A DNA stretch of 64,000 nt from Microtetraspora niveoalba. GTDB taxonomy: Bacteria > Actinomycetota > Actinomycetes > Streptosporangiales > Streptosporangiaceae. The translations under genes were made by a program, and so were the position numbers. The notes beneath the pieces were generated by a model. The model did not search any database and was not told the DNA's origin. It saw only the letters and a program-made list of their open reading frames with translations. This document shows positions 1-64,000 of this stretch, piece by piece. Within the stretch, counting starts at the first letter, position 1. Each line of letters starts with the position of its first letter. Location of the stretch: assembly GCF_001570405.1 (NCBI RefSeq), contig NZ_BBYM01000032.1, positions 1-64,000 on the forward strand, written 5' to 3'.

Positions 1-1
1 C

Positions 2-157
2 AAGAAGATGCGGCGAGCATTCGTCGAGCGGCAAGTCACCGTCCACCCCAAGAAGATGCGGCGAGCATTCGTCGAGCGGCAAGTCACCGTCCACCCCAAG
101 AAGATGCGGCGAGCATTCGTCGAGCGGCGAGTCACCGTCCACCCCAAGAAGATGCGG
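2..157. repeat. 48-bp tandem repeat, three full copies plus a partial fourth
   Basis: Three head-to-tail 48-bp units occupy 2-49, 50-97 and 98-145, followed by a partial unit to about 157. The third copy differs by one base in the AAGTCACC part. The period is a multiple of three, so both strands stay open. The plus strand gives a 16-residue unit beginning MRRAFVERQVTVHPKK. The minus strand gives an acidic unit GVDGDLPLDECSPHLL and stays open through the window edge. A minus-strand coding origin is possible but no start codon or homology settles it. Confidence 0.85.
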
Positions 158-280
158 CGCGCCATCGTGGAACGCCGTGCGTTCGTCGAGCGCCCGGTAC
201 TCCGCAGGCACTTCGTCAAGCAGGCGACCGTCGAGCACCGGCGGCTGCGGCACACGGGTGCGACCTCCGCTTGCCGGTAG

Positions 281-726
281 TCGCTCAGCGCGGCCAGGAA
301 CGCCCGCGGTCCGATAACCCCGCGTCGCCGGCGAGGGCTGGTCATGTCGGCCCGCCGGCTCGCCCCTCTCCCTGGCTGTAGGGAGTGCGGTCCGAGCGGG
401 GATCGAAGCCCGCCCTCTTCGGGGCAACGGCATCTCTGGCCGTAGGCGGCGGGTACGAATCCGGCCGGAAGTGGGGACGCCCGCTCACCTCACAGGAGGG
501 TGAGCGGGCGTCTTCGTGTTCGGTGACGCCTTCCAGTTCCGGCAGCTCCCCCTCGACGAGGGCTTTACCGACACGGCAGTCAACATCGTCCTCGGCGGGG
601 TAGCTGGGCAGGCACACCGCGTGCGGACCCGAACACGACGGACACCGCACATCGGGAACCGAAAGGAGGAGGGGCGACCTTCCCCGCCTTGCATACGGGG
701 GCGGGGTTCTCCGCCCTGGAAGCCTT
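281..726. other. Gap with no confident gene
   Basis: No convincing gene is seen. The minus strand has a GTG-started reading frame from about 650 down to 342 with a CPSCSGPHAVC cysteine pair and an acidic stretch. It resembles a small zinc-ribbon protein but has no ribosome-binding site and a proline/arginine-rich tail, so it is at best a degraded gene. A strong hairpin lies at 476-512. A GAAAGGAGGAGGGG stretch near 661-674 is too far from the ATG at 727 to serve it as a ribosome-binding site. Confidence 0.5.
476..512. terminator. Strong inverted repeat, terminator-like
   Basis: Perfect 14-base arms GACGCCCGCTCACC (476-489) and GGTGAGCGGGCGTC (499-512) enclose a 9-base loop. There is no clear T-run, as is usual for actinomycete terminators. 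Which transcript it ends is not clear. Confidence 0.5.
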
Positions 727-1269
727 ATGACCGATCCCGAGATCATCCGAACCGACCTCCCCGCCACGAGACCGGCCCGAGGCACGGCCCGTCGCGGACT
801 CCTTCTCGGAGCCGCCACCGTGCTGCTGTTCGCCACGGGTACGGGCGTGGCCGCGGCGGCCGGTGGCGGCGCCCCCGCCACCCAGAAGATGCCGTCACCG
901 AGCGAGGAGACGCCCGGCGGCCGGCCGGCGGAGGGCTCGAGGGGCTCCGTCCACGGCGAACTGACCATCACGAAGGAGGGCGGCGGCCAGCAGACCCTCA
1001 CCGTGCACAGCGGCGCCGTGACATCCGTCGACCAGGGTTCCATCGAGATCAAGAGCCTGGATGGCTTCGCGCAGAAGTACGCCATCACCGACTCCAGCCG
1101 TGTCTCCACCGGCCGCAAGGGGCTGACGGAGATCACGACCGGTGACAACGCGCTGGTGATCGCCGTCGGGAAGGGCGACTCCGCCCCCGCCGCGCTGATC
1201 GCGGACCTCAGCCGGCCGAAGTGGCCGGGGCAGGGTGGCGGTGGCACCGCGCCGCCGCCCTCATCGTGA
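727..1269 (+). CDS. Small membrane-anchored or secreted protein of unknown function
   Basis: 180 residues. Residues 1-22 are polar and basic, residues 23-46 form a hydrophobic Ala/Gly/Leu segment, and the rest is a soluble domain followed by a Gly/Pro-rich tail. This is a type II anchor or uncleaved signal layout. The folded part reads as HGELTITK, then SGAVTSVDQGSIEIKS, then TGDNALVIAVG, a beta-rich pattern resembling actinomycete DUF5666-like proteins. No catalytic motif is visible and no function can be assigned. The start is the first ATG; its ribosome-binding site is weak. It converges on the PucR gene downstream, with terminator hairpins between them. Confidence 0.75.
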   Translation: MTDPEIIRTDLPATRPARGTARRGLLLGAATVLLFATGTGVAAAAGGGAPATQKMPSPSEETPGGRPAEGSRGSVHGELTITKEGGGQQTLTVHSGAVTSVDQGSIEIKSLDGFAQKYAITDSSRVSTGRKGLTEITTGDNALVIAVGKGDSAPAALIADLSRPKWPGQGGGGTAPPPSS

Positions 1270-1289
1270 TCGGGTCCGGCCGGTAGAAC

Positions 1290-1370
1290 AGCCGCCCTGT
1301 GCGGCTCCTCTGTCCCCTGACGGGGACGGCCTCTCGCTTTCTCCGGCCATGTGGCCGGAGAAAGCGACAG
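1290..1370. terminator. Three consecutive hairpins between convergent genes
   Basis: Hairpin 1 pairs AGCCGC (1290-1295) with GCGGCT (1301-1306). Hairpin 2 pairs GTCCCC (1312-1317) with GGGGAC (1322-1327). Hairpin 3 has 15-base perfect arms, CGCTTTCTCCGGCCA (1335-1349) and its complement at 1352-1366, extending further with one mismatch. They lie between a plus-strand and a minus-strand gene end and probably stop transcription from both sides. Confidence 0.75.
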
Positions 1371-1427
1371 GCCAAGCCCTGACCGATGGCTCATGATGGC
1401 CGCTCGCTGGAGCGGCCGCGCACCCGA

Positions 1428-2879
1428 TCAGGCCACTCCGCGTGCGCGCAGAGCGAGCCAGACTTCAGCGAAGACGTCCGGATCGTCGAGGTCGACCCCC
1501 AGCTCCTCACGAGCGCGGGCGACCCGATAGCGCAGCGTGTTGCGATGTAGACCCGTCACCCGCGCCATTCGCTCCCAGTTGCCCCGGCAGCGAAGGTGCT
1601 CGACCATCGCTTCCTGGAGATCCCGCGACCCCTGCGTCACGAATCGGTCGACCGCACGACGGACATCCACCGGATCGACACGACGCGGCCACCAGGAGTC
1701 TCCCGGCCGCATGGCGACGAGCCGCCGCTGCACGCCCGCCCTCGCCGCGCCCGCCATCGCCATGCCGACCAGCTCGGAGATCGCGAGCTTCACCAGCGGG
1801 TCGACGGACACGAGCCGGCCCCAGAGCGCTTCCGGCGGCGGATGGTCGCCCGGCAGGAGGAACCACGCCCGAGTCGCACCGAGCGTGACGCCGAGCGCCT
1901 CCGGGCACCACTGGGACACGACACGCGCGAGCCCGCCGACCTCACGCCCCTCGATCGCCGCGACGCATCCGGCATCCCAGACGGGCCCGAGTCCGTTGTC
2001 CGCCGCGAGGCTGCGTGCGGCCTCCAGATGACCGCGGTCGACCAGTGTCGCAAGGCATCGTCTGGTGACGTCATCCGCCGAGAGCGCAGTCTCCGCGTGC
2101 AGAGCGTGCACGCTGAGAAGCGCGACCGCGGTCAGTACGACGTGTCTCATCGGCGCTTCGAGGGGGCGCGGGGTGCCGACCGCGAGGAAGCCCACCACAC
2201 GCTCGGACGTCCGAAGTGGGTAGGCGACCACCGCCCCGTCGTCGGTGCTCAAGGACAGGGACGAGAGCGTGTCGGCCGCCCGGAGGCGCTCGGCCGAGTC
2301 CCTGAGCACCCCGAGATCGTGGACGCCTGGCGGGTACAGGTCGATGACCGCTCCCCCGGTGTCCAATGTCGCGGCCCACCCGTCCACCAACTGGGAGAGT
2401 CTGCGGAGGATCGTCGGGCCGGCGTCGAACCCGGCCGCGGCGTCGACCAGTGTCCGATGGGCCGCGAGCGCGTCGGCCAGCTTCCGCTCGGTCGCTCTCG
2501 CTCGAGCGCGCCAGTAGGCCTGCGACACCGTGAGGAACGGCGTGCTCGCGGGCACCACGAGGAGCGGCAGGTTGGCCGCGTGGCAGGCGCGAACCAGTCG
2601 CGTGGGCGGCCGGCTGAACACCGGCCCCAGTCCGAGCGCGAGGGCACGGACGTCCGCCGCCATCAGGCGCTGTACGTAGGAACGACACCCGGCGTCGCTG
2701 CCGGGCAACGACAGTCCCGTCGTCATCAGCAGCTCCCCTCCCCCGAGGTAGGCCGCCGGGTCCGTGAGCTCGCTGATGTGGACCGCCTCGACCTCACGTC
2801 CGGGCGCGACGAAGCCGTCCGCGGGACTGAGGTGGCGGCCGAGCATCGAGCAGAGCGACTCGACCGTCGGGAGGGTCAC
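1428..2879 (-). CDS. PucR-family transcriptional regulator (second copy)
   Basis: About 483 residues from a GTG at 2879; the frame is open further upstream but no better start is seen, so the N-terminus is uncertain. The N-terminal part (PTVESLCSMLGR to PASTPFLTVSQAYWR) matches the PucR purine-catabolism regulatory domain, with its GGGELLMTTG signature. The C-terminus (NWERMARVTGLHRNTLRYRVARAREELG) is the PucR-type helix-turn-helix. PucR proteins sense pathway metabolites and control nearby catabolic operons. It is the last gene of the catabolic cluster, just after a related PucR gene, which suggests a duplicated or paired sensor. Confidence 0.85.
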   Translation of the reverse strand: MTLPTVESLCSMLGRHLSPADGFVAPGREVEAVHISELTDPAAYLGGGELLMTTGLSLPGSDAGCRSYVQRLMAADVRALALGLGPVFSRPPTRLVRACHAANLPLLVVPASTPFLTVSQAYWRARARATERKLADALAAHRTLVDAAAGFDAGPTILRRLSQLVDGWAATLDTGGAVIDLYPPGVHDLGVLRDSAERLRAADTLSSLSLSTDDGAVVAYPLRTSERVVGFLAVGTPRPLEAPMRHVVLTAVALLSVHALHAETALSADDVTRRCLATLVDRGHLEAARSLAADNGLGPVWDAGCVAAIEGREVGGLARVVSQWCPEALGVTLGATRAWFLLPGDHPPPEALWGRLVSVDPLVKLAISELVGMAMAGAARAGVQRRLVAMRPGDSWWPRRVDPVDVRRAVDRFVTQGSRDLQEAMVEHLRCRGNWERMARVTGLHRNTLRYRVARAREELGVDLDDPDVFAEVWLALRARGVA

Positions 2880-2958
2880 GAGCGCGGCCCGGGACGTCGC
2901 GCGTTCCGGCAGTGGGCCGGCCGCCGGCCGCGCCTCCGAGCCGCCGGTCGAGTGTCGC

Positions 2959-4485
2959 TCATCGGTTGCGCCTGTACTGACGCAACTTGAGGGCGAGCAG
3001 CAGGTCCAGCATGTCGGGCCCGGTGCGGAGGTTCCGGCCCGTGAGCTGCTGGATACGGTCGACTCGATAGGCCAGCGTCTGCCGGTGCACGTGGAGCTCG
3101 GCGGCCGTCGGCCCCGGGCGCCCGCCGTTCCGGAGATAGGCCTCCAAGGTCGCGAAGAGCGCGTCATTGCGCTCGCTGTCCTCCATGTCGCCGAACGTCT
3201 GGGCGAGGAAGTTGTCCACGCCGTTCGCGTCGGCGATCTGGCCGATGAGGGAGTCGATCGCCATGGCGCTGAGCTCCCCCACACCCCGCCGGCCCTCCAG
3301 CGCGACCGTCCGCGCCTCGAAGATCGACTCGTCCACGTGCTCGATTCCCGGCCGGGTCTCGCTGCGCCCCACCGCGACGTCCCAGCCGCGGGTCCGCAGG
3401 GCCGCCCACAGCTCCTCGGCGGCACCCGCGTGCGGTTCGGAGACCACGATGAAGAGGACGTCACCGATCCAGCCGACGAGCTGGCTCTTCCCCATTCGGA
3501 CGGCGTGGTCCTCGACACGGGAGATGAGCTCGGCACTCTCACGCGTGCCTTCCGCGCGCTGCCGGCAGGCGATGACGACGTGGTCTGCCGTGGAGTCGAT
3601 GCCCAGCGCGGCGAACTCCGCGACGAGGTCGTCCTTGGTGATGTCGCGCTTCGAGGCTCGCGCGATGAGGTCGCTCGCCCGCTCGCGGCGCTCGTCCCGA
3701 AGCGATGCGAGCCGGCCGAGTGTCAGCCCCAGTGCCGTCACCCCTTGCTCGACCAGCAGGATCTCGCGCTCGGAGGGCTCCGTGGGCTGGACGACGACCA
3801 GGAAGGCGATGGTGTCCGAGGCCCCCGGGATCGGGACGATGGCGATGTGTCCTTCGGGCCGGTGGTACGAGACGGACGACCGGCACGGCCAGTTCTCCCG
3901 CACCTGGTGCCACAACTCGAGCGCCTCGCTCTCCTGCAGACCGGAGAAGGCGATTTGGAACCCGTAGTAGTCGAAGAGGGAGAGCTTGCACCGCTGCAGC
4001 GCGCCGCCGAGGATGTGGACGATCTCCTTGGGGTCGCGATTGTTGGCGACGAGTGGCAGCAGGCGCCGGCTGAGTCCGATCGCCTCACGAAGCGAGGCGT
4101 ACTTCTCCCGGTACAGGGTGTCGAAGACGGTGCGCGTCACCGCGATGAAGGGCACCTCGAGCGGAACCTCGAAGACGGGCAGGTCCCGTGCCCTCGCGGC
4201 CTCGAGCAGGAGGGGCGGCACGGTGTCGTGGTGCACTCCGACGCCGAAGCCCAGGGCCGTGCAGTCACAGCGGACGAGCCGGTCGACGAAGTCGGCCCAG
4301 CGCGGATCGTCCGGAGCGAACGCGACGCCCGTCGTCAGGAGGACCTCGCCTCCCGCCAGCCACTCGTCGACGGAGATGATCTCTCCGACATGGATCCACT
4401 TCACCGGCCGGCTGAGTGCGGCGGGAGTTCCCGTCAGCCCGCGCAGCCCGAGCGTCCGGCTCGTGTAAAGGTCACTCAGTCTCAC
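2959..4485 (-). CDS. PucR-family transcriptional regulator (first copy)
   Basis: 508 residues, GTG start. The N-terminal domain (residues about 1-125) has the PucR signature GGEVLLTTG; the middle part fits the GGDEF-like PucR domain; the C-terminus (AAELHVHRQTLAYRVDRIQQLTGRNL) is the PucR helix-turn-helix. It starts 15 bases after the ThDP-enzyme gene ends, so it is probably co-transcribed with the ABC importer. By family knowledge it should bind upstream of catabolic genes in response to a nitrogen compound; the likely targets are the upstream regions near 10100 and 23200. Confidence 0.88.
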   Translation of the reverse strand: MRLSDLYTSRTLGLRGLTGTPAALSRPVKWIHVGEIISVDEWLAGGEVLLTTGVAFAPDDPRWADFVDRLVRCDCTALGFGVGVHHDTVPPLLLEAARARDLPVFEVPLEVPFIAVTRTVFDTLYREKYASLREAIGLSRRLLPLVANNRDPKEIVHILGGALQRCKLSLFDYYGFQIAFSGLQESEALELWHQVRENWPCRSSVSYHRPEGHIAIVPIPGASDTIAFLVVVQPTEPSEREILLVEQGVTALGLTLGRLASLRDERRERASDLIARASKRDITKDDLVAEFAALGIDSTADHVVIACRQRAEGTRESAELISRVEDHAVRMGKSQLVGWIGDVLFIVVSEPHAGAAEELWAALRTRGWDVAVGRSETRPGIEHVDESIFEARTVALEGRRGVGELSAMAIDSLIGQIADANGVDNFLAQTFGDMEDSERNDALFATLEAYLRNGGRPGPTAAELHVHRQTLAYRVDRIQQLTGRNLRTGPDMLDLLLALKLRQYRRNR

Positions 4486-4500
4486 CGGTCAGCGCACCTC

Positions 4501-6117
4501 TCAGAACGCCGATCGGCCGTCGGCTGCCACGGCGACGTCGAGGAGCACGGGCCCGGACGCCGAGAGCGCCCGCTCCAGAGCGGCGTCCAGCTCGTCCATC
4601 GACCCGACCGCCCACGCGTCGACTCCGTACGCGGCCGCGATCTCAGCGATCCGGACGCCGTCGATCGCCAGCCCCGGTACCTGGGCAGCGTCGTAGTAGA
4701 CCTCGGCATAGTCGTGCAGGATCTTGTAACCACCATTGTTCAGAACGATGAAGACGACCGGCAGCCCCGACCTGGCTGCGGTCCAGAGGGTCTGGGGAGC
4801 ATACTGGAACGCTCCGTCCCCGAGTATGGCGACCACCCGGGAGTCGGGACGCGCCACCTGGGCCCCGACGGCGGCCGAGATCCCGAAGCCGAGCGCCGCA
4901 TTCGCCGCGCGCAGATAGGACCGCGGCGCGTCGGGTCTCATCGTGGCGCGCACGAGCCCGCTGTTGGAGATGGCTTCGTCGACCACGACGCGATCGAAGG
5001 TCAGCGCCGCGGCGCAGCGCGCCAGCACCGCCTCGGCCGTGAACGCCCCCGGCGCCGACGGACGTGCGTCGGGACGATCGGCGACGACGCTCCGGGCAGT
5101 CGTGATCCGCTCCCCCGGTCCGTCGCCGTCGAGCGCAACGGAGGACAGCAGACGACGGACCGCGGCCGCCGGCGGTGCGAGCACGCTCCCCCGGCCCGCG
5201 AACCGCGCCGCGGGCTCGGGATCCTCGGTCACCAGCACCGTCCGTGCCAGCAGGCCGTCGAGCGGCTCGGGGTCATAGGTGTAGAGCAGGTAGCCGCCGT
5301 TGCCCAGCAGAAGCACCAGGTCGTGGTCGCCGAGGGTCCGCAGCAGCGCCGAGGTCTGCAGCGGGAGCTCACCGCGGTAGGCGGGATGCGAGGTGGGGAA
5401 TCCGAGCAGTGCCTCCATGCCGCCGGAGTACACGGCCACGTCGAGCGCTGAAGCGAGCTCGACGAGCTCGTGCCAGCCACCGGAGCTCACCAGCTCCGTG
5501 CCGGCGACGATGGCCGGGTTCCGCGCCGACCGCACGGCCGCGACCAGTTCGTCGCCCGCGGCGTCGGCCAGTCCGCCGCCTGCCGCGACAAGCCCCTCAG
5601 CCGGGACGTCACCGCCCGGGACGTCCGCGAAGTCGCAGGGCAGCACCACCATCGTCGGCCCCGGCACGCCCGACGTCGCCATGCGCAGGGCGGTCGCCAC
5701 CGCCCGCGGCACGTCCTGAGGCCGCACCGGCTCGTGGACGTACTTGACCAGGGGCCCCGCCATCTCGGCGATCGGTCCGCTGAGGAGAGGACGGTCGAAG
5801 AGCATCCGCGAGTCCTGCTGGCCGACCAGCACCACGACCGGCGCTCGGCCGTACGCGGCCCCGCTGAGTGCGCCCATGCCGTTGCCCAGGCCGGGCACGG
5901 CATGAACGACGGCGACGCCGGGCCGGCCACTGGCCAGGCCGTAACCCGCGGCCGCTCCGATGACCACGGTCTCCTGGAGGGCGTGGACGAACCGGAACCG
6001 GTCCCCCATGCCGACCAGGAACGGGATCTCGGTCGTGCCCGGGTTGCCGAACACATCCGTCACTCCGGCCTGCGCCAGCACGTCGAAGACGGCGTCTCGG
6101 ACACACCGCGGCGTCAC
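4501..6117 (-). CDS. Thiamine-diphosphate enzyme, benzoylformate decarboxylase-like
   Basis: 538 residues, GTG start in a GTGA overlap with the upstream permease gene. The N-terminal ThDP domain shows GNPGTTEIPFL, the activating Glu49 in LQETVV and His72 in VHAVPGLGNGMG, matching the benzoylformate decarboxylase layout. The C-terminal cofactor motif is GDGAFQYAP...VLNNGGY. The serine that follows GNPG in benzoylformate decarboxylase is a threonine here, so the substrate may differ. The reaction is probably decarboxylation of a 2-oxo acid to an aldehyde, or carboligation. It sits among transport and regulatory genes of the catabolic cluster and could act on an oxo acid made by the cluster's 2-hydroxyacid dehydrogenase. 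Confidence 0.85.
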   Translation of the reverse strand: MTPRCVRDAVFDVLAQAGVTDVFGNPGTTEIPFLVGMGDRFRFVHALQETVVIGAAAGYGLASGRPGVAVVHAVPGLGNGMGALSGAAYGRAPVVVLVGQQDSRMLFDRPLLSGPIAEMAGPLVKYVHEPVRPQDVPRAVATALRMATSGVPGPTMVVLPCDFADVPGGDVPAEGLVAAGGGLADAAGDELVAAVRSARNPAIVAGTELVSSGGWHELVELASALDVAVYSGGMEALLGFPTSHPAYRGELPLQTSALLRTLGDHDLVLLLGNGGYLLYTYDPEPLDGLLARTVLVTEDPEPAARFAGRGSVLAPPAAAVRRLLSSVALDGDGPGERITTARSVVADRPDARPSAPGAFTAEAVLARCAAALTFDRVVVDEAISNSGLVRATMRPDAPRSYLRAANAALGFGISAAVGAQVARPDSRVVAILGDGAFQYAPQTLWTAARSGLPVVFIVLNNGGYKILHDYAEVYYDAAQVPGLAIDGVRIAEIAAAYGVDAWAVGSMDELDAALERALSASGPVLLDVAVAADGRSAF

Positions 6118-6911
6118 AGTGCCACCCCCTTGCGACCCGCCGCCTCACGCCGGCGGGTGACCACGACGAACAGCGCGAGAAGCACGTACGTCGCGATGAC
6201 GACGAGCGCCGAGATCGAGGCCACCGCGGGATCCGCGCTGTCGAGGATGTGGCTGAACATGCGCACCGGCAGGGTGTTGGTTCCCGGGCCGACGAGGAAG
6301 AGTGTCACGGACACCTCCTGGAAGGAGACGATGGTTGAGAAGAGGAAGGCGGCCGCGATCCCCGGCGCGAGCTGGGGCAACGTCACCATGACGAAGGTCC
6401 TGACGGGGCCGGCCCCCAGCGTGCGGGACGCCTCCTCCTGGAACCGATCGAGCTGGGCGACGCCGGCGCTCACGGCGACGAAGGCATAGGGCATCGTGAT
6501 GATGAGGTGCGCCGTCATCAGGCCTGACATCGTGCCGTTCAGGGCGAAGGCGACCACGAGGCCGAGCAACGCGAGACCGACGGCGACCTTCGGCACCGCG
6601 AGCGGCAGCGTCAGGAGGAAGCCGGTCGCCGTCCCGCCCCGACGCAGTCGCCGGATGCCGAGAGCCGCTGCGGTGGCGGCGGCGGTCGAGCCCAGGGCGC
6701 TGACGAACGCGAGATTCAGGCTGGTGGTGAGCCCGGCCATCCACTTCTCGTCGCCGACGATCTCCTGGTACCACCTGAAGGAGAACCCTTCGGGCGGGAA
6801 GGTCAGCAGGGATCCCGACGTGAAGGACGCTCCGACGACGACCAGGATCGGCGCCAGGAGGAACCCGAAGCTCGCGACGAGCCAGCCGCGGCCGAGGATC
6901 TTGAGCAGCAT
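6114..6911 (-). CDS. ABC transporter permease, PotC type
   Basis: 265 residues, ATG start overlapping the previous stop (TGATG). Six hydrophobic segments are seen, with the conserved cytoplasmic EAA-like loop at EEASRTLGAGPVRTFVMVTLPQLAPG. It is the second inner-membrane subunit of the spermidine/putrescine-type importer encoded with the three genes upstream. Confidence 0.9.
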   Translation of the reverse strand: MLLKILGRGWLVASFGFLLAPILVVVGASFTSGSLLTFPPEGFSFRWYQEIVGDEKWMAGLTTSLNLAFVSALGSTAAATAAALGIRRLRRGGTATGFLLTLPLAVPKVAVGLALLGLVVAFALNGTMSGLMTAHLIITMPYAFVAVSAGVAQLDRFQEEASRTLGAGPVRTFVMVTLPQLAPGIAAAFLFSTIVSFQEVSVTLFLVGPGTNTLPVRMFSHILDSADPAVASISALVVIATYVLLALFVVVTRRREAAGRKGVAL

Positions 6912-7750
6912 CAGCGACCTGCCTTCGGCCCGACCCGGCGCTCGATCCAACCCAGGAGAGCGACGACGGGGAGGGTAAAGAGAATCAAGCAGAACGTGGC
7001 CACGGCTGCTCGTTCGGTGTTCGAGTTGCCGATGACGTCCTGGTAGATGAGCGTGGCGAGCATGCGATCCTTCAGGCCGCCCAGGAGGACCGGTGTGACG
7101 ACGGCACCCGTCGCGAGCAGGAACACGATGGTCGCTCCCGACACCACCCCCCGCGCCGTCATCGGCAGCGTCACCTTGACGAAGCGTCCGACCGGTCCGG
7201 AGCCGAGCACCGAGGCGGCCTCGAGAAGCCGCCAGTCGAGCCGCGCGAGAGAGCTGTAGATCGACATGATCAAGAACGGCACGAAGACGTGGACCATGCC
7301 GACGATCACGCTGAACGAGTTGTAGAGGATGCCGAGAGGGGCGTCGATGATGCCCAGGTCGAGCAGGACGGAGTTGATCGTTCCGCGTGGCGACAGCAGC
7401 ACCGACCACCCGTACGTGGAGATCACCAGGCTGATGAGCCACGGCGACAGGGACAGTACGAGAAGGGTGTACTTCAGGCCCGGTGACGAGACACGAGCGA
7501 TGGCGTACGCGATCGGGTACGCGACGACGATCGCGGCGAGCGTCGTGATCGCCGACACGCGGAGCGTACGGACGAGGATCAGCCGGTTGGTCTCCGACAT
7601 CGCGAAGTCGACGTAGCCGGCCAGGTCGAAGCCCCGGCCCGTCGGTCCCAGCCCCACCGAGACGCCGAAGAGACGGACGAAGCCGTAGAAGAACACGCCT
7701 AGCAGGACAAGTGCGGGCAACAGCAGCAAGGCCGGCTTGAGTTTGCTCAT
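6911..7750 (-). CDS. ABC transporter permease, PotB type
   Basis: 279 residues. It has an N-terminal membrane helix (LLLLPALVLLGVFFYGFV), about six helices in all, and the EAA-like loop LEAASVLGSGPVGRFVKVTLPMTARG. It pairs with the PotC-type subunit, whose start overlaps its stop. It follows the substrate-binding protein gene after a 13-base-pair stem-loop, which should lower permease expression relative to the binding protein. Confidence 0.9.
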   Translation of the reverse strand: MSKLKPALLLLPALVLLGVFFYGFVRLFGVSVGLGPTGRGFDLAGYVDFAMSETNRLILVRTLRVSAITTLAAIVVAYPIAYAIARVSSPGLKYTLLVLSLSPWLISLVISTYGWSVLLSPRGTINSVLLDLGIIDAPLGILYNSFSVIVGMVHVFVPFLIMSIYSSLARLDWRLLEAASVLGSGPVGRFVKVTLPMTARGVVSGATIVFLLATGAVVTPVLLGGLKDRMLATLIYQDVIGNSNTERAAVATFCLILFTLPVVALLGWIERRVGPKAGR

Positions 7751-7776
7751 GGGAGAGGGCTCCTAGACTTGTCGAC

Positions 7777-7809
7777 GGGTGGGGGCCGAACTCAACTCGG
7801 CCCCCACCC
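7777..7809 (-). terminator. Intercistronic stem-loop between binding protein and permease genes
   Basis: Perfect 13-base arms GGGTGGGGGCCGA (7777-7789) and TCGGCCCCCACCC (7797-7809) enclose a 7-base loop. There is no T-run. In ABC importer operons such a structure after the binding-protein gene commonly gives partial termination or 3'-end protection, so that the binding protein is made in excess. Confidence 0.75.
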
Positions 7810-7817
7810 TCGGCCCG

Positions 7818-8879
7818 CTACTTGCTGATGATCTCTTCGATCTTCGCGGTGTTGCCGGACAGCTGCGACACGACGGCGTTCCAATCGGGGACGTAGAGCT
7901 CGTCCTCGATCTCCTTCACCGACGACGCCCCGAGGTTCTCCTTGAGGCTCGCCGGGAACACCGCGTTCTTGTTGAACGGGATGTAGCCCGCCTCGGCCAC
8001 CGCCTGCTGCTGGTCGCGTTCGAGGATGAAGTTCAGGAACTTCAGCGCCTCCTCCCGGTTCGGCGCGTCCTTCGGGATCACCGCGACGTAGGGCAGCACG
8101 AGCGCCCCCTCCTTCGGCCGTACGATGTCGACCGGGGCGCCTTCCGCCTTGAGTGCCCAGGCCCGGCCGGAGTACCACGGGGCCACGTCGATCTCCCCAC
8201 GCGAGAACAGCTGGTTGGCGTCGGCCAACGACTGGTACAGCGTCAGGAGGTTGGGGGCGATGTCCTTGAGCACGCCGAGCCCGCGACCGAGGTCGTCGTC
8301 GCTCCCTCCCGCCGCGTGGTTGAGCGCGACGAGGTCGTTCGCGGCGACGAAGCCCGGCAGCTGCATACTCGCCCGGCCCTTCCACTTGCGATCGGTCAGG
8401 TCGAGCCACGAGTCGATCTCGGAGGGGTCGACGTTCTTCGTGTTGTATCCGATCCCGAAGTAGAGGAAGTAGACCGGGACGCCGACCAGCTCACCCTTCT
8501 CGTCGACCGGCAGATACCGGTCGTCGACCTCCTTGAGGGCGGGAAGGTTCGCGGCGTCGACCGTCGAGATCAGGTGCTTCTCCTGGGCTACCTTCGCGGC
8601 CTGCCAGTAGGGGAAGACGAGGACGTTGAACTTCGGGTTGCCGGCCTGCGACGTGATGGTCGCCTCGGGGTCGATGATCGTCTCGAGGGAGACGTCGGCA
8701 CCGGTGGACTTCGCGTACGGATCGAGGAAGCTCTCGGTCCAGACGGCGTCGACGCCTCCGCCCCACACGCCGAGCACGACTCCGCCGCCGGCCGACCCGC
8801 CGCCGGATCCACAGGCGGCGAGCAGTGATGTGATCAGCAGCCCGCCGAGAGCAACCGATGCCCTTAGTTTCAGACGCAT
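7818..8879 (-). CDS. ABC transporter substrate-binding lipoprotein, PotD type
   Basis: 353 residues. The signal peptide ends in the lipobox LLAAC with the lipidated Cys at position 23, followed by a Gly/Ser linker. The mature protein has the type II periplasmic-binding pattern of spermidine/putrescine-like binding proteins (NVLVFPYWQAAKVAQ, PVYFLYFGIGYNTKNVD, LPYVAVIPKDAPNREEALKFLNFIL). It should bind the imported substrate outside the membrane. AAGGAG lies about 10 bases upstream of the ATG. The ligand cannot be read from sequence; a polyamine, amino acid or lactam is possible from context. Confidence 0.88.
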   Translation of the reverse strand: MRLKLRASVALGGLLITSLLAACGSGGGSAGGGVVLGVWGGGVDAVWTESFLDPYAKSTGADVSLETIIDPEATITSQAGNPKFNVLVFPYWQAAKVAQEKHLISTVDAANLPALKEVDDRYLPVDEKGELVGVPVYFLYFGIGYNTKNVDPSEIDSWLDLTDRKWKGRASMQLPGFVAANDLVALNHAAGGSDDDLGRGLGVLKDIAPNLLTLYQSLADANQLFSRGEIDVAPWYSGRAWALKAEGAPVDIVRPKEGALVLPYVAVIPKDAPNREEALKFLNFILERDQQQAVAEAGYIPFNKNAVFPASLKENLGASSVKEIEDELYVPDWNAVVSQLSGNTAKIEEIISK

Positions 8880-8891
8880 CGCTCCAACTCC

Positions 8892-9980
8892 TTAGTGAAG
8901 TGCCATTCCGTCGTCCGACGGAACGTTCTCGGTGACCGCCCATGAGTCGCGGCTTCGCCACGACAGCTCGACCGTGCTGCCGACCGGGACGCCGCCGTGG
9001 GCGGTGGCGACGTCGACCAGGAACTCGAAGTCGGCCTCCGAGGCGACGAAGAGCCGAACGCTCGAACCCCGGTACACGCTGGCGGTGACGAGGCCGCGGA
9101 CTCGGCAGTCGTGGTCCGGTGCGGCCGCGTCGACGCTGATCGACTCGGGCCGCACGCAGAGAGTGACCTGCTGCCCCGGCGGGACACTGCGCGGGAGACA
9201 TGCCGACAGCCCGGCGCCGACGAGCGTCGGCTTCCCGTTCTGGGCGTCCGCCACGCCGTCGAGCAGGTTCGAGTCGCCGACGAAGTCCGCGACGAACCTC
9301 GACGCTGGGCGCTGATACAGCTCGTCGGGGGTGCCCACCTGCTCGACCCGGCCGCCGTTCATGACCGCGATGCGATCCGACATCGCCATGGCCTCGTCCT
9401 GGTCATGGGTGACGAAGACGAACGTGGTGCCGACACGCTGCTGGAGCCTCTTGAGCTCCACCTGCATCTGCTGACGGAGCTGCAGGTCGAGGGCGCTAAG
9501 CGGCTCGTCCAGCAGGAGGACGCGGGGCTCGGTGACCAGGGCCCGGGCGAGCGCCACACGCTGCTGCTGGCCACCGGAGAGCTCGGCGACCTGACGGCGC
9601 CCCAGGCCTCCCAGCGCGACCATGTCCAAGGCGTCCGCCGTCCGTGCCCTGCTCTCGGCCCGCGACACCCCGCGAGCCCGCAACCCGTAGGCGACGTTCT
9701 GGTCGACGTTCATGTGCGGGAACAGGGCGAGGTTCTGGAAGACCATCCCGAGAGGCCGCCGGTGGACGGGAACCCGGGCCAGGTCCTGGTCGCCGACGAC
9801 GATCCGCCCGCTGTCGAGACGCTCCAGGCCGGCGATGCTGCGCAGCAGCGTCGTCTTGCCGCATCCGCTGGGGCCGAGCAACGTGAAGAACTCACCGTCG
9901 TGGATGTCCAGCGTGACGTCGTTGACAGCCTGGACGGAGCCGTAGCTTCGACATGCGCGGCTAATACGGATCGACGACAC
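8892..9980 (-). CDS. ABC transporter ATP-binding protein, PotA type
   Basis: 362 residues, GTG start with AAGGAGA just upstream. It has Walker A GPSGCGKTT, Q-loop, signature LSGGQQQRVALARAL, Walker B LLLDEPLSALD and the H-loop VFVTHDQDEAMAMSD, followed by a C-terminal TOBE domain typical of PotA/MalK-type ATPases. It powers the importer encoded directly downstream. It is the first gene of the transporter group, 187 bases after the U32-like gene, so it may have its own promoter. Confidence 0.92.
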   Translation of the reverse strand: MSSIRISRACRSYGSVQAVNDVTLDIHDGEFFTLLGPSGCGKTTLLRSIAGLERLDSGRIVVGDQDLARVPVHRRPLGMVFQNLALFPHMNVDQNVAYGLRARGVSRAESRARTADALDMVALGGLGRRQVAELSGGQQQRVALARALVTEPRVLLLDEPLSALDLQLRQQMQVELKRLQQRVGTTFVFVTHDQDEAMAMSDRIAVMNGGRVEQVGTPDELYQRPASRFVADFVGDSNLLDGVADAQNGKPTLVGAGLSACLPRSVPPGQQVTLCVRPESISVDAAAPDHDCRVRGLVTASVYRGSSVRLFVASEADFEFLVDVATAHGGVPVGSTVELSWRSRDSWAVTENVPSDDGMALH

Positions 9981-10094
9981 TTGCTCTCCTTGTCGATCGG
10001 AGGATGGTTCGAGTGGTGGCTCCTGATCGGCCGGCCTCGGGCTGGATGCTGATCGAGGCTAGGTAACTCGCCGTACAGGTGGCTTCAGCCAACC

Positions 10095-10128
10095 GTCGGG
10101 AATCTCCTGGACCCGGTCCACGGAATCT
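10095..10128. promoter_or_regulatory. Candidate PucR-type operator upstream of the ABC importer
   Basis: A palindrome TGGACC-C-GGTCCA (10108-10120) is flanked by GTCGGGAATCT (10095-10105) and CGGAATCT (10121-10128). The element GGTCCACGGA recurs as GGTCCATGGA upstream of gabT (23203-23212), where GTCGGAAT also occurs. It lies in the 187-base gap before the ATPase gene. Binding by the cluster's PucR proteins is inference. Confidence 0.45.
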
Positions 10129-10167
10129 CGTGCAAATGGATATGGACCGTCTCCGCGCGGACGCCCG

Positions 10168-11106
10168 TCAGAGTGCCGCGGCCGGCACGCCGAGCCCGGC
10201 GGCGCCGGGTGCCGACTGAGTCGCTTCCGGACAGAAGCGGTCGATGACCTGATGGATCGTCTGGAGCCGATGCACCTTCTCGCGTGCGGCGGCCACCGAG
10301 AGGGATTCGGTGTGGAGGCCCGAGGGATAGAGGTCGGGGCTGTTCCGGAGCCCCACCTTCAGGTACACCGGCGCCGCGACCCGGATGATCTCAGGGATCT
10401 CATACGTGCGGATGAAGCCACCGAAGGAGTCGGGCGCCTCGATGTAGAGATCGATGGGAACGTCGACAGCCGCACGGATGGCCGCCAGTTGGGGCAGCGT
10501 GAGCGCGCTGGGCACGTTCAGCGAGTCGACGCCCATCTCCACGGCGTCGACGGCCGACAGGGGATTGGCACCGAGCCCCGCGAGCGCCGACGCCTTCAGC
10601 ACCAGATCCGCCGGCACGATGGCACGTTGCCGGGCCTGGTGGAGCACCTTGATGGCCGCACGATCGGCGATGGTCAGGCCCCTGACACCGAGCTCCAGGC
10701 CACGGGCGACGTCGTCGAGCAGGTGCACCAGCCGGTCGAGGCCTTCGGACTGGTACGCGAGGTTGTGACCGGCGCCGGTGAGGTTCGACGGCGAGGGTGC
10801 CCAACTGCCGCGCGGCCCCGGGAAACAGGACAGCTCGACACCCGCGGACCGCGCCGCGCCGAGCATCCTCCCGAGCTCGGCATCGGTGCTCATCTGGATT
10901 CCGGAGCCCTGACTGATCCGGTGCACGGTGAGTTCCGCGGCGGCCGCGGCCTCCAGGGTGGCGTCGACCGCGGCGGGCCCCTCCACGCTGGCGATCTCGA
11001 TGCGGTACTGGGCCCCGTCCGGGAACCGCTTCTCGCTGGTCGGCAGATCGTAGGCGTCGCCGGCCCCGTAGCCGAGCTCAGTCAGCAGGCTGCGGGCATC
11101 GAACAT
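10168..11106 (-). CDS. U32-peptidase-like TIM-barrel protein of unknown function
   Basis: 312 residues, ATG start with GGAGGGAGACTCCC upstream. Motifs include FPDGAQYRIEIASVEGP, VHRISQGSGIQM, ELGVRGLTIAD, VDSLNVPSALTLPQLAAIR and PVYLKVGLRNSPDLYPSGLH, which I associate with actinomycete proteins annotated as U32-family peptidase-like. U32 proteins are TIM-barrel-like and some act in hydroxylation or cofactor pathways rather than proteolysis. It overlaps the end of the 2-hydroxyacid dehydrogenase gene by 29 bases and closes the hyu group, so a role in the same catabolism is likely. The reaction is unknown. Confidence 0.6.
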   Translation of the reverse strand: MFDARSLLTELGYGAGDAYDLPTSEKRFPDGAQYRIEIASVEGPAAVDATLEAAAAAELTVHRISQGSGIQMSTDAELGRMLGAARSAGVELSCFPGPRGSWAPSPSNLTGAGHNLAYQSEGLDRLVHLLDDVARGLELGVRGLTIADRAAIKVLHQARQRAIVPADLVLKASALAGLGANPLSAVDAVEMGVDSLNVPSALTLPQLAAIRAAVDVPIDLYIEAPDSFGGFIRTYEIPEIIRVAAPVYLKVGLRNSPDLYPSGLHTESLSVAAAREKVHRLQTIHQVIDRFCPEATQSAPGAAGLGVPAAAL

Positions 11107-12085
11107 GGGAGTCTCCCTCCAGGTGGATCTTGTTGACGGAGTACAGCGGCGCCCCGTCCCGGAGCGTCGCCACGACGTTGCGGGCCACAGTCTCGCGCAG
11201 CTCCACGTACGCCTCCTCGGAGTAGAAGCCGACGTGCGGAGTGAGGACCGCCCCGGGCACGTCGAGCATCGGGTCGTCGGCCGCCGGCGGCTCCACAGCC
11301 AGGACGTCGAGGGCGGCGACGACGCTTCCGTCCTCGAGACGGGCTGCGAGCGCCCGCTCGTCGATCACGCCGCCCCGGCTCGTGTTGACCAGGCGCAGGC
11401 CCGGTCGTGACCGGCCGAGGACGTCGGCGGAGACCATGCCCCGGGTCGAGTCCGTCAGGGGAACATGGATCGACACGGCGTCCACCCGTGCGAACAGCTC
11501 GGCGAGGTCGTCCACCGGCGAGGCGCCGTCGGCCGCCACGGCCTCCGCGGGCACGAGCGGATCGTGGACGAGCACCTGATAGCCGAGGGTCCTCGCCACG
11601 CGCCCGACCTCTCGGGCGATGCGCCCGTAGCCGACGAGCCCGAGCCGGCGACCGGACAGGCGGTGGAGCGGATACTCCCCCTTGTACGTCCAGCTCCCGC
11701 CGCGGAAGGCGCGGTCGTACATCACCACACCGCGTTCGAGGGCCAGCAGCAGGGCGACGGCGTGGACGGCGACCTCTTCCGTGCAGTAGTGCGGCGCGTT
11801 CGCGACGTGGATCCCCCGCCTGCTCGCCGCCTCGATGTCGATCGTGTTCGTCCCGATGCCGTAGTGGGCGATCACCCGGCAGTGCGGAGAGAACAGGTCG
11901 ATGGTCCGAGCACTCAGCTTGGTGTACTGGTTGCAGACCGCGTCGGCGCGTCCCAGGGCGTCGGCCAGCGCGTCGACGTCGCCGTCGAGGTCGATCACCT
12001 CGGCGTCGATGCTCGACAGGATCTCCCGCTCGACGTCCAGGTCCGGATGCTCTCTGTCGGTGAAGACGACGACCGGCCTACTCAT
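11078..12085 (-). CDS. D-isomer-specific 2-hydroxyacid dehydrogenase, CtBP-like
   Basis: 335 residues. The NAD-binding motif is GLVGYGRIAREVG. The catalytic Arg lies in NTSRGGVIDE, the Glu in ALDVLAVEPP and the His in LTPHVGFYSEEA. The segment AHYGIGTNTIDIEAASRRGIHVANAPHYCTEEVA... places it near the C-terminal-binding-protein branch of the family. It should interconvert a 2-oxo acid and a D-2-hydroxy acid using NAD(P)H. It overlaps the HyuB gene end by 8 bases and the U32-like gene start by 29 bases. A second member of this branch is encoded at 32981-33991. Confidence 0.85.
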   Translation of the reverse strand: MSRPVVVFTDREHPDLDVEREILSSIDAEVIDLDGDVDALADALGRADAVCNQYTKLSARTIDLFSPHCRVIAHYGIGTNTIDIEAASRRGIHVANAPHYCTEEVAVHAVALLLALERGVVMYDRAFRGGSWTYKGEYPLHRLSGRRLGLVGYGRIAREVGRVARTLGYQVLVHDPLVPAEAVAADGASPVDDLAELFARVDAVSIHVPLTDSTRGMVSADVLGRSRPGLRLVNTSRGGVIDERALAARLEDGSVVAALDVLAVEPPAADDPMLDVPGAVLTPHVGFYSEEAYVELRETVARNVVATLRDGAPLYSVNKIHLEGDSHVRCPQPAD

Positions 12086-13799
12086 GAGCGCCGCTCACGC
12101 GCTCGATCACCTGCAGCGTGTCGGGATCGATCCGGACGCCGTAGGACTCCCAGGCGGCCTGGATGCTCACCTTCCCGTTCGCCACGTCCTCCAGCACGAG
12201 CTCGACCGGCCTGCGATACGGGTCGCCGTACCCTCCCGACCCGGGCGTGTCCACGGAGATCACGTCGCCGTCCCGCAGCGGGAAGCCGGTCTCCTTCTGG
12301 TACAGGCGCGCCGGCTCGCCGTCGCGGATCAGAACCTTGCGGCCCGGCGTGCCGGATCCACCCCCCTCCAGGCCCTGCGGACGGTGCTCCTCTCCGTCGG
12401 ACCGGATCGTGAGCGACTGCCCGTCCGCCGTGATCCGATAGGAGCGCCGGAAGGCGAGTCCGCCGCGGTGTGTGCCCGGACCACCGGAGTCGGGAATCAG
12501 CGAGTACTCGGTGAACTGCAGCGGATACTCGATCTCGGCCGCCTCGACCGGGACGTTCATCACGTTGCCCACGTAGTCGTCGACGGCATCGAGCCCGTCC
12601 TTGTTGGGGCGCGCCCCGATCGGCCCGCCGAGCAGGTCGAAGTACACGCCGTAGCGACAGGTCTCCGGATGCACACCGGAGATCGAGATCGCCGTCGTGT
12701 GGGCGTTCGACTGCGCCGGGATGCGGCCGGGGAGCGCCTGCGCGAAGGCCGACAGGATGACGTCCGCCGCTCGCATGACGGTGAAGTGCCGGGCGCCGCA
12801 GGGTGCCGGGAACTGCGGGTTCACGACGCTCCCGGGCGGCGTCACGATCCTGACCGGCCGGAACGCCCCCTCGTTCTGCGGGATGTCCGGATCCGTCACG
12901 CACTTCGTGATCAGATACGCGGCGGCGCAGATGGCCGCGGGCACCGCGTTGTAGGGCCCCGCGGTCTGGGGCGAGGAGCCCGCGAAGTCGAACACCATGT
13001 CGCTGCCGCTGACCTTGACCGTGCACCGCAGCCACACCTTGGTGTCGCGGTCGATGCCGTCCTCGTCCAAGAAGCCCTCGGCGAAGTACTCGCCGTCGGG
13101 GATCTCCTCGATGCAGTTGCGCAGGCGCCGCTCGGTGTAGTCGAGACGATCCTGCGCGACAGCGGCGACGAGGTCGGCGCCGTGACGCCGGCACAGCTCC
13201 TGGATCCGGCGGACACCTGTCTTGTTCGCGGCGAGCTGGGCCCGCAGATCGCCGAGCAGCTTGTCGGGCTGACGGGTGTTGGTACGCAGGAGGGCGATGA
13301 GCGTGTCGTTCAGCTCGCCGTCGCGCTCGAAGAGAATGGGCGGCAGGCGCACGCCCTCCTGGTAGATCTCGGTCACGTCGTTGCCGATCGACCCGGGCGA
13401 GCGCCCACCGACGTCGAGGTGGTGCGCCACCGTCACGGAGAACGCGACCGGGCGTCCCTCGAAGAACACCGGCGTGAACAGCGCGATGTCCGGCAGGTGG
13501 CTGCCGCCCGCGTAGGGGTCGTTGAAGATGATCGAGTCACCCTCGCGCAGGGACTCCAGCGGGTAGCGGTTCGCCAAGGTCGAGCGCAGGGCGCCGCCGG
13601 CGAATCCGAGGTGCGCCGGGATCGACTCCGACTGGGCGATCAGCTGCCCGGATGTGTCGTAGAGCGCGGCCGAGCAGTCGGCTGCCTCACGGATCACGAC
13701 GGAGTAGGCGGAGCGCTGCAGCGTCGCCATCATCTCCTCGGCGATGGAGACCAGTGCCGCATGAACCACTTCGGTCGTGACGGTGTCGATCGTCGTCAC
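12078..13799 (-). CDS. hyuB: Hydantoinase/oxoprolinase subunit B
   Basis: 573 residues, GTG start inside a GTGA overlap with hyuA. The sequence follows the HyuB/oxoprolinase B family: EEMMATLQRSAYSVVIREAADCSAALYD at the start, FNDPYAGGSHLPDIALFTPVFFEGRPVAF, and a glycine-rich C-terminus (PQGLEGGGSGTPGR, VDTPGSGGYGDPYRR). With HyuA it forms an ATP-dependent cyclic amide hydrolase acting on hydantoins, 5-oxoproline or lactams. Its length is normal for the family. Here it sits between the ATPase subunit gene and a 2-hydroxyacid dehydrogenase gene. Confidence 0.93.
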   Translation of the reverse strand: MTTIDTVTTEVVHAALVSIAEEMMATLQRSAYSVVIREAADCSAALYDTSGQLIAQSESIPAHLGFAGGALRSTLANRYPLESLREGDSIIFNDPYAGGSHLPDIALFTPVFFEGRPVAFSVTVAHHLDVGGRSPGSIGNDVTEIYQEGVRLPPILFERDGELNDTLIALLRTNTRQPDKLLGDLRAQLAANKTGVRRIQELCRRHGADLVAAVAQDRLDYTERRLRNCIEEIPDGEYFAEGFLDEDGIDRDTKVWLRCTVKVSGSDMVFDFAGSSPQTAGPYNAVPAAICAAAYLITKCVTDPDIPQNEGAFRPVRIVTPPGSVVNPQFPAPCGARHFTVMRAADVILSAFAQALPGRIPAQSNAHTTAISISGVHPETCRYGVYFDLLGGPIGARPNKDGLDAVDDYVGNVMNVPVEAAEIEYPLQFTEYSLIPDSGGPGTHRGGLAFRRSYRITADGQSLTIRSDGEEHRPQGLEGGGSGTPGRKVLIRDGEPARLYQKETGFPLRDGDVISVDTPGSGGYGDPYRRPVELVLEDVANGKVSIQAAWESYGVRIDPDTLQVIERVSGAHE

Positions 13800-15862
13800 G
13801 TCAGTTCCCCTTCCGCGTTGATGTGGATGATGACGTTGCCGAACTCGTCGATGCGGGCGACGTCTCCGGGCGGTACCAGGACGGACGTGTCCTCGGCCTC
13901 GATCAGGGCCGGCCCCGCGACGACGTTGCCGCCGCGCAGGAGCTCCCGACGCCAGACCTCGGTCACGCGAACGCCGCTCTCGAAGAGGACCTCGCGCTCC
14001 CCCAGCCGCGCGGACGCGTCCGGCGTCGCGTGCCCGACGGTCTGCCGCACGACGGGCGGGCTCACCGGGCCGAGCGCGGTGAGGCGGACATTGACGATCT
14101 CGACCGGCTCCCCCGGCGCACTGTGCCCGTAGGCGCGCTCGTGCTCCTGGTGGAAGCGCGTCAGGACATCGGCGTACGCGCCGTCGTCGATCCGCTCCGG
14201 CGGCAGGTCCACCGTGATCTCATAGGCCTGCCCGACGTAGCGCATGTCGGCGTGGCGCCTGAGCACTCGGCTCTCGACGGGGACCGCCTGGCGTGCCAGC
14301 GCGTCCTGTCCCTCGGCCTCGAGCTCCTCGTACGCCTTGTTCAGGGCGGTGAGGTCAATGTCGTCGCTGATGAACCGGCGTGTCACGGAGAAGTCGTGCC
14401 GGATGTCGGCCACCAGACAGCCCAGAGCGGACAGTGCCGAGGACCCGAGCGGGACCAGCACCTTCGGCACACCGAGCTCGCGCGCCATCGTGGCGGCGTG
14501 CAGCGGGCCGGCGCCGCCGAAGGCCATGAGGGTGAACTCCCGGGGGTCGTATCCCCGCTGGAGGGAGACCATCCGCACCGCGTTGAGCATGCTGGCCTCG
14601 GCGATCCGGATGACGCCCAGCGCCACCGTCTCGCGATCGAGCTGGAGCTCGCGGGCGAGCGCGTCGACGGCCGCGGCCGCGGCTCTCGCGTCGAGCTTCA
14701 TCCGACCGCCGAGGAAGGTGGCCGGATCGATCCTCCCCAGCAGCAGGTTCGCGTCGGTCACCGTGGCGCTCGTACCGCCGTGGCCGTAGCACGCGGGGCC
14801 GGGCATCGCTCCGGCGCTCTGCGGCCCGACGCGCAGGGCCCCGCCGGAGTCGACCCATCCGATGGAGCCGCCTCCGGCCCCCACGGTGTGGATGTCGACC
14901 ATGCGGACCCGGAGGGGACGGCCGTCGATCTCCCCCTCGGCGGTCATCCGCGGCGTCCCGCCCGTGATCAGCGAGACGTCGCAGGAGGTGCCGCCCATGT
15001 CGAGCGTGATGAGCTCGGACTCACCCGCCAGCGATGCCGTGAACGCGCTGCCGATGACCCCGCCGCTCGGGCCGGAGAGGGCGGTCGTGATCGGGCGCCC
15101 CTCCACCACCTCCGGCGTCGCGATCCCGCCGTTGGACTGGATGACGTGGAAGGTCACGTTCGACCCGCGTTCGACCAGGCCGCGGCGTACGTCCGCCATG
15201 TATCGGGCGACGCGCGGCATGGCGTAGGCGTTGGCGACCGTCGTACTGGTCCGCTCGAACTCTCGGAACTCCGGGCTCACCTCGCTCGAGAGCGACACGT
15301 GGAGCTCGGGGCTCACCGACTTGATGATCTCGGCGACGCGGCGCTCGTGATCGGGGTTGGCGTAGGCGTGGAGCAGGACGACGGCGATCGACTCCACGCT
15401 CTCCGAGACCGCGCGCCGCGCCAGCTCGACGACCTCCTGCTCGTCCAGCGGCTGGACGACGGTCCCGTCGTAGGCCATCCGCTCGCTGACCTCCCACCGC
15501 CAGCGACCGGGCACGAGGATCTGCGGCTTGTCCTGGAACAGGTCGTAGAGCTTCGGCCGCCGCTGCCTGCCGATCTCGAGCACGTCGCGGAAGCCGCGGG
15601 TGGTGATCAGCGCCGTCGACGATCCGTTGCGTTCCAGCAGCAGGTTCGTCACGACCGTCGTGCCGTGCACGATGGACCGGACCGCCTCGATGGAATGGCC
15701 GGTGTTGGCGAGGATCCGGTCGATGCCGTTGAGCAGCCCCACCGACGGGTTCGACGGCGTCGACGGCACCTTGGTGAGCGAGAGCTCCGCCGTCTTCTCG
15801 TCCATCAGGACGACGTCGGTGAAGGTTCCGCCGACGTCGACGCCAATTCGGACTCCACTCAT
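13796..15862 (-). CDS. hyuA: Hydantoinase/oxoprolinase subunit A
   Basis: 688 residues. The N-terminal actin-like ATPase motif is GVDVGGTFTDVVLMDE; further family motifs are VRSIVHGTTVVTNLLLERNG, FHVIQSNGG, ITLDMGGTSCDVSLI and MVDIHTVGAGGGSIGW. HyuA uses ATP to activate the ring amide for hydrolysis with HyuB. Lactam-opening members of this family (OplBA) open valerolactam and caprolactam in Pseudomonas. The neighbouring gabT, aldehyde dehydrogenase, CoA-transferase and glutaryl-CoA dehydrogenase-like genes make a lactam substrate plausible. It starts one base after the oxidoreductase gene ends. Confidence 0.93.
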   Translation of the reverse strand: MSGVRIGVDVGGTFTDVVLMDEKTAELSLTKVPSTPSNPSVGLLNGIDRILANTGHSIEAVRSIVHGTTVVTNLLLERNGSSTALITTRGFRDVLEIGRQRRPKLYDLFQDKPQILVPGRWRWEVSERMAYDGTVVQPLDEQEVVELARRAVSESVESIAVVLLHAYANPDHERRVAEIIKSVSPELHVSLSSEVSPEFREFERTSTTVANAYAMPRVARYMADVRRGLVERGSNVTFHVIQSNGGIATPEVVEGRPITTALSGPSGGVIGSAFTASLAGESELITLDMGGTSCDVSLITGGTPRMTAEGEIDGRPLRVRMVDIHTVGAGGGSIGWVDSGGALRVGPQSAGAMPGPACYGHGGTSATVTDANLLLGRIDPATFLGGRMKLDARAAAAAVDALARELQLDRETVALGVIRIAEASMLNAVRMVSLQRGYDPREFTLMAFGGAGPLHAATMARELGVPKVLVPLGSSALSALGCLVADIRHDFSVTRRFISDDIDLTALNKAYEELEAEGQDALARQAVPVESRVLRRHADMRYVGQAYEITVDLPPERIDDGAYADVLTRFHQEHERAYGHSAPGEPVEIVNVRLTALGPVSPPVVRQTVGHATPDASARLGEREVLFESGVRVTEVWRRELLRGGNVVAGPALIEAEDTSVLVPPGDVARIDEFGNVIIHINAEGELT

Positions 15863-15863
15863 C

Positions 15864-16958
15864 TCAAATGTCCTCCATGCGCTCAGGGTGTGACGGCGCC
15901 GTGGCAGGCCAGACGGTCGCCGGTTCGAGGGGGCGGTACGCGGCTCGGGCCAGAACGTCCTGCACGGCCGCCGCTTCCCGGAAGGTCGCGAGATCCCTCG
16001 ACCGCTCGCCGTCGACCGAACGGACGAAGAGCTCGGCGAATCGCGCGAGGCGAGGGATCAGATCATCGATGTCGGCGGGCCCGGCATCGGGGCCCGGCGC
16101 GTGCAGCACGCGCTCGGCCCGGCCGTCGTGCAGCCGCAGGACGCCGGCCCTGTCGTCGAGAAGAAGCGTGCCCGACGATCCGACGACGCACAGCGAGCTC
16201 TCGAAGAACCCGTGCGTGGGCGTGAACGCGATGCCGGCCACGCCGCCGGCTTCGAGCCCGACGCTGACCTCGAACGCGTCGTCGGCATCGGTCCGGACGC
16301 CGCCGTGCGCGTCGACGACGGACCACGTCGTACCGCTCCCGCCGGATGCGAAGGGGCCGGCGAGCCAGTTGACGGTGTCGAGGTAGTGCGATCCGAGGGC
16401 GAGGAGCAGACCGCCGCCCTCGCGCTCCCAGAGCCAGGAGTGGGGGAAGCCCGCGAGACGACCCACCGACGGGTGCCGGACGCTCCAGGCGACGCTGCGG
16501 ATCGTGCCGACCACGCCCGACTCCAGGGCCCGCTTAAGTGCCAGCCGGCCCTCGGAGAGCCTGAACTCGAAGTTCACGGCGCTGACCCCGGCGGCGCTCT
16601 CCGCGACCTTCACCAGCCGCCACGCGTCGGCGGGTGCCGGGCTCAGCGGCTTCTCACAGACGACGTGGAGTCCCTTCTCCATCGCCGCGATCGCCGGCGC
16701 CAGGTGGTCTTGCGGCTTCGTCGCGATCACGACGAGGTCGAGGTCGGCCCGGTCGAGCATCAGCCGCCAGTCGTCGTATCCCTCGGGCACGGCGTGGGTG
16801 GAGGCGGCCTCCTGGCCGCCGCCCGGCCGGCTGGAGCACACCGCGACGACGTCGCATCCGGCCGTCCCGCGCCACACCGGCAGGTGGTGGGTGAGGCCGA
16901 ATCCGAGTCCGAGGATCCCGACGCGAAGGGCACGCGCGCCGCGCGGGTCAGCGAGCAC
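15864..16958 (-). CDS. Gfo/Idh/MocA-family oxidoreductase
   Basis: 364 residues from a GTG at 16958, preceded by GGAGG at 5-base spacing and overlapping the SDR gene end by 11 bases. The N-terminal Rossmann fold is GILGLGFGLTHHLPVW; the family EKP motif is VVCEKPLSPAPADAW. The C-terminal domain contains GGGLLLALGSHYLDTVNWL, where GSHYLD carries the usual substrate-binding His. Members oxidise or reduce sugars, inositols and other small hydroxy compounds with NAD(P). The substrate here is not predictable. Confidence 0.85.
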   Translation of the reverse strand: MLADPRGARALRVGILGLGFGLTHHLPVWRGTAGCDVVAVCSSRPGGGQEAASTHAVPEGYDDWRLMLDRADLDLVVIATKPQDHLAPAIAAMEKGLHVVCEKPLSPAPADAWRLVKVAESAAGVSAVNFEFRLSEGRLALKRALESGVVGTIRSVAWSVRHPSVGRLAGFPHSWLWEREGGGLLLALGSHYLDTVNWLAGPFASGGSGTTWSVVDAHGGVRTDADDAFEVSVGLEAGGVAGIAFTPTHGFFESSLCVVGSSGTLLLDDRAGVLRLHDGRAERVLHAPGPDAGPADIDDLIPRLARFAELFVRSVDGERSRDLATFREAAAVQDVLARAAYRPLEPATVWPATAPSHPERMEDI

Positions 16959-17646
16959 TTTGACCTCCGTCGACGACCAGGGTCGTGCCATGGACGAAGG
17001 AGCTCCGCGGGGAGCCGAGGAAGTAGACGGCCTCGGCGATCTCCTCCGGCCGGCCCGCTCGTCCCAGGAGCCCGTACGCCGTCCGGAACGCCTCCGGATC
17101 CTCGCGCGACTCGATGGTCTCCAGACCCATCTCGGTCTCGGTGAGGCCCGGGCACACCGCGTTGATCCGGATGCCCCGCCGGCCGTAGTCGACGGCGACA
17201 CCTCGGACCAGGCCGAGCAGGGCCGACTTGGTCATCGTGTAGACCGTGTTCGTCGGGAACCCGATCATGGCACCGACCGACGCGGTGACGACGATGGTGC
17301 CCGCGCCGCGCTCGACCATCTGCGGCAGCACGGCCTGACACGTGTTGTAGACGCCGTGCACATTGACCTCGAAGAGCTGCCGGCGGATCGCCGAGGGCGT
17401 CGTCAGCAGATCCCCCGCGTGGTTGACGCCGGCGTTGGCGACGAGGACGTCGGGCGCGCCGAGCTCGCGGCCGGCCGCCGCGGCGGCGTCCTCGTCGGTG
17501 ACGTCGACCGGTCGCCAGCACACGCCCGGGATGTCCGTCTCGAGCACGTCCCACACCACGACGTCGTAGCCGCTGTCGCGGAACCGCTCGCACACGGCGC
17601 GGCCGATGCCGCGCGCCCCTCCGGTCACCAGTACTGTCTTCTTCAC
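16948..17646 (-). CDS. Short-chain dehydrogenase/reductase
   Basis: 232 residues, GTG start preceded by GAGGAGG at about 6 bases. The cofactor motif is VTGGARGIG, followed by NAGVNHAG, the catalytic Ser in VTASVGAMIG and YxxxK in VYTMTKSAL. The C-terminus (GTTLVVDGGQSAR) is typical of classical SDRs. It oxidises or reduces an alcohol/ketone with NAD(P). It is translationally coupled to the Gfo/Idh/MocA gene, so the two probably act in sequence on the same compound. Confidence 0.9.
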   Translation of the reverse strand: MKKTVLVTGGARGIGRAVCERFRDSGYDVVVWDVLETDIPGVCWRPVDVTDEDAAAAAGRELGAPDVLVANAGVNHAGDLLTTPSAIRRQLFEVNVHGVYNTCQAVLPQMVERGAGTIVVTASVGAMIGFPTNTVYTMTKSALLGLVRGVAVDYGRRGIRINAVCPGLTETEMGLETIESREDPEAFRTAYGLLGRAGRPEEIAEAVYFLGSPRSSFVHGTTLVVDGGQSAR

Positions 17647-17788
17647 CTTTGCCTCCTCGACTTCGAGAAGGCTAGGTGCGAGACGTCGTGCCGATCTTCA
17701 GACAAAAACCAGAAATCGCGGGGCGGCGTTCCGTACCTACGGCTGAGAGGCGGGTGCCCGGACTGTCGCCGCCCACCACGCCTCCTCC

Positions 17789-18979
17789 TCAGCGGAAGGC
17801 TGCGTGGCCGGTCATCGCCTGGCCGACCACGAGAGTGTGCATCTCGACCGTGCCCTCGTAGGTCAGGACCGATTCCAGGTTGTTCATGTGCCGGATCACG
17901 GGGTACTCGAGCGAGATGCCGTTCGCCCCGAGCACGGAGCGCGCGGTACGGCAGATCTCGAGCGCTCCCCGGACGTTGCTGAGCTTGCCGATGCTGACCT
18001 GCTCCGGCCGGAGCCGGCCGGCGTCCTTGCGTCGGCCGAGGTGGAGCGCGAGGAGCAGGCCCTTGGTGTACTCGAGGTTCATCTCCACCAGCTTCTGCTG
18101 GGTCAGTTGGAAGGCCGAGATCGGCTTCCCGAACTGGACCCGCTCGTTGGCGTAGTCCAGGGCGGCTTGGAGAGACGAGCGGGCAGCGCCCAGGGCGCCC
18201 CACACGATCCCGTAGCGCGCCTCGTTGAGGCAGCTCAGCGGGCCCTTGAGGCCGCGGACGTCCGGGAAGGCGGCCGACTCCGGCAGGCGGACGCCGTCGA
18301 GGACGAGTTCGCTGGTGACCGAGGCCCGCAGCGACTGCTTGTGCTTGATCTCCGGAGCGCTGAAGCCGGGCGTGGCCGTCGGCACCACGAAGCCGCGGAT
18401 GCCGTCCTCGGTGCTCGCCCACACGACGGCCACGTCGGCGATCGTCCCGTTGGTGATCCACATCTTCCGGCCGTCGAGGACCCAGTCGCTCCCGTCCCGG
18501 CGTGCGCGGGTCCGCATACCGCCCGGGTCGGAGCCGATGTCGGGCTCGGTCAGGCCGAAGCAGCCGATCGCCTCGCCTGCCGCCATCCGAGGGAGCCACT
18601 CGCTTTTCTGCTCCTCGCTTCCCCAACGCCAGATCGCGAACATCGCCAGCGACCCCTGCACCGACACCAGCGAGCGGATGCCCGAGTCGGCGGCCTCGAG
18701 CTCCAGGCACGCCAGGCCGTACTCGGTGGCCGACATCCCGGCGCAGCCGTAGCCCTCGAGGTGCATGCCGAGGACGCCGAGGGCGCCGAGTTCCTTGGCC
18801 AGTCCGCGGACGTCGTCGATGGTCCCGCGCTCGAACCAGTCGGCGACGTGCGGCTCGATGCGCTCCGCGCACAGCCGGCGCACCGACGCGCGCACGGCCT
18901 TCTCGTCGTCGGACAGGAGGTCGTCGATGCCCACCGGGTCCAAGGGCTTGAACGGCGGCAAGGTGGTCGTAGCGCTCAT
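17789..18979 (-). CDS. Acyl-CoA dehydrogenase, glutaryl-CoA dehydrogenase type
   Basis: 396 residues from ATG 18979 (a GTG at 18982 is also possible). It follows the glutaryl-CoA dehydrogenase pattern closely: SGIRSLVSVQGSL, GCFGLTEPDIGSDPGGM, LRASVTSELVLDGV, LNEARYGIVWGALGAA and the catalytic Glu in LTYEGTVEMHTLVVG. The Arg in SGIRS matches the residue that holds the glutaryl carboxylate in known enzymes. The expected reaction is FAD-dependent oxidation and decarboxylation of glutaryl-CoA to crotonyl-CoA. It lies between the CoA-transferase and SDR genes, with gaps of 195 and 142 bases. Confidence 0.85.
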   Translation of the reverse strand: MSATTTLPPFKPLDPVGIDDLLSDDEKAVRASVRRLCAERIEPHVADWFERGTIDDVRGLAKELGALGVLGMHLEGYGCAGMSATEYGLACLELEAADSGIRSLVSVQGSLAMFAIWRWGSEEQKSEWLPRMAAGEAIGCFGLTEPDIGSDPGGMRTRARRDGSDWVLDGRKMWITNGTIADVAVVWASTEDGIRGFVVPTATPGFSAPEIKHKQSLRASVTSELVLDGVRLPESAAFPDVRGLKGPLSCLNEARYGIVWGALGAARSSLQAALDYANERVQFGKPISAFQLTQQKLVEMNLEYTKGLLLALHLGRRKDAGRLRPEQVSIGKLSNVRGALEICRTARSVLGANGISLEYPVIRHMNNLESVLTYEGTVEMHTLVVGQAMTGHAAFR

Positions 18980-19174
18980 CACTGTGTCCTACCTTTCGAG
19001 TACGGGTCTGAAGTGGTCATTCGTGAGATCGGTCGGCCCGGGGACTCTCGGTATGGCTGTCATCGTTTCGCCGCCGGATGGCTGAGGGGACTCGGGCCGC
19101 CCGGAGTCCTCGCGGCGACTCGACCGCTGATCGGGACACGCGCGCCCGACCAGCCGCCACACCGATCGCTCTTG

Positions 19175-20323
19175 TCAACTTCCTTGGGAAGTCTCCTCGG
19201 TCAGCATCCTGCGTACCTCGTCGTTGTGCTGGCCCAGTCGCGGCGGCGCCGCGTAGCCGGTCACGGGTGTGGCCGAGAAGGTGATCGGGCTGCGCACCTG
19301 CCGAGGCCGATCGGCGCCGACAGACACGGTCGGCTCCAGGCCGAGCCGCTCGGCCAGCCGGAAGCCGTCGGCGATGGTGCCGACCTTGCCGGCCGGCACC
19401 CCGACGGCCGACAGTCTCCGGACCCACGATGCGACCGTGTCCGCCGCCAGGAGGTCCTCGATCAGCTCGACGAGCTCGGCTCGGTGTGCCACCCGGTCGG
19501 CGTTCGTCGCGAACCTCCGATCGTCGGCCAGGGCGGGGACGCCCAGGACCTCGGCCAGCCTGCCGAACTGTCCGTCGTTGCCGCAGCAGATCGCCACATG
19601 ACCGTCCTTCGCCCGCAAGGTCTCGTACGGTGCGATCGAGGGGTGCCGATTGCTCATCGGCCCGGGCGCCTCCCCGGTCGTCAGGTACGCCGACGCCTGG
19701 TTCGCCAGCGATCCGAGCAGGCTCGACAGCAGGTTCACCTCGACGTGCTGTCCGCGGCCGTCGGCCTCGCGCGCGCGGAGCGCGGCGAGAATGCCGATGA
19801 CCGCGTCCCTCGAGGTGAGGACGTCGACCAGGGCGACGCCGACCTTCATCGGGTCGTCCGGATGACCGGTGATGCTCATCAGACCACCGACCGCCTGGAC
19901 GAGGAAGTCGTAGCCGGCCAGCTCCGCACCGCCGCGACTGCCGAACCCGGTCACCGACGCGTAGACGACGCCGGGGTTGCGCGCGGCGACGGCGTCGTAC
20001 CCGAGGCCGTGGCGGGCCAGCGAGCCGGCCCGGAAGTTCTCGATGAGGACGTCGCAGCGGGCGGCGAGCTCCTGCGCGAGCTCGAGGTCGCCGGGATCGG
20101 CGAGGTCGAGCTCGACCGACTTCTTCGAGCGGTTCGCGCACTCGAAGTACGAGCTCGCGCTCCCCGTCCACGGCGGACCCCACTGCCGGGTGTCATCGCC
20201 CACGCCGGGGCGTTCCACCTTGATGACCTCGGCACCGAGGTCGGCGAGCGTCGCGGCGGCGAGCGGGCCGGCGAGCACCCGGCTGAAGTCCGCCACCAGG
20301 ACGCCGTCGAGAGGGCGGGTCAC
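19175..20323 (-). CDS. Class III (CaiB/BaiF) CoA-transferase
   Basis: 382 residues from a GTG in a GTGA overlap with the aldehyde dehydrogenase gene. Family motifs include DFSRVLAGPLAAATLADLGAEVIKVERP, NRSKKSVELDL, LIENFRAGSLARHGLGYD and the catalytic Asp in GYDFLVQAVGGLMSITG. These enzymes move CoA between acids. Because a glutaryl-CoA dehydrogenase-like gene follows, the proposed acceptor is glutarate, with succinyl-CoA as a possible donor; this resembles human SUGCT. The substrate is inference. Confidence 0.85.
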   Translation of the reverse strand: MTRPLDGVLVADFSRVLAGPLAAATLADLGAEVIKVERPGVGDDTRQWGPPWTGSASSYFECANRSKKSVELDLADPGDLELAQELAARCDVLIENFRAGSLARHGLGYDAVAARNPGVVYASVTGFGSRGGAELAGYDFLVQAVGGLMSITGHPDDPMKVGVALVDVLTSRDAVIGILAALRAREADGRGQHVEVNLLSSLLGSLANQASAYLTTGEAPGPMSNRHPSIAPYETLRAKDGHVAICCGNDGQFGRLAEVLGVPALADDRRFATNADRVAHRAELVELIEDLLAADTVASWVRRLSAVGVPAGKVGTIADGFRLAERLGLEPTVSVGADRPRQVRSPITFSATPVTGYAAPPRLGQHNDEVRRMLTEETSQGS

Positions 20324-21819
20324 GGCGTGCTCGTGGCCGCGAGCCGGCCGTTCACGCGCCGCGGCAGGCGCCAGGGGTTGGCCGCCCGCGCCTCGGGCGG
20401 GAGCCAGTCGTCGCGCACGGACTGGTAGGCCACCGGTCGGACGAACCGGGCCAGGCCATGCGCACCCACCGAGGTCGCCGACGGCACCGACGTCGACGGC
20501 CAGGGGCCCCCGTGCTGCTGCGCCCAGGTGAAGGCGACGCCGGTGGGCCACTCGTTCACCGTGACCCGCCCCGCCTTGCCGCTCAGCTGCGCCACCAGTC
20601 CCGGCGCCTGCTCGTCAGCCCCGGTGCCGACGAAGACGCCGGCCGCCAGCGAGGACTGGAGTCGCTCGATGACCTCCGCGAGCTGCCGGTCGTCGTCGTA
20701 CTCGCACACGAGGACGACGGCGCCGAAGCACTCCTCGAGCAGGCGGCTGCCGTGTCTCAGGGCGGTGATGTCGGCGCGCAGGACGGCGGCCGGCGCGGCC
20801 CACCCCGCGCCGGAGGACGGGATCTCCGCGACGAGCTCGGCTCCCGCCTCGACCATCGCCCCGAGTCCGGCGACCACGGCGTCCGCGATGCCTCGGGTCA
20901 ACATCACCGGGGTGGGGGCAGACGCTCGCAGCGCGGTGGCGACGGCGTCCGCGGCCCCCGACCCGGCCGGCGCGAGCAGCAGGCCGGGCTTGGTGCAGAA
21001 CTGGCCGTGGCCGAGCGTGAAGGAGCCGACGAAGCCGCGAGCGACCGCATCGACATCGGCGGCTCCGGCGCGGGTGAGGACGACCGGGTTGACCGTCCCC
21101 ATCTCGGCGTACACCGGGATCACGACCTCGCGCTCGTTGGCGATGCGCCAGAGAGCCAGGCCACCGGCTTGCGAGCCGGTGAAGGCCACGGCCGCGATCT
21201 CCGGGGCGCGTACCAGGTCGACGCCGACCTGATGACCGTTGACCACCGCGAAGGCGCCGGGCGGCGCGCCCTGCGCGGCGAGCGCCTCCTGGGCGATCTC
21301 CGCCTGCCGCATGGTCAGGCCGACGTGGGCGGGATGCGCCTTGACCACGACCGGACAGCCCGCGGCGAGCGCCGCTGCGGTGTCGTTGCCCAGCACGCTG
21401 AAGGCGAACGGAAAGTTGCCGGCGCCGAAGACCGCCACCGGCCCCATGGGGCGGTTGACCCGGACGAGGCCGGGGGTGGTGGGCGTGGGGTCGTCGATCG
21501 TGACCTCGAGGTAGGAGCCCTCGGCCGCGACGTCGCCGTAGAAGCGGAGCTGGCCTGCCGTCCTGGTGACCTCGCCGGTGAGCCGCTCGAGCCCCAGCGC
21601 GGTCTCGCGGTCGGCGAGCGTGGCCAGCTCGTCGCGGTGGAGCTCCAGGGCGTCCGCCATCGCGTGCAGCCAGCGACGGCGCTCGGCGGGGCTGGTCGCC
21701 GCCAGCGACGGCGCGGCGGCGTCCGCGCTCGCCAGCACCGAGGCGAGCAGCTCGGGGCCGGTCTCTGCGACGGTGGCGACCACACCGCCCGTCCGGGGAT
21801 CGAAGGAGGTGACGGTCAT
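20320..21819 (-). CDS. Aldehyde dehydrogenase, 2,5-dioxovalerate dehydrogenase-like
   Basis: 499 residues from ATG 21819, overlapping gabT in an ATGA junction. Motifs are the Rossmann segment GPVAVFGAGNFPFAF, VVKAHPAH, FTGSQAGG, Glu239 in YAEMGTVNPVV and the catalytic Cys275 in GHGQFCTKPGLL. This pattern matches NADP-dependent ketoglutarate-semialdehyde (2,5-dioxovalerate) dehydrogenases. Directly downstream of a GABA-type aminotransferase, it probably oxidises the semialdehyde product, such as glutarate or succinate semialdehyde, to the diacid. Confidence 0.88.
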   Translation of the reverse strand: MTVTSFDPRTGGVVATVAETGPELLASVLASADAAAPSLAATSPAERRRWLHAMADALELHRDELATLADRETALGLERLTGEVTRTAGQLRFYGDVAAEGSYLEVTIDDPTPTTPGLVRVNRPMGPVAVFGAGNFPFAFSVLGNDTAAALAAGCPVVVKAHPAHVGLTMRQAEIAQEALAAQGAPPGAFAVVNGHQVGVDLVRAPEIAAVAFTGSQAGGLALWRIANEREVVIPVYAEMGTVNPVVLTRAGAADVDAVARGFVGSFTLGHGQFCTKPGLLLAPAGSGAADAVATALRASAPTPVMLTRGIADAVVAGLGAMVEAGAELVAEIPSSGAGWAAPAAVLRADITALRHGSRLLEECFGAVVLVCEYDDDRQLAEVIERLQSSLAAGVFVGTGADEQAPGLVAQLSGKAGRVTVNEWPTGVAFTWAQQHGGPWPSTSVPSATSVGAHGLARFVRPVAYQSVRDDWLPPEARAANPWRLPRRVNGRLAATSTP

Positions 21820-23150
21820 CGGATGCTCCTCACGGCCTCCACGAGGACGTCCACGCCCTCGTCCAGCAGTTCCATGGGGATGACCAGTGGTGGCAGTAGC
21901 CGGATGACGTTCCCGAACGTGCCGCACTGGAGGGTGAGGACGCCCGCCTCGTGACAGCGTGCGACCACGGCTCGGGCGACGTCGGGCGCGGGCCGTCTGG
22001 TGCCGGGCCTGACGAACTCGAGCGCAAGCATGGCGCCGCGTCCACGGACCTCACCGACGACGGAGTCGGGACCGACGAGCGCCGCCAGCCGCGGCAACAC
22101 GCGCCGCTCGATCTCCCGGGCCCGGTCGACCAGCCCCTCGCTCTCGATGGCCTCGATGGCGCCCAGGGCGGCGGCGCAGGCGACCGGGTTGCCGGCGTAG
22201 GTACCGCCGAGACCGCCGGCGGGCACGGCGTCCATGAGGTCGGCCCGTCCGGTCACGGCGGCCAGCGGCAGACCACCTCCGAGCGCCTTCGCCGTGGTGA
22301 TGAGATCGGGGACGACGCCCTCGTGCTCGCAGGCGAACATCGCGCCGGTGCGCGCCAGACCGGTCTGGATCTCGTCGGCGACGAAGACGATGCCGTGCTC
22401 GTTCGCGAACTCCTGGACGCCCTTCAGATAGCCCGGGGGCGGCACGATGAATCCGCCCTCACCCTGGATCGGCTCGGCGACGATCGCCGCGACGTTGTTC
22501 GCGCCGATCTGCGTCGTCACGATCTCTCTGAGGGCCTCGAGACCCTCTGCCGCCGCATTCTCGGGCCCGGACGGCCAGCGATACGGGTAGGGAGACGGCG
22601 CCCGGTAGATCTCGGGTGCGAACGGGCCGAAGCCCTGCTTGTAGGGCACGTTCTTCGCGGTCATCGACATCGTGAGCAGGGTGCGCCCGTGGTAGGCGTG
22701 GCCCAGGACGACGACCGCCGGGCGCCCGGTAGCCGTCCGGGCGATCTTGATCGCGTTCTCGACGGCCTCGGCGCCCGTGCTGAACAACGCCGTCTTCTTG
22801 GCGTGGTCGCCCGGCGTCAGGCGGTTGAGCGCCGCCGCGACATCGACGAATCCGTCGTACTCGGTGACGAGGAAACACGTGTGGGTGAAGCGCTCCGCCT
22901 GCTCGGTGAGCCGCCGCACCACCGCGGGGTGGGACGCGCCGACGCTGGTGACCGCGATGCCGGAGGCGAGGTCGATGATGTGGTTGCCGTCGACGTCGAC
23001 GAGGACTCCCCCTCCCGCGCGGTCGATGAAGACGGGCATCGTCGTACCGAGGCCGTCTGCGATCTCGGCCCGTCGCCGCTCGTGGAGCTTGACGGACTTC
23101 GGTCCCGGTATCACCGTCGTGACGATGCGACGCTGTTCGGGTATGGACAT
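21816..23150 (-). CDS. gabT: 4-aminobutyrate aminotransferase family (class III, PLP)
   Basis: 444 residues, ATG preceded by GGAGG at 6-base spacing. PLP-binding motifs are FSTGAEAVENAIKIAR, HAYHGRTLLTMSMT, EPIQGEGGF, VADEIQTGLARTG and the Schiff-base Lys288 in TTAKALGGGLP. GabT enzymes convert 4-aminobutyrate, and often 5-aminovalerate, to the semialdehyde using 2-oxoglutarate. It is the first gene of the catabolic operon, with a candidate operator upstream, and overlaps the aldehyde dehydrogenase gene. Confidence 0.92.
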   Translation of the reverse strand: MSIPEQRRIVTTVIPGPKSVKLHERRRAEIADGLGTTMPVFIDRAGGGVLVDVDGNHIIDLASGIAVTSVGASHPAVVRRLTEQAERFTHTCFLVTEYDGFVDVAAALNRLTPGDHAKKTALFSTGAEAVENAIKIARTATGRPAVVVLGHAYHGRTLLTMSMTAKNVPYKQGFGPFAPEIYRAPSPYPYRWPSGPENAAAEGLEALREIVTTQIGANNVAAIVAEPIQGEGGFIVPPPGYLKGVQEFANEHGIVFVADEIQTGLARTGAMFACEHEGVVPDLITTAKALGGGLPLAAVTGRADLMDAVPAGGLGGTYAGNPVACAAALGAIEAIESEGLVDRAREIERRVLPRLAALVGPDSVVGEVRGRGAMLALEFVRPGTRRPAPDVARAVVARCHEAGVLTLQCGTFGNVIRLLPPLVIPMELLDEGVDVLVEAVRSIR

Positions 23151-23456
23151 GACTTACCTCCGCCAGATGTGCTTGAGGCAAGGTAGGGAAGCTCGGTCTA
23201 CTGGTCCATGGATGATTCCGACCAATTCCCGGCGCTCTTCGTCGGAATGACCAACGCCGGCAGGCCTTCTACGGCCGCCTCGACAACGCCACCCACTTCA
23301 CCGCCGTCATGGTGAATCCCGGCCAGTGTTCCTCGCGCCGCGTTTCCGTGCGCAGGACGACCCGCGTTCTCGACGCCGACGCGGGCCGGGTCGGCACCGG
23401 CGCCCGCGACCGCTGCGGAGGTCGGGGAGGGCGTCCAGGATTCGTCGCCGCTGCCG
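23151..23456. other. Upstream region of the catabolic operon
   Basis: About 306 bases without a recognisable gene. The part next to gabT holds the ribosome-binding site and the inverted repeat at 23203-23248. The rest, 23260-23456, has short open frames on both strands with no recognised protein. Confidence 0.5.
23203..23248. promoter_or_regulatory. Candidate operator upstream of gabT
   Basis: Inverted arms ATTCCGAC (23215-23222) and GTCGGAAT (23241-23248) are separated by 18 bases. GGTCCATGGA (23203-23212) adjoins and matches GGTCCACGGA at 10115-10124, upstream of the importer genes. The site lies 53 bases or more before the gabT start. It is a plausible PucR target, but this is inference. 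Confidence 0.5.
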
Positions 23457-24371
23457 TCAGCGGCACTCCATGTCGCCCGCGACCTTGGTCAGGACGGCGC
23501 GTTTGATCGCCGCGTACTCGGCGTCGGAATCTGCGGCGAATACGTGCACGAACCTTGCGGCGCCGCCGTCGCCGCACACCAGGCGTGTCGCGGCGTCACC
23601 GTCGTAGCGGAGGTCCTCGCGCATCAGATCCAGGGGCTTGCCGGGCGATACCCGCACCGTGGCTCGAACGCCGTCCGGCGAGAGAGCGTTCAGAATCGCC
23701 TCATCGTGCAGGACGACAGCCGAGAACAAACCAAGGCCGTGCTCGTCGTCGCCTTCGCGGAGGGCTGTGCACCTGGCGACAGGGCCCGCGCCGAAGGCGC
23801 CGAGCTGTGCCAGATCGCTGTTCTTCTTCCGTACGGTCGCGGGCAGCTCCACACCGCAGGGTGATTCGCCCGGGGCGAGGTGTACGGCCTCCATCCCGGA
23901 CCAGTCGAAGGTTCCGGGGTCGGGGAACGGCTCGCCGCCACACCTGACGATCTTCGCGTTGCCGACGGCGAGCAGGATCTTCGCGGCGGAATCCGCCGCG
24001 CCGCGCCGCTCCGACGCCGCGCCGGGGAGGTTGACGTTCACGAGTTCGTTCCCACAGGGGGGCAGGTAGAGCCAGCCGTCGATGCGGTCGCCGCTGGGCC
24101 TGATCATCCCCGGCAGGCCGTGGCCCAGCGGGACGATGCCGAGCCTCCACCACAGATGTGCCTTGAGCGGCGTCTTCATCACGGTGGCGGTCAGCCGCCA
24201 GTCGCCCGCCGTGACGGTGCACTCCGCGTCACCCCATTGGTCCTCACCCTCGGCGACCTCCCAGGACGTGTCGCCGGGTGGTGGGCCTGTATCGAAGCCG
24301 GTCAGAGCCATTCGCCGGTCGCGACCCGGCGCGGCCCGGAACCCGAGCGCGCCGTCCCCCACCACCGACAC
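23457..24371 (-). CDS. Hypothetical protein
   Basis: 304 residues from a GTG; an internal ATG at 24311 is another possible start. It is a soluble, slightly acidic protein with no recognised motif (DWRLTATVMKTPLKAHLWWRLG, WLYLPPCGNELVNVNLPG). The family appears to have a longer N-terminus in actinomycetes, so this copy may be cut short, but I cannot verify that. It stands alone between the catabolic operon and a region of gene remnants. Confidence 0.55.
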   Translation of the reverse strand: MSVVGDGALGFRAAPGRDRRMALTGFDTGPPPGDTSWEVAEGEDQWGDAECTVTAGDWRLTATVMKTPLKAHLWWRLGIVPLGHGLPGMIRPSGDRIDGWLYLPPCGNELVNVNLPGAASERRGAADSAAKILLAVGNAKIVRCGGEPFPDPGTFDWSGMEAVHLAPGESPCGVELPATVRKKNSDLAQLGAFGAGPVARCTALREGDDEHGLGLFSAVVLHDEAILNALSPDGVRATVRVSPGKPLDLMREDLRYDGDAATRLVCGDGGAARFVHVFAADSDAEYAAIKRAVLTKVAGDMECR

Positions 24372-24468
24372 CGCTCACCCACAACGGGCGGGAACGTGCG
24401 CTTCTCGCGGCCCACGGGGCCGCCGTACGAGCACGGGGAGCCGGGAATCCGGCCCGGTGACGCCGGTC

Positions 24469-24603
24469 CTAGGAGTTGCTCCACGACCGTGTCGACAGAA
24501 CCAGGCGGTAGCCGTCGGGGTCCTGGAGTGTGACGCCCCACTCGTCCCAGTACGGGTTGTGCGCCGCGACCCGGGTGCACGTCTGCGTGGTCAGGTTCCA
24601 AGG
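24469..24603 (-). pseudogene. C-terminal remnant of a VOC/glyoxalase-like protein
   Basis: The minus strand reads PWNLTTQ..., then HNPYWDEWGVTLQDPDGYRL and VLSTRSWSNS followed by a TAG stop. This is the usual end of VOC-superfamily (glyoxalase/bleomycin-resistance) proteins. No start or upstream part of the domain is present, so it is a fragment. Confidence 0.6.
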
Positions 24604-24708
24604 GTGTCCACATGTGGACCGGCAGGTGTCTGTCCGCCCCTCCCGATCTCGTCATCACTGTGCCAGGCACTACCGCGGCCTGGACGATGACGAGATGAGG
24701 AGTACGAG

Positions 24709-24774
24709 GTGGGCACGATCAGCGTTTTCGTGAGCGTCTGTGTGGACGGCGTCATGCAGGGGCCCGGCCGGGCG
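24709..24774 (+). pseudogene. N-terminal remnant of a dihydrofolate reductase-family protein
   Basis: A GTG start with GAGGAG six bases upstream encodes MGTISVFVSVCVDGVMQGPG, which resembles the start of RibD-C/dihydrofolate reductase-family proteins. After about residue 22 the similarity ends. A second piece that looks like the same family occurs at 30474-30548. Confidence 0.55.
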
Positions 24775-24925
24775 CTGGTGGTGTCGGCGGTGGCCACGGA
24801 GACGGGCGGCGGCGACGAGGCGAAGTTCCTGCCGGCGGTGCGGGGCATCGCCCGCCTGGAGCACGGAGCGTATGGGCCGCTCGTCGGGTTCGACGACGCG
24901 CTCGTCCTCCGCCGGCCTTGGCTCC

Positions 24926-27856
24926 TCAGGCCCCGAGTTCGCCGAGGGCTGCGCGGGAGCGGGCGATCTGCTCGCGAGTGCGGGCGGACCAGACGGGTTC
25001 GTTGAGCCGGCTGAGCAGGGCATAGCAGGCAGTGAAGTGATCAAGGGCCGCGCGTTCGTCACCCCGCCACCGGCAGATCTCCCCCAGGGCATACGCGGTT
25101 ATGGCCTCCCCTAGGGCGTCGCCGGCACGGGCGCACATCTCCCTGCAGTCGGCGAGCATGCGCGCGGCGCGGTCGAAACGGCCCAGCGCGCCCTCGGCCT
25201 CCGCCAGCCGGCGCAGCGCGATCCGCTCGCCGTTGTTCCATCGCAGCTCGCGGCTGAGGTCGAAGCTCATCCGGTAGTGGCCGACGGCCTCCTCGACCCG
25301 GCCCATCTCGTAGCAGGCGATCCCCATGCCGCGCCATATGCGGGCGCTGTGGACGACGCTCTCGCCGTCGGCGAGCGCAAGAGCGCGCCGGGAGGTCGTG
25401 ACGGCGTCGTCGTAACGGCCCAGGTACAGCTGAACTGCGGCGACCTCGGTCCACGCGGTCAGCAGGCCGTGCGTGTCGCCGAGGGTGATGAAGCGGTCGG
25501 CCGCCCGGGTGGCGACGGCCAGCGCGGACCGCAGATCGTCCTCCATAGTGGCGGCGACCCCGAGCAGCGCGTACGCGGCCGAGTGCCGGTCCCCCGCCCC
25601 TTCACAACGATCCAGCAGCCGGCGGAACTCCACGGCGACGGTGTGGGCGCGCCTGCGGTCCACTTCGGCGTCGGCGCGCACCAGCCGCAGGCGCGTCTCG
25701 GCGGAGGCGTCGCCTGCCCTCGCGGCGGCCTCGATCGCCTCCCCCAGCAGGTACACGGCGTCGTCGTGGAAACCGCGCAGGATGAGGAACGGCGCCAGGG
25801 CGTGGGCGAGGTCGGCCGACACCGTCACCAGGCCCGCCCTGGCCGCCGTCACCACCACCGCGATGAGCAAACTGCGCTCCGCCGACAGCCAGGCGCCGCC
25901 CTCGGCCGAGGGCGGCGTCCGCGCCGGGACGCCGGAAGGCGGCGGCGCGAAGGCGAGGGGCAACTCGCGCGCGGCGTCGGTGACCCGGACCCGCGCCTCG
26001 GCGGCGACCCGGCGCAGCGCCGCCTCCCGGCACCCTTCGCTCTCCTCGGCGGCGAAGAGCTCGGAGGCGAAGCTCCGCAGCAGGTCGTGCATTCGGTATC
26101 GGGGCTGTGCCGCCGCGTCGATGTCGCTCCCACTGATCAGACCGGCGGCGGCGAGCTCCTCCAGGGAGTGGTCGACGTCGTGCGCGGACGCGCCCACGAG
26201 CGCGGCCACGGTCCACGCCGCCACGCTGTCGGCCGTGATCGGTCCGAACATCCGGAACGCCTGCCGGGCCTGCGGGGACAGCGTCGCATAGCTCATCGCG
26301 AACGTGGTCCGCACGTCCAGCTGTCCGGAATGCAGCTCGTTCAGGCGCGCCGGCGTGTCGGTGAGCCGCCGGGCGAACTCGGCCAGCGGCCACGCGGGAC
26401 GCGTGACGAGGCGTGCTCCGGCGATGCGCAGCGCGAGTGGGAGCCGTCCGCAGGCGCGCAGGATCGCCTCCGCCGACTCCGGGTCGCTCTCCACCCGATC
26501 GGTGCCGGCCACACCCGCGAGCAGGTTGCGGGCGTCGGCGGGTGGCGGCACGTCCAGGGTGAGCGCGACCGCGCCCGGCATCGTGGGAAGGGGCCCGCGG
26601 GAGGTGACGATGACCGCCGACCTCGGTGTCCCCGGGACAAGCGGCCGCACCTGGGCCTCGCCGCCCGCGTCGTCGAGCAGCACCAGGACCGCACGGTCGG
26701 CGATCCGGGCCCGGTACATCGCCGCCTGCTCCTCCATGGAGGCGGGCATGACAGCGGCGTCCACGCCGAGCGCCCGCAGCAGTTCGGCGAGTAGGTCGGC
26801 CGGGTCGCGGGGGGACGGCGAGGCGCCGCCCAGCCGGACGAACAGCTGTCCGTCGGCGAATTCCTCCCGCAGTTGGTGGGCGACGTGCACGGCCAGCGTG
26901 CTCTTGCCGACGCCGGGCGGGCCGGACACGACCGCGATCGCGGGCGCCGCGCTGCCCCGGTCGGTACGGCCGGCTGTTGCGCGCAGCGCGGCGATCACCT
27001 TGCGCGTCTCGGACTCGCGCCCGACGAAGTCGGCGATGTCCGCGGGGAGCAGGCAGATCCCCCTCCACGCGGGCTCCCGCCGCTCAGCCGCGTTCGGGGC
27101 GGATGCGTCCAAGACGGCCGCCGGTGCGGCCGGTTCGACGGGAGCGTCGTTCAGGATCGCCGCGTGCAGGTTCCGTAACTCCTGCCCCGGCTCCACGCCC
27201 AACTCGGCGACGAGCACCGACCGCGCCCGCCGGTACGCCTCCAGCGCCTCGGCGCGCCGCCCCGCCCGGTGCAGCGCCACCATGAGCCGATGCCACAGCC
27301 GTTCGCTGAGCGGGGCGGTCTCCACCAGCGGGGTCAGTTCGGCAACGAGTTCGTCGTGCAGGCCGAGCCGCAGGCGCACGTCGATCCAGTCGAGCCTGGC
27401 GCTCTCCCTCCTCTCCTCGAGTTCGGCGATGCGCGCGGTCACCGGCCCGGCCAGCGGCACGTCCTCGGCGGGCCTGCCGCGCCACAGCGACAACGCCCGC
27501 GCGAACAGGCGGTGGGCCTCGGCCAGGTCGCCGCGCGCCGACTCCAGACGTGCCTGCCGTACGGCCTCGTCGAAGGCGAGGAGATCGAGCCGGTCGGGAT
27601 CGAGCGTGAGGAGGTAGCCCTGCCCCTGTGTCTCCACCTCGATCGCGGCCTTGCGGAGCACCGCCACATAGGTCTGCAGGTTGGCCAGGGCAGATCTGGG
27701 CGGGTCGTCCCAGACCGAGGCGATCAGCCGGTCTCTGGAGACGACGGCGTTCGGATGGAGCAGGAAGGAGCTGAGCACCGCGCGCGGCTTGGCCGCTAAT
27801 CGCACGGGCCGCCCAGCCTCAGCGATACGGACCGGTCCGAGGATCGCAAAGTCCAC
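24926..27856 (-). CDS. AfsR/SARP-type transcriptional regulator
   Basis: 976 residues, GTG start preceded by GGGAGG at 5 bases. Residues 1-90 form the OmpR-like winged helix, about 95-240 the BTAD domain, about 270-520 an NB-ARC ATPase with the P-loop SGPPGVGKST (311-320), and about 700-970 TPR-like repeats. SARP proteins activate secondary-metabolite operons. It faces the peptide-E1-protease module across 130 bases, so that module is the probable target. Its 3' end lies close to the gene-remnant region. Confidence 0.9.
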   Translation of the reverse strand: MDFAILGPVRIAEAGRPVRLAAKPRAVLSSFLLHPNAVVSRDRLIASVWDDPPRSALANLQTYVAVLRKAAIEVETQGQGYLLTLDPDRLDLLAFDEAVRQARLESARGDLAEAHRLFARALSLWRGRPAEDVPLAGPVTARIAELEERRESARLDWIDVRLRLGLHDELVAELTPLVETAPLSERLWHRLMVALHRAGRRAEALEAYRRARSVLVAELGVEPGQELRNLHAAILNDAPVEPAAPAAVLDASAPNAAERREPAWRGICLLPADIADFVGRESETRKVIAALRATAGRTDRGSAAPAIAVVSGPPGVGKSTLAVHVAHQLREEFADGQLFVRLGGASPSPRDPADLLAELLRALGVDAAVMPASMEEQAAMYRARIADRAVLVLLDDAGGEAQVRPLVPGTPRSAVIVTSRGPLPTMPGAVALTLDVPPPADARNLLAGVAGTDRVESDPESAEAILRACGRLPLALRIAGARLVTRPAWPLAEFARRLTDTPARLNELHSGQLDVRTTFAMSYATLSPQARQAFRMFGPITADSVAAWTVAALVGASAHDVDHSLEELAAAGLISGSDIDAAAQPRYRMHDLLRSFASELFAAEESEGCREAALRRVAAEARVRVTDAARELPLAFAPPPSGVPARTPPSAEGGAWLSAERSLLIAVVVTAARAGLVTVSADLAHALAPFLILRGFHDDAVYLLGEAIEAAARAGDASAETRLRLVRADAEVDRRRAHTVAVEFRRLLDRCEGAGDRHSAAYALLGVAATMEDDLRSALAVATRAADRFITLGDTHGLLTAWTEVAAVQLYLGRYDDAVTTSRRALALADGESVVHSARIWRGMGIACYEMGRVEEAVGHYRMSFDLSRELRWNNGERIALRRLAEAEGALGRFDRAARMLADCREMCARAGDALGEAITAYALGEICRWRGDERAALDHFTACYALLSRLNEPVWSARTREQIARSRAALGELGA

Positions 27857-27986
27857 TTTCGCCTCCCGAATCCGCTCAGCGAAAACCCCCGACGAGGACC
27901 CTTTTGACCTTCTGTAGCGACTTTATGGGGATTCTGTGGGCGCGCATAGGAGCTTGATCGAAGACATCCGAAAGGAGGTGGGCTCA
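27857..27986. promoter_or_regulatory. Divergent promoter region, SARP gene and peptide module
   Basis: 130 bases separate the SARP start from the 18-codon ORF start. The region is less GC-rich than its surroundings (CCCTTTTGACCTTC, CGACTTTATGGG). A plus-strand TTGACC at 27904-27909 is a possible -35 box, but no well-spaced -10 box is seen. AAAGGAGGTG at 27970-27979 is the ribosome-binding site of the small ORF. Confidence 0.5.
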
Positions 27987-28043
27987 GTGAAGATCGAGGT
28001 TCGCAAGGTCGAGGCGGTCAAGGCGACCCAGTTCATGACCTGA
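27987..28043 (+). CDS. 18-residue candidate precursor peptide
   Basis: GTG start. The product is MKIEVRKVEAVKATQFMT, with no cysteine. AAAGGAGGTG lies at a good distance upstream, close to a full match to the 16S rRNA 3' end, so translation is very likely. It is followed by a strong hairpin and then by an E1-like and a membrane-protease gene, both with N-terminal regions that look like peptide-recognition (PqqD/RRE) domains. It could be a modified-peptide precursor, as in microcin C systems, where a 7-residue peptide is adenylylated by the E1-like MccB. It could instead be a regulatory leader peptide. The final product is unknown. Confidence 0.65.
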   Translation: MKIEVRKVEAVKATQFMT

Positions 28044-28064
28044 CGCGCCGCCTGTCAGTAGATC

Positions 28065-28093
28065 GGCGGGGGACGGCGCGACCGTCCCCCGCC
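28065..28093 (+). terminator. Attenuator-like hairpin between the peptide and E1 genes
   Basis: Perfect 12-base arms GGCGGGGGACGG (28065-28076) and CCGTCCCCCGCC (28082-28093) enclose the 5-base loop CGCGA and are followed by CGTTTCG. Partial termination here would make much more peptide mRNA than enzyme mRNA, which is common in peptide natural-product operons. Confidence 0.75.
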
Positions 28094-28124
28094 CGTTTCG
28101 TCCGATCGACCCTCTGGAGTGGCG

Positions 28125-29213
28125 ATGCGAGTGATATTGAAAGAGTGCGCCTGGGAAGCCCTCGGTGACGACCTCATCGTGGTCCACGACCCGCGTGAGG
28201 CGTTCACCCTGGCCGACCCCGAAGGCCGGATCGCGGCGCTCCTCGACGAGCTCGGCCGCGGGCCCGCGACGGCGGAGAAGCTGAGCGCCGCGCTGACCGC
28301 GCGGGGCTTCGCCGCCACGGTCGCGGACGTCCGGGACGGGCTGGACGGACTCGACTCCCTCGGCCTGGTCGAGAACGCGGACGAACGGTGGCTGGGCGCG
28401 CCCGACGCCGACGAGCGCCACTTCTCCAACCTGACCTTCTTCGGCTCCTTCGCCGGACTGCACACCTCGCGCGCGGAATTCGTCCGGCGGTTGCGCGACT
28501 CGCACGTCCTCGTGCTCGGCGCCGGCGGCGGCGGCTCCTCTCTCGTGCAGTGCCTGGCGGGGCTCGGCGTCGGCGCGCTGACGCTGGTGGACCGCGACGA
28601 CATCGCGCCGCGCAACTTCGCCCGACAGTTCCTGTACCGGCATGTCGACATCGGCCGGTCGAAGGTCGACCGCGCCGCCGAATGGGTGCGCGAATACGAC
28701 CCCGGCATCGAGGTCCGTGCCGTCGACCGGTGGATCTCCGGCCCCGAGGACCTGAAGGACCTCACCGAGGACGTCCACGTGGTGGCCGGCGGCCTGGACG
28801 GCGCTCCGGACGCCAACCTGTGGGTGAACGAGGCCGCACTGCGCGCGGGGGTCCCTCTCGTCGCCGGCGGAATGACCCGCACGCAGCTCATCTACTTCTC
28901 CGTCGATCCGGGCAAGAGCGCGTGCCTGCGATGCGACGAGTCGGACCTGCCCGACCCGGACGAACACTCCTCGGCGGGGGTCGCCCACCGGCTCACCCGC
29001 GGGCTCCGGCTCGCCAACGGGCTCACCGGGCCGATGGCCATGCAGGTCGGCTCGCTGGTCGCCTACGAGGTCATGCGCTACCTGACCGGCATCGAACCGC
29101 CGCGGGCCGCCGGGTCCCGTGTCATCCTCGACCTGCGCAACGGGCTCATCCCCACCTGGGAGCCGTTCCCCCGCGACCCCGACTGCCCGGCGTGCGCTCT
29201 GGCCCGGCGGTGA
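28125..29213 (+). CDS. E1/ThiF-like adenylyltransferase with N-terminal recognition-like domain
   Basis: 362 residues from ATG 28125, chosen because GGAG (28116-28119) lies 5 bases upstream; a GTG at 28119 would overlap it. Residues 1-90 resemble a PqqD/RRE-type domain. The adenylation domain has GAGGGG (132-137), VDRDDIAPRNFARQ with Asp156, Asn164, Arg167 and Gln168, and Asp225 in GGLDGAPDAN. Zinc is probably held by Cys267, Cys270, Cys354 and Cys357. E1-like enzymes adenylylate a C-terminal carboxylate; here the likely substrate is the 18-residue peptide or its modified form. It is followed by an M50 protease gene after 4 bases. Confidence 0.85.
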   Translation: MRVILKECAWEALGDDLIVVHDPREAFTLADPEGRIAALLDELGRGPATAEKLSAALTARGFAATVADVRDGLDGLDSLGLVENADERWLGAPDADERHFSNLTFFGSFAGLHTSRAEFVRRLRDSHVLVLGAGGGGSSLVQCLAGLGVGALTLVDRDDIAPRNFARQFLYRHVDIGRSKVDRAAEWVREYDPGIEVRAVDRWISGPEDLKDLTEDVHVVAGGLDGAPDANLWVNEAALRAGVPLVAGGMTRTQLIYFSVDPGKSACLRCDESDLPDPDEHSSAGVAHRLTRGLRLANGLTGPMAMQVGSLVAYEVMRYLTGIEPPRAAGSRVILDLRNGLIPTWEPFPRDPDCPACALARR

Positions 29214-29217
29214 CGGG

Positions 29218-30456
29218 ATGAACGGCACCACGGTCCCGCTGCGCCCGCTCACCCTGGTGGAGGAGGGCGATGAGGTACTGGTCGGCGATCCCGACACCGG
29301 CACGTTCGTGACCATGCCCGCCGTGGGCGGAGTGGTGATCTCCGCACTGCTGCGCGGCGCGACCGCGGAGGAGGCCGCCGCCGAGGCCGAGGCGTTCGCC
29401 GGGGAGCCGGTCGACATGCCGTCGTTCGTGGCGACCCTCGCCGAACTCGGCTTCGTGGACGATCGGCCCGGCGAGGAACGTCAGGCCGCTCGCACCGCAC
29501 CCATCCAGATGCGCCGCTGGATGGGCTGGGTGAGCCAGCGGATGGCCCGCCCTTTCTTCGGCCCGGTGGCCTGGACCGGCTACGTCGTCCTCGCGTCGTT
29601 CTGCCTCGCCGTCTTCATCACCTCGCCGTCCCTGTTCCCGAGCCCGGCGCGGGACGCGTTCCTGTTCGACGACATCGGGCTGAGCGCCCTGCTGCTCATG
29701 CCGTTCGTCATGGTCTCGACGGCCCTGCACGAGTGCGGGCACTGGCTCGCCGCGCGAGCGATCGGCGTCAAGTCCCGCTTCGGCATAGACCGGCGGATGA
29801 TGCTGCTCGTCTTCGAAACCGACCTCACCCAGGTGTGGACGGTGCCCCGCCGCCAGAGGTACGGCCCACTGCTCGGCGGCATGGCGACGGATGCGGCCGT
29901 GCTCAGCCTGCTGCTGGGGGCCCGCCTGCTGATCCAGCAGGGACTGTGGGCGCCGCCGCAGCCGGTGGACGCGACGCTCGCGGTGTGGGTGTTCGTGAAG
30001 CTGGCCGGCTTGCTGTGGCAGTGCATGATCTTCCTGCGCACCGACCTGTACGCGGTGCTGGTCAACGCCCTCGGCTGCCGCGATCTGTGGCGGGTCAAGA
30101 CGCTGCTGCTGCGGCGGGCGTTCGGCCGCCTCACACCCGAGCAGGCCGAGGAACTGGCCGGGGCCGCCCCCGCCGACCTGCGGGCCGGCCGCTGGTTCCG
30201 TTGGCTGTGGCTGGCCGGATTCGTCGGCGTGCTGGCCTGGTTCGTCTTCTTCGTGGTCCCCGTCGCCGTGACCGTGCTCCGGTGGGCGGCGGACGGTCTC
30301 CTCCTCGGACCGTTCGACCTCCGGTTCTGGTACTCACTGCTGTGCACGGCCCTGCTGCTCGGCCCGGTAGCCCTCGCCATCTACCTGACAGCCAGGGAGT
30401 ACGCCCTCTGGGCCCGCGTACGGACATTGCTCGTGCGCCGGACGCGCCTCGACTGA
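29218..30456 (+). CDS. M50-family membrane zinc metalloprotease
   Basis: 412 residues. Residues about 8-85 resemble a PqqD-like domain (VEEGDEVLVGDPDTGTFVTM, LAELGFVDD). About six membrane segments follow. The zinc motif is HECGH (171-175) in STALHECGHWLAARAIG; a third ligand is probably Asp276 in FLRTDLYAVLVNALGC, as in M50 peptidases associated with peptide natural products. It should cleave a substrate within or next to the membrane, for example to release a mature peptide. It starts 4 bases after the E1-like gene. No ABC exporter gene is present nearby. Confidence 0.85.
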   Translation: MNGTTVPLRPLTLVEEGDEVLVGDPDTGTFVTMPAVGGVVISALLRGATAEEAAAEAEAFAGEPVDMPSFVATLAELGFVDDRPGEERQAARTAPIQMRRWMGWVSQRMARPFFGPVAWTGYVVLASFCLAVFITSPSLFPSPARDAFLFDDIGLSALLLMPFVMVSTALHECGHWLAARAIGVKSRFGIDRRMMLLVFETDLTQVWTVPRRQRYGPLLGGMATDAAVLSLLLGARLLIQQGLWAPPQPVDATLAVWVFVKLAGLLWQCMIFLRTDLYAVLVNALGCRDLWRVKTLLLRRAFGRLTPEQAEELAGAAPADLRAGRWFRWLWLAGFVGVLAWFVFFVVPVAVTVLRWAADGLLLGPFDLRFWYSLLCTALLLGPVALAIYLTAREYALWARVRTLLVRRTRLD

Positions 30457-30473
30457 CGATCCGGTGAACGGTG

Positions 30474-30548
30474 CACGGCGGCCGGCTCTTCGGGGGGCGG
30501 ACGTACGACGACCTTCTGGGGCACGGGACGACAGTGGGACCATCGCCT
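30474..30548 (+). pseudogene. Internal remnant of a dihydrofolate reductase-family protein
   Basis: One plus-strand frame reads GGRLFGGRTYDDLLGH, then GTTVGPSP, close to the GALLFGRRTYEDLLGHW segment of RibD-C/dihydrofolate reductase-family proteins. It begins 18 bases after the protease gene ends. It may be the downstream part of the fragment at 24709-24774. Confidence 0.5.
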
Positions 30549-30604
30549 CATCACCGAGGGCGAAGCCCATCTCCGCCGCGCCGAGCGAGGAGTGCGAGCA
30601 GCGT

Positions 30605-30631
30605 GCGCCCGAGCCGTGAACGCTCGGGCGC
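30605..30631. terminator. Terminator-like hairpin downstream of the peptide module
   Basis: Perfect 10-base arms GCGCCCGAGC (30605-30614) and GCTCGGGCGC (30622-30631) enclose a 7-base loop. It lies 149 bases after the protease gene and may end that transcript. Confidence 0.55.
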
Positions 30632-30698
30632 GGCTGATCCCAGGCTGTCGTGGCGCGACCGCTAGGGAGTGTCTGACAAATGCTGCGAGCCGTTCGAT

Positions 30699-30746
30699 GG
30701 GCGGGCCGAAAACCGGTTGAGCGGGCGGGCCGAAAACCGGTTGGGC
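30699..30746. repeat. Two direct 24-base repeats in front of an acetyltransferase gene
   Basis: Copies at 30699-30722 and 30723-30746 differ at one base. Each contains the palindromic core AACCGGTT in CCGAAAACCGGTTG. The second copy runs into a possible -35 box TTGGGC (30741-30746), with GGATAGCCT as a possible -10 region, close to the ATG at 30776. They are probable operator sites. Confidence 0.6.
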
Positions 30747-30775
30747 GGGCGACAGGGGTCGGATAGCCTTCCGCG

Positions 30776-31519
30776 ATGGACACGATCGTCACGACGCTCG
30801 CGGAGCGTCCGGAGCTCTGCGCCGGGCTGCGGGAGATGGCCGACGACTGGCCGCTGTTCGTCCTGAACGACCCGGTCGGCTGGTCGCACTTCGGCCGGCT
30901 CGCCGACACCTTCCCGGAGTTCACGTTCGTCGCGACCGAGGGGGGCGAGGTCGTCGCCCGCGCGTACTCGGTGCCGTTCCGGCTCGACGCGCCCGGACGC
31001 GGAGAGCTGCCCGCCGGCGGGTGGGACCAGGTGCTGATGTGGGCCTTCTCGGACCATCGTCGCGGCGTTCCGCCGGACACGGTGAGCGCCCTCGAAATCA
31101 CGGTGCGGCCCGACCTTCGGGGCAAGGGCCTCTCCGGGACGATGCTGGCCGCGATGCGGGCGAACACGCGCTCCCTCGGCTTCGCGTCGCTGGTCGCGCC
31201 CGTACGCCCGAACGGGAAGCACCGCGAACCCGCGACGCCGATGGCGGAGTACGCCCGGCGAACCCGCGAGGACGGGCTGCCGGTCGACCCGTGGCTGCGC
31301 ACCCATGCGCGCGCCGGTGGAGTGATCGTCTCGGTCGCCCCCGTCTCGATGGCGGTCGCGGGGTCGCTGGACCAGTGGCGGGAGTGGACCGGCCTGCCGT
31401 TCGACACGGACGGCTGGGTGGAGGTGCCGGGCGCGCTGGTGCCGGTGCACTGCGTGCCGGAACACGGTTACGCCACCTACGCCGAGCCGAACGTCTGGGT
31501 GCGGCACGACCTGACGTGA
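30776..31519 (+). CDS. GNAT-family acetyltransferase-like protein
   Basis: 247 residues. The acetyl-CoA motif is TVRPDLRGKGLSGTMLAAMRANT, preceded by DTVSALEITV. The remainder does not point to a substrate. No Shine-Dalgarno sequence is seen, and the possible -10 region is only about 10 bases before the ATG, so the mRNA may be leaderless. The gene stands alone, with a duplicated element just upstream. Confidence 0.75.
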   Translation: MDTIVTTLAERPELCAGLREMADDWPLFVLNDPVGWSHFGRLADTFPEFTFVATEGGEVVARAYSVPFRLDAPGRGELPAGGWDQVLMWAFSDHRRGVPPDTVSALEITVRPDLRGKGLSGTMLAAMRANTRSLGFASLVAPVRPNGKHREPATPMAEYARRTREDGLPVDPWLRTHARAGGVIVSVAPVSMAVAGSLDQWREWTGLPFDTDGWVEVPGALVPVHCVPEHGYATYAEPNVWVRHDLT

Positions 31520-31793
31520 CGCCCCGGAGGCGTCCGGCCCATCTGAGCCCCCGAGGACCTGTTCGCGGTCGCCGACGCCGGGCTTCCTGGTTGCCGGCGG
31601 CGCGGCGGGGCATGAACCGGCTACGGGGCGCCCACCCGTGACCTGCGGAAACGGATCACATGGTGGCGGCGTGCCGGCAACCTCACCGGACATGACCGCA
31701 CGGATGCGGCGTGGCCCGCCACCACCAGGGGCCGATACGGCCGGCGTGCCGCCGTCCCCCGGACGGTGAGCGCCGGCAGGAGGGACGGATCAA

Positions 31794-32843
31794 ATGAAGG
31801 CGTTCGTGATGAAGGAGATCGGGCGCGTCGGCTTCATGGAGAAGCCCGTTCCGCGGCCGGGCCCGGGGGACGCCGTCATACGGACGACAAGGGCCCTCAT
31901 CTGTACATCGGACTCCCACACGGTCAGCGGCGGCATCGGTCCTCGCGAGAACCTGACACTGGGGCACGAAGCGGTGGGCATCGTGGACTCCGTCGGAAGC
32001 GAGGTGGCGTACTTCCGGCCCGGCGACCGCGTCCTGGTCGGCGCCATCACCCCCGACTGGGGCGACCCGTCCTCACAGAATGGGTACCCGTCGCAGTCCG
32101 GCGGGCCGCTCGGGGGCTTCAAGTTCGCGAACTCCAAGGACGGCGTGTTCGCCGACTATTTCCACGTGAACGAGGCCGACGCCAATCTCGCCCGAATCCC
32201 GGACGGCATTCCCGACGAGATGGCGGTCTACTGCGCCGACATGCTCTCGACCGGGTTCATGGGGGCCGAGAAGGGGAGCATCCCGATCGGCGGGACCGTC
32301 GCCGTCCTCGCGCAGGGCCCGGTGGGCCTGATGGCGACGGCAGGGGCCAGGCTCCGCGGTGCCGGCCTCGTCATCGGGGTCGAATCCGTCCCACGCCGGC
32401 AGCGGCTCTCGCGCACGTACGGCGCGGACGAGATCGTGGATTTCACCGACGAGGACGTCCTCGGGCGGATCCTGGAGCTGACGGGTGGTGAGGGAGTCGA
32501 CACCGCCATCGAGGCACTGGGCGCGGATGTGACGTTCCAGACCGCGGTCAAGGTGACCAAGCCCGGCGGCACGATATCCAACGTCGGCTATTTCGGCGCA
32601 GGGGAGTTCGTGCGCATTCCCCGCGTCGAGTGGGGGGTCGGAATGGCCGACAAGACGATCGCGACCGGGCTCTGCCCCGGAGGAAGGCTGCGCATGGAGC
32701 GACTGCTGCGGGTCCTGGAGACGAAGCGGGTCGACCCCACCCACATGACGACTCACGAGTTCCGCTTCGATGACATGGAGCGGGCCTTCGAGATCGCCGA
32801 CAGGAAACTCGACGACGTCGTGAAAGTGCTGATCACCTTCTAG
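31794..32843 (+). CDS. Zinc-dependent secondary alcohol dehydrogenase
   Basis: 349 residues. It aligns by eye over its length with clostridial/Thermoanaerobacter isopropanol dehydrogenases: CTSDSHTVSGGI with Cys37, LGHEAVG with His58 and Glu59, TPDW, DGVFADYFHVNEADANLA and VYCADMLSTGF with the third zinc ligand Asp. The NADP-binding GSRP segment of those enzymes is GVES here; the acidic residue suggests NAD rather than NADP. It converts secondary alcohols and ketones. AGGAGG lies about 10 bases upstream of the ATG. Confidence 0.88.
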   Translation: MKAFVMKEIGRVGFMEKPVPRPGPGDAVIRTTRALICTSDSHTVSGGIGPRENLTLGHEAVGIVDSVGSEVAYFRPGDRVLVGAITPDWGDPSSQNGYPSQSGGPLGGFKFANSKDGVFADYFHVNEADANLARIPDGIPDEMAVYCADMLSTGFMGAEKGSIPIGGTVAVLAQGPVGLMATAGARLRGAGLVIGVESVPRRQRLSRTYGADEIVDFTDEDVLGRILELTGGEGVDTAIEALGADVTFQTAVKVTKPGGTISNVGYFGAGEFVRIPRVEWGVGMADKTIATGLCPGGRLRMERLLRVLETKRVDPTHMTTHEFRFDDMERAFEIADRKLDDVVKVLITF

Positions 32844-32980
32844 CTCCGCACTCTTCCGGCCCGGCGGAAGCCGCAGCGGGACGCCGGCAAGGCGACCGGC
32901 CTGCCGGCGCGGTCGTTGCGGACCCGTCGCGGCGGGGGTTGGCTCGCACCGCTGCGCAGGCTCTTCGAGGTGCCGGTCAC

Positions 32981-33991
32981 TCAGGGACGGGAGCCGGCCG
33001 TCACATCGTTGACCGGGCAACGGGCCGGTTGCCCGGTCAGGACCCGCACCGCCTCTTCGGCGGCGAAGCGCCGCACCGTTCTGATGGCCTGCTCGGAGTA
33101 GTAGGCGGCGTGGGGGGTGACGATCACGTTGGGCAGCGTGAAGAGGGGGCTACGTGGGAGCCAGCCGCGTTGCTTCGCGGGCTCCTCCTCAAGGTCGTCC
33201 AGCGCCGCGCCGGCGATCCATCCCTCGGTGAGCGCCTGGTAGATCGCCGTATCCTCCACTATCGGGCCGCGCCCGGTGTTGATGAGGATGGCGGTCGGCT
33301 TCATCCGGCGGAACGTCGCACGGTCGAAGGTGTGGTGTGTCTGCGGGGTGAGCGGCGCCTGGATCACCAGGTAGTCGGCACCCTCCACGAGCTCGTCGAA
33401 GGACACCGGCCGCACCTGGCATGATCGGATCTCGGACTCGTCGAGGAACGGATCGTGCGCCCAGACCTCGACACCGAACACTCGCGCGCGCTCGGCGATC
33501 AGCCGTGCGATGAAGCCGAAGGACAGCAGCCCGAACACCCGTCCCCTCAGCCGCCAGATCGGCTCTCCGCTCTGCCACCGCCACGTGCCCTGCCGGGTCG
33601 CCCGGTCGTACACGCAGATCTTGCGGGCGGCGGCGAGCCAGAGCGCGACGGCGTGATCGGCGACCTCGTCGGCGCACCACTCGTTCGGGGCGTTCGTGAC
33701 CTGGATGCCCCGCCGGGTGGCGGCGGCGACGTCGACGATGTCCACGCCCGTGCCGTAGCGGGCGATCACCCGGCAACGGGTGAACGCGTCGATGGCGCGG
33801 GAACCGACCCGCGCGTACTGGGTCAGGACGCCGTCGACGTCCCGGCCCTTCTCGATCACCTCGTCCTCGCTCTTGCACTGTGCGGCGAGGAGCTCGAATC
33901 CGGCGCCCTCGGCGATCGCGCGCTCGATGTCCACATCGCCGAAGTCGAAGTCGGCGATCAGGATCGTGCCTCTGGCCTCAGTGCGAGTCAC
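32981..33991 (-). CDS. D-isomer-specific 2-hydroxyacid dehydrogenase, CtBP-like
   Basis: 336 residues from GTG 33991, overlapping the dehydratase gene end by 14 bases. The catalytic Arg is in NTGRGPIVED, the Glu in ALDDLEEEP and the His in VTPHAAYYSEQA. The NAD-binding motif is FGLLSFGFIARLIAERA, with Ser-Phe-Gly in place of the usual Gly-x-Gly. The segment ARYGTGVDIVDVAAATRRGIQVTNAP groups it with the enzyme at 11078-12085. Together with the IlvD/Edd dehydratase it suggests sugar-acid breakdown. Confidence 0.85.
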   Translation of the reverse strand: MTRTEARGTILIADFDFGDVDIERAIAEGAGFELLAAQCKSEDEVIEKGRDVDGVLTQYARVGSRAIDAFTRCRVIARYGTGVDIVDVAAATRRGIQVTNAPNEWCADEVADHAVALWLAAARKICVYDRATRQGTWRWQSGEPIWRLRGRVFGLLSFGFIARLIAERARVFGVEVWAHDPFLDESEIRSCQVRPVSFDELVEGADYLVIQAPLTPQTHHTFDRATFRRMKPTAILINTGRGPIVEDTAIYQALTEGWIAGAALDDLEEEPAKQRGWLPRSPLFTLPNVIVTPHAAYYSEQAIRTVRRFAAEEAVRVLTGQPARCPVNDVTAGSRP

Positions 33992-35777
33992 GGGGAATCC
34001 CCTTGGTGCGTACGAGATCCTGGTACGACACCGCGAGCTCCAGGCAGCCTCCGGTGTCCAACTGTCCGACCGTGGAGCGGTAGATCTCCTGCCACGGTGT
34101 CTGGTTTTCGAATACCGGCGGTGTGTATCGGGTCCACCGCGCGGCGATCTCCTCGTCCGACAGGAGGACGTCGACACGCTGGTTGTCCATGTCGATGCGA
34201 ATGCGGTCGCCGGTGCGCAGGATGGCGAGATTGCCGCCGACCGCGGCCTCGGGGCTGGCGTTGAGAATGGACGGCGCGTCCGAGGTGCCGCTCTGGCGGC
34301 CGTCACCGAGCGTGGGCAGCGCGGTGACGCCCAACTGGAGCAGCGCGGCGGGCACCTCCATGTTCACCACCTCGGCCGAACCCGGATAGCCGATCGGCCC
34401 GGTGTAGCGGATGACGAGGATGCAGTTCCCGTCTATGCCCAGCTCGGGATCCTCGATGCGGGCGTGGTAGTCCTCGGGCCCGTCGAAGACGACGGCGCGA
34501 AGGTCGAACACCTGCGGATCACCGGGATGTGGCAGGTAGCGGGCGCGGAAGTCGTCGGTGATGACCGAGGTCTTCATGACCGCGGAGTCGAACAGGTTGC
34601 CGCTCATGATGAGAAGTCCGCCCCGCGTGGCGAGAGGCTCGTCGAAGGGACGGATGACGGTCGGGTCGGCGGGAGGAACATCGGCCAGGTTCTCGGCCAC
34701 GGTGCGGCCGGAGACGGTCACGGCGTCGCCGTGCAGGCGCCCTGCCGTCAGCAACGACCGCATGATGGCGGGGACGCCGCCGGCGCGGTAGAAGTCCTCG
34801 CCGAGGAACTCACCGGCGGGGGCGACGTTCGCCAGTACCGGGATGTCGGCTCCGACTCGTTGCCAGTCCTGCATGGACAGCGGCACCCCGACGTGACGCG
34901 CGATGGCGTTGATGTGGATGGGCGCGTTGGTCGAGGCGGCGATGGCCGAGGCGACCACGATCGCGTTCTCGAAAGCCTGCCGCGTCATGATCTCGCGCGG
35001 GGTGAGGTCCTCACGCACGAGGGCCACCGCCCGGCGGCCTGTGTCGTAGGCCATCTGCCCTCGCCGGCGATAAGGGGCCGGGATCGCGGCGCAGCCCGGC
35101 AGGGACATCCCCAAGGCCTCGGCCAGGCTGTTCATCGACAGCGCGGTACCCATCGTGTTGCAGTGACCGATGCTGGGCGCGGAGGCGGCCACGCGCGCCA
35201 TGAATTCGTCGTAGTCGATCTGCCCGCCGGCGAGCAGCCGCTTCGACTGCCAGATCACCAGCCCCGAGCCTGATGAGCCTGTCCGCTCGCCATGGTGATA
35301 GCCGTTGAGCATCGGCCCTCCGGACAGGACTATCGCCGGGATGTTCACCGTCGCCGCCGCGGTCAGGCACGCGGGCGTGGTCTTGTCGCAGCCTGTCGTC
35401 AGGACGACTCCGTCGAGTGGATACCCGTAGAGCACCTCGACCAGCCCGAGGTAGGCGAGGTTGCGATCCAGCGCGGCGGTCGGGCGTTTACCGGTCTCCT
35501 GCAGCGGATGGACGGGAAACTCGAATGGAATGCCACCGCCGTCGCGGATCCCGTCCTTGACCCGGTCGGCGAGGGCGAGGTGGTGGCGGTTGCAGGGAAC
35601 GAGGTCGCTCCCTGTTTGTGCGATGCCGATGATCGGCCGGCCCGACTGGAGCTCCGACGGGGTCAGTCCGAAGTTGAGAAAGCGCTCGAGATACAGAGCC
35701 GTCATCTCCGGATTGCCCGCGTTGTCCCACCATGCCTGGCTGCGCAGGCCGTCTGCGGTGCGCTTCGTCGATGGCAT
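33978..35777 (-). CDS. IlvD/Edd-family dehydratase, probably a sugar-acid dehydratase
   Basis: 599 residues. Conserved cysteines for the iron-sulphur cluster are Cys62 (LVPCNRHH), Cys130 ([13 protein letters not shown]) and Cys206 ([13 protein letters not shown]). The C-terminal [11 protein letters not shown] motif is also present. Family members remove water from aldonic acids (arabinonate, xylonate, gluconate) or dihydroxy acids; the length and motifs fit the aldonate branch. It is coupled to a 2-hydroxyacid dehydrogenase gene. Confidence 0.88.
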
Positions 35778-35888
35778 CAGACACTCCTCACCGGCCTACC
35801 AGGACTCCCGCCGGCCGGGCGCTGCCGTGGCGTAGGAGGAGTCCCCGCGCATCACAGCGCCCCTCTACCCACAGCTCAACCGCCCAAC

Positions 35889-37253
35889 CTACGTTCGCGG
35901 GGCAGGCCCGTCCGATCCGGCCGGATACTCAAGAAGCGGAACCAGGTCCGTGGACCAGGCCGACATGACAGGTGCGAGGACCCGCCAGGCCTCTTCGGCC
36001 TCGTCACCGCGGATGGACAGGGCGGCGTTGCCGTGCAGGACGTCCAGCAGCAGTCGGCCGTAGGCAGGCAGGTCGGGGCCCCCCAACCGCGCGGTGAGGG
36101 TGAGCGGGGCGAGGGTGCGGGCGCCGGGGCCGATGCCGGTCAGTGCCAGGGTCATGCCTTCCGGCTCCAGACCGAAGCGCAGCACGTTGGGCGGGGCCTG
36201 CTCGCCGCGGCCGAAGGGCAGGTGGGGTACGGGCCGGAAACGTACCGCGACCTCTTTGCGGTCGGCCCCGAGCGCTTTGCCGCTGCGGAGCCGGAACGTC
36301 GTGCCGGACCAGCGCCAGCTTTCGAGTTCCAGCTCAACCTCGGCGAAGGTCTCGGTACGGTGCCGTGGGTCCACGCCCTCCTCCTTGGCATAGGCGGGAA
36401 CGTCACGGTCGCCGATGCGACCGGCCAGATACCGGGCACGGCGGGTGCGGCGCACGACGTCGTCGTCCGTGAGAGGGCACACCGAGCGCAGCACGTCGAT
36501 CTTCCGATCGCGCAGGTCACGCTCGCCGAGGCTGAGCGGTGGTTCCATGGCCACCAGGCACAGCAACTGCAGCAGGTGGTTCTGCACCATGTCCTTGAGG
36601 GCTCCGACGCCGTCGTAGTAGCCCGCCCTGCCTTCCAGCGTCAGGGACTCGTCCCAGACGATCTCCACCTCGGCGATGTGCGCGCTGTTCCAGATGGGCT
36701 CCAGCACGCGGTTGGCCAGCCGGCTGCCGAGCACGTTCTGGACGGTCGTCATGGCCAGGAAGTGGTCGACCCGGAACACCGCCTGCTCCGGCACGACCTC
36801 CGACAGCAGCCGGTTCAGCGCCACAGCGCTGTCCAGATCTTCACCGAACGGCTTTTCCAGCACGATCAGGCTGCCCGGTGCCAGGTCCGCGCCGCGCAGG
36901 GCGGCCACCGTGCCCGGGAAGATCGCTGGAGGGAGGGCGAGGTAGACGGCGACGGGACCGTCGCCGGCGATGGCCGACGCGACGTCGGTGACGTCCGTGG
37001 CGTCGGCCCGCAGGTAGCGGGCGCGCTCCGCGATCGCCTTCCTGGCGTCCGCAGGCGAGGAGAAGCCATGACGGCCGAGCTGATCGGCCGCCCAGCGCCG
37101 GAACCCCTCGTCGCTCCAGTCCGCCCGGTCCACGCAGGTCAGCTGGAAGCGGTCGTCGAGATGCCCGGCCGCCCGCAGGGCGGCCAGCGCCGGCAACAGG
37201 TAGCGCGCGTTGAGGTCGCCGGTGGCGCCGAAGATGACGAGCCGGTCGATCAT
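35889..37253 (-). CDS. zwf: Glucose-6-phosphate dehydrogenase-family protein, atypical
   Basis: 454 residues from ATG 37253, in an ATGA overlap with the GH15 gene. The nucleotide motif is VIFGATGDLNARYLLPALAAL; EKPFG and the C-terminal G6PD domain are present. The active-site motif, normally R-I-D-H-Y-L-G-K, reads RVDHFLAMTTVQN: the His remains but the conserved Lys that contacts the substrate is Met. It is also shorter than usual. It may be a relative with a different substrate rather than a true G6PD. Confidence 0.8.
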   Translation of the reverse strand: MIDRLVIFGATGDLNARYLLPALAALRAAGHLDDRFQLTCVDRADWSDEGFRRWAADQLGRHGFSSPADARKAIAERARYLRADATDVTDVASAIAGDGPVAVYLALPPAIFPGTVAALRGADLAPGSLIVLEKPFGEDLDSAVALNRLLSEVVPEQAVFRVDHFLAMTTVQNVLGSRLANRVLEPIWNSAHIAEVEIVWDESLTLEGRAGYYDGVGALKDMVQNHLLQLLCLVAMEPPLSLGERDLRDRKIDVLRSVCPLTDDDVVRRTRRARYLAGRIGDRDVPAYAKEEGVDPRHRTETFAEVELELESWRWSGTTFRLRSGKALGADRKEVAVRFRPVPHLPFGRGEQAPPNVLRFGLEPEGMTLALTGIGPGARTLAPLTLTARLGGPDLPAYGRLLLDVLHGNAALSIRGDEAEEAWRVLAPVMSAWSTDLVPLLEYPAGSDGPAPRT

Positions 37254-39076
37254 GTCGTGCCCCCCTTCGCTCGTGCGAGGCCAACGCCGGCGGCGATGAT
37301 TCCGATGTGGCTGAACGCCTGGGGAAAGTTGCCCATGAACGTGCCCGTCGACGGGTCGATCTGCTCCGGCAGCAGCCCGAGCGGGCTGGCCCGGCCGCAC
37401 AGTGAGGCGTACAGTTCCCCGGCCTGTTCGATCCGGCCCTGCTGGGCAAGGTTCTCGACCAGCCAGAAGCTGCACAACATGAAGGCGCCCTCGTCGCCGG
37501 GCAGGCCGTCGGGCGAATGATCGTGCAGGTAGCGGTAGAGCAGCCCGTCGCCGGCGGACAGACGTTCGGCGATGGCCGCGGTTGTGGCCACCATCCGCGG
37601 ATGATCGGCCGGGATGACCTTCCGGAGCGGGAGCGCGAGCAGACTGGCGTCCAGCCCGCCGCCGCCGTCGAGGTGTTCGCTCAGGGACTGCGCGGCCTCG
37701 TTCCACGACTGGTCCACGATGAGCTGACGCAGTTTGCCGGCGGTGGCGCGCCACGTTGCGACCTGTCCGGGCAGGCCGAGCCGCTCACCGATCTCCGCGG
37801 CCCGGTCGAGGGCGACCTGGCACATTCCGGCCGAGTAGGTGAAGACGCGGCCCGCGCTGCGTATCTCCCAGATGCCCTGGTCCGGGTGCCGCCACGCGCT
37901 CGCGGCGGTCTCGGCCAGCTCCGCCAGGCCGGACCACAGCGCGGGCTGGATCTCACCACCGGAGCGCAGCCACTGGTCGGCGCAGTCCAGCACCTCACCG
38001 TAGACGTCGTGCTGGCGCTGGTCAGCCGCGCCGTTGCCCCATCGCACCGGAGCGGAACGCCGATAGCCTTCCAGGTCGGCGTCCTGGATCTCCTCGGGTA
38101 CGGGATCGCCGCGGAGGCTGTACATGATCCGCAGCCCGCGGCTCTGTTCGAAGGCGTCGAGGACCCAGCCGAGGAAGGCGTCGGCCTCGCCGTCGAAGCC
38201 GATGCGGCGCAGTGCGAACACGGCGAAGGCGGCGTCCCGGATCCAGGTGTAGCGGTAATCCCAGTTGCGTACACCGCCGATCGGCGCGGGCAACGAGGAC
38301 GTGGGGGCGGCGACCAGCGAGCCGTTGACCCAGTCGTCGCACAGCTTGAGCGTGATCGCGGCGCGGCGGACCAGCGGCTCTTCCGGGCCGCTGTAGCTGC
38401 AGCTCCGCATCCAGCGGCGCCACGCCTCGGCGGTCTCGCGCAGCATGGCCTCGGGGTCGAACCGGCGGTGGCGGTGGATTCGGCCCCAGGACAGCACGAG
38501 ATCGAGGCGATCGCCCTGTTCCAGGTCGTGGACGGTGTGCAGGCCGGTCAGGGGACGGTTGGAACGCAGATGCAGGCGCAGGTCCGGCCGCCGGGACGCC
38601 TGCACTTCCAGGCCGCTGCCCAGGAGCCGGGTCTGTCCGCCACCGCGGGGGCGCAGCTCCGCCCGCATACGGACGGTCCCATCCAGAACCCGGGCGGAGC
38701 GGACGAGTTCGGCCCGGCTCGCCCCGGCGTCGTCGGTGAGGTCCGCGCCGGCGCGCAGGGCCAGCGCGTCGGTGATCCTGACCATGCCGGTCGGGCTGCG
38801 CAACTCGGTCACCAGCACCGCGGTGTCGGGCTCGTAGCGCTGCCGGGCCTCTTGCAGGTCCTCCACCGTCAGGGTGAAGTGCCCGCCTCGCGCGTGATCC
38901 AGCAGGCCGCACAACAATGGTTCGCTGTCGAAGCGAGGCAGGCACAACCATGGGATCGAGCCGTCCAGGCCGACCAGTGCCGCGGTTGTGCCATCCCCGA
39001 TGAGACCGAGATCCTCCAGGGGCAGGTAGCCCTCCCGTCGGCGGACCGGGCGGAATGACGGATCGGGATCGAGCAT
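37250..39076 (-). CDS. GH15 glucoamylase/trehalase-like protein
   Basis: 608 residues from ATG 39076, with AGAGGAA upstream. The N-terminal domain starts GYLPLEDLGLIGDGTTAALVGLDGSIPWLCLPRFDS, typical of bacterial GH15 proteins. The catalytic (alpha/alpha)6 barrel contains GGVRNWDYRYTWIRDAAFAVFAL and the region LLPEQIDPSTGTFMGNFPQAFSHIG. It has no signal peptide, so it should act inside the cell on trehalose or oligosaccharides. It is coupled to the G6PD-like gene, which suggests joint use of the released glucose. Confidence 0.88.
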   Translation of the reverse strand: MLDPDPSFRPVRRREGYLPLEDLGLIGDGTTAALVGLDGSIPWLCLPRFDSEPLLCGLLDHARGGHFTLTVEDLQEARQRYEPDTAVLVTELRSPTGMVRITDALALRAGADLTDDAGASRAELVRSARVLDGTVRMRAELRPRGGGQTRLLGSGLEVQASRRPDLRLHLRSNRPLTGLHTVHDLEQGDRLDLVLSWGRIHRHRRFDPEAMLRETAEAWRRWMRSCSYSGPEEPLVRRAAITLKLCDDWVNGSLVAAPTSSLPAPIGGVRNWDYRYTWIRDAAFAVFALRRIGFDGEADAFLGWVLDAFEQSRGLRIMYSLRGDPVPEEIQDADLEGYRRSAPVRWGNGAADQRQHDVYGEVLDCADQWLRSGGEIQPALWSGLAELAETAASAWRHPDQGIWEIRSAGRVFTYSAGMCQVALDRAAEIGERLGLPGQVATWRATAGKLRQLIVDQSWNEAAQSLSEHLDGGGGLDASLLALPLRKVIPADHPRMVATTAAIAERLSAGDGLLYRYLHDHSPDGLPGDEGAFMLCSFWLVENLAQQGRIEQAGELYASLCGRASPLGLLPEQIDPSTGTFMGNFPQAFSHIGIIAAGVGLARAKGGTT

Positions 39077-39399
39077 GCCACGTTCCTCTTCTGTCGTACG
39101 GCGCACCGCCGGAGAGCCGCACGGAGCGGCGCCCTGGACCGTGCGGGCATCCGACGCGCAGATCAGGGCCGCCGGCGCCGCCGAAAAACAGGCAGACTGT
39201 GCCGCGCTGATCGAGACCCAACCCCCGGTGAGCGACCCGATGCCACACTCCGCATCGGGCATGGGCGCGCCACATCACCCCTGACAGCGCGGACAATGAC
39301 AGGCCTACCCCACGGCCTCACCATGTAACGCCGCCCTCCCGCCGGAACGCCGCGCGCCGGGCTGGGCGGCGGCCACCGCCGCTCCTCGTGCCGTCCGGC
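39077..39399. other. Intergenic region upstream of the GH15 gene
   Basis: 323 bases with no gene found. An inverted repeat CCCGATGC (39236-39243) and GCATCGGG (39252-39259) could be an operator or a weak terminator. A run of five A in CCGAAAAACAGG is the least GC-rich part. No clear promoter boxes are seen. Confidence 0.5.
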
Positions 39400-39873
39400 T
39401 CATTCGATTTCGACGTTGTCGAGGGACCGCAGCAGGCGTGAGAGGACCCGGATGCAGGCGTCGACCTCGGCACCCGACAGGTCGCCGCCGACCTGGCGGA
39501 GCACCGCGCGCTCGCGGTCGACCACGGCTGTGATGGCGGTCCGGCCCTCCCGGGTCAGCCGGATGAGCGAGGACCTCTTGTGCGCCGGATTGGGGACGAA
39601 CTCGACCAGGCCGCGCGCGGCCGCGTCGTTGATCATGCGCTGGACGAACTGGCGACTCAACGCCAGGGCCCGTCCCATCTGAGGGACGGTCATCGGCCCG
39701 TGGTCGCGGAGCATGGTGAGCACGGCCCGCACCCCTACCGACAGCCCCTCGATGGTCGCGTCCTGCTCCACCTTGCGGAAGGCACGTCGATACAGCGGCC
39801 CCACGAGGTCGAACACCTCGGCGAGCCGATCGGCCAGTTCTTCTGACGCCAGACTGCGTTCACTCTCACTCAC
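39400..39873 (-). CDS. MarR-family transcriptional regulator
   Basis: 157 residues, GTG start. The winged helix (MTVPQMGRALALSRQFVQRMINDAAARGLVEFVPNPAHKRSSLIRLTREG) is clear. MarR proteins are usually dimeric repressors released by small aromatic or oxidising ligands. Two palindromic operators lie in the 57 bases between this gene and the divergent hydrolase gene, one next to each start, so it probably represses both. Confidence 0.92.
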   Translation of the reverse strand: MSESERSLASEELADRLAEVFDLVGPLYRRAFRKVEQDATIEGLSVGVRAVLTMLRDHGPMTVPQMGRALALSRQFVQRMINDAAARGLVEFVPNPAHKRSSLIRLTREGRTAITAVVDRERAVLRQVGGDLSGAEVDACIRVLSRLLRSLDNVEIE

Positions 39874-39875
39874 CT

Positions 39876-39908
39876 CACCATAATGACACCTAGGTTGTCA
39901 TTATGGTG
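39876..39908. promoter_or_regulatory. MarR operator 1
   Basis: Perfect 13-base arms CACCATAATGACA (39876-39888) and TGTCATTATGGTG (39896-39908) enclose the 7-base centre CCTAGGT. It abuts the MarR start codon. Confidence 0.85.
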
Positions 39909-39913
39909 AAACA

Positions 39914-39932
39914 ATGACACCCTGGTTGTCAT
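39914..39932. promoter_or_regulatory. MarR operator 2
   Basis: Arms ATGACA (39914-39919) and TGTCAT (39927-39932) with the 7-base centre CCCTGGT match operator 1 in sequence and spacing. It overlaps the first ATG of the hydrolase gene. Confidence 0.8.
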
Positions 39933-40707
39933 GAACGGCATGCACTGGCTCGACACCGGCACGGGTCGGCCCCTCGTCCTGCTGCACGGCGGCTTCCTGG
40001 ACCACACCATGTGGGACGACCAGATCAAGGTCCTCGCCGCACACCACCGCGTCATCGCGCCCGACGCCCGCGGTCACGGCCGCTCCGCCAACTCCACCGA
40101 GCCGTACCGGCTCACCGACGACCTCGCCGCGCTGCTGCGCCACCTGGACACCGGGCCCGCGATCCTGGTGGGAGTCTCCATGGGCGCGAGCACCGCGGTC
40201 GACACCGCGCTGGAGCACCCGGACCTGGTCAGCGCTTTGGTCGTCAGCGGCGCCGGCACCAGCGAGCCGTACTTCACCGACCCATGGACCACCCAGGTCC
40301 TGGCCACGTGGCACTCGGCAATGGCGGCCGGTGACCTGGAGGCCTCGATCGAGAGGTTCATGCTCTTCGCCGCGGGCCCGCACCGAAGCCTGGACGATGT
40401 CGACCCCGACGTCACCGGCCGCCTACGCCGCATGGCCAGGGCCACCATGTCGAAGCACACCGCCGGAGAGGCCGTCCCGCTCGTCCCCGTACGCGACACC
40501 TGGGACCGCGTCGCCGGGATCGACGTGCCCGTGCTGGCCGTCAACGGCGCCATCGACTCCCCCGACCACATCGGCATGGCCGAACGTATCGCCGGCACCG
40601 TCGCCGACGGCCGCGCGATCTCGATCGACGGGACCGCGCACTACCCCAACATGGAGCGCCCGGACGTCTTCAACGACATCCTCGAGGCCTTCGTCCGCAC
40701 CGTGTGA
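39931..40707 (+). CDS. Alpha/beta-fold hydrolase
   Basis: 258 residues from ATG 39931; a second ATG at 39940 is possible. The oxyanion segment is LLHGGFLDHTMW; the nucleophile Ser83 is in GVSMGAS, the acid probably in AVNGAIDSPDH and the His in GTAHYPNME. It hydrolyses an ester, lactone or similar bond. No Shine-Dalgarno sequence is seen and the start lies in an operator, so the mRNA may be leaderless. It is controlled by the divergent MarR protein, presumably in response to its substrate. Confidence 0.85.
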   Translation: MNGMHWLDTGTGRPLVLLHGGFLDHTMWDDQIKVLAAHHRVIAPDARGHGRSANSTEPYRLTDDLAALLRHLDTGPAILVGVSMGASTAVDTALEHPDLVSALVVSGAGTSEPYFTDPWTTQVLATWHSAMAAGDLEASIERFMLFAAGPHRSLDDVDPDVTGRLRRMARATMSKHTAGEAVPLVPVRDTWDRVAGIDVPVLAVNGAIDSPDHIGMAERIAGTVADGRAISIDGTAHYPNMERPDVFNDILEAFVRTV

Positions 40708-40783
40708 CCACCCCGTGGACGGCGGTCAGGACGCCGAAGGACGGAGATCCGGCCGTCGACCCGCCACCGCTGACCGACAGAGT

Positions 40784-41392
40784 TCAGGCCGACGCCTTCT
40801 GGCCCGGCACGATCGGCGCCGCGGATCCCGCGAGCGGCAGGGAGCGGGTCCACAACATCCACCCCAGCACCCCCCAGTACGCGGCGGCGAGCAGGCCGCC
40901 GCCGAGGCTGGACAGCGGAAGGGTGAACACCCAGGTCAGCGGAAGCAGTACGGCGAGCGCGAGGGGGAGGCACCGCCGACGGTACGTGTGGACGGCGACG
41001 GCGACGAGTCCGGCGAACCAGAGCAGGTTCGCCGGGATGGCGATCGCGGCGAAGAAGGAGGCATCGCGTCCACGGACGTTGGAAACGGTGGTGACCACGG
41101 TCAGCAGCATCATCCCCGCGGCGGCGACGAGCGCCCCCCACCGAGATCCCGCTGATCGGCCGAGCGCGAGGACGATGGGGATCTGCAGGAGCATCAGCGC
41201 GGCGAGGCAGACGAGCATCAGATGCTCGATCCCGACCACCGTCTCCTCTCCGGAGGGGGTGTGCACGACCTGCAGCGTGCCCGCGATGAGGGAGGCGATC
41301 GCCGTTCCCGCGGAGCACAGGGCCAGTGCCCGAGGGTTCCCCGCCGGATCCTGGGAAGCGGGGGAGTCGGAAGCGGAGGTTGGAGAAGTCAT
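40784..41392 (-). CDS. Membrane protein of unknown function
   Basis: About 202 residues from ATG 41392; an earlier ATG at 41458 is possible. Six or so hydrophobic segments are seen (ALCSAGTAIASLIAGTLQVV, LMLVCLAALMLLQIPIVLAL, WGALVAAAGMMLLTVVTTV, and three more). There is no recognised motif. It is divergent from a histidine kinase gene across 151 bases. Confidence 0.65.
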   Translation of the reverse strand: MTSPTSASDSPASQDPAGNPRALALCSAGTAIASLIAGTLQVVHTPSGEETVVGIEHLMLVCLAALMLLQIPIVLALGRSAGSRWGALVAAAGMMLLTVVTTVSNVRGRDASFFAAIAIPANLLWFAGLVAVAVHTYRRRCLPLALAVLLPLTWVFTLPLSSLGGGLLAAAYWGVLGWMLWTRSLPLAGSAAPIVPGQKASA

Positions 41393-41543
41393 GCCTCCAG
41401 CGTCCTCGGACGCGATGTCGCGCACATCGCCGTCACGGCGCGCGGATCTCATCCTCACGGCTCGAGCCGGCGCGACCTGAGGATGACCCCGGCCACGTCC
41501 GGCGGGGGACGTCGCGGGTGACGGCGGCGGCTACGGTGGCCGC

Positions 41544-42701
41544 GTGGATCCCCTCTCCCGGCTGGCACACGTCCCGGCCCGTCCCCCACGGTCGGACTAC
41601 TGGCTCGCCGCGCTTCTCGGCGTGTGGGCGCTGGTGGAGGCGGTCGCTCTGCCCGGCCCCGGCCCTGTCGCGGTACGGGTGCTGTTCGCCCTGGTGGTGT
41701 CGGCACCCCTGGTGCTGCGCCGCGGGTTTCCGGTGCCGGCTCTGCTCGCGATCGCGGCCGCGCTGGTGGTGCGGGCGTACTTCGCGACCACGTTGGAGCC
41801 CGGGGCCACGCCGTTCCCGGCGCTGCTCGTCGCCACGTTCTCGTGCGGCCTGTACGCGCGACCGGCCTGGCTGGCATGGGGCAGTGCCCCGGTCGGAGCG
41901 GGCGCGATCGTCGCGGCCACCTATCTCGACTACTACACCGGCACCCCCGGGCCCGGTGACTACGCCCTGCTGTCGTTCTTCTGCTTCGGTAGCTGGGCCG
42001 GGGGGCGGGTCATCCGGATGCGGGTGGCGCAGGCCGAGGAGGCGGCCCGCAGGAAGGACGAGGACGCCGCCCGGTCCGTCGCCGAGGCCGCCGCCACCGA
42101 ACGGGCACGCATCGCCAGGGAACTGCACGATGTCGTCGCGCATTCGCTCTCGATCATCGCCATGCAGGCGGGTGCGGCCGAACGCCTCGTCCACACCCGC
42201 CCCCAGGCCGCCGAGGAGCATGCCCGTACGGTCCGGCGCAGCGCCCGCGAAGCGTTGATGGAAATGCGTCGTCTGCTCGACGTCCTGCACGAGACGGCCG
42301 AGTACCATCCGGTGCCCGGCCTGTCGGATCTCACCACGTTGATCGACGAGGCGCGCGAGTCAGGCACCGGTGTGGAGTTCGTCGAAGTCGGCGAACGCCC
42401 CTCGCTCGCCCCGGGTTTGGAGCTGTCGATCTACCGCGTCGTACAGGAAGCCCTGACGAACGCCCGGCGTCATGGTCGGACGGGACAGGCCCGGGTGACC
42501 ATCGCCTATTCGGACCCGGACACCAGGGTCACCGTGTCCAACCCGGATCCGTCCCGGGGATCGATCCCGTTCCGTGCCGGCAGAGGACTCACCGGAATGC
42601 GCGAGCGCGTCGGGCTGCACGGCGGATCACTCGACATCCTGCAGGACGACGCCGCGTTCACCGTGACCGCACGGTTCCCCGCCGAGGAGCGCCCGCTATG
42701 A
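41544..42701 (+). CDS. Sensor histidine kinase, NarL/DesK type
   Basis: 385 residues, GTG start. Four to five membrane segments occupy residues 20-155, followed by the HisKA_3 dimerisation helix with the phosphorylated His195 in ARELHDVVAHSLS. The ATPase domain has VVQEALTNARRHG and a glycine-rich GRGLTGMRERV. It should sense a membrane or external signal and phosphorylate the response regulator encoded in the overlapping gene. Confidence 0.92.
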   Translation: MDPLSRLAHVPARPPRSDYWLAALLGVWALVEAVALPGPGPVAVRVLFALVVSAPLVLRRGFPVPALLAIAAALVVRAYFATTLEPGATPFPALLVATFSCGLYARPAWLAWGSAPVGAGAIVAATYLDYYTGTPGPGDYALLSFFCFGSWAGGRVIRMRVAQAEEAARRKDEDAARSVAEAAATERARIARELHDVVAHSLSIIAMQAGAAERLVHTRPQAAEEHARTVRRSAREALMEMRRLLDVLHETAEYHPVPGLSDLTTLIDEARESGTGVEFVEVGERPSLAPGLELSIYRVVQEALTNARRHGRTGQARVTIAYSDPDTRVTVSNPDPSRGSIPFRAGRGLTGMRERVGLHGGSLDILQDDAAFTVTARFPAEERPL

Positions 42702-43390
42702 CCCGCACGACGATCACCCTGCTGATCGCGGACGATCACCCTCTCGCCAGGAGCGGGCTCGCGGCGATCCTCGCGGAGGAGCCGGACATCGAGATCGTCG
42801 GGCAGGCGTCCGACGGCGACGAGGCGGTACTCCTCGCCCAGCGGCTCCACCCGGACGTGGTCTTCATGGACGTGCGCATGCCCGGCGTCAACGGAGTCGA
42901 GGCGACCCGGCGCATTCTCGCGACGACCGAACACACCCGCGTGGTCATGCTGACCACCTTCGACCTCGACGAGCACGTCTACGACGCCCTGCGGGCCGGC
43001 TCCGCCGGGTTCCTGCTCAAGGACACCCCACCGGACCAACTATGCGACGCCGTACGGCGATGCGCGGCGGGCGAGACGATGCTCTCACCGCCGGTGCTCG
43101 CACGCATGGTCGACAAGCTCGTGGCCCTTCAACCGGCGCGACACAGACCCGACTCCCGCCTGGCCGACCTCACCGGAAGGGAGACCGAGGTGCTCACCCA
43201 CCTCGCCCGAGGCATGTCGAACGCCGAGATAGGGCAGGCGCTGTTCCTCAGCGAGGCCACGGTCAAGACCCATGTGGGACGGGTCCTGACCAAGCTGGGC
43301 CTGCGGGACCGTGTCCAGGCCGTGGTCTTCGCGTACGAATCCGGCCTGGCCACTCCCGGGTCGCGTCACTCCGACACCGATCTGGGATAG
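42698..43390 (+). CDS. Response regulator, NarL/LuxR type
   Basis: 230 residues, start overlapping the kinase gene (ATGA). The receiver domain has acidic ADD and the phosphorylated Asp58 in VVFMDVRMPG, with the conserved Lys in FLLKDTPP. The C-terminal LuxR helix-turn-helix is LTGRETEVLTHLARGMSNAEIGQALFLSEATVKTHVGRVLTKLG. Its targets are unknown; the adjacent divergent membrane protein gene is one candidate. Confidence 0.93.
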   Translation: MTRTTITLLIADDHPLARSGLAAILAEEPDIEIVGQASDGDEAVLLAQRLHPDVVFMDVRMPGVNGVEATRRILATTEHTRVVMLTTFDLDEHVYDALRAGSAGFLLKDTPPDQLCDAVRRCAAGETMLSPPVLARMVDKLVALQPARHRPDSRLADLTGRETEVLTHLARGMSNAEIGQALFLSEATVKTHVGRVLTKLGLRDRVQAVVFAYESGLATPGSRHSDTDLG

Positions 43391-43463
43391 CCCGTACCGG
43401 CGCCGGGACCGCCATGCGTCACCGGGCCAGGTCGCAGGCGTGCGGTCTCCGAGCCGTGCCGGT

Positions 43464-43485
43464 TTGACTTCGAGCGCACTCTAAG
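43464..43485. promoter_or_regulatory. Candidate MerR operator/promoter
   Basis: TTGACT (43464-43469) could be a -35 box. The overlapping inverted repeat CTTCGAG (43468-43474) and CTCTAAG (43479-43485) has one mismatch. It lies 15 bases before the MerR start codon and probably mediates autoregulation. Confidence 0.5.
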
Positions 43486-43500
43486 GGCGACCCTGGAGAC

Positions 43501-43851
43501 ATGACGATCCAGGAGGCCGCACGCAGGTCGGGGCTGAGCGCGCACACGCTGCGCTACTACGAGCGGATCGGGCTCATCCACACCGTCGGCAGGAACGGCA
43601 GCGGGCACCGCGACTACGACGAGCAGGACCTCGAGTGGCTCGCCTTCCTCACCAGGTTGCGCTCCACCGGCATGCCGATCGCCGACATGTGCCGCTATGC
43701 CCAGTTGCTCCGCGCGGGCGCGCACACCGCCGAGGAGCGCCGCCGCATGCTGGAACGGCACCGCGAGAAGGTCGCGGCCAGGATCGCCGAACTCACCCAG
43801 GACCTGTCGGCCCTGGACTACAAGATCACGATTTACCGGGAGACAGCATGA
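43501..43851 (+). CDS. MerR-family transcriptional regulator
   Basis: 116 residues. The N-terminal MerR helix-turn-helix is [25 protein letters not shown], followed by the wing and a C-terminal coiled coil ([37 protein letters not shown]). It has no metal-binding cysteines. It overlaps the aldo-keto reductase gene and probably controls both. Confidence 0.9.
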
Positions 43852-44822
43852 TCAAGCGGACCCTCGGAAAGGGCGGCCTGGAGGTCTCGGCACTTGGCCT
43901 CGGCTGCATGGGCATGTCGGAGTTCTACGGCCCGGCCGACGAGAAGGAGTCGATCGCCGTCATCCACCGGGCGCTCGACCTGGGCATGAACTTCCTGGAC
44001 ACAGCCGACATGTACGGCACCGGACACAACGAGGACCTCGTCGGCCGGGCGGTCGGGGACCGCAGGGACGAGGTCGTGCTGGCCACCAAGTTCGGCGTCA
44101 GGCGTGACGGAAACGTCCGCTCCATCGACAACACACCCGAGTACATCAGGGCCGCGTGCGACGCCTCCCTCCGGCGGCTCGGCGTCGACCACATCGACCT
44201 GTACTACATGCACCGCCGCAACCCCGACGTGCCCGTCGAGGAGTCCGTCGGCGCCATGTCCGAGCTCGTACGACAGGGCAAGGTCAGGCACCTCGGCCTG
44301 TCCGAGGTGAACGCGGAGACGCTGCGCAGGGCGAACGGCGTCCACCCGATCGCCGCCCTGCAGAGCGAGTACTCCCTGTTCACCCGGGGTTTGGAGGAGG
44401 AGATCCTGCCCACCGCGCGCGAGTTGGGCGTCGGGCTCGTGGCCTACTCCCCGATCAGCCGCGGCATCCTCACCGGCACCGTCCCTCCTGCCGATCAGCT
44501 TCCCGACGACGACTTCCGCAAGTGGGCACCGCGTAACCAGGGCGAGAACGCCGCGCACAACGCCGCCCTGGTCGCCGAGGTCCGGAAGATCGCCGAGGCG
44601 GCCGGGATCACCCCGGCGCAGTTGTCCCTGGCGTGGCTGCTCGCGCAGGGTGACGACATCGTGCCGATCCCGGGCACCAAGCGGCTCCGCTATCTGGAGG
44701 AGAACGCCGCGGCCGCCGGCATCACGCTGACGCCGGACCAGCTCGCCGCGCTGGAGTCGGCCGTACCCGCCGACGCGGTGCGCGGCGCGCGCTACGCGGA
44801 CATGAGCACCCTCGAGGCCTGA
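43848..44822 (+). CDS. Aldo-keto reductase
   Basis: 324 residues, start overlapping the MerR stop (ATGA). Catalytic residues are the Asp and Tyr in [15 protein letters not shown], the Lys in LATKFGV and the His in YYMHRRNPD. The C-terminus has the NADPH-binding [16 protein letters not shown]. It reduces aldehydes or ketones. The MerR-AKR gene pair is common in actinomycetes and usually responds to a reactive carbonyl or small aromatic inducer. Confidence 0.92.
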
Positions 44823-44829
44823 GCGCGCA

Positions 44830-44855
44830 CCGGTGCCCGGACAACCGGGCACCGG
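44830..44855. terminator. Terminator hairpin between convergent genes
   Basis: Perfect 11-base arms CCGGTGCCCGG (44830-44840) and CCGGGCACCGG (44845-44855) enclose the tetraloop ACAA. It begins 8 bases after the aldo-keto reductase stop codon. The rest of the gap to 45022 holds nothing recognised. Confidence 0.8.
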
Positions 44856-45022
44856 GGCCGATCCCCAGGCATCCTCGCTGATCGGCGCCTTCCCAGCACT
44901 GGCGCACGACACCGCACGCGGCGATTTCACGGCGGATGATCGAACCGGCCGCGGAAACCCCCTCGCCCCCGCGGACCTCTGACCGTCGCACCACATGATG
45001 CCCACGGCGCCGAGCAGGCCTG

Positions 45023-46501
45023 TCACCGCATGAGCGCGCCCGCCCACAGCGCCAAGGCGTCGGTGAGACCGGCGACGTCGGCGGAGGAACCGGCCCAGCC
45101 GACATAGCCGTCGGGCCGTACCAGCACCGCGTCCGCACCGAGCTCGCCCTTCACGTGCGCCCGGCCGATCCTGACCGACCACGGCTCGGCGGCCTCGGCG
45201 AACACCGCCTCGTCGGCCGTGGTCAGCAGCAGGCCGCGGCCGTCGCGCAGCAGCCGCGCCACACGGTCGGGCCCGTACGGCGTCACCAGGTCGAGGTCGG
45301 GGACGTGGCGCCCCAGCAGGGGATGGCAGCGGCCGGGCAGATCGTAGCGGATGTCCAGCCCCGAGATCATCCCGGCGACGATCCGGTTGGCCTCCGGGAC
45401 CCGCAGAAGCTCGTCGACGATGTCGCGCAGGGCGAGGTTCTCCTCGTCGTGGACGAGGAGGACGGCCTGGGCGCGGGTGTTGGCGAGGACACGCGCGGCG
45501 ACCGGGTGACGCTCGGCGTGGTAGGTGTCGAGCAGGCCCTCGTGCGCCCACCCACCGATCTCGGCCGCGAGTTTCCACCCCAGATTGAACGCGTCCTGCA
45601 GGCCGAGGTTGAGGCCCTGCCCGCCCATGGGCGAGTGGATGTGCGCGGCGTCTCCCGCGAGCAGGACCCGCCCGTGGCGGTACCGCTCGACCTGCCGCGA
45701 GGCGTCGGTGAACCGGGAGGCCCACCGGATGCCGGTGAGCCGTACCCCCGGACCGAACGTGTTGCGCAGGGCCCGGCCCACCTCCTCCTCGGTGATCGGG
45801 GTGTACCGGGAGAGGCCCTGCTGCTCCGGCCCGTAGAACAGGAACCGGTGGACACCGTCGCCGATGGGGGCGATGTAGCCCTTGCCGGCCCTGTCGGGTG
45901 TCATGACGGGCAGGTTCCAGGTCTCCGACACGGCCCCGTCCGGGTCGGAGATCGTGATGTCGCAGACCACTGAGGAGAGCTTCCCGTCCAGACCGGGAAA
46001 GCCGATGCCGAGCAGCTCGCGGACGGTGCTGCGCCCGCCGTCGCAGCCCACCAGGAACCGGGCCGAGAGCGGCGACTCGCCCCCGGGGCCGAGCAGGGTC
46101 GCCTCGACCCCGTCGGGATCCTGCGACAGTGCGGTCACCTCGTGCCCGCGCAGGACCTGGACGCCCAGCTCGCCGAGCCGTTCCTCGAGCAGCGCCTCGA
46201 CGCGCCCCTGGGGGATGCCGATCATGTACGGGTGCCGGGTGTCCCAGGCGGTGAAGTCCAGCCGCAACCCGGCGAAGTGCCCGCCGGGCACCCGCTGGAC
46301 GGCCCGGTCCATGAGCGGTTCCAGGAGGCCGCGCAGTTCGAGCGCCTCCGCGGAGCGGGGCTGGATGCCGAGCGCCTTGGACTGTCCGCTGCGCCGCGCC
46401 AGCCGTTCGACGACCACGGCGCGCACTCCGGCGAGGCCGAGCTCGGCGGCGAGCAGGAGCCCGGTCGGTCCGGCTCCGACAACGATCACATCGACGTTCA
46501 T
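45023..46501 (-). CDS. FAD-dependent aromatic-type monooxygenase
   Basis: 492 residues from ATG 46501. The FAD motif is VIVVGAGPTGLLLAAELG (GxGxxG at 9-14), the second FAD motif is VLLAGDAAHIHSPMGGQGLNLGLQDAFNLGWKL, and the C-terminal thioredoxin-like domain ends in LVRPDGYVGWAG. This is the PheA/TfdB/polyketide hydroxylase-type family. It should hydroxylate an aromatic or polyketide substrate with NAD(P)H and oxygen. It is divergent from an HxlR regulator that probably controls it. Confidence 0.88.
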   Translation of the reverse strand: MNVDVIVVGAGPTGLLLAAELGLAGVRAVVVERLARRSGQSKALGIQPRSAEALELRGLLEPLMDRAVQRVPGGHFAGLRLDFTAWDTRHPYMIGIPQGRVEALLEERLGELGVQVLRGHEVTALSQDPDGVEATLLGPGGESPLSARFLVGCDGGRSTVRELLGIGFPGLDGKLSSVVCDITISDPDGAVSETWNLPVMTPDRAGKGYIAPIGDGVHRFLFYGPEQQGLSRYTPITEEEVGRALRNTFGPGVRLTGIRWASRFTDASRQVERYRHGRVLLAGDAAHIHSPMGGQGLNLGLQDAFNLGWKLAAEIGGWAHEGLLDTYHAERHPVAARVLANTRAQAVLLVHDEENLALRDIVDELLRVPEANRIVAGMISGLDIRYDLPGRCHPLLGRHVPDLDLVTPYGPDRVARLLRDGRGLLLTTADEAVFAEAAEPWSVRIGRAHVKGELGADAVLVRPDGYVGWAGSSADVAGLTDALALWAGALMR

Positions 46502-46609
46502 CACGGATGCTCCGTTCGACAGGGGCGGGCGGTGAAGCCGCCGGCCGCTGCGCAGACGGTAGATCCGGGGGTGCCGGTTTCCGCAACGATACCCGCCTAC
46601 GATGGACCG

Positions 46610-46975
46610 GTGACCCGGCCGCTGGATCCCGACATGTTCGCGGGATGTGCCCCTGTCAGACCGCCGATCCAGATCGGCGGCAAGTGGACCGTGAAGATCA
46701 TCGCCTGTCTCGCCGGAGGCCCCCGGCGCTTCTCGGAGCTCCTGGTGCCGCTGCGGGACATCACGCCGAAGACGCTGACCGCGTCGCTGCGCTCGATGGA
46801 GCGCGACGGCCTGGTCTCCCGCACCGCCTACGCCGAGAACCCGCCTCGCGTGGAGTACGCGCTCACCTCCCTCGGCCGTACGCTGTTCGACCCCCTGGCC
46901 GCCGCCTGCGCCTGGACCAGCGCGCACCTGCCCGAGCTGCTCGCCGCGCGCGCGGCCCACGACGCCGGCCCATGA
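46610..46975 (+). CDS. HxlR-family transcriptional regulator
   Basis: 121 residues from a GTG; an ATG at 46634 is a possible alternative start. The HxlR winged helix is WTVKIIACLAGGPRRFSELLVPLRDITPKTLTASLRSMERDGLVSRTAY. HxlR proteins often control a divergent oxidoreductase gene; here that is the FAD monooxygenase, across 108 bases. Confidence 0.85.
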   Translation: MTRPLDPDMFAGCAPVRPPIQIGGKWTVKIIACLAGGPRRFSELLVPLRDITPKTLTASLRSMERDGLVSRTAYAENPPRVEYALTSLGRTLFDPLAAACAWTSAHLPELLAARAAHDAGP

Positions 46976-47055
46976 CGAGGATTCCGGTCCGCGACGCCGG
47001 GCGACGTGCGACGATGGGCTGAAGATCCGCACCATGCCGGGGAGGTTGACCACCT

Positions 47056-47535
47056 GTGGCGCGACCGCACACCTACGAGACGATCGTGACCTGGACCGGC
47101 GATCGCGGCACCGGCACCAGCGGCCCCCGCGACTACAGCCCCGACGTCGAGATCGCGGCCGACGGCCCGGGCGTCATCACGGGCAGCTCCGACCCCGTGT
47201 TCGGCGGCGACCCGGCCCGGTGGAACCCCGAACAGCTCCTCGTCGCGTCGTTGTCGCAGTGCCACATGCTGTGGTACCTGTCCCTGTGCGCCCGCGCGGG
47301 TGTCGTCGTCACCGCCTACCTCGATCGGGCGACCGGCAGCATGGCCACCCATGCCGACGGGGGACGCTTCATCGAGGTCGTGTTGCGCCCGCAGGTCACG
47401 GTGACCGATTCCGCGATGACCGACGAGGCCGTCCGGCTGCACGACGAAGCCCACCGAAACTGCTACATCGCCAAATCGGTCGCCTTTCCGGTCCGGTGCG
47501 AGCCGGTCGTCAGCGCCGCCGCGCTGATGATCTGA
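47056..47535 (+). CDS. OsmC-family protein
   Basis: 159 residues, GTG start. Two conserved cysteines are present: LSQCHMLWYLS and HRNCYIAKSV, with an Arg and a Glu in the usual OsmC positions. The family reduces organic hydroperoxides with thiols. The gene is single and its 3' end forms half of a shared inverted repeat with the convergent thioesterase gene. Confidence 0.85.
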   Translation: MARPHTYETIVTWTGDRGTGTSGPRDYSPDVEIAADGPGVITGSSDPVFGGDPARWNPEQLLVASLSQCHMLWYLSLCARAGVVVTAYLDRATGSMATHADGGRFIEVVLRPQVTVTDSAMTDEAVRLHDEAHRNCYIAKSVAFPVRCEPVVSAAALMI

Positions 47536-47563
47536 CCGGCGCGACACCCGTCAGATCATCAGC
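47523..47563. terminator. Inverted repeat that includes two stop codons
   Basis: Perfect 14-base arms GCTGATGATCTGAC (47523-47536) and GTCAGATCATCAGC (47550-47563) enclose 13 bases. Each arm encodes the Leu-Met-Ile-stop end of its own gene. It is probably a bidirectional terminator. Confidence 0.75.
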
Positions 47564-48348
47564 TCGGAGTGGCCGGGCGAGGCCGGCGCGGCGACCTCCC
47601 CGGCGACCAGCTCCCGCAGCACGTCGGTGACCGCCCGGGGGTGGTCCTCGAAGTAGAAGTGACCGCCCGGTGACCAGTGCCGACGCACCGGCTGTACGGT
47701 CTCCGCCTCCCACGGACCGAGACCGGCCGCCCCGATGTGCGGGTCGTCGAGCCCGTTGACCAGCGAGATGCCCACCGGCAGCGGGGCGGCGGGCCGGTAG
47801 CGGTACCGCGCCACCAACCGGAAGTCGGCCTGCACCACCGGCAGCAGCAGGTGGTGCAGCTCCTCGTTGGCCAGGATCTCCGGCGGGAGACCGCCGAAGA
47901 ATCCGACGGCCTCGGCGAACGCGCGCCCCTCCAGCGCGGCGGCCTCGACGACCCGGGCCGACGGCAGCAGGGACGGCGCCGACGCCCCGGACGCGACCAG
48001 ATGCCGCAGCTCGGCCGCCCCGGCCAGGCGCCGGGCCACCTCGAAGGCCACCAGCGCGCCCAGGCTGTGACCGAAGAGGACGAACGGCCGCCCCGCGCTC
48101 GCCTCGACGATCGCCGCCGCGGCGCCGTCGGCGTACTCGCCGATGCCGGCGGGCAGCGGCTCCTCGAACCGGTGCGCGCGGCCCGGCATGACCACGCCGG
48201 TGACCTGCGCCGTCCCGTCCAGCTCCGCCTGCCAGCGCAGGAACGTCCGGACGTTGCCGCCCGCGTGGGCGAAGCAGTAGACGCGGGGCAGGTCACCCGC
48301 ACCTTCGCGATCGGCGACGAACCAGCTTTCACGGTGACCGGCGAGCAC
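47551..48348 (-). CDS. Type II thioesterase
   Basis: 265 residues from GTG 48348, with GGAGG at 5 bases; it begins one base after the previous stop. The nucleophile Ser95 is in LFGHSLGALV and the His in WSPGGHFYF, with LVNGLDDPHI before it. The N-terminus VYCFAHAGGNVRTFLRW is typical of stand-alone NRPS/PKS editing thioesterases. It should clear wrongly loaded carrier domains. It is the last gene of the biosynthetic cluster. Confidence 0.88.
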   Translation of the reverse strand: MLAGHRESWFVADREGAGDLPRVYCFAHAGGNVRTFLRWQAELDGTAQVTGVVMPGRAHRFEEPLPAGIGEYADGAAAAIVEASAGRPFVLFGHSLGALVAFEVARRLAGAAELRHLVASGASAPSLLPSARVVEAAALEGRAFAEAVGFFGGLPPEILANEELHHLLLPVVQADFRLVARYRYRPAAPLPVGISLVNGLDDPHIGAAGLGPWEAETVQPVRRHWSPGGHFYFEDHPRAVTDVLRELVAGEVAAPASPGHSELMI

Positions 48349-48349
48349 T

Positions 48350-49255
48350 TCATCCTCCCAGGACGTCGACGGGGCGCCCCCACTCCGCCTCGGCGGCGCG
48401 GACGAGCCGGGCGATCTCGGTGACCGCCGGGGGGCGCAGGCAGGCGTGGTGCCCCGCCTCGGTGTACAGGGTGCGCACCCGGCCGCGGAACATCCCCGCC
48501 CATTCGGGCACCGAGTCGGGGGTGCCGGCCGCGCCGACCAGGACGGCGTCGGCGCCGACCGACGCGGCCGGCTGGTAGCCCGCGAGCGCGGAGATGTGCG
48601 CGACGAAGACGGCGTACCGGCGGTCGAGCTCCTCGCGCACCACGGCGCGGTCGTCGCCGTCCGCGGTGAGGGCGTCGGCGAGCCGGTCGAGCTGCACCTC
48701 GACCGGCTCGCCGGGGTCCGCGGCCGCCCCGCGGCCGGACGGCATGACCTCGGCGGCGAACAGCGCGGCGAGGCCCTCCTCGTGCTCGGCGTACGACGGG
48801 ACGGTGCGATAGGGGGCGTCGATGAGCACCACCAGCCCGACGTCCGCGCCGTCGTCTTCGAGCCTCCGGGCGGTCTCGAACGCCAGGACACCGCCCATCG
48901 ACCATCCGATGAGCCGGTACGGCCCGGCCGGCTGGGCCGCCCGTACGGCATCGGCGTACCGGCCCGCCATCTCGGCCAGCGACGTCCCGGGCCGGGTGCC
49001 CGGCCGCAGCCCGGCCGCCTCCAGACCGTAGAGGCGGAACGCGGTGGCGAGCTCGCGGGCGAGGGCGGCGTACTCGAACACCGACCCGCCGACGGCGTGC
49101 AGCAGGAACGCCGGCGTCGTCCCGCTCGTGGCGAGATCCACGACTGGGCCCGCGGCCGAGCCCACAGCCGGGCCCGCGGCCGGCGATGCGGGCCCGTTCC
49201 GGCGGCCCTGGCGCAGCCGGGCGGCCAGGGCGGCGCGTTGCGCGTCGGTCAACAT
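48350..49255 (-). CDS. Thioesterase with N-terminal docking-like peptide
   Basis: 301 residues. Residues 1-18 (MLTDAQRAALAARLRQGR) closely resemble the first 18 residues of the NRPS encoded next to it, followed by an Ala/Gly/Pro linker to about residue 40 and a thioesterase domain with Ser119 in IGWSMGGVLAF and the His in EAGHHACL. It may be the separate product-releasing thioesterase. A fused thioesterase is missing from the NRPS, which supports that role. Confidence 0.8.
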   Translation of the reverse strand: MLTDAQRAALAARLRQGRRNGPASPAAGPAVGSAAGPVVDLATSGTTPAFLLHAVGGSVFEYAALARELATAFRLYGLEAAGLRPGTRPGTSLAEMAGRYADAVRAAQPAGPYRLIGWSMGGVLAFETARRLEDDGADVGLVVLIDAPYRTVPSYAEHEEGLAALFAAEVMPSGRGAAADPGEPVEVQLDRLADALTADGDDRAVVREELDRRYAVFVAHISALAGYQPAASVGADAVLVGAAGTPDSVPEWAGMFRGRVRTLYTEAGHHACLRPPAVTEIARLVRAAEAEWGRPVDVLGG

Positions 49256-49285
49256 TCGGACTCCTCTCCCCCGCCCGCGTCCCGG

Positions 49286-52200
49286 CTACTCCAGCCCCTC
49301 CAGGCCGGCCAGCCCGTCCTCGCCCAGTTCGACGTCCTCGAGGCCGAACTTGTCCCGCAGCAGCACGGTCAGCTGGCCCGGGGTCGGGGCGAGGAAGATG
49401 GCGGTGACGTCGGCGTCCACCGCCAGCTCGGTGCGCAGTTTGGCGATCAGGCGCATCGCCTGCAGCGAGTTGCCGCCGAGGTCGAAGAAGCTGTCCTCGA
49501 CGCTGACCTGCTCGACCTTGAGCAGCGTGGCGTACATGTCGGCGACCACGGTCTCGATGAGCGTGCGCGGGGCGACGAAGGCGGCGGCCGTTCCGGCGGC
49601 GTCGGGCTCGGGCAGCGCGGCACGGTCGACCTTGCCGCTGGCGTTGAGCGGGAACTCCTCCAGCATCATGATGTGCGCCGGCACCATGTAGGCGGGCAGC
49701 CGCTGGGACAGGTGCTGGCGCAGGTCGGCCACGCTCACCCCGGCTCCGTCCGGCTCGAGCCGGGCATACCCGACGAGCTGCTTGTCACCGGCGGGGTCGT
49801 CGCGGACCACCACCACGGCCTGCGCCACCGCCTCGTGCGCCGCCATCGCCGTCTCGATCTCGCCGAGCTCGACCCGCAGGCCGCGGATCTTGACCTGCCC
49901 GTCGATGCGGCCCAGGAACACGATGTTGCCGTCGGGGCGCCGCCGTACCAGGTCGCCGGTCTTGTACATCCGGGCGCCGGGCGCTCCCGCGAACGGGTCC
50001 TCGACGAACTTCTCGGCGGTCAGCTCCGGACGGTTGAGGTAGCCGCGCGCCACCCCGGGGCCGCCGAGGTGCAGCTCCCCCGCGACGCCGACCGGCACCG
50101 GGTTCAGGTGCGCGTCGAGGACGTAGGCCAGGTAGTTCGGCTTGGGCATGCCGATCGGCGGCGGCGAGATGTCGTCCGGCCGCAGCTCCATCATGGTGGC
50201 GCCGATGGTGACCTCGGTCGGGCCGTACCCGTTGCACATGCGCAGTCCGGGCCGCAGCCACTTGCGTACGAGCTCGGAGGAGAGCTCCTCGCCCGCCGAG
50301 ATCAGCACCCGCTGGTCGGGGAACTCCTCGCCGGTCAGCAGGTTGAGCACCGCCGGCGGGAGACAGGCGAACGTCACCCGGTGCCGGCGCATCAGCTCGG
50401 CCAGCCGGGGCGGGGACAGCAGGGTCTGCCGGTCCCCGAACACGGCCGCACCGCCGGAGCAGACCGCGAGGAACATGTCCATCGCGGACACGTCGAAGTT
50501 GAGCGACGCGAACTGCAGGAACCGGTCGTGTTCGGTCAGCGGCCAGTGCACCACCATACCCTGCACGAAGTTGACCACGTTGCGGTGCTCGACGACGACC
50601 CCCTTCGGGCGGCCGGTGGAGCCCGACGTGTAGATCGCGTACGCCGCGTTGGACGGCTGGACGGGCACGCCGAGGCCGGCCGCGCCGTCCGCCGCACCGT
50701 CGTCGGTGTCGGCGTCGGCCGCGAGCGACCAGTCCCGCTCCGGCACGACGGCCGTGGCGCCCAGCGCGCGCATGGGCTCCTCACCGTCGGCGTCGGCGAG
50801 CACCACGGTGACCGCCGCGTCCTCGAGCATGAAGCGCAGCCGGTCCTGCGGATACTCGGGGTCGAGCGGAACGTAGGCGCCGCCTGACTTGAGGATGCCG
50901 AGAATGCCCACGAGCCGTTCCAGCGACGGCCGCATGTGCACACCGACCAGCGTCTCCGGCCCCACACCGAGCCCGCGCAGGTGCCGGGCGGCCCGGTTGG
51001 CGCGGGCGTTCAGCTCGGCGTAGCTCAGCACCTCGTCGCCCATGATGGCGGCCGGCGCGTCGGGCACCCGGGCGGCCTGCGCCTCGAACAGCTCGTGCAG
51101 GCACATCGTCGGGAACTCCATCGTGTTGGAGTTCCACTCGACCAGCTCGCGGTGCAGGTCCTCCTCGGTCATGACGGGGAGCTGCGACAGCCGCCGCGCC
51201 GGATCGGCGACCACGCCGGCCATCAGCACCCGGAGCGACTCCAGCAGGCGGTGCACGGTCGCCGCCTCGAACAGCGCGGTCGCGTACGCGATCTCCACGA
51301 CGAGGTCGTCGTGCGCCTGCATGAAGAAGTTGAGGTCGAACTTGGCCGTCGGTGCGTCGACCGCCTCCGGCCGCATCACGGCTCCGCCGGCCGTGATCGG
51401 CCCGTCGGGGTCCTCCCCGATGGTGAAGCCGATCTGGAACAGCGGCGCCCGGCTGGCGTCCCGCTCCACCTTGAGCGCCTCGACCAGTTTGGGGAACGGC
51501 AGGTCCTGGTGCGCGTACGCGGCGAGCGTCGTCTCCTTGACCCGGGCCAGCAGTTCGAGGAAGGTCGGGTCGCCGGACACGTCGGTGCGGATCGGCAGCG
51601 TGTTCACCAGGTAGCCGATCAGCGGCGCGAGCTCCGGCCGGCCCCGGTTGGCGCTCGCCGTACCGACGACGATGTCGTCCTGGCCGCTGTAGCGGTGCAG
51701 CAGCACCTGGAGCAGGGTCAGCAGCGTGACGAACATGGTCGTGCCCTCGCCGCGGGCCAGCGCGCGCAGCCCGTCCAGGACGTCGGCGCCCATCGGCAGC
51801 CGGGCCACGTCGCCGTCGAACGACTGGAGCACCGGCCGGGGCCGGTCGGTGGGCATCTGCACCGACCCGACGCCGCGCAGGTTCTCGCTCCAGTAGGAGA
51901 CCAGCTCGTCGATGCCGCCCTCCAGCCGGTCGCGCTCCCAGATCGCGTAGTCGGCGAACTGGATCGGCATCTCCGGCAGGTCGGCCGGCCGGCCGGCCAC
52001 CTCCGCGTCGTAGCACTCGGCGAGCTCACGGAAGAACACCGCGAACGACCAGCCGTCGAACACGCTGTGGTGGACATTGATCAGCAGGGCGTGCTCCCGC
52101 TCGTCCAGCCTGACCAGCCGGATCCGGAACAGCGGCCCCTTGGCCAGGTCGAACGGCAGCAGCCCGTAGGAGACCGCCTCCTTGGCGAAGCGCGCCTCGC

Positions 52201-52564
52201 GCTCGGCGGGAGCCGCCCCGGACAGGTCGAGCACCGTCCACACCGTCGGTTCCGGCGGGTCGACGACCTGAACCGGCCGCCCCTCGGTGGAGATCAGGCG
52301 GGTGCGCAACGTCTCGTGCCGGGCGACCACCGCGTCGACGGCCCGGCCGAGCGCGTCGGCGTCGAGGGGGCCGGTGATCCGGAGGCTGCCGGCGATGTTG
52401 TACGTCGGCAGGCCGGGGGCGAACTGGTCGATGAACCAGAGCTGCTCCTGGCCGTACGACAGCGGCAGTTCGGTGAGGTCGGGGCTGCGCCGCGGAATGG
52501 CCGTGGCGCCGCGTCCTTTGCGCAGCCGGGCGGCCAGCGCGGCTCTCTGGGTCTCGCTCAACAT
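49286..52564 (-). CDS. NRPS module, condensation-adenylation-carrier
   Basis: 1092 residues. Domains in order: condensation (about 32-455, HHSVFDG at 165-171), adenylation (about 480-970, with YTSGSTGRPKGV, NFDVSAMDMF, NGYGPTE and LNASGKVDR) and carrier (Ser at about 1033 in LGGNSLQ). The eye-read adenylation code is D-V-M-C-I-A-G-I-G-K; I cannot assign a substrate. The condensation domain should accept an acyl or aminoacyl group, perhaps from the ACP encoded upstream. AGGAGG precedes the ATG. There is no epimerase or fused thioesterase. Confidence 0.93.
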   Translation of the reverse strand: MLSETQRAALAARLRKGRGATAIPRRSPDLTELPLSYGQEQLWFIDQFAPGLPTYNIAGSLRITGPLDADALGRAVDAVVARHETLRTRLISTEGRPVQVVDPPEPTVWTVLDLSGAAPAEREARFAKEAVSYGLLPFDLAKGPLFRIRLVRLDEREHALLINVHHSVFDGWSFAVFFRELAECYDAEVAGRPADLPEMPIQFADYAIWERDRLEGGIDELVSYWSENLRGVGSVQMPTDRPRPVLQSFDGDVARLPMGADVLDGLRALARGEGTTMFVTLLTLLQVLLHRYSGQDDIVVGTASANRGRPELAPLIGYLVNTLPIRTDVSGDPTFLELLARVKETTLAAYAHQDLPFPKLVEALKVERDASRAPLFQIGFTIGEDPDGPITAGGAVMRPEAVDAPTAKFDLNFFMQAHDDLVVEIAYATALFEAATVHRLLESLRVLMAGVVADPARRLSQLPVMTEEDLHRELVEWNSNTMEFPTMCLHELFEAQAARVPDAPAAIMGDEVLSYAELNARANRAARHLRGLGVGPETLVGVHMRPSLERLVGILGILKSGGAYVPLDPEYPQDRLRFMLEDAAVTVVLADADGEEPMRALGATAVVPERDWSLAADADTDDGAADGAAGLGVPVQPSNAAYAIYTSGSTGRPKGVVVEHRNVVNFVQGMVVHWPLTEHDRFLQFASLNFDVSAMDMFLAVCSGGAAVFGDRQTLLSPPRLAELMRRHRVTFACLPPAVLNLLTGEEFPDQRVLISAGEELSSELVRKWLRPGLRMCNGYGPTEVTIGATMMELRPDDISPPPIGMPKPNYLAYVLDAHLNPVPVGVAGELHLGGPGVARGYLNRPELTAEKFVEDPFAGAPGARMYKTGDLVRRRPDGNIVFLGRIDGQVKIRGLRVELGEIETAMAAHEAVAQAVVVVRDDPAGDKQLVGYARLEPDGAGVSVADLRQHLSQRLPAYMVPAHIMMLEEFPLNASGKVDRAALPEPDAAGTAAAFVAPRTLIETVVADMYATLLKVEQVSVEDSFFDLGGNSLQAMRLIAKLRTELAVDADVTAIFLAPTPGQLTVLLRDKFGLEDVELGEDGLAGLEGLE

Positions 52565-52590
52565 CGCAACCTCCTGGAGGGTGGGATAGG

Positions 52591-53907
52591 TCAGGCGGAC
52601 GCGGTGTCCGGCTCGGTCTCAGGTCGGGGCTCGGTGAACACCGCGATGTCGTCCACCGGGCCGGTGGGCATCTCGGGCAACCGGAACACGGGTGAGAAGA
52701 ACGTCCACACGATCGGCGTGGTCAGCAGCAACACCGTGATCACCATGGCGGGGCGCAGGCCGAGGTACTGGCCGAGCGCGCCGCCGAGCAGCGCCCCGAG
52801 CGGGATGGTGCCGAACAGGACCATCCGGTAGCTGGCGTTCATCCGGCCGAGCAGCCGGTTCGGGGTCACCACCTGGCGCAGCGTCACCGTGTTGACGTTG
52901 TAGATCACGAGCATGTAGCCGGCGAGCGCGTGCGCCACGGTGAGGACCGCGACGGACGGGATGCCGTCTCCCCGGGCGGTGAGGATCAGCAGCGGGGCCA
53001 GAGCGGCGGTGAACGTCGCGGCCCGCAGGGTACGGCCGAGGCCGAGCGATTTGGTCACCCGGTTGGCCGTCAGCGCGCCGAACAACGAGCCGAAGGCCCC
53101 GATGCCGAGCACCAGGCCCAGTTGTTTGGCGCTGAGCCCGACGGTCCGCACCGCGTACACCACGAAGACGGTGAACATCGCGTTCTGCGCGAGGTTGAAG
53201 GTGGCCGACTGGGTGAGCAGGTTGCGCAGCACCGCGCTGCCGTACACGGCCCGCAGGCCCTCGGCGATCCGGTCGCGCAGGGTCACGTGCTCGGCCGGCG
53301 GCTCGGGCTCGGGCTCGGTGACCCGCATCGAGCGGATCATCACGACCGAGAACAGGTACGAGACGGCGTTGACCGTCAGCGTCACCGGCGCGGTGAGCAG
53401 GCCGACGAGGAGGCCGCCCAGGCTGGGCCCGGCGATCATCGCGAGCGAGAAGGAGGTCTGCAGCCGGCCGTTGGCGTCGGCGAGTTGCGAGCGGTCGACC
53501 ACGCTGGGCACGAACGACAACGACCCGACGTCGAAGATGACGGTGAGCGTGCCGATCGCGACGGCGACGACGCAGAGCAGCCAGATCGACAGGAAGCCCG
53601 AGAGCGCGGCGATCGGCACCAGGGCGATGAACAGCGCACGGCCCAGGTTGCTCGCGATCAGCACCGGCCGGCGCCGGCGCCGGTCCAGCCAGACACCCGC
53701 GAACAGCGACACCACGACGATGGGCCCGTACCGCATCGCGTTGACGACGCCGACCTCGAAGGCCGAGGCGCTGAGGCTGAGCACGGCCACCAGCGGCAGC
53801 GCGAAGCGTGTCAGCTCCGCGCCCATCAGCGAGACCGTCTCGCCGATCCAGAACTTCAGGAACTCCGGGTTGCGTAACGCGCCTGGAGTCTTCACCACCT
53901 CGGACAT
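52591..53907 (-). CDS. MFS transporter, likely product exporter
   Basis: 438 residues with about 12 membrane helices. The loop after helix 2 contains GVWLDRRRRRPVLI, and a hydrophilic loop near 200-215 (EPEPEPPAEHVTLRD) separates the halves. It resembles EntS-like exporters. It sits between the NRPS and P450 genes, so it probably exports the product. Confidence 0.85.
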   Translation of the reverse strand: MSEVVKTPGALRNPEFLKFWIGETVSLMGAELTRFALPLVAVLSLSASAFEVGVVNAMRYGPIVVVSLFAGVWLDRRRRRPVLIASNLGRALFIALVPIAALSGFLSIWLLCVVAVAIGTLTVIFDVGSLSFVPSVVDRSQLADANGRLQTSFSLAMIAGPSLGGLLVGLLTAPVTLTVNAVSYLFSVVMIRSMRVTEPEPEPPAEHVTLRDRIAEGLRAVYGSAVLRNLLTQSATFNLAQNAMFTVFVVYAVRTVGLSAKQLGLVLGIGAFGSLFGALTANRVTKSLGLGRTLRAATFTAALAPLLILTARGDGIPSVAVLTVAHALAGYMLVIYNVNTVTLRQVVTPNRLLGRMNASYRMVLFGTIPLGALLGGALGQYLGLRPAMVITVLLLTTPIVWTFFSPVFRLPEMPTGPVDDIAVFTEPRPETEPDTASA

Positions 53908-53962
53908 GCGGCCCTCCGGTGCCGTTGTGTCGGTAATCGGTACGGTCGGGACCCGGGGTGGG

Positions 53963-55123
53963 TCACAGGACCGGGATCCTGGCGTTGGCCAGCGGCAGAT
54001 AGCTCACCGGCCGCCTCAGCGAGGCCGGGTCGAAGCCCTGCGCGAGCAGTTCGGCGACCACGGCCGCGGCGATCGCGACGGCCACCTCCTCACCCGGGCA
54101 GCGGTGCGTGGCCGCACCGAATGTGAAGATCGCCGCGTCGGAGCGGTCCGCGTGGAACTCGTCGGGTTCGGCGTTCGCCGCCGGGTCGCGGTTGGCGGCG
54201 GCCAGCACCACGAGCACCGCGGCGCCCTCCGGCACGGCGGCGCCGGCCACGGTGACCGGCGCCGCGGCGAACCTCCGGGTGTTCTGCACGGGGGCGTCGA
54301 ACCGGGCCACCTCGCGGGCGAACGCCCGCCAGCGCCCGGGCTCGCGCGGGGCCTCGGCGACGCCCGTCGCCAGGGCGACCAGCATGTTGCCGATCAGGCC
54401 GGCGGTCGCGTCGTAGGTCTGTGACAGCAGGCCGACGCCGTTGGCCAGCAGCGGCGCGACGCCCTCGTGGGCGGTGGCCGGCGATCCGTCGCGGCGGGCG
54501 GCGCGAACCAGCTCGCCCAGCACTCCGGTCCCGTGCTCGTCCAGGTACGGCGTGAGCAGGCCCTGCAGCACGGCGGCGGCCCGGGCGGCGGCCGCCTGCT
54601 GTTCCGGGGTGGCCGACGCCGGAATGCACTGCACGAAGTCGGCGATGAGCCGGCCGGCCTCGTCGGCCGCCTCGTCGTCCAGCCCGCACAGGGCGGCGAC
54701 GACCCGCGCCGGCACCGAGAACATCAGGTCGCGCAGCGGCGGCGGGCCGGAGTGCTTGAGCGCGCGGGACGTGCGCTCGGCGGCCAGCGCGGTGATCTCC
54801 TCGGTGCGCGGGTGGCCGAGCGCCGCGCGTACGGCCCGCTTGTGCCGCTGCTGCACCGGCCCGTCGGTCATCCGGACGAGGTGCCCGAACACGTCCCCCG
54901 CCGGGGTGCCGGCGATGCCCGCGGGCACCGGCTCGGCCGGCGGGCGGACCCGCAGTCCCGGCTCGCCGAGGACGGCGGTGACCGCCTCGGCGCTCGCGGC
55001 GACCCACATGCGCAGCCCGTCGTCCCAGCCGAACGGCCGGTTCCGGACGAGGTCGGCGTACCAGGGGTAGGGGTCCGCGGCGGTCACCGCGGTGATCGGG
55101 GTGAGCTCGGACGGGCTCGTCAT
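53963..55123 (-). CDS. Cytochrome P450
   Basis: 386 residues. The haem-binding motif is FTFGAATHRCPGEEVA with Cys342; ExxR is EVAR (271-274). The I-helix region reads NGVGLLSQTYDATAG and lacks the usual acidic-Thr pair in AGxET form, which is seen in some P450s acting on carrier-bound substrates. AAGGAG lies just before the ATG. It should hydroxylate or otherwise oxidise the product or a carrier-bound intermediate. Confidence 0.9.
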   Translation of the reverse strand: MTSPSELTPITAVTAADPYPWYADLVRNRPFGWDDGLRMWVAASAEAVTAVLGEPGLRVRPPAEPVPAGIAGTPAGDVFGHLVRMTDGPVQQRHKRAVRAALGHPRTEEITALAAERTSRALKHSGPPPLRDLMFSVPARVVAALCGLDDEAADEAGRLIADFVQCIPASATPEQQAAAARAAAVLQGLLTPYLDEHGTGVLGELVRAARRDGSPATAHEGVAPLLANGVGLLSQTYDATAGLIGNMLVALATGVAEAPREPGRWRAFAREVARFDAPVQNTRRFAAAPVTVAGAAVPEGAAVLVVLAAANRDPAANAEPDEFHADRSDAAIFTFGAATHRCPGEEVAVAIAAAVVAELLAQGFDPASLRRPVSYLPLANARIPVL

Positions 55124-55133
55124 TGTCGCTCCT

Positions 55134-56408
55134 TCAGCGGTCTCGGACGTGGCTCGCGTCGTCGGCGAACAGGTCGTGGCTCTTCTCCGCCCGCCGGACG
55201 TCCAGTGAGCCGGCGATGACGGAGCGCTGCACCTCCGACGTGCCCTCGTAGATTCGCAGAGACCTGATCTGCCGGTAGAGGCGTTCCGGCAAACTGCCGG
55301 CCACCAGGCCGGCCGCGCCGTGCATCTGCACGCAGGCGTCGACGATCTCCTGCGCGACCTCGGTCGCGTAGAGCTTGGCGATGCTGGAGTGCCGTGGGTA
55401 GCGGCGGTTGCCCTGGTCGGCCTCCCAGGCGGCGCGCGCGACGAGCAGCGCCGCGGCGTTCAGCTTCACCTCGATGTCGGCGAGCGCCGCCCGCGTGGTG
55501 GCCAGGTCGAGCAGCGGTCCGCCGTAGATGCGCCGCCGCCGGGCGTGCGCGAGTGCCGCGTCGGCGGCCCGGCGGGCGAAGCCGAGCGCGGCGGCGCCCA
55601 CGGTCATGCGGAACCGGTCGAGCACCTCCATCGCCAGGGGGAAGCCGCCGCCCGCCCGGCCGAGCAGCGCGTCGGCGGGCAGCCGGACGCCGTCGAAGCG
55701 CAGGTGGGCGAACGCCCGCGGCGCGGTCACCGCGACCGGTTCCACCGTGAACCCCGGGGTGCCGGCCGGCACGAGCAGGGCGCTGAGGCCGAGCGACCCG
55801 GCCCCCTCGCCGGTACGCGCGATCACGCAGTAGACGTCGGCGGTGCCGCCGCCCGCGATCCACGCCTTGACACCGTGCAGCGTGTAGCCGTCGCCGTCCC
55901 GCTCGGCGGTGGTGGTGATCGCGGCGACGTCGGAGCCGGCCTGCGGCTCGGAGACCGCGAACGCGGCCTGCAGCGTGCCGGCGGCGAGGCCCGGCAGGTA
56001 GCGCCGCCGCTGCGCGGCCGTGCCGTACCGCAGGATCGGGGTGGCGGCCAGCGCCTGGATCGCCAGCGCGAAGTCGGCCAGGTCGCCCGCGTAGGCCAGC
56101 ACCTCCCGGGCGACGCACAGGCTGCGCAGGTCGCCGTCGCCCGCGTGCTCGGCGCCGGATCCGGCGCCGGGATCGGAGCCGGGGTCGAGGAACGCCAGCA
56201 GCCCCGCCTCCCCGAGGCCGCGCAGGATGCGGCGGCCGCCCTCGTCCGGGGCGTCCTCGGCGTGCCGGAGCAGCTCGGCGTGGTCCAGGCACCAGCCGGT
56301 GACGCGCGCGGCGAGCTCGGCGTGCCGCGGCTCGAAGAAGGGAAGGGCGAGGACCGCCGGGTCGGGGCCGCCGAGCCGGGGCGGCGCCGTGGTCGCGTCG
56401 ATCGTCAT
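55134..56408 (-). CDS. Acyl-CoA dehydrogenase-like enzyme
   Basis: 424 residues from ATG 56408, overlapping the preceding stop in TGATG. Family motifs are [38 protein letters not shown]-type segment [20 protein letters not shown], and the catalytic Glu in [11 protein letters not shown]. It should introduce a double bond into an acyl chain carried on CoA or an ACP. In this cluster the ACP encoded upstream is a likely carrier. Confidence 0.88.
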
Positions 56409-58615
56409 CAGATCAGCAGCTCGGCGGTGCGGGGCGTGGTGGCCTCGCGAACGAGCGCGTGCTCGACGAAGTACGCGAAGGAGGCGTAGCCGCGCCAGAT
56501 CCGCCGCCATTCCTCCTGCACGACGTGGTCGCCGACGGTGCGGCTCACCTCGTCCAGGTACGCGACGATGATCTCGGCCGACTGCCGGGCGTGGCCGCTG
56601 GAGAAGTTGTCGATGGACAGGTGGGCCTCCTCGTAGATCGGGTCGAAGCCGTGGTGCCGGAGTTTCTGCGCCTCGTGCAGCCGCATCTCGCCCAGCCCGA
56701 ACATCTCGATGCCGAGGTTGTAGCCGAGGATCTCGTTGTAGAAGGTGTCCGGGAACAGCGCCAGGCAGATCTGGTGGATGGAGAACCCGTAGAGGTGGTC
56801 GGGCAGCTCGTCCTGGTCGAGGAAGGCGTCCTCGCGTATGTGCGGCACCTGGATGTCCATGCTGTGCAGCACCTGGTGGATCAGCGTGATGTGGTTCTTC
56901 CGCAGGTCGCCGCGGCCCATCTCATCGGCGTAGATCGCGGCGAGCATGCCGTCGCTGGTCCGCCGGTACCGGCCGACGTTGCCGATCCGGTGCGCCCAGG
57001 TGCCGTCGATCAGACTGCCGAGCGCGAACGTCTTCTGGACGAAGACGACCTCGTCCCGGTCCGGGATCTCGGTCAGCGGACGGTAGGGGTCGACCAGCTT
57101 GTCCCAGTAGATGCGGTCGACCCGGTCCAGCAGGGACTGCGGCGTGTAGTCGAGCCAGCTCGCGTCCGTGTACCGGCCGGCGGCGCCGCGGTCGAACAGC
57201 ACCTCCGCCGCGTCCAGGTTCGCCAGGGCCTTGGCCCGTGCGATCGGCAGCGTGTTGGGGAACGCCTCGATGTTGACCAGCCGGTGGAACAGCTCCCGGT
57301 CGTCCGCCGGCCGCGCCTCGGCGAACCTGACGCCCGCCGGCTCGCTCGCGGCGACCGCCGCCGCCCAGCGCGCCGCCGCCGCCTCGCCGCACCTGTCGGC
57401 GGGGATCTCCACGTCGGGCAGGTCGCCGGCCGCCGCCCGGTCCGCCCACTCGGCGAACACCGCCGCCTCGCGCTCGTCGAACACGCCGAACATCGGCCCG
57501 CCGAACTTGATCGCCCGCAGGAAGCGGCCGTCGCCGCCGTGAATCCGCTTGAGCTGGCGGGAGTCGCGGAAGGTGCGGACGAACGCGGCCACGTCGAAGC
57601 CGGGGTCGTCGAACACCTCGGTCAGCCGCCGTCCGGCCACCCGTACGTCGCGATGCTGGCGCCCGGCGAACGCCCGGTGCCGTTCGATGATCGCGGCGAC
57701 CCTCGCCTCCAGCGGCAGGTCCGCCTCCCGCCGGGCGACCTCGCCAAGCAGGTCGACCTGCTCCCGCTCCAGGGTCATCGCGAGCTCGACGGCGGCCAGC
57801 AGCCGGCGCCGGTCCGCCTGCCCGGTGGGCGAGCCGCGGGTCAGTTCGACGTACTCGGCCAGCCCGGCGCGCAGCTCCGCCTCGTCCAGCGGGGCGGGCA
57901 GGCCCAGCAGCGCCTCGTCGACGCCCAGGGCGTGGCACACGTAGTGCACCGCGACGACCTCGGGCAGGAAGCTCGCCGGCAGCCGCGACAGGCTCAGGTA
58001 GAACAGCGCGTGCAGCGCGGTGAGCGGCCGGGTCCCCGCCTTGGCCGCGAAGTCCTCGGCGCCGACGTCCGGCAGATGGACGCCGGCCTGCTCCAGCGCC
58101 CTGCGGCGCAGGTGATGCACGCCCTTCCGCGGGTCGCCCTCGCCCTGCAGCCGGAAGTGTTGCGCGAACAGCCGGTTCACCGCCACGGCGGGCTGGGTGG
58201 CCGGCTGCGACACGACGTCGAGCCAGCAGCCGCCGATGAGCGCCACCGCCGCGCGTTCCCGGAGTACGGCGGCGGTGGCCTCGGCGGGAGTGCCCGGCAG
58301 CGCGGCCAGCTTCCGCACCAGGTCGGCCCGCAGCCCGAGAACCCGGCCGGCGACGTCGTCGGCGAGCCCGTCGGTGAGCCCGTCGACGGGATCGCCGACG
58401 GGGGCGTCGTGGGCGGCCGCCGCGCGGAATCCTTCGATGACGTGGCGTGCCACCAGCAGCACGACCTGCGACTCCTGGTCGTGCAGCAGGCGGGTGAGGA
58501 TGTGCGCCGGCGGCGCGGCGAGCAGGTCGCGGGCGCCCTGGCGCACGTCCGGGTCGAACTCGGCCCTGGCGACCGGCAGCGACGTCATCCGATCCGGAAG
58601 TTCGAAGCCTGGCAC
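56408..58615 (-). CDS. Large protein with C-terminal haem-oxygenase-like diiron domain
   Basis: 735 residues from GTG 58615, with GGGAGG at 5 bases. Residues 1 to about 450 are a helical region I do not recognise. The C-terminus (about 540-735) resembles iron-containing redox enzymes of the haem-oxygenase fold: Glu565 (EMGRGDLRKNH), Glu637 (GIEMF), His665, Asp669 and His675 (EEAHLSIDNFSSGHA) are ligand candidates. Related enzymes use oxygen for N-oxygenation, desaturation or C-C cleavage. Its size is well above the usual 250-350 residues. It is coupled to the acyl-CoA dehydrogenase gene. Confidence 0.7.
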   Translation of the reverse strand: MPGFELPDRMTSLPVARAEFDPDVRQGARDLLAAPPAHILTRLLHDQESQVVLLVARHVIEGFRAAAAHDAPVGDPVDGLTDGLADDVAGRVLGLRADLVRKLAALPGTPAEATAAVLRERAAVALIGGCWLDVVSQPATQPAVAVNRLFAQHFRLQGEGDPRKGVHHLRRRALEQAGVHLPDVGAEDFAAKAGTRPLTALHALFYLSLSRLPASFLPEVVAVHYVCHALGVDEALLGLPAPLDEAELRAGLAEYVELTRGSPTGQADRRRLLAAVELAMTLEREQVDLLGEVARREADLPLEARVAAIIERHRAFAGRQHRDVRVAGRRLTEVFDDPGFDVAAFVRTFRDSRQLKRIHGGDGRFLRAIKFGGPMFGVFDEREAAVFAEWADRAAAGDLPDVEIPADRCGEAAAARWAAAVAASEPAGVRFAEARPADDRELFHRLVNIEAFPNTLPIARAKALANLDAAEVLFDRGAAGRYTDASWLDYTPQSLLDRVDRIYWDKLVDPYRPLTEIPDRDEVVFVQKTFALGSLIDGTWAHRIGNVGRYRRTSDGMLAAIYADEMGRGDLRKNHITLIHQVLHSMDIQVPHIREDAFLDQDELPDHLYGFSIHQICLALFPDTFYNEILGYNLGIEMFGLGEMRLHEAQKLRHHGFDPIYEEAHLSIDNFSSGHARQSAEIIVAYLDEVSRTVGDHVVQEEWRRIWRGYASFAYFVEHALVREATTPRTAELLI

Positions 58616-58643
58616 TGTTACCTCCCCAGAGTCGTGGCGGCCG

Positions 58644-59567
58644 CTACCGGACGGCGCGCAGCAGGATGCCGTGCCGCACACCGGGCACGCTGACGGCGAG
58701 GATGAACGCCGCGTCGGCGGCGACCCGCCCTTCGGCCGCCCGGTCGACCAGATTGATCAACGGGTCCGCCGCGAAACAGTGGCCGACCCGGGCGACGTTG
58801 CGGGTGTCGAGCTGGCCGGCGGAGAAGCCCGCCATGTGCTCCTTCATGGTCAGGATCGGTATGTACAGGTTCGCGTGCAGCAGGGCGTCGACGTCGCCGA
58901 GCGTCAGCCCGCCGGGCTTGAGCAGCGCCTCGTTGACCCTGCGCGACAGGTCCGAGCTGATCTCGTGCGACCAGTCGAGGTCCGCGTTGTCCTGCGCCGA
59001 GGCGCACGAGACGATCTCGTAGTACGGCGAGCCGTACGGGTCGGCCCCCACCAGGCAGCTCGCCGCGCCGTCGCTGAACAGCGCGAACCGCTCCACCCGC
59101 TCCGCCTCGTCCTCGACGCGGTCGGTCGTGATGACCAGCACGGTGCGCCGGCGCCCGCCGGCCACCAGGGCGGCGGCCAGGTCGACGCCGGCCAGCAGGT
59201 TGGTGCATCGGTTGAGCGTGAGCCCGGTGAACGCCGCCTCGCGCAGCCCGATCCCCTCGGTGATCTCCGCCACGAACCGCCCGTGCGTGGCGGGGCCGCC
59301 CGGGAACCGCGTCGAGCACAGCACGAGCGCGGACACCGCCGCCGGGTCGAGACCGGCCTCCGCCAGGGTGGCCCGGCCGGTCTCGACGGCCAGCTCGGCG
59401 AGGCTCCGGTCGGTGCGCCGCACCTTGCCCCAGCCCCACAGGCCCGGCGACATCTGCATCCGGTACGCCCGCGCCCGCTCCGCCAGGCCGGGAAGCTCGG
59501 CGTGGTCGACCTCGGTCTCGCCGAGGACGTAGCGCGGCGCGCTCAGGAACACCGGCGGCGCGATCAT
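58644..59567 (-). CDS. Ketoacyl-ACP synthase III-like enzyme
   Basis: 307 residues from ATG 59567, with GGAGG at 8 bases and overlapping the previous gene in ATGA. Thiolase-fold motifs: the active Cys121 in TLNRCTNLLAGVDL and His231 in LLHANLYIP. The third residue, Asn in the GN motif of KAS III, lies in VGHCFAAD here, giving a His at 263, so the triad reads Cys-His-His by eye. It may condense an acyl group with malonyl-ACP or transfer an acyl group. Confidence 0.75.
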   Translation of the reverse strand: MIAPPVFLSAPRYVLGETEVDHAELPGLAERARAYRMQMSPGLWGWGKVRRTDRSLAELAVETGRATLAEAGLDPAAVSALVLCSTRFPGGPATHGRFVAEITEGIGLREAAFTGLTLNRCTNLLAGVDLAAALVAGGRRRTVLVITTDRVEDEAERVERFALFSDGAASCLVGADPYGSPYYEIVSCASAQDNADLDWSHEISSDLSRRVNEALLKPGGLTLGDVDALLHANLYIPILTMKEHMAGFSAGQLDTRNVARVGHCFAADPLINLVDRAAEGRVAADAAFILAVSVPGVRHGILLRAVR

Positions 59568-60406
59568 CCGTCGTCCTCCGTCCACAGCGCGTTCGCCTCG
59601 GCGTAGCCGAGCACCCCTCGGGAGAAACCGAACGTGCCGTGCTCGGCGAGCTCTCGCGCCGCGGCGACCGCGGCGCTGACCGCGACCCGCGCCAGCGAGG
59701 ACCCGAGGCTGATGCGCCGGGCGCCCGCGGCGGCGAGCTGGGCGACGGTCACCCCGGACGAGCTGCCGGCGAGCACGTTGACCGGCCTGCCGACCGCGGC
59801 GCAGACGGCCCGGATCGCGTCGAGGTCGGGCAGGCCCGGGGCGTAGAGCACGTCCGCGCCGGCCGCCTCGTACGCCTTCAGCCGGGCGATCGTGTCATCC
59901 AGGTCGGGCCGTCCGTAGAGGAAGTTCTCCGCACGGGCGGTGAGTGTGAAGCGGAACGGCAGCGCCCGCGCGGCCTCCACCGCGGCCTCGACCCGGCGTA
60001 CCGCCTCGTCCAGCTCGGCGACGGGCCGGGACGGATCCCCGGTGGCGTCCTCGATCGAGCCGCCCACGGCGCCGGCCTCGGCCGCGAGGCGGATCGTGTC
60101 GGCCACGTCCTCGGGGCCGGCCCCGAACCCGCTCTCCAGGTCGGCCGACACCGGCAGGTGCGTGGCCGAGGCGATGGCGCCGATGTTGGCCAGCGTCTCC
60201 TCACGCGTGACCTCGTTGGCGCCGTCCGGCCGGCCGAGGACGAGGGCGAGGCCGCAGCTCGTGGTGGCCAGCGCGGAGAATCCCATCCGGGTGAACAGTC
60301 GCGCGGTGCCGGCGTCCCACGGGTTCGGGATGACGAACGCCGGGCCTTCGTGCAGTGAGGCGAACGCCTCGGCGCGGCGGCGCTGGTCGACGTGGTCCAG
60401 GGTCAT
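59564..60406 (-). CDS. Isocitrate lyase/PEP mutase-family protein
   Basis: 280 residues. It follows the PEP mutase/isocitrate lyase superfamily: FVIPNPWDAGTARLFTRMGFSALATTS, SADLESGFGAGPEDVADTIRLAAEAGAVGGSIEDATG with Mg-binding acids, FTLTARAENFL, and LPDLDAIRAVCAAVGRPVNVLAG. The family makes or breaks C-C or C-P bonds of 2-oxo or dicarboxylic acids. The lyase catalytic Cys motif KKCGH is absent. Its role in the cluster is unknown. Confidence 0.8.
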   Translation of the reverse strand: MTLDHVDQRRRAEAFASLHEGPAFVIPNPWDAGTARLFTRMGFSALATTSCGLALVLGRPDGANEVTREETLANIGAIASATHLPVSADLESGFGAGPEDVADTIRLAAEAGAVGGSIEDATGDPSRPVAELDEAVRRVEAAVEAARALPFRFTLTARAENFLYGRPDLDDTIARLKAYEAAGADVLYAPGLPDLDAIRAVCAAVGRPVNVLAGSSSGVTVAQLAAAGARRISLGSSLARVAVSAAVAAARELAEHGTFGFSRGVLGYAEANALWTEDDG

Positions 60407-60434
60407 CGGGTCTTCCCTTCTCGTAGCGATCCGA

Positions 60435-61481
60435 TCACCCTACGGTGAACACACTCGTCCGGGACCGCGACGGATCACCCGGTCGGACGTGGAGCTCCCC
60501 CCGGTCCGGGAACGCGACGACGGCCGCCACGGTGCGTTCGCGGCGGATGTCGCCGGTGTCGCCGACGCAGATCGGCGGCGCGGACAGGATCTCGAAGTGG
60601 CGCTCGGCGCCGGCGTCGGCCGGCAGCCGCTCCAGCGCCTCCTCCGCGGCGGCGAGACGGCGCCGCGAGGAGTTGCGTGCGAACACGTTCACCTCGTCGT
60701 GGGGAGCGAACTCGGGCTCGAGGTAGTGGTTGGTGTGCACCGGCCGGGCGGCCGTCCGCAGGCGTGTCTCATCGCCCAGGATCTCGACGTACCCGGCCTG
60801 GCGCCGGTCGCAGAGCATGATCGACCTGGAGCTGGCCAGCCGCAGGGCGCGCAGCTCCGCCACGGCCTGCTCCACGCTGTCGCAGACCTCCAGCAGGTGC
60901 CGGATCGCGAGGTACGGCGGCAGCCCGGGCCGCCACTCGCCCCCGAGCACCAGGTTCAGGCCGATGGCGAGACCGCTGCTGTTCACCCCGAGGTAACCGA
61001 GCAGGCCGCCGAAGCTCAGCACCAGGGTCCGGCGCGGCGAACCGGAGACCGCCACCCGCAGCACCGCGATCTGGTCGTCGAGGTCGCCGTTGAGGTCGAC
61101 GGTCTGCGCCAGTACGGGCACGTCGCCGCTGCGGGCGTAGGTGGTGCAGTCGCCCATCGTGGGCACCTTCCGGTAGCCGAGGATCTCCCGGCGCACCTGG
61201 AGCATGACCGCCTCGGACCACGCGATGCCGGCCCCGTCGGCCAGTCCCCGGATCTCCTCGGCCAGGTCCGGGGTGGTGGCCGCGATGGCGTCGCCGTACG
61301 CGGCGAGCACGGGGGCGAGCGCGTCGCGCGTCACCGGCGCGGGCAGGAGCCGGTTGAGCCGGCAGAGCCCGTCGTCGAGGAACGCGCGCAGGGCCGGGGC
61401 CCGTTCCCGCCCGTGCCGCAGCCCGATCTCGTACGGGCTGCCGGCAAGGGACAGGAACGGCACGACGGACGTCGCGACCAT
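60435..61481 (-). CDS. C45-family autoproteolytic acyltransferase/hydrolase
   Basis: 348 residues from ATG 61481, overlapping the GNAT stop in TGATG. The family pattern is clear: SPYEIGLRHG near the start, the nucleophile Cys112 in MGDCTTYA, and GLLGYLGVNSSGLAIGLNL. Relatives such as fungal isopenicillin N acyltransferase cleave themselves before this Cys, which then acts as the N-terminal nucleophile. Its place in the cluster suggests amide-bond formation, exchange or hydrolysis on the product. Confidence 0.8.
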   Translation of the reverse strand: MVATSVVPFLSLAGSPYEIGLRHGRERAPALRAFLDDGLCRLNRLLPAPVTRDALAPVLAAYGDAIAATTPDLAEEIRGLADGAGIAWSEAVMLQVRREILGYRKVPTMGDCTTYARSGDVPVLAQTVDLNGDLDDQIAVLRVAVSGSPRRTLVLSFGGLLGYLGVNSSGLAIGLNLVLGGEWRPGLPPYLAIRHLLEVCDSVEQAVAELRALRLASSRSIMLCDRRQAGYVEILGDETRLRTAARPVHTNHYLEPEFAPHDEVNVFARNSSRRRLAAAEEALERLPADAGAERHFEILSAPPICVGDTGDIRRERTVAAVVAFPDRGELHVRPGDPSRSRTSVFTVG

Positions 61482-62095
61482 CAGGAGGCTCCGCTCCGGA
61501 CCGCCACCTTGGGCCCACTGGCGAGCTGCGCCTTGACCTCGGGCCACTCGGCGCGCAGCACGCTGTAGTAGACGGCGTCCCGGCGGCGGCCGCCCGGCAT
61601 CGGGTTGAAGCTGCGCAGCACGCCCTCCTCGACGGCGCCGATGTTGCGCAGCCCGGCCCGCGCCTGCAGGTTGAGCACGTCGGTCTTGAACTCGACCCGC
61701 TCGGCGTGCAGCACCTCGAACGCGTGCTCCAGCAGCAGGTACTTCGCCCAGCGGTTGACGCCCTGGCCGCGGAAGTCACGGCCCAGCCAGGACCAGCCGA
61801 TCTCCAGCCGCCGGTCCGGTTCGGACAGGTTGCCGTAGCTCATGCTGCCGGCGACGCGCCCCGTGCGCTTGTCGACGACGACGAAGACGACCCGGCGGCC
61901 GGCCTCCAGGTCGGCGAGCATCGTGTCGAAGAACACGGTGAAGTCGTCTTCGGTCTCCACCCGGGACACGAAGTATCTCCAGATATCCGGGTCCATCGCG
62001 ATCTCGTGGATGGACTCGCGGTCGGCCTCGGTGACCGGGCGCAGCAGCGCGTGCTCGTTCTCCAGCAGTGCCGGCGCCAGTTGCCGCCAGGTCAT
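61481..62095 (-). CDS. GNAT-family N-acetyltransferase
   Basis: 204 residues from ATG 62095, with AAGGGAG at 5 bases; an ATG at 62113 that overlaps the ACP stop is another possible start. The acetyl-CoA motif is LGRDFRGQGVNRWAKYLLLEHAFEVL, followed by LNLQARAGLRNIGAVEEGVLRSF, typical of RimJ/RimL-like proteins. It probably acylates an amine on an intermediate or gives self-protection. Confidence 0.85.
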   Translation of the reverse strand: MTWRQLAPALLENEHALLRPVTEADRESIHEIAMDPDIWRYFVSRVETEDDFTVFFDTMLADLEAGRRVVFVVVDKRTGRVAGSMSYGNLSEPDRRLEIGWSWLGRDFRGQGVNRWAKYLLLEHAFEVLHAERVEFKTDVLNLQARAGLRNIGAVEEGVLRSFNPMPGGRRRDAVYYSVLRAEWPEVKAQLASGPKVAVRSGAS

Positions 62096-62109
62096 CGTCG
62101 CTCCCTTGC

Positions 62110-62376
62110 TCATACGTGCGTGATCCGTTCCTTGTGCGCGGACAGCGCGGTGACGATCTGGCGCGCGGTCCGCATCGCCGCCAGGTCGTGCTCGGTGAAG
62201 TTGGACAGGTCGACCGCCGTGTCGTCGCACACGGCCGTGAGCAGCAGCACCTTGTTCAACGACGTCAGGCCGTACTCGTCGGCCAGGTCGACGTCGAGGT
62301 CGATCTCGTCCGCGGCCACGTCCTCGACCACCTGTGCCACCCGGTCGCGGACGGCCGCCTCAACCTCAGCAGACAT
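62110..62376 (-). CDS. Acyl carrier protein
   Basis: 88 residues from ATG 62376, with GGGAGGG upstream; it overlaps the ligase gene end by 11 bases. The phosphopantetheine Ser39 lies in DEYGLTSLNKV, in an acidic four-helix ACP pattern (DEIDLDVDLADEYGL). It should carry the acyl group activated by the upstream AMP ligase. Confidence 0.85.
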   Translation of the reverse strand: MSAEVEAAVRDRVAQVVEDVAADEIDLDVDLADEYGLTSLNKVLLLTAVCDDTAVDLSNFTEHDLAAMRTARQIVTALSAHKERITHV

Positions 62377-63913
62377 GGACACCCTCCCCAATCGCCATGA
62401 TTTCCGACCGGTACGTGTTGAAGATCTCCTTGCGCCGCGGCTTGTACTGCGAGGTGAGCAGGCCGTTTCCGATGCTGAACGGAGTCTCGGCCACCACCAC
62501 CCCGCGGATCCGCTCGTCGGGCGCGAGCACCTCGTTGGCCTCGGCCAGGTGCGCCGCGATCGCCTCGGCGTCGGCGGGCCGCCGGGCCGGCGACACCACC
62601 GCCACCAGATGCGTCTGCGTCGGGCAGAAGACCACGCACTGCTCGATCTCCGGGCTGGCGCGCAGCCGCTCCTCGATCGGCCGCACGATCACCTTCTTGC
62701 CGTTGTCGAGCACGATCACGTCGTCGGCGCGGCCGAGGATGAACAGGTAGCCGTCCTCGTCGAGGTAGCCGAGGTCGCCGGTGCGCACCAGGCCGCCGGG
62801 CCCGAAGACCCGTTCCGTCTCGCCGGGCGCGGCGTACTCGTAGCGCACGTTCACGGGATGGTCGGCGGCGATGCTGACCACTCCGTCGGGACCGATCAGC
62901 ACCCGCTTGCCCGGCAGCACCCGTCCGACGCTGCCCTCCCGGCTGGCGCCCGGATGGTTCTTGGTGACGATGCAGGTCTCGTTGAGACCGTATCCCTCGT
63001 AGATGGGCAGCTCGTTGTCGGTGAAGAACCGCAGCATCGCCGAGCTCGCCGGAGCCGACCCGGTCCACAGGTAGCGGATGCGGTCGCCGAACAGCCGCCG
63101 CCCGGCTTCGGCGAGGTCGAGCCCGCCGCGCGCGGCCTCGCTCTCGATGTGCCGCTTCGCCGCCTCGAAGAAGCCCGGGACGCCCATGACCACCGTGGGC
63201 CGGACGCGGCGCATCGTGGCGAACGCGGCCTCGTAGCTGCTCAGGGTGACGTCGTGGCCGTACGCCAGCGCCGAGTAGATCCAGTACCGCTGCTGCAGCA
63301 GGGAGAGCGGCAGGAAGACGAAGATGTCGTCGCCGGGGCCGTGGGTGAACATCTGCTGCACGGCGCGCAGCGAGGAGTCGATGCTGCCGACCGAGGCCCC
63401 CAGGCCCTTCGGCTCGCCGGTGCTGCCCGAGGTGAACTTGATCGTGGTGATCGCGTCCGGCGGATAGCCGACCGGTTCCGGCACCGCGCCGGTGTCCGCG
63501 GCCAGCGCGTTCACCTCGTCGATCGGCCGCAGCCTCGGATCCGGGCCGGCCGCTTCCGTCCCGGCCTCCGGGCCGGCCGCTTCCGGCCGGTCGGTGAACA
63601 GCAGGGCCAGGTCGTACCGGTCGAGCAACGCCGGGTCCGGAGCGAACTTCCCCGGCTCGAAACCCGCGGTCACCACGCCGCACCGGAGGGCGGCGAGGTC
63701 CAGCAGCACCCACTCCAGGCAGTTCGCCGCGAGGATGCCGATCCGGTCGCCCGGCTTCAGGCCCAACCGGCGCAGCCCGGCCGCGACCCGGCACGCCGCC
63801 GCGTACACCTCGGTCAGCTCGACGGTCGGGCCTCCGCCGAGCCGGGCGATGCGGAGGTGGTGACCCGGAGCCGGTGGGGTGCCGACGATCCGGTTGACGA
63901 TCGAGTCGGTCAT
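62366..63913 (-). CDS. Acyl-AMP ligase (AMP-binding enzyme)
   Basis: 515 residues. Core motifs: IKFTSGSTGEPKG, GYGLNETCIV, GDLGYLDEDGYLFILGRADDVIVLDNGKKV. An Ala/Gly/Pro/Glu-rich linker (PEAAGPEAGTEAAGPDP) is inserted at about residues 110-128. It activates an acid as an adenylate and presumably loads the adjacent ACP. It overlaps the upstream gene in an ATGA junction and the ACP gene at its end. Confidence 0.9.
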   Translation of the reverse strand: MTDSIVNRIVGTPPAPGHHLRIARLGGGPTVELTEVYAAACRVAAGLRRLGLKPGDRIGILAANCLEWVLLDLAALRCGVVTAGFEPGKFAPDPALLDRYDLALLFTDRPEAAGPEAGTEAAGPDPRLRPIDEVNALAADTGAVPEPVGYPPDAITTIKFTSGSTGEPKGLGASVGSIDSSLRAVQQMFTHGPGDDIFVFLPLSLLQQRYWIYSALAYGHDVTLSSYEAAFATMRRVRPTVVMGVPGFFEAAKRHIESEAARGGLDLAEAGRRLFGDRIRYLWTGSAPASSAMLRFFTDNELPIYEGYGLNETCIVTKNHPGASREGSVGRVLPGKRVLIGPDGVVSIAADHPVNVRYEYAAPGETERVFGPGGLVRTGDLGYLDEDGYLFILGRADDVIVLDNGKKVIVRPIEERLRASPEIEQCVVFCPTQTHLVAVVSPARRPADAEAIAAHLAEANEVLAPDERIRGVVVAETPFSIGNGLLTSQYKPRRKEIFNTYRSEIMAIGEGVHVC

Positions 63914-64000
63914 CGCGCGCCCTCCTCGCGCCGGGCGGCGGCGACCCTGGCGGCCATCGCGGGCACCGTGCGCACCTCGTGGAGCTGGTCGAGCGGGATC
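63910..64000 (-). CDS. 3' end of an unidentified CDS, cut by the window edge
   Basis: The last 30 residues of a minus-strand gene, ending in VPAMAARVAAARREEGAR and a TGA that overlaps the ligase start codon (ATGA). It shows the biosynthetic operon continues beyond the window. The product cannot be identified from this piece. Confidence 0.7.
   Translation of the reverse strand, partial: IPLDQLHEVRTVPAMAARVAAARREEGAR

Follow-up and report, generated by a model that had tools for sequence, protein, structure and literature searches.

A conserved short precursor gene with RRE-E1 and RRE-M50 genes in Microtetraspora niveoalba: a probable compact RiPP operon

Does an 18-codon open reading frame (ORF) that stands before genes for an E1-like enzyme and a membrane protease encode a peptide on which both enzymes act? 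The question is raised by the window analyzed here, a stretch of 64,000 nucleotides from Microtetraspora niveoalba, in which the plus strand between 27857 and 30456 carries, in this order, the 18-codon ORF, a hairpin, an E1/ThiF gene and an M50 gene, with a SARP regulator gene on the minus strand, divergent from the precursor-E1-M50 operon. The sequence-only reading of this DNA had proposed that the E1-like enzyme activates the C-terminus of the peptide and that the protease matures it. We regard it as probable that the locus is a compact ThiF/E1-type RiPP operon; it is also quite likely, in our judgment, that the E1 activates the peptide C-terminus and the M50 protease removes the leader at or near a Thr at position -1, the chemistry being drawn from homology alone, without biochemistry. 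Observed directly are a conserved leader, a variable core, the association of the genes, the predicted folds and conserved operator-like repeats.

The precursor gene, its leader and its core

The ORF runs on the plus strand from a GTG at 27987 to a TGA at 28043 and codes for MKIEVRKVEAVKATQFMT, 18 residues that comprise the leader MKIEVRKVEAVKAT and a predicted core, QFMT. Its near-consensus Shine-Dalgarno sequence, AAAGGAGGT, occupies 27971-27979 of the same strand, and AAGGAGGT lies within 20 bases upstream of just two ATG or GTG starts on both strands of the whole window, the start of the precursor being one of them. To survey relatives, homologous loci were gathered via the E1 or the M50, never via the peptide. 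A short ORF with a related leader was present in 35 of the 35 named loci found with the E1 alignment. A 13-position leader matrix, built from 24 motifs taken from earlier loci, was then used to scan both strands of 126 loci in which the E1, the M50 or both are present (106 distinct E1 sequences). It matched above 12 bits in 124 of the 126 and above 20 bits in 122, leaving two loci without a recognizable precursor (L079 and L222), and it gave no match above 12 bits in any of 126 dinucleotide-shuffled loci or in the remaining 50 kb of the window.

Only 60 of these loci (L172-L231) are independent of the seeds of the matrix; they were chosen by the M50, from the upper part of the Streptosporangiales M50 list and not as a random draw. 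The precursor matched in 59 of them, L222 being the miss, and in 43 of 44 after removal of E1s identical to earlier ones. The specificity control was not clean, in that 3 of 46 loci around other E1-domain matches (L013-L030, L033-L060) exceeded 12 bits (17.7, 17.7 and 12.6); none of the three ends in the Thr motif. Tandem copies of the precursor were seen in L071 and L218. Judged by its conservation, the 18-codon ORF is a real gene. The sequence-only reading had described it as an ORF with a near-perfect ribosome-binding site and had suggested looking for a conserved short ORF with homologous E1-M50 pairs; both points hold, given the Shine-Dalgarno sequence and the presence of a related peptide in nearly all loci, the independent ones included.

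Across 82 distinct pairs of leader and core, position -12 is I, L or V and position -7 is L, V or I without exception, R or K occupies -9 in 72, and Thr occupies -1 in 77. Five pairs lack this Thr: in one, from L071, the register has slipped, and the remaining four combine Ala at -1 with Cys at the second core position. The tail that follows is 4-14 residues long across loci (an apparent 15 in L071 reflects the same slip) and 4-6 in the clade of the window. Some cores, AAPPV and GFAV among them, are devoid of polar side chains, and no nucleophile is conserved in the core; 18 of the 82 distinct cores end in Asn and 8 in Thr, QFMT among the latter. Selection by E1 similarity gave 18 distinct versions (L084-L104), whose leader codons differ from those of the window by 48 silent vs 18 replacement changes, whereas the four-residue cores, found in 13 of these versions, show 0 silent vs 23 replacement changes. 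Because every version is compared with the window, these counts are not independent events; an earlier count (leader 37 vs 7, four-residue core 0 vs 20) was biased, the set having been chosen by the first nine leader residues. As far as alignments can tell, the core is hypervariable and several residues long, and a conserved leader joined to a variable core is the pattern of a RiPP precursor.

Two enzymes with predicted RREs and their distribution

The E1 gene (28125-29213, plus strand; a GTG at 28119 is a possible alternative start) encodes 362 residues that match PF00899 with an E value of 1.4e-47. Four zinc cysteines, C267, C270, C354 and C357, are invariant in 29 aligned homologues, so that the E1/ThiF-like gene with a zinc tetracysteine inferred from the sequence alone can be confirmed. 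Also invariant, in sets of 12 and of 29 aligned homologues, are R167, K180 and D225, the equivalents of which in EnfB are ATP/Mg residues (PMC12250964). When the E1 profile was compared with solved structures, PaaA ranked first (2.8e-52, over the RRE and catalytic parts, from position 3), followed by MccB. The model of the protein (mean pLDDT 93.1), with an N-terminal RRE at residues 1-84, matches MccB from end to end, its N-terminal peptide-binding domain included (E 1.9e-23, TM 0.77, 18% identity, 361 columns). As modeled, then, the E1 is MccB-like with an N-terminal RRE. A ThiF-type acyl-disulfide is unlikely, we infer, because only the four zinc cysteines are invariant in the closer E1 set.

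The M50 gene (29218-30456, plus strand) encodes a predicted membrane metalloprotease of 412 residues with an HECGH motif. Its Pfam M50 match is weak (E 0.0019, below the curated cut-off), yet H171, E172, H175 and D276 are invariant in 30 aligned homologues, and the earlier assignment as an M50 membrane protease stands. The N-terminus of the model (mean pLDDT 91.1) has the order strand-strand-strand-helix-helix-helix and resembles by fold two RREs from lasso-peptide systems, TbiB1 and TfuB1 (probability 0.98-1.00, E 0.015-0.14); at the profile level the E values are 0.0078 for the TbiB1 RRE and 0.33 for the TfuB1 RRE, and the M50 model has no fold match at E <= 0.001. Thus, the N-terminal domains of both enzymes model as RRE folds, as had been anticipated. 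The sequence-only reading had named two outcomes as refuting it, a lack of any conserved short ORF before homologous pairs and N-termini that fail to model as RREs, and neither was observed. In NCBIfam, neither enzyme reaches the cut-off of any model, and the peptide stretch is without any match.

The two enzymes do not always travel together. Two genomes (G971 and G015) hold the precursor and the M50, but only an E1-domain match without the RRE region; at the loci L218 and L229 the peptide and the M50 are present, and an RRE-E1 was not found in the respective genomes, which are 93% and 99% complete; and three genomes (G007, G025 and G036) hold the precursor and the E1 with no such M50. Since each enzyme occurs with the peptide in the absence of the other, the E1 and the M50 are separable, and each probably reads the leader for itself; L218 and L229 further imply that the E1 step is not always needed.

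As to the wider distribution, an E1-profile search of the phylum was replaced by M50-profile searches, because the best five candidates per genome were filled with housekeeping MoeB/ThiF. In 394 genomes of the class, with the best 4 candidates considered per genome, the M50 profile found at least 26 sites scoring over 245 bits, spread over 17 genomes, followed by a gap down to 106 bits; some of the 26 sites are in the profile itself. Of these, 17 have both the E1 and the precursor. The other 9 show no E1 in the stretch fetched, yet a related short ORF accompanies all nine, for instance MKKIKIRKAGPVRLT followed by AAACSIYKNVS, directly before the M50. Some E1-less sites carry a SARP, a TPR protein and an old yellow enzyme. 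Among 297 sampled Streptosporangiales genomes, at least 95 have an M50 match (E <= 1e-40), with up to four per genome, a count that considers the best 6 candidates per genome and includes the sister branch lacking the E1. By this M50-based frequency, a RiPP-like family is frequent in Streptosporangiales, and gene callers, we infer, will probably miss many such short precursors. The genome of the window itself holds two further E1-M50 sets with precursors (L075 and L076), and the nearest named E1, from Sphaerimonospora thailandensis, is 94% identical to that of the window.

Regulation, mechanism and role of the product

The divergent gene (24926-27856, minus strand) encodes a large AfsR-like SARP regulator with DNA-binding and BTAD, NB-ARC/STAND ATPase and TPR parts (Pfam BTAD 3e-39, NB-ARC, TPR), in agreement with the earlier view that a SARP activator gene faces the operon; the NCBIfam AfsR model matches at 3.3e-138, yet far below its cut-off. 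A SARP homologue (BLAST E <= 1e-15) is present in 64 of the 125 other loci, repeats included, and none was found in the stretch examined of the other 61. Of the four flanking genes other than the SARP, a class III aminotransferase gene (21816-23150), which passes the cut-off of the GABA transaminase model, has a homologue in 2 of these 125 loci and the rest in none, some flanks being short. Such absence or rarity in relatives suggests that the functional unit is probably the SARP, the precursor, the E1 and the M50. No transporter was detected among the five flanking proteins scanned with Pfam at the window locus.

Three heptamers at exact 11-bp steps, TGTAGCG-N4-TATGGGG-N4-TGTGGGC (27913-27941, plus strand), lie 43-71 bases upstream of the precursor start codon. 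Of 22 distinct upstream regions that belong to the KIE[VI]RKVE leader type, 19 contain the pattern, as against 0 of 93 other distinct upstream regions, with the caveat that the pattern was drawn from an alignment holding part of the former. It has a single match in the window, both strands considered, and within 892 kb (both strands) of the 35 named loci L084-L118, all 17 matches stand before a precursor. The sites to which SARPs bind consist of direct repeats at a spacing of 11 or 22 bp (PMC10936776), with repeat units of 11 bp in the classical case (PMC5930380). The triple heptamer is likely the operator of the divergent SARP, a prediction in which the binding itself is taken from homology.

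We propose the following sequence of events. By homology, the SARP would bind the triple repeat, whereupon transcription of the precursor would start. The RRE of the E1 would bind the 14-residue leader, and the enzyme, again by homology, would adenylate the short core, QFMT in the window, at its C-terminal carboxylate. The acyl-adenylate would then be captured by a nucleophile that remains unidentified; given cores such as GFAV and AAPPV, which lack any side-chain nucleophile, those left are Thr -1, the backbone, the new N-terminus or an outside amine. For want of a conserved nucleophile in the core, the linkages known from E1-RiPPs, Glu-Cys and Trp-Ile, do not carry over. The RRE of the M50 would bind the same leader, whose removal is likewise suggested by homology, and the protease would cut at or near the conserved Thr that ends it, a cleavage site that is inferred. 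The peptide thus released, probably at the membrane, would be about 4 residues long, and in relatives as long as 14; the order of the steps, export and role are all inferred.

What might such a peptide do? Within the RiPP reading, the role we favor, tentatively and with somewhat less than even confidence, is that of an antibiotic or some other effector in the form of a small modified peptide, whose pathway the SARP would activate in the ordinary way. SARPs switch on the biosynthesis of antibiotics (PMC10936776), microcin C and pantocin A are antibiotics among the E1-RiPPs (PMC12250964), and an MFS gene adjoins several sister loci (Pfam MFS_1 for one of them). Against these points, the window-type operon was not seen to be accompanied by any conserved gene for transport or immunity, although the neighbors of the relatives are not fully annotated.

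A second role, peptide signaling, is attractive but untested, and we judge it unlikely. Here, the released peptide, its C-terminus modified by the E1, would act as an autoinducer, with the divergent SARP-NB-ARC-TPR protein as its sensor, in the manner of SHP-Eep-Rgg of streptococci, where a short peptide gene and the protease Eep are joined by a regulator that binds the peptide. Eep is an M50 protease. The resemblance extends to the maturation of SHP pre-peptides by Eep, a membrane metalloprotease (PMC13361665), and SARPs of the AfsR type belong to the STAND proteins and are presumed to stay inactive until a stimulus arrives (PMC10936776). The recurrence of the SARP in about half of the other loci, the operator-like repeats directly before the precursor, the short tails in the clade of the window and the hypervariable core would all suit such a role. 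The receptor and the core show no co-variation beyond distance, however, TPR identity falling smoothly with that of the DNA-binding domain; 61 of the 125 other loci lack such a SARP in the stretch examined; and SARPs commonly activate antibiotic genes and no more.

A more specific proposal on the chemistry, compatible with E1-mediated activation, is that the E1 closes a macrolactone between the C-terminus and the conserved Thr -1, giving an AIP-like ring. The near-constancy of this Thr, together with the combination of Ala -1 and a Cys at the second core position in four of the five exceptions, invites the idea, and GrcB, a ThiF-like enzyme, forms a thiolactone (PMC12250964). Thr -1 may, however, simply mark the cleavage site, and L218 and L229 keep it in genomes where no RRE-E1 was found, so that we consider the ring rather improbable. 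Equally speculative is a self-contained actinobacterial signaling module in which a tetrapeptide pheromone, perhaps ringed by the E1 through Thr and released by the RRE-M50, is sensed by the SARP-STAND-TPR protein; if this doubtful scheme were true, an AfsR-type regulator would gain a peptide ligand.

The hairpin 3' of the precursor stop (28065-28093, plus strand) had been called strong. A perfect 12-bp stem (28065-28076/28082-28093) is indeed present, but the region folds no better than shuffled sequences (z -0.8); across loci, a hairpin does tend to come after the precursor, z being -2.0 or below in 36 of 62 distinct downstream regions. We expect, by inference, a partial terminator that favors the peptide over the enzymes and would probably set the amount of enzyme per peptide. 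After de-duplication, the precursor precedes the E1 in 68 cases, lies between the E1 and the M50 in 27 and follows the M50 in 11; it follows the E1 with no M50 in the locus in 4, is on the opposite strand in 1, and has no E1 in 4. That the short ORF is a mere attenuation leader for the E1 and M50 genes, the alternative that the sequence-only reading had kept, would fit the window, where the ORF precedes the genes and a hairpin follows it, but this can scarcely be maintained and is rejected, because the amino acids are conserved, being kept through silent change, while the position varies, the same peptide sitting between or after the two genes in relatives, in tandem copies, and also where the E1 is missing.

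Relation to known systems

No description of an E1-M50 RiPP was found in the open-access literature searched, which does not cover the further clusters in a supplementary figure of PMC12150305, a global ThiF-RRE mining study that itself mentions further unexamined clusters. The word metalloprotease is absent from the ThiF-RiPP review PMC12250964, and a text search of PMC12710340, PMC7470986, PMC6511847 and PMC8442711 returned no M50. Among the known systems closest to the window-type operon are the RiPPs with ThiF-like adenylyltransferases (MccB of microcin C, PaaA of pantocin A, GrcB, EnfB of enterofaecin and IndF), with which it shares the RRE-E1 fusion, the ATP-site residues R167, K180 and D225, and a short cognate precursor. 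The leader motif of EnfA, (V/I)RKA (PMC12250964), resembles the (V/I)RK(V/L)E of the window-type leader, and the ind cluster likewise encodes a protease (PMC12150305), in that case M16 rather than M50. The window differs from these systems in its four-residue core without a conserved C-terminal residue or nucleophile, in the adjoining SARP and in its actinobacterial setting. The N-P bond of microcin C, the substrate of which ends in an Asn that bears the nucleotide, is rejected for the window, where the core ends in Thr, and the pair of Glu and C-terminal Cys in the core of GRC thiolactone RiPPs, a class that also has radical SAM partner enzymes, has no counterpart in QFMT.

On the protease side, daptides offer a close parallel: leader removal is assigned to MpaP, an RRE fused to a site-2 protease (PMC10036551), and the M50 of the window is likewise fused to an RRE and encoded beside a short precursor. 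Daptide clusters also encode an oxidative decarboxylase, an aminotransferase, a methyltransferase and a DUF-RRE protein, whereas the aminotransferase is not conserved in window-type loci; membership in this class is therefore not supported, although the window core ends in Thr. A C-terminal Thr is a trait of daptide precursors, but in the set of 82 distinct cores only the 8 mentioned above share it. EpeP of epipeptides and TglG/TmoG of pearlins are M50 proteases that act on RiPP peptides (PMC10885120), as we propose for the M50 of the window; TglG/TmoG, however, release a C-terminal residue from a reusable scaffold, whereas the window-type tail is hypervariable and several residues long. SHP-Eep-Rgg parallels the set in combining a short peptide gene, a peptide-processing membrane metalloprotease and a dedicated regulator (PMC13361665); in the window, by contrast, a SARP-STAND-TPR protein serves as regulator, the set includes an E1, and export and reimport have not been shown.

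The claim that no described system has exactly this set thus survives in part, in that the pairing was not found in the literature searched, whereas RRE-ThiF RiPPs and RRE-M50 leader peptidases, those of daptides, are each already known. What seems unreported is the pairing of an RRE-E1 with an RRE-M50 on so short a precursor under a SARP. Three small genes and an activator make the set easy to test, and an explicit candidate operator links an AfsR-type SARP with a peptide gene. Compared with the known systems, one leader is here apparently read by two separate RREs, and the E1s would extend the known chemistry to cores without a conserved nucleophile.

Distribution of the window E1

The window E1, the ThiF-like adenylyltransferase encoded within 28125-30456, is 94% identical to an E1 from another genus, whereas its matches in three congeneric genomes (G001-G003) are only distant, at 32-36% identity. 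This disparity suggests transfer or loss.

Precursor variation and neighbouring genes

In all four distinct precursors in which Ala replaces Thr at position -1, the last leader residue (loci L149, L150, L209, and L081), the second tail position is Cys, as in VCSNSTGN and ICSNSYGN. At locus L071, several tandem precursor genes with differing tails lie 3′ of M50 and are accompanied by a single E1-M50 pair. L218 (genome G971) likewise carries a tandem array, its three precursors ending in IYMPI, GCIMI, and ICIPS; here, as at L229 (G015), the precursor content is accompanied by M50, and no RRE-E1 was found in either genome.

Among the sister sets, a DUF6879 gene is located close to the precursor in L074 and L076 (assigned by Pfam), L083 (by clustering), and L151 (by eye). 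At L069, the product of an ORF at ~6898-7650, 3′ of M50, resembles a YcaO protein, judging by eye from a motif.

A sister M50 branch without E1

A short ORF precedes the M50 gene in 9/9 loci of an E1-less sister M50 branch (L159-L167), for example, at 5596-5676 of L161, numbered on its reverse strand; example products are MKKIKIRKAGPVRLT-AAACSIYKNVS and MKKIVVRKPGTVRLT-AMACYCYGCCCCGGRAAI. At L164, HExxH was not seen within a long open frame. SARP, a TPR protein, and old yellow enzyme accompany part of these loci. Possibly, this branch represents another undescribed RiPP group.
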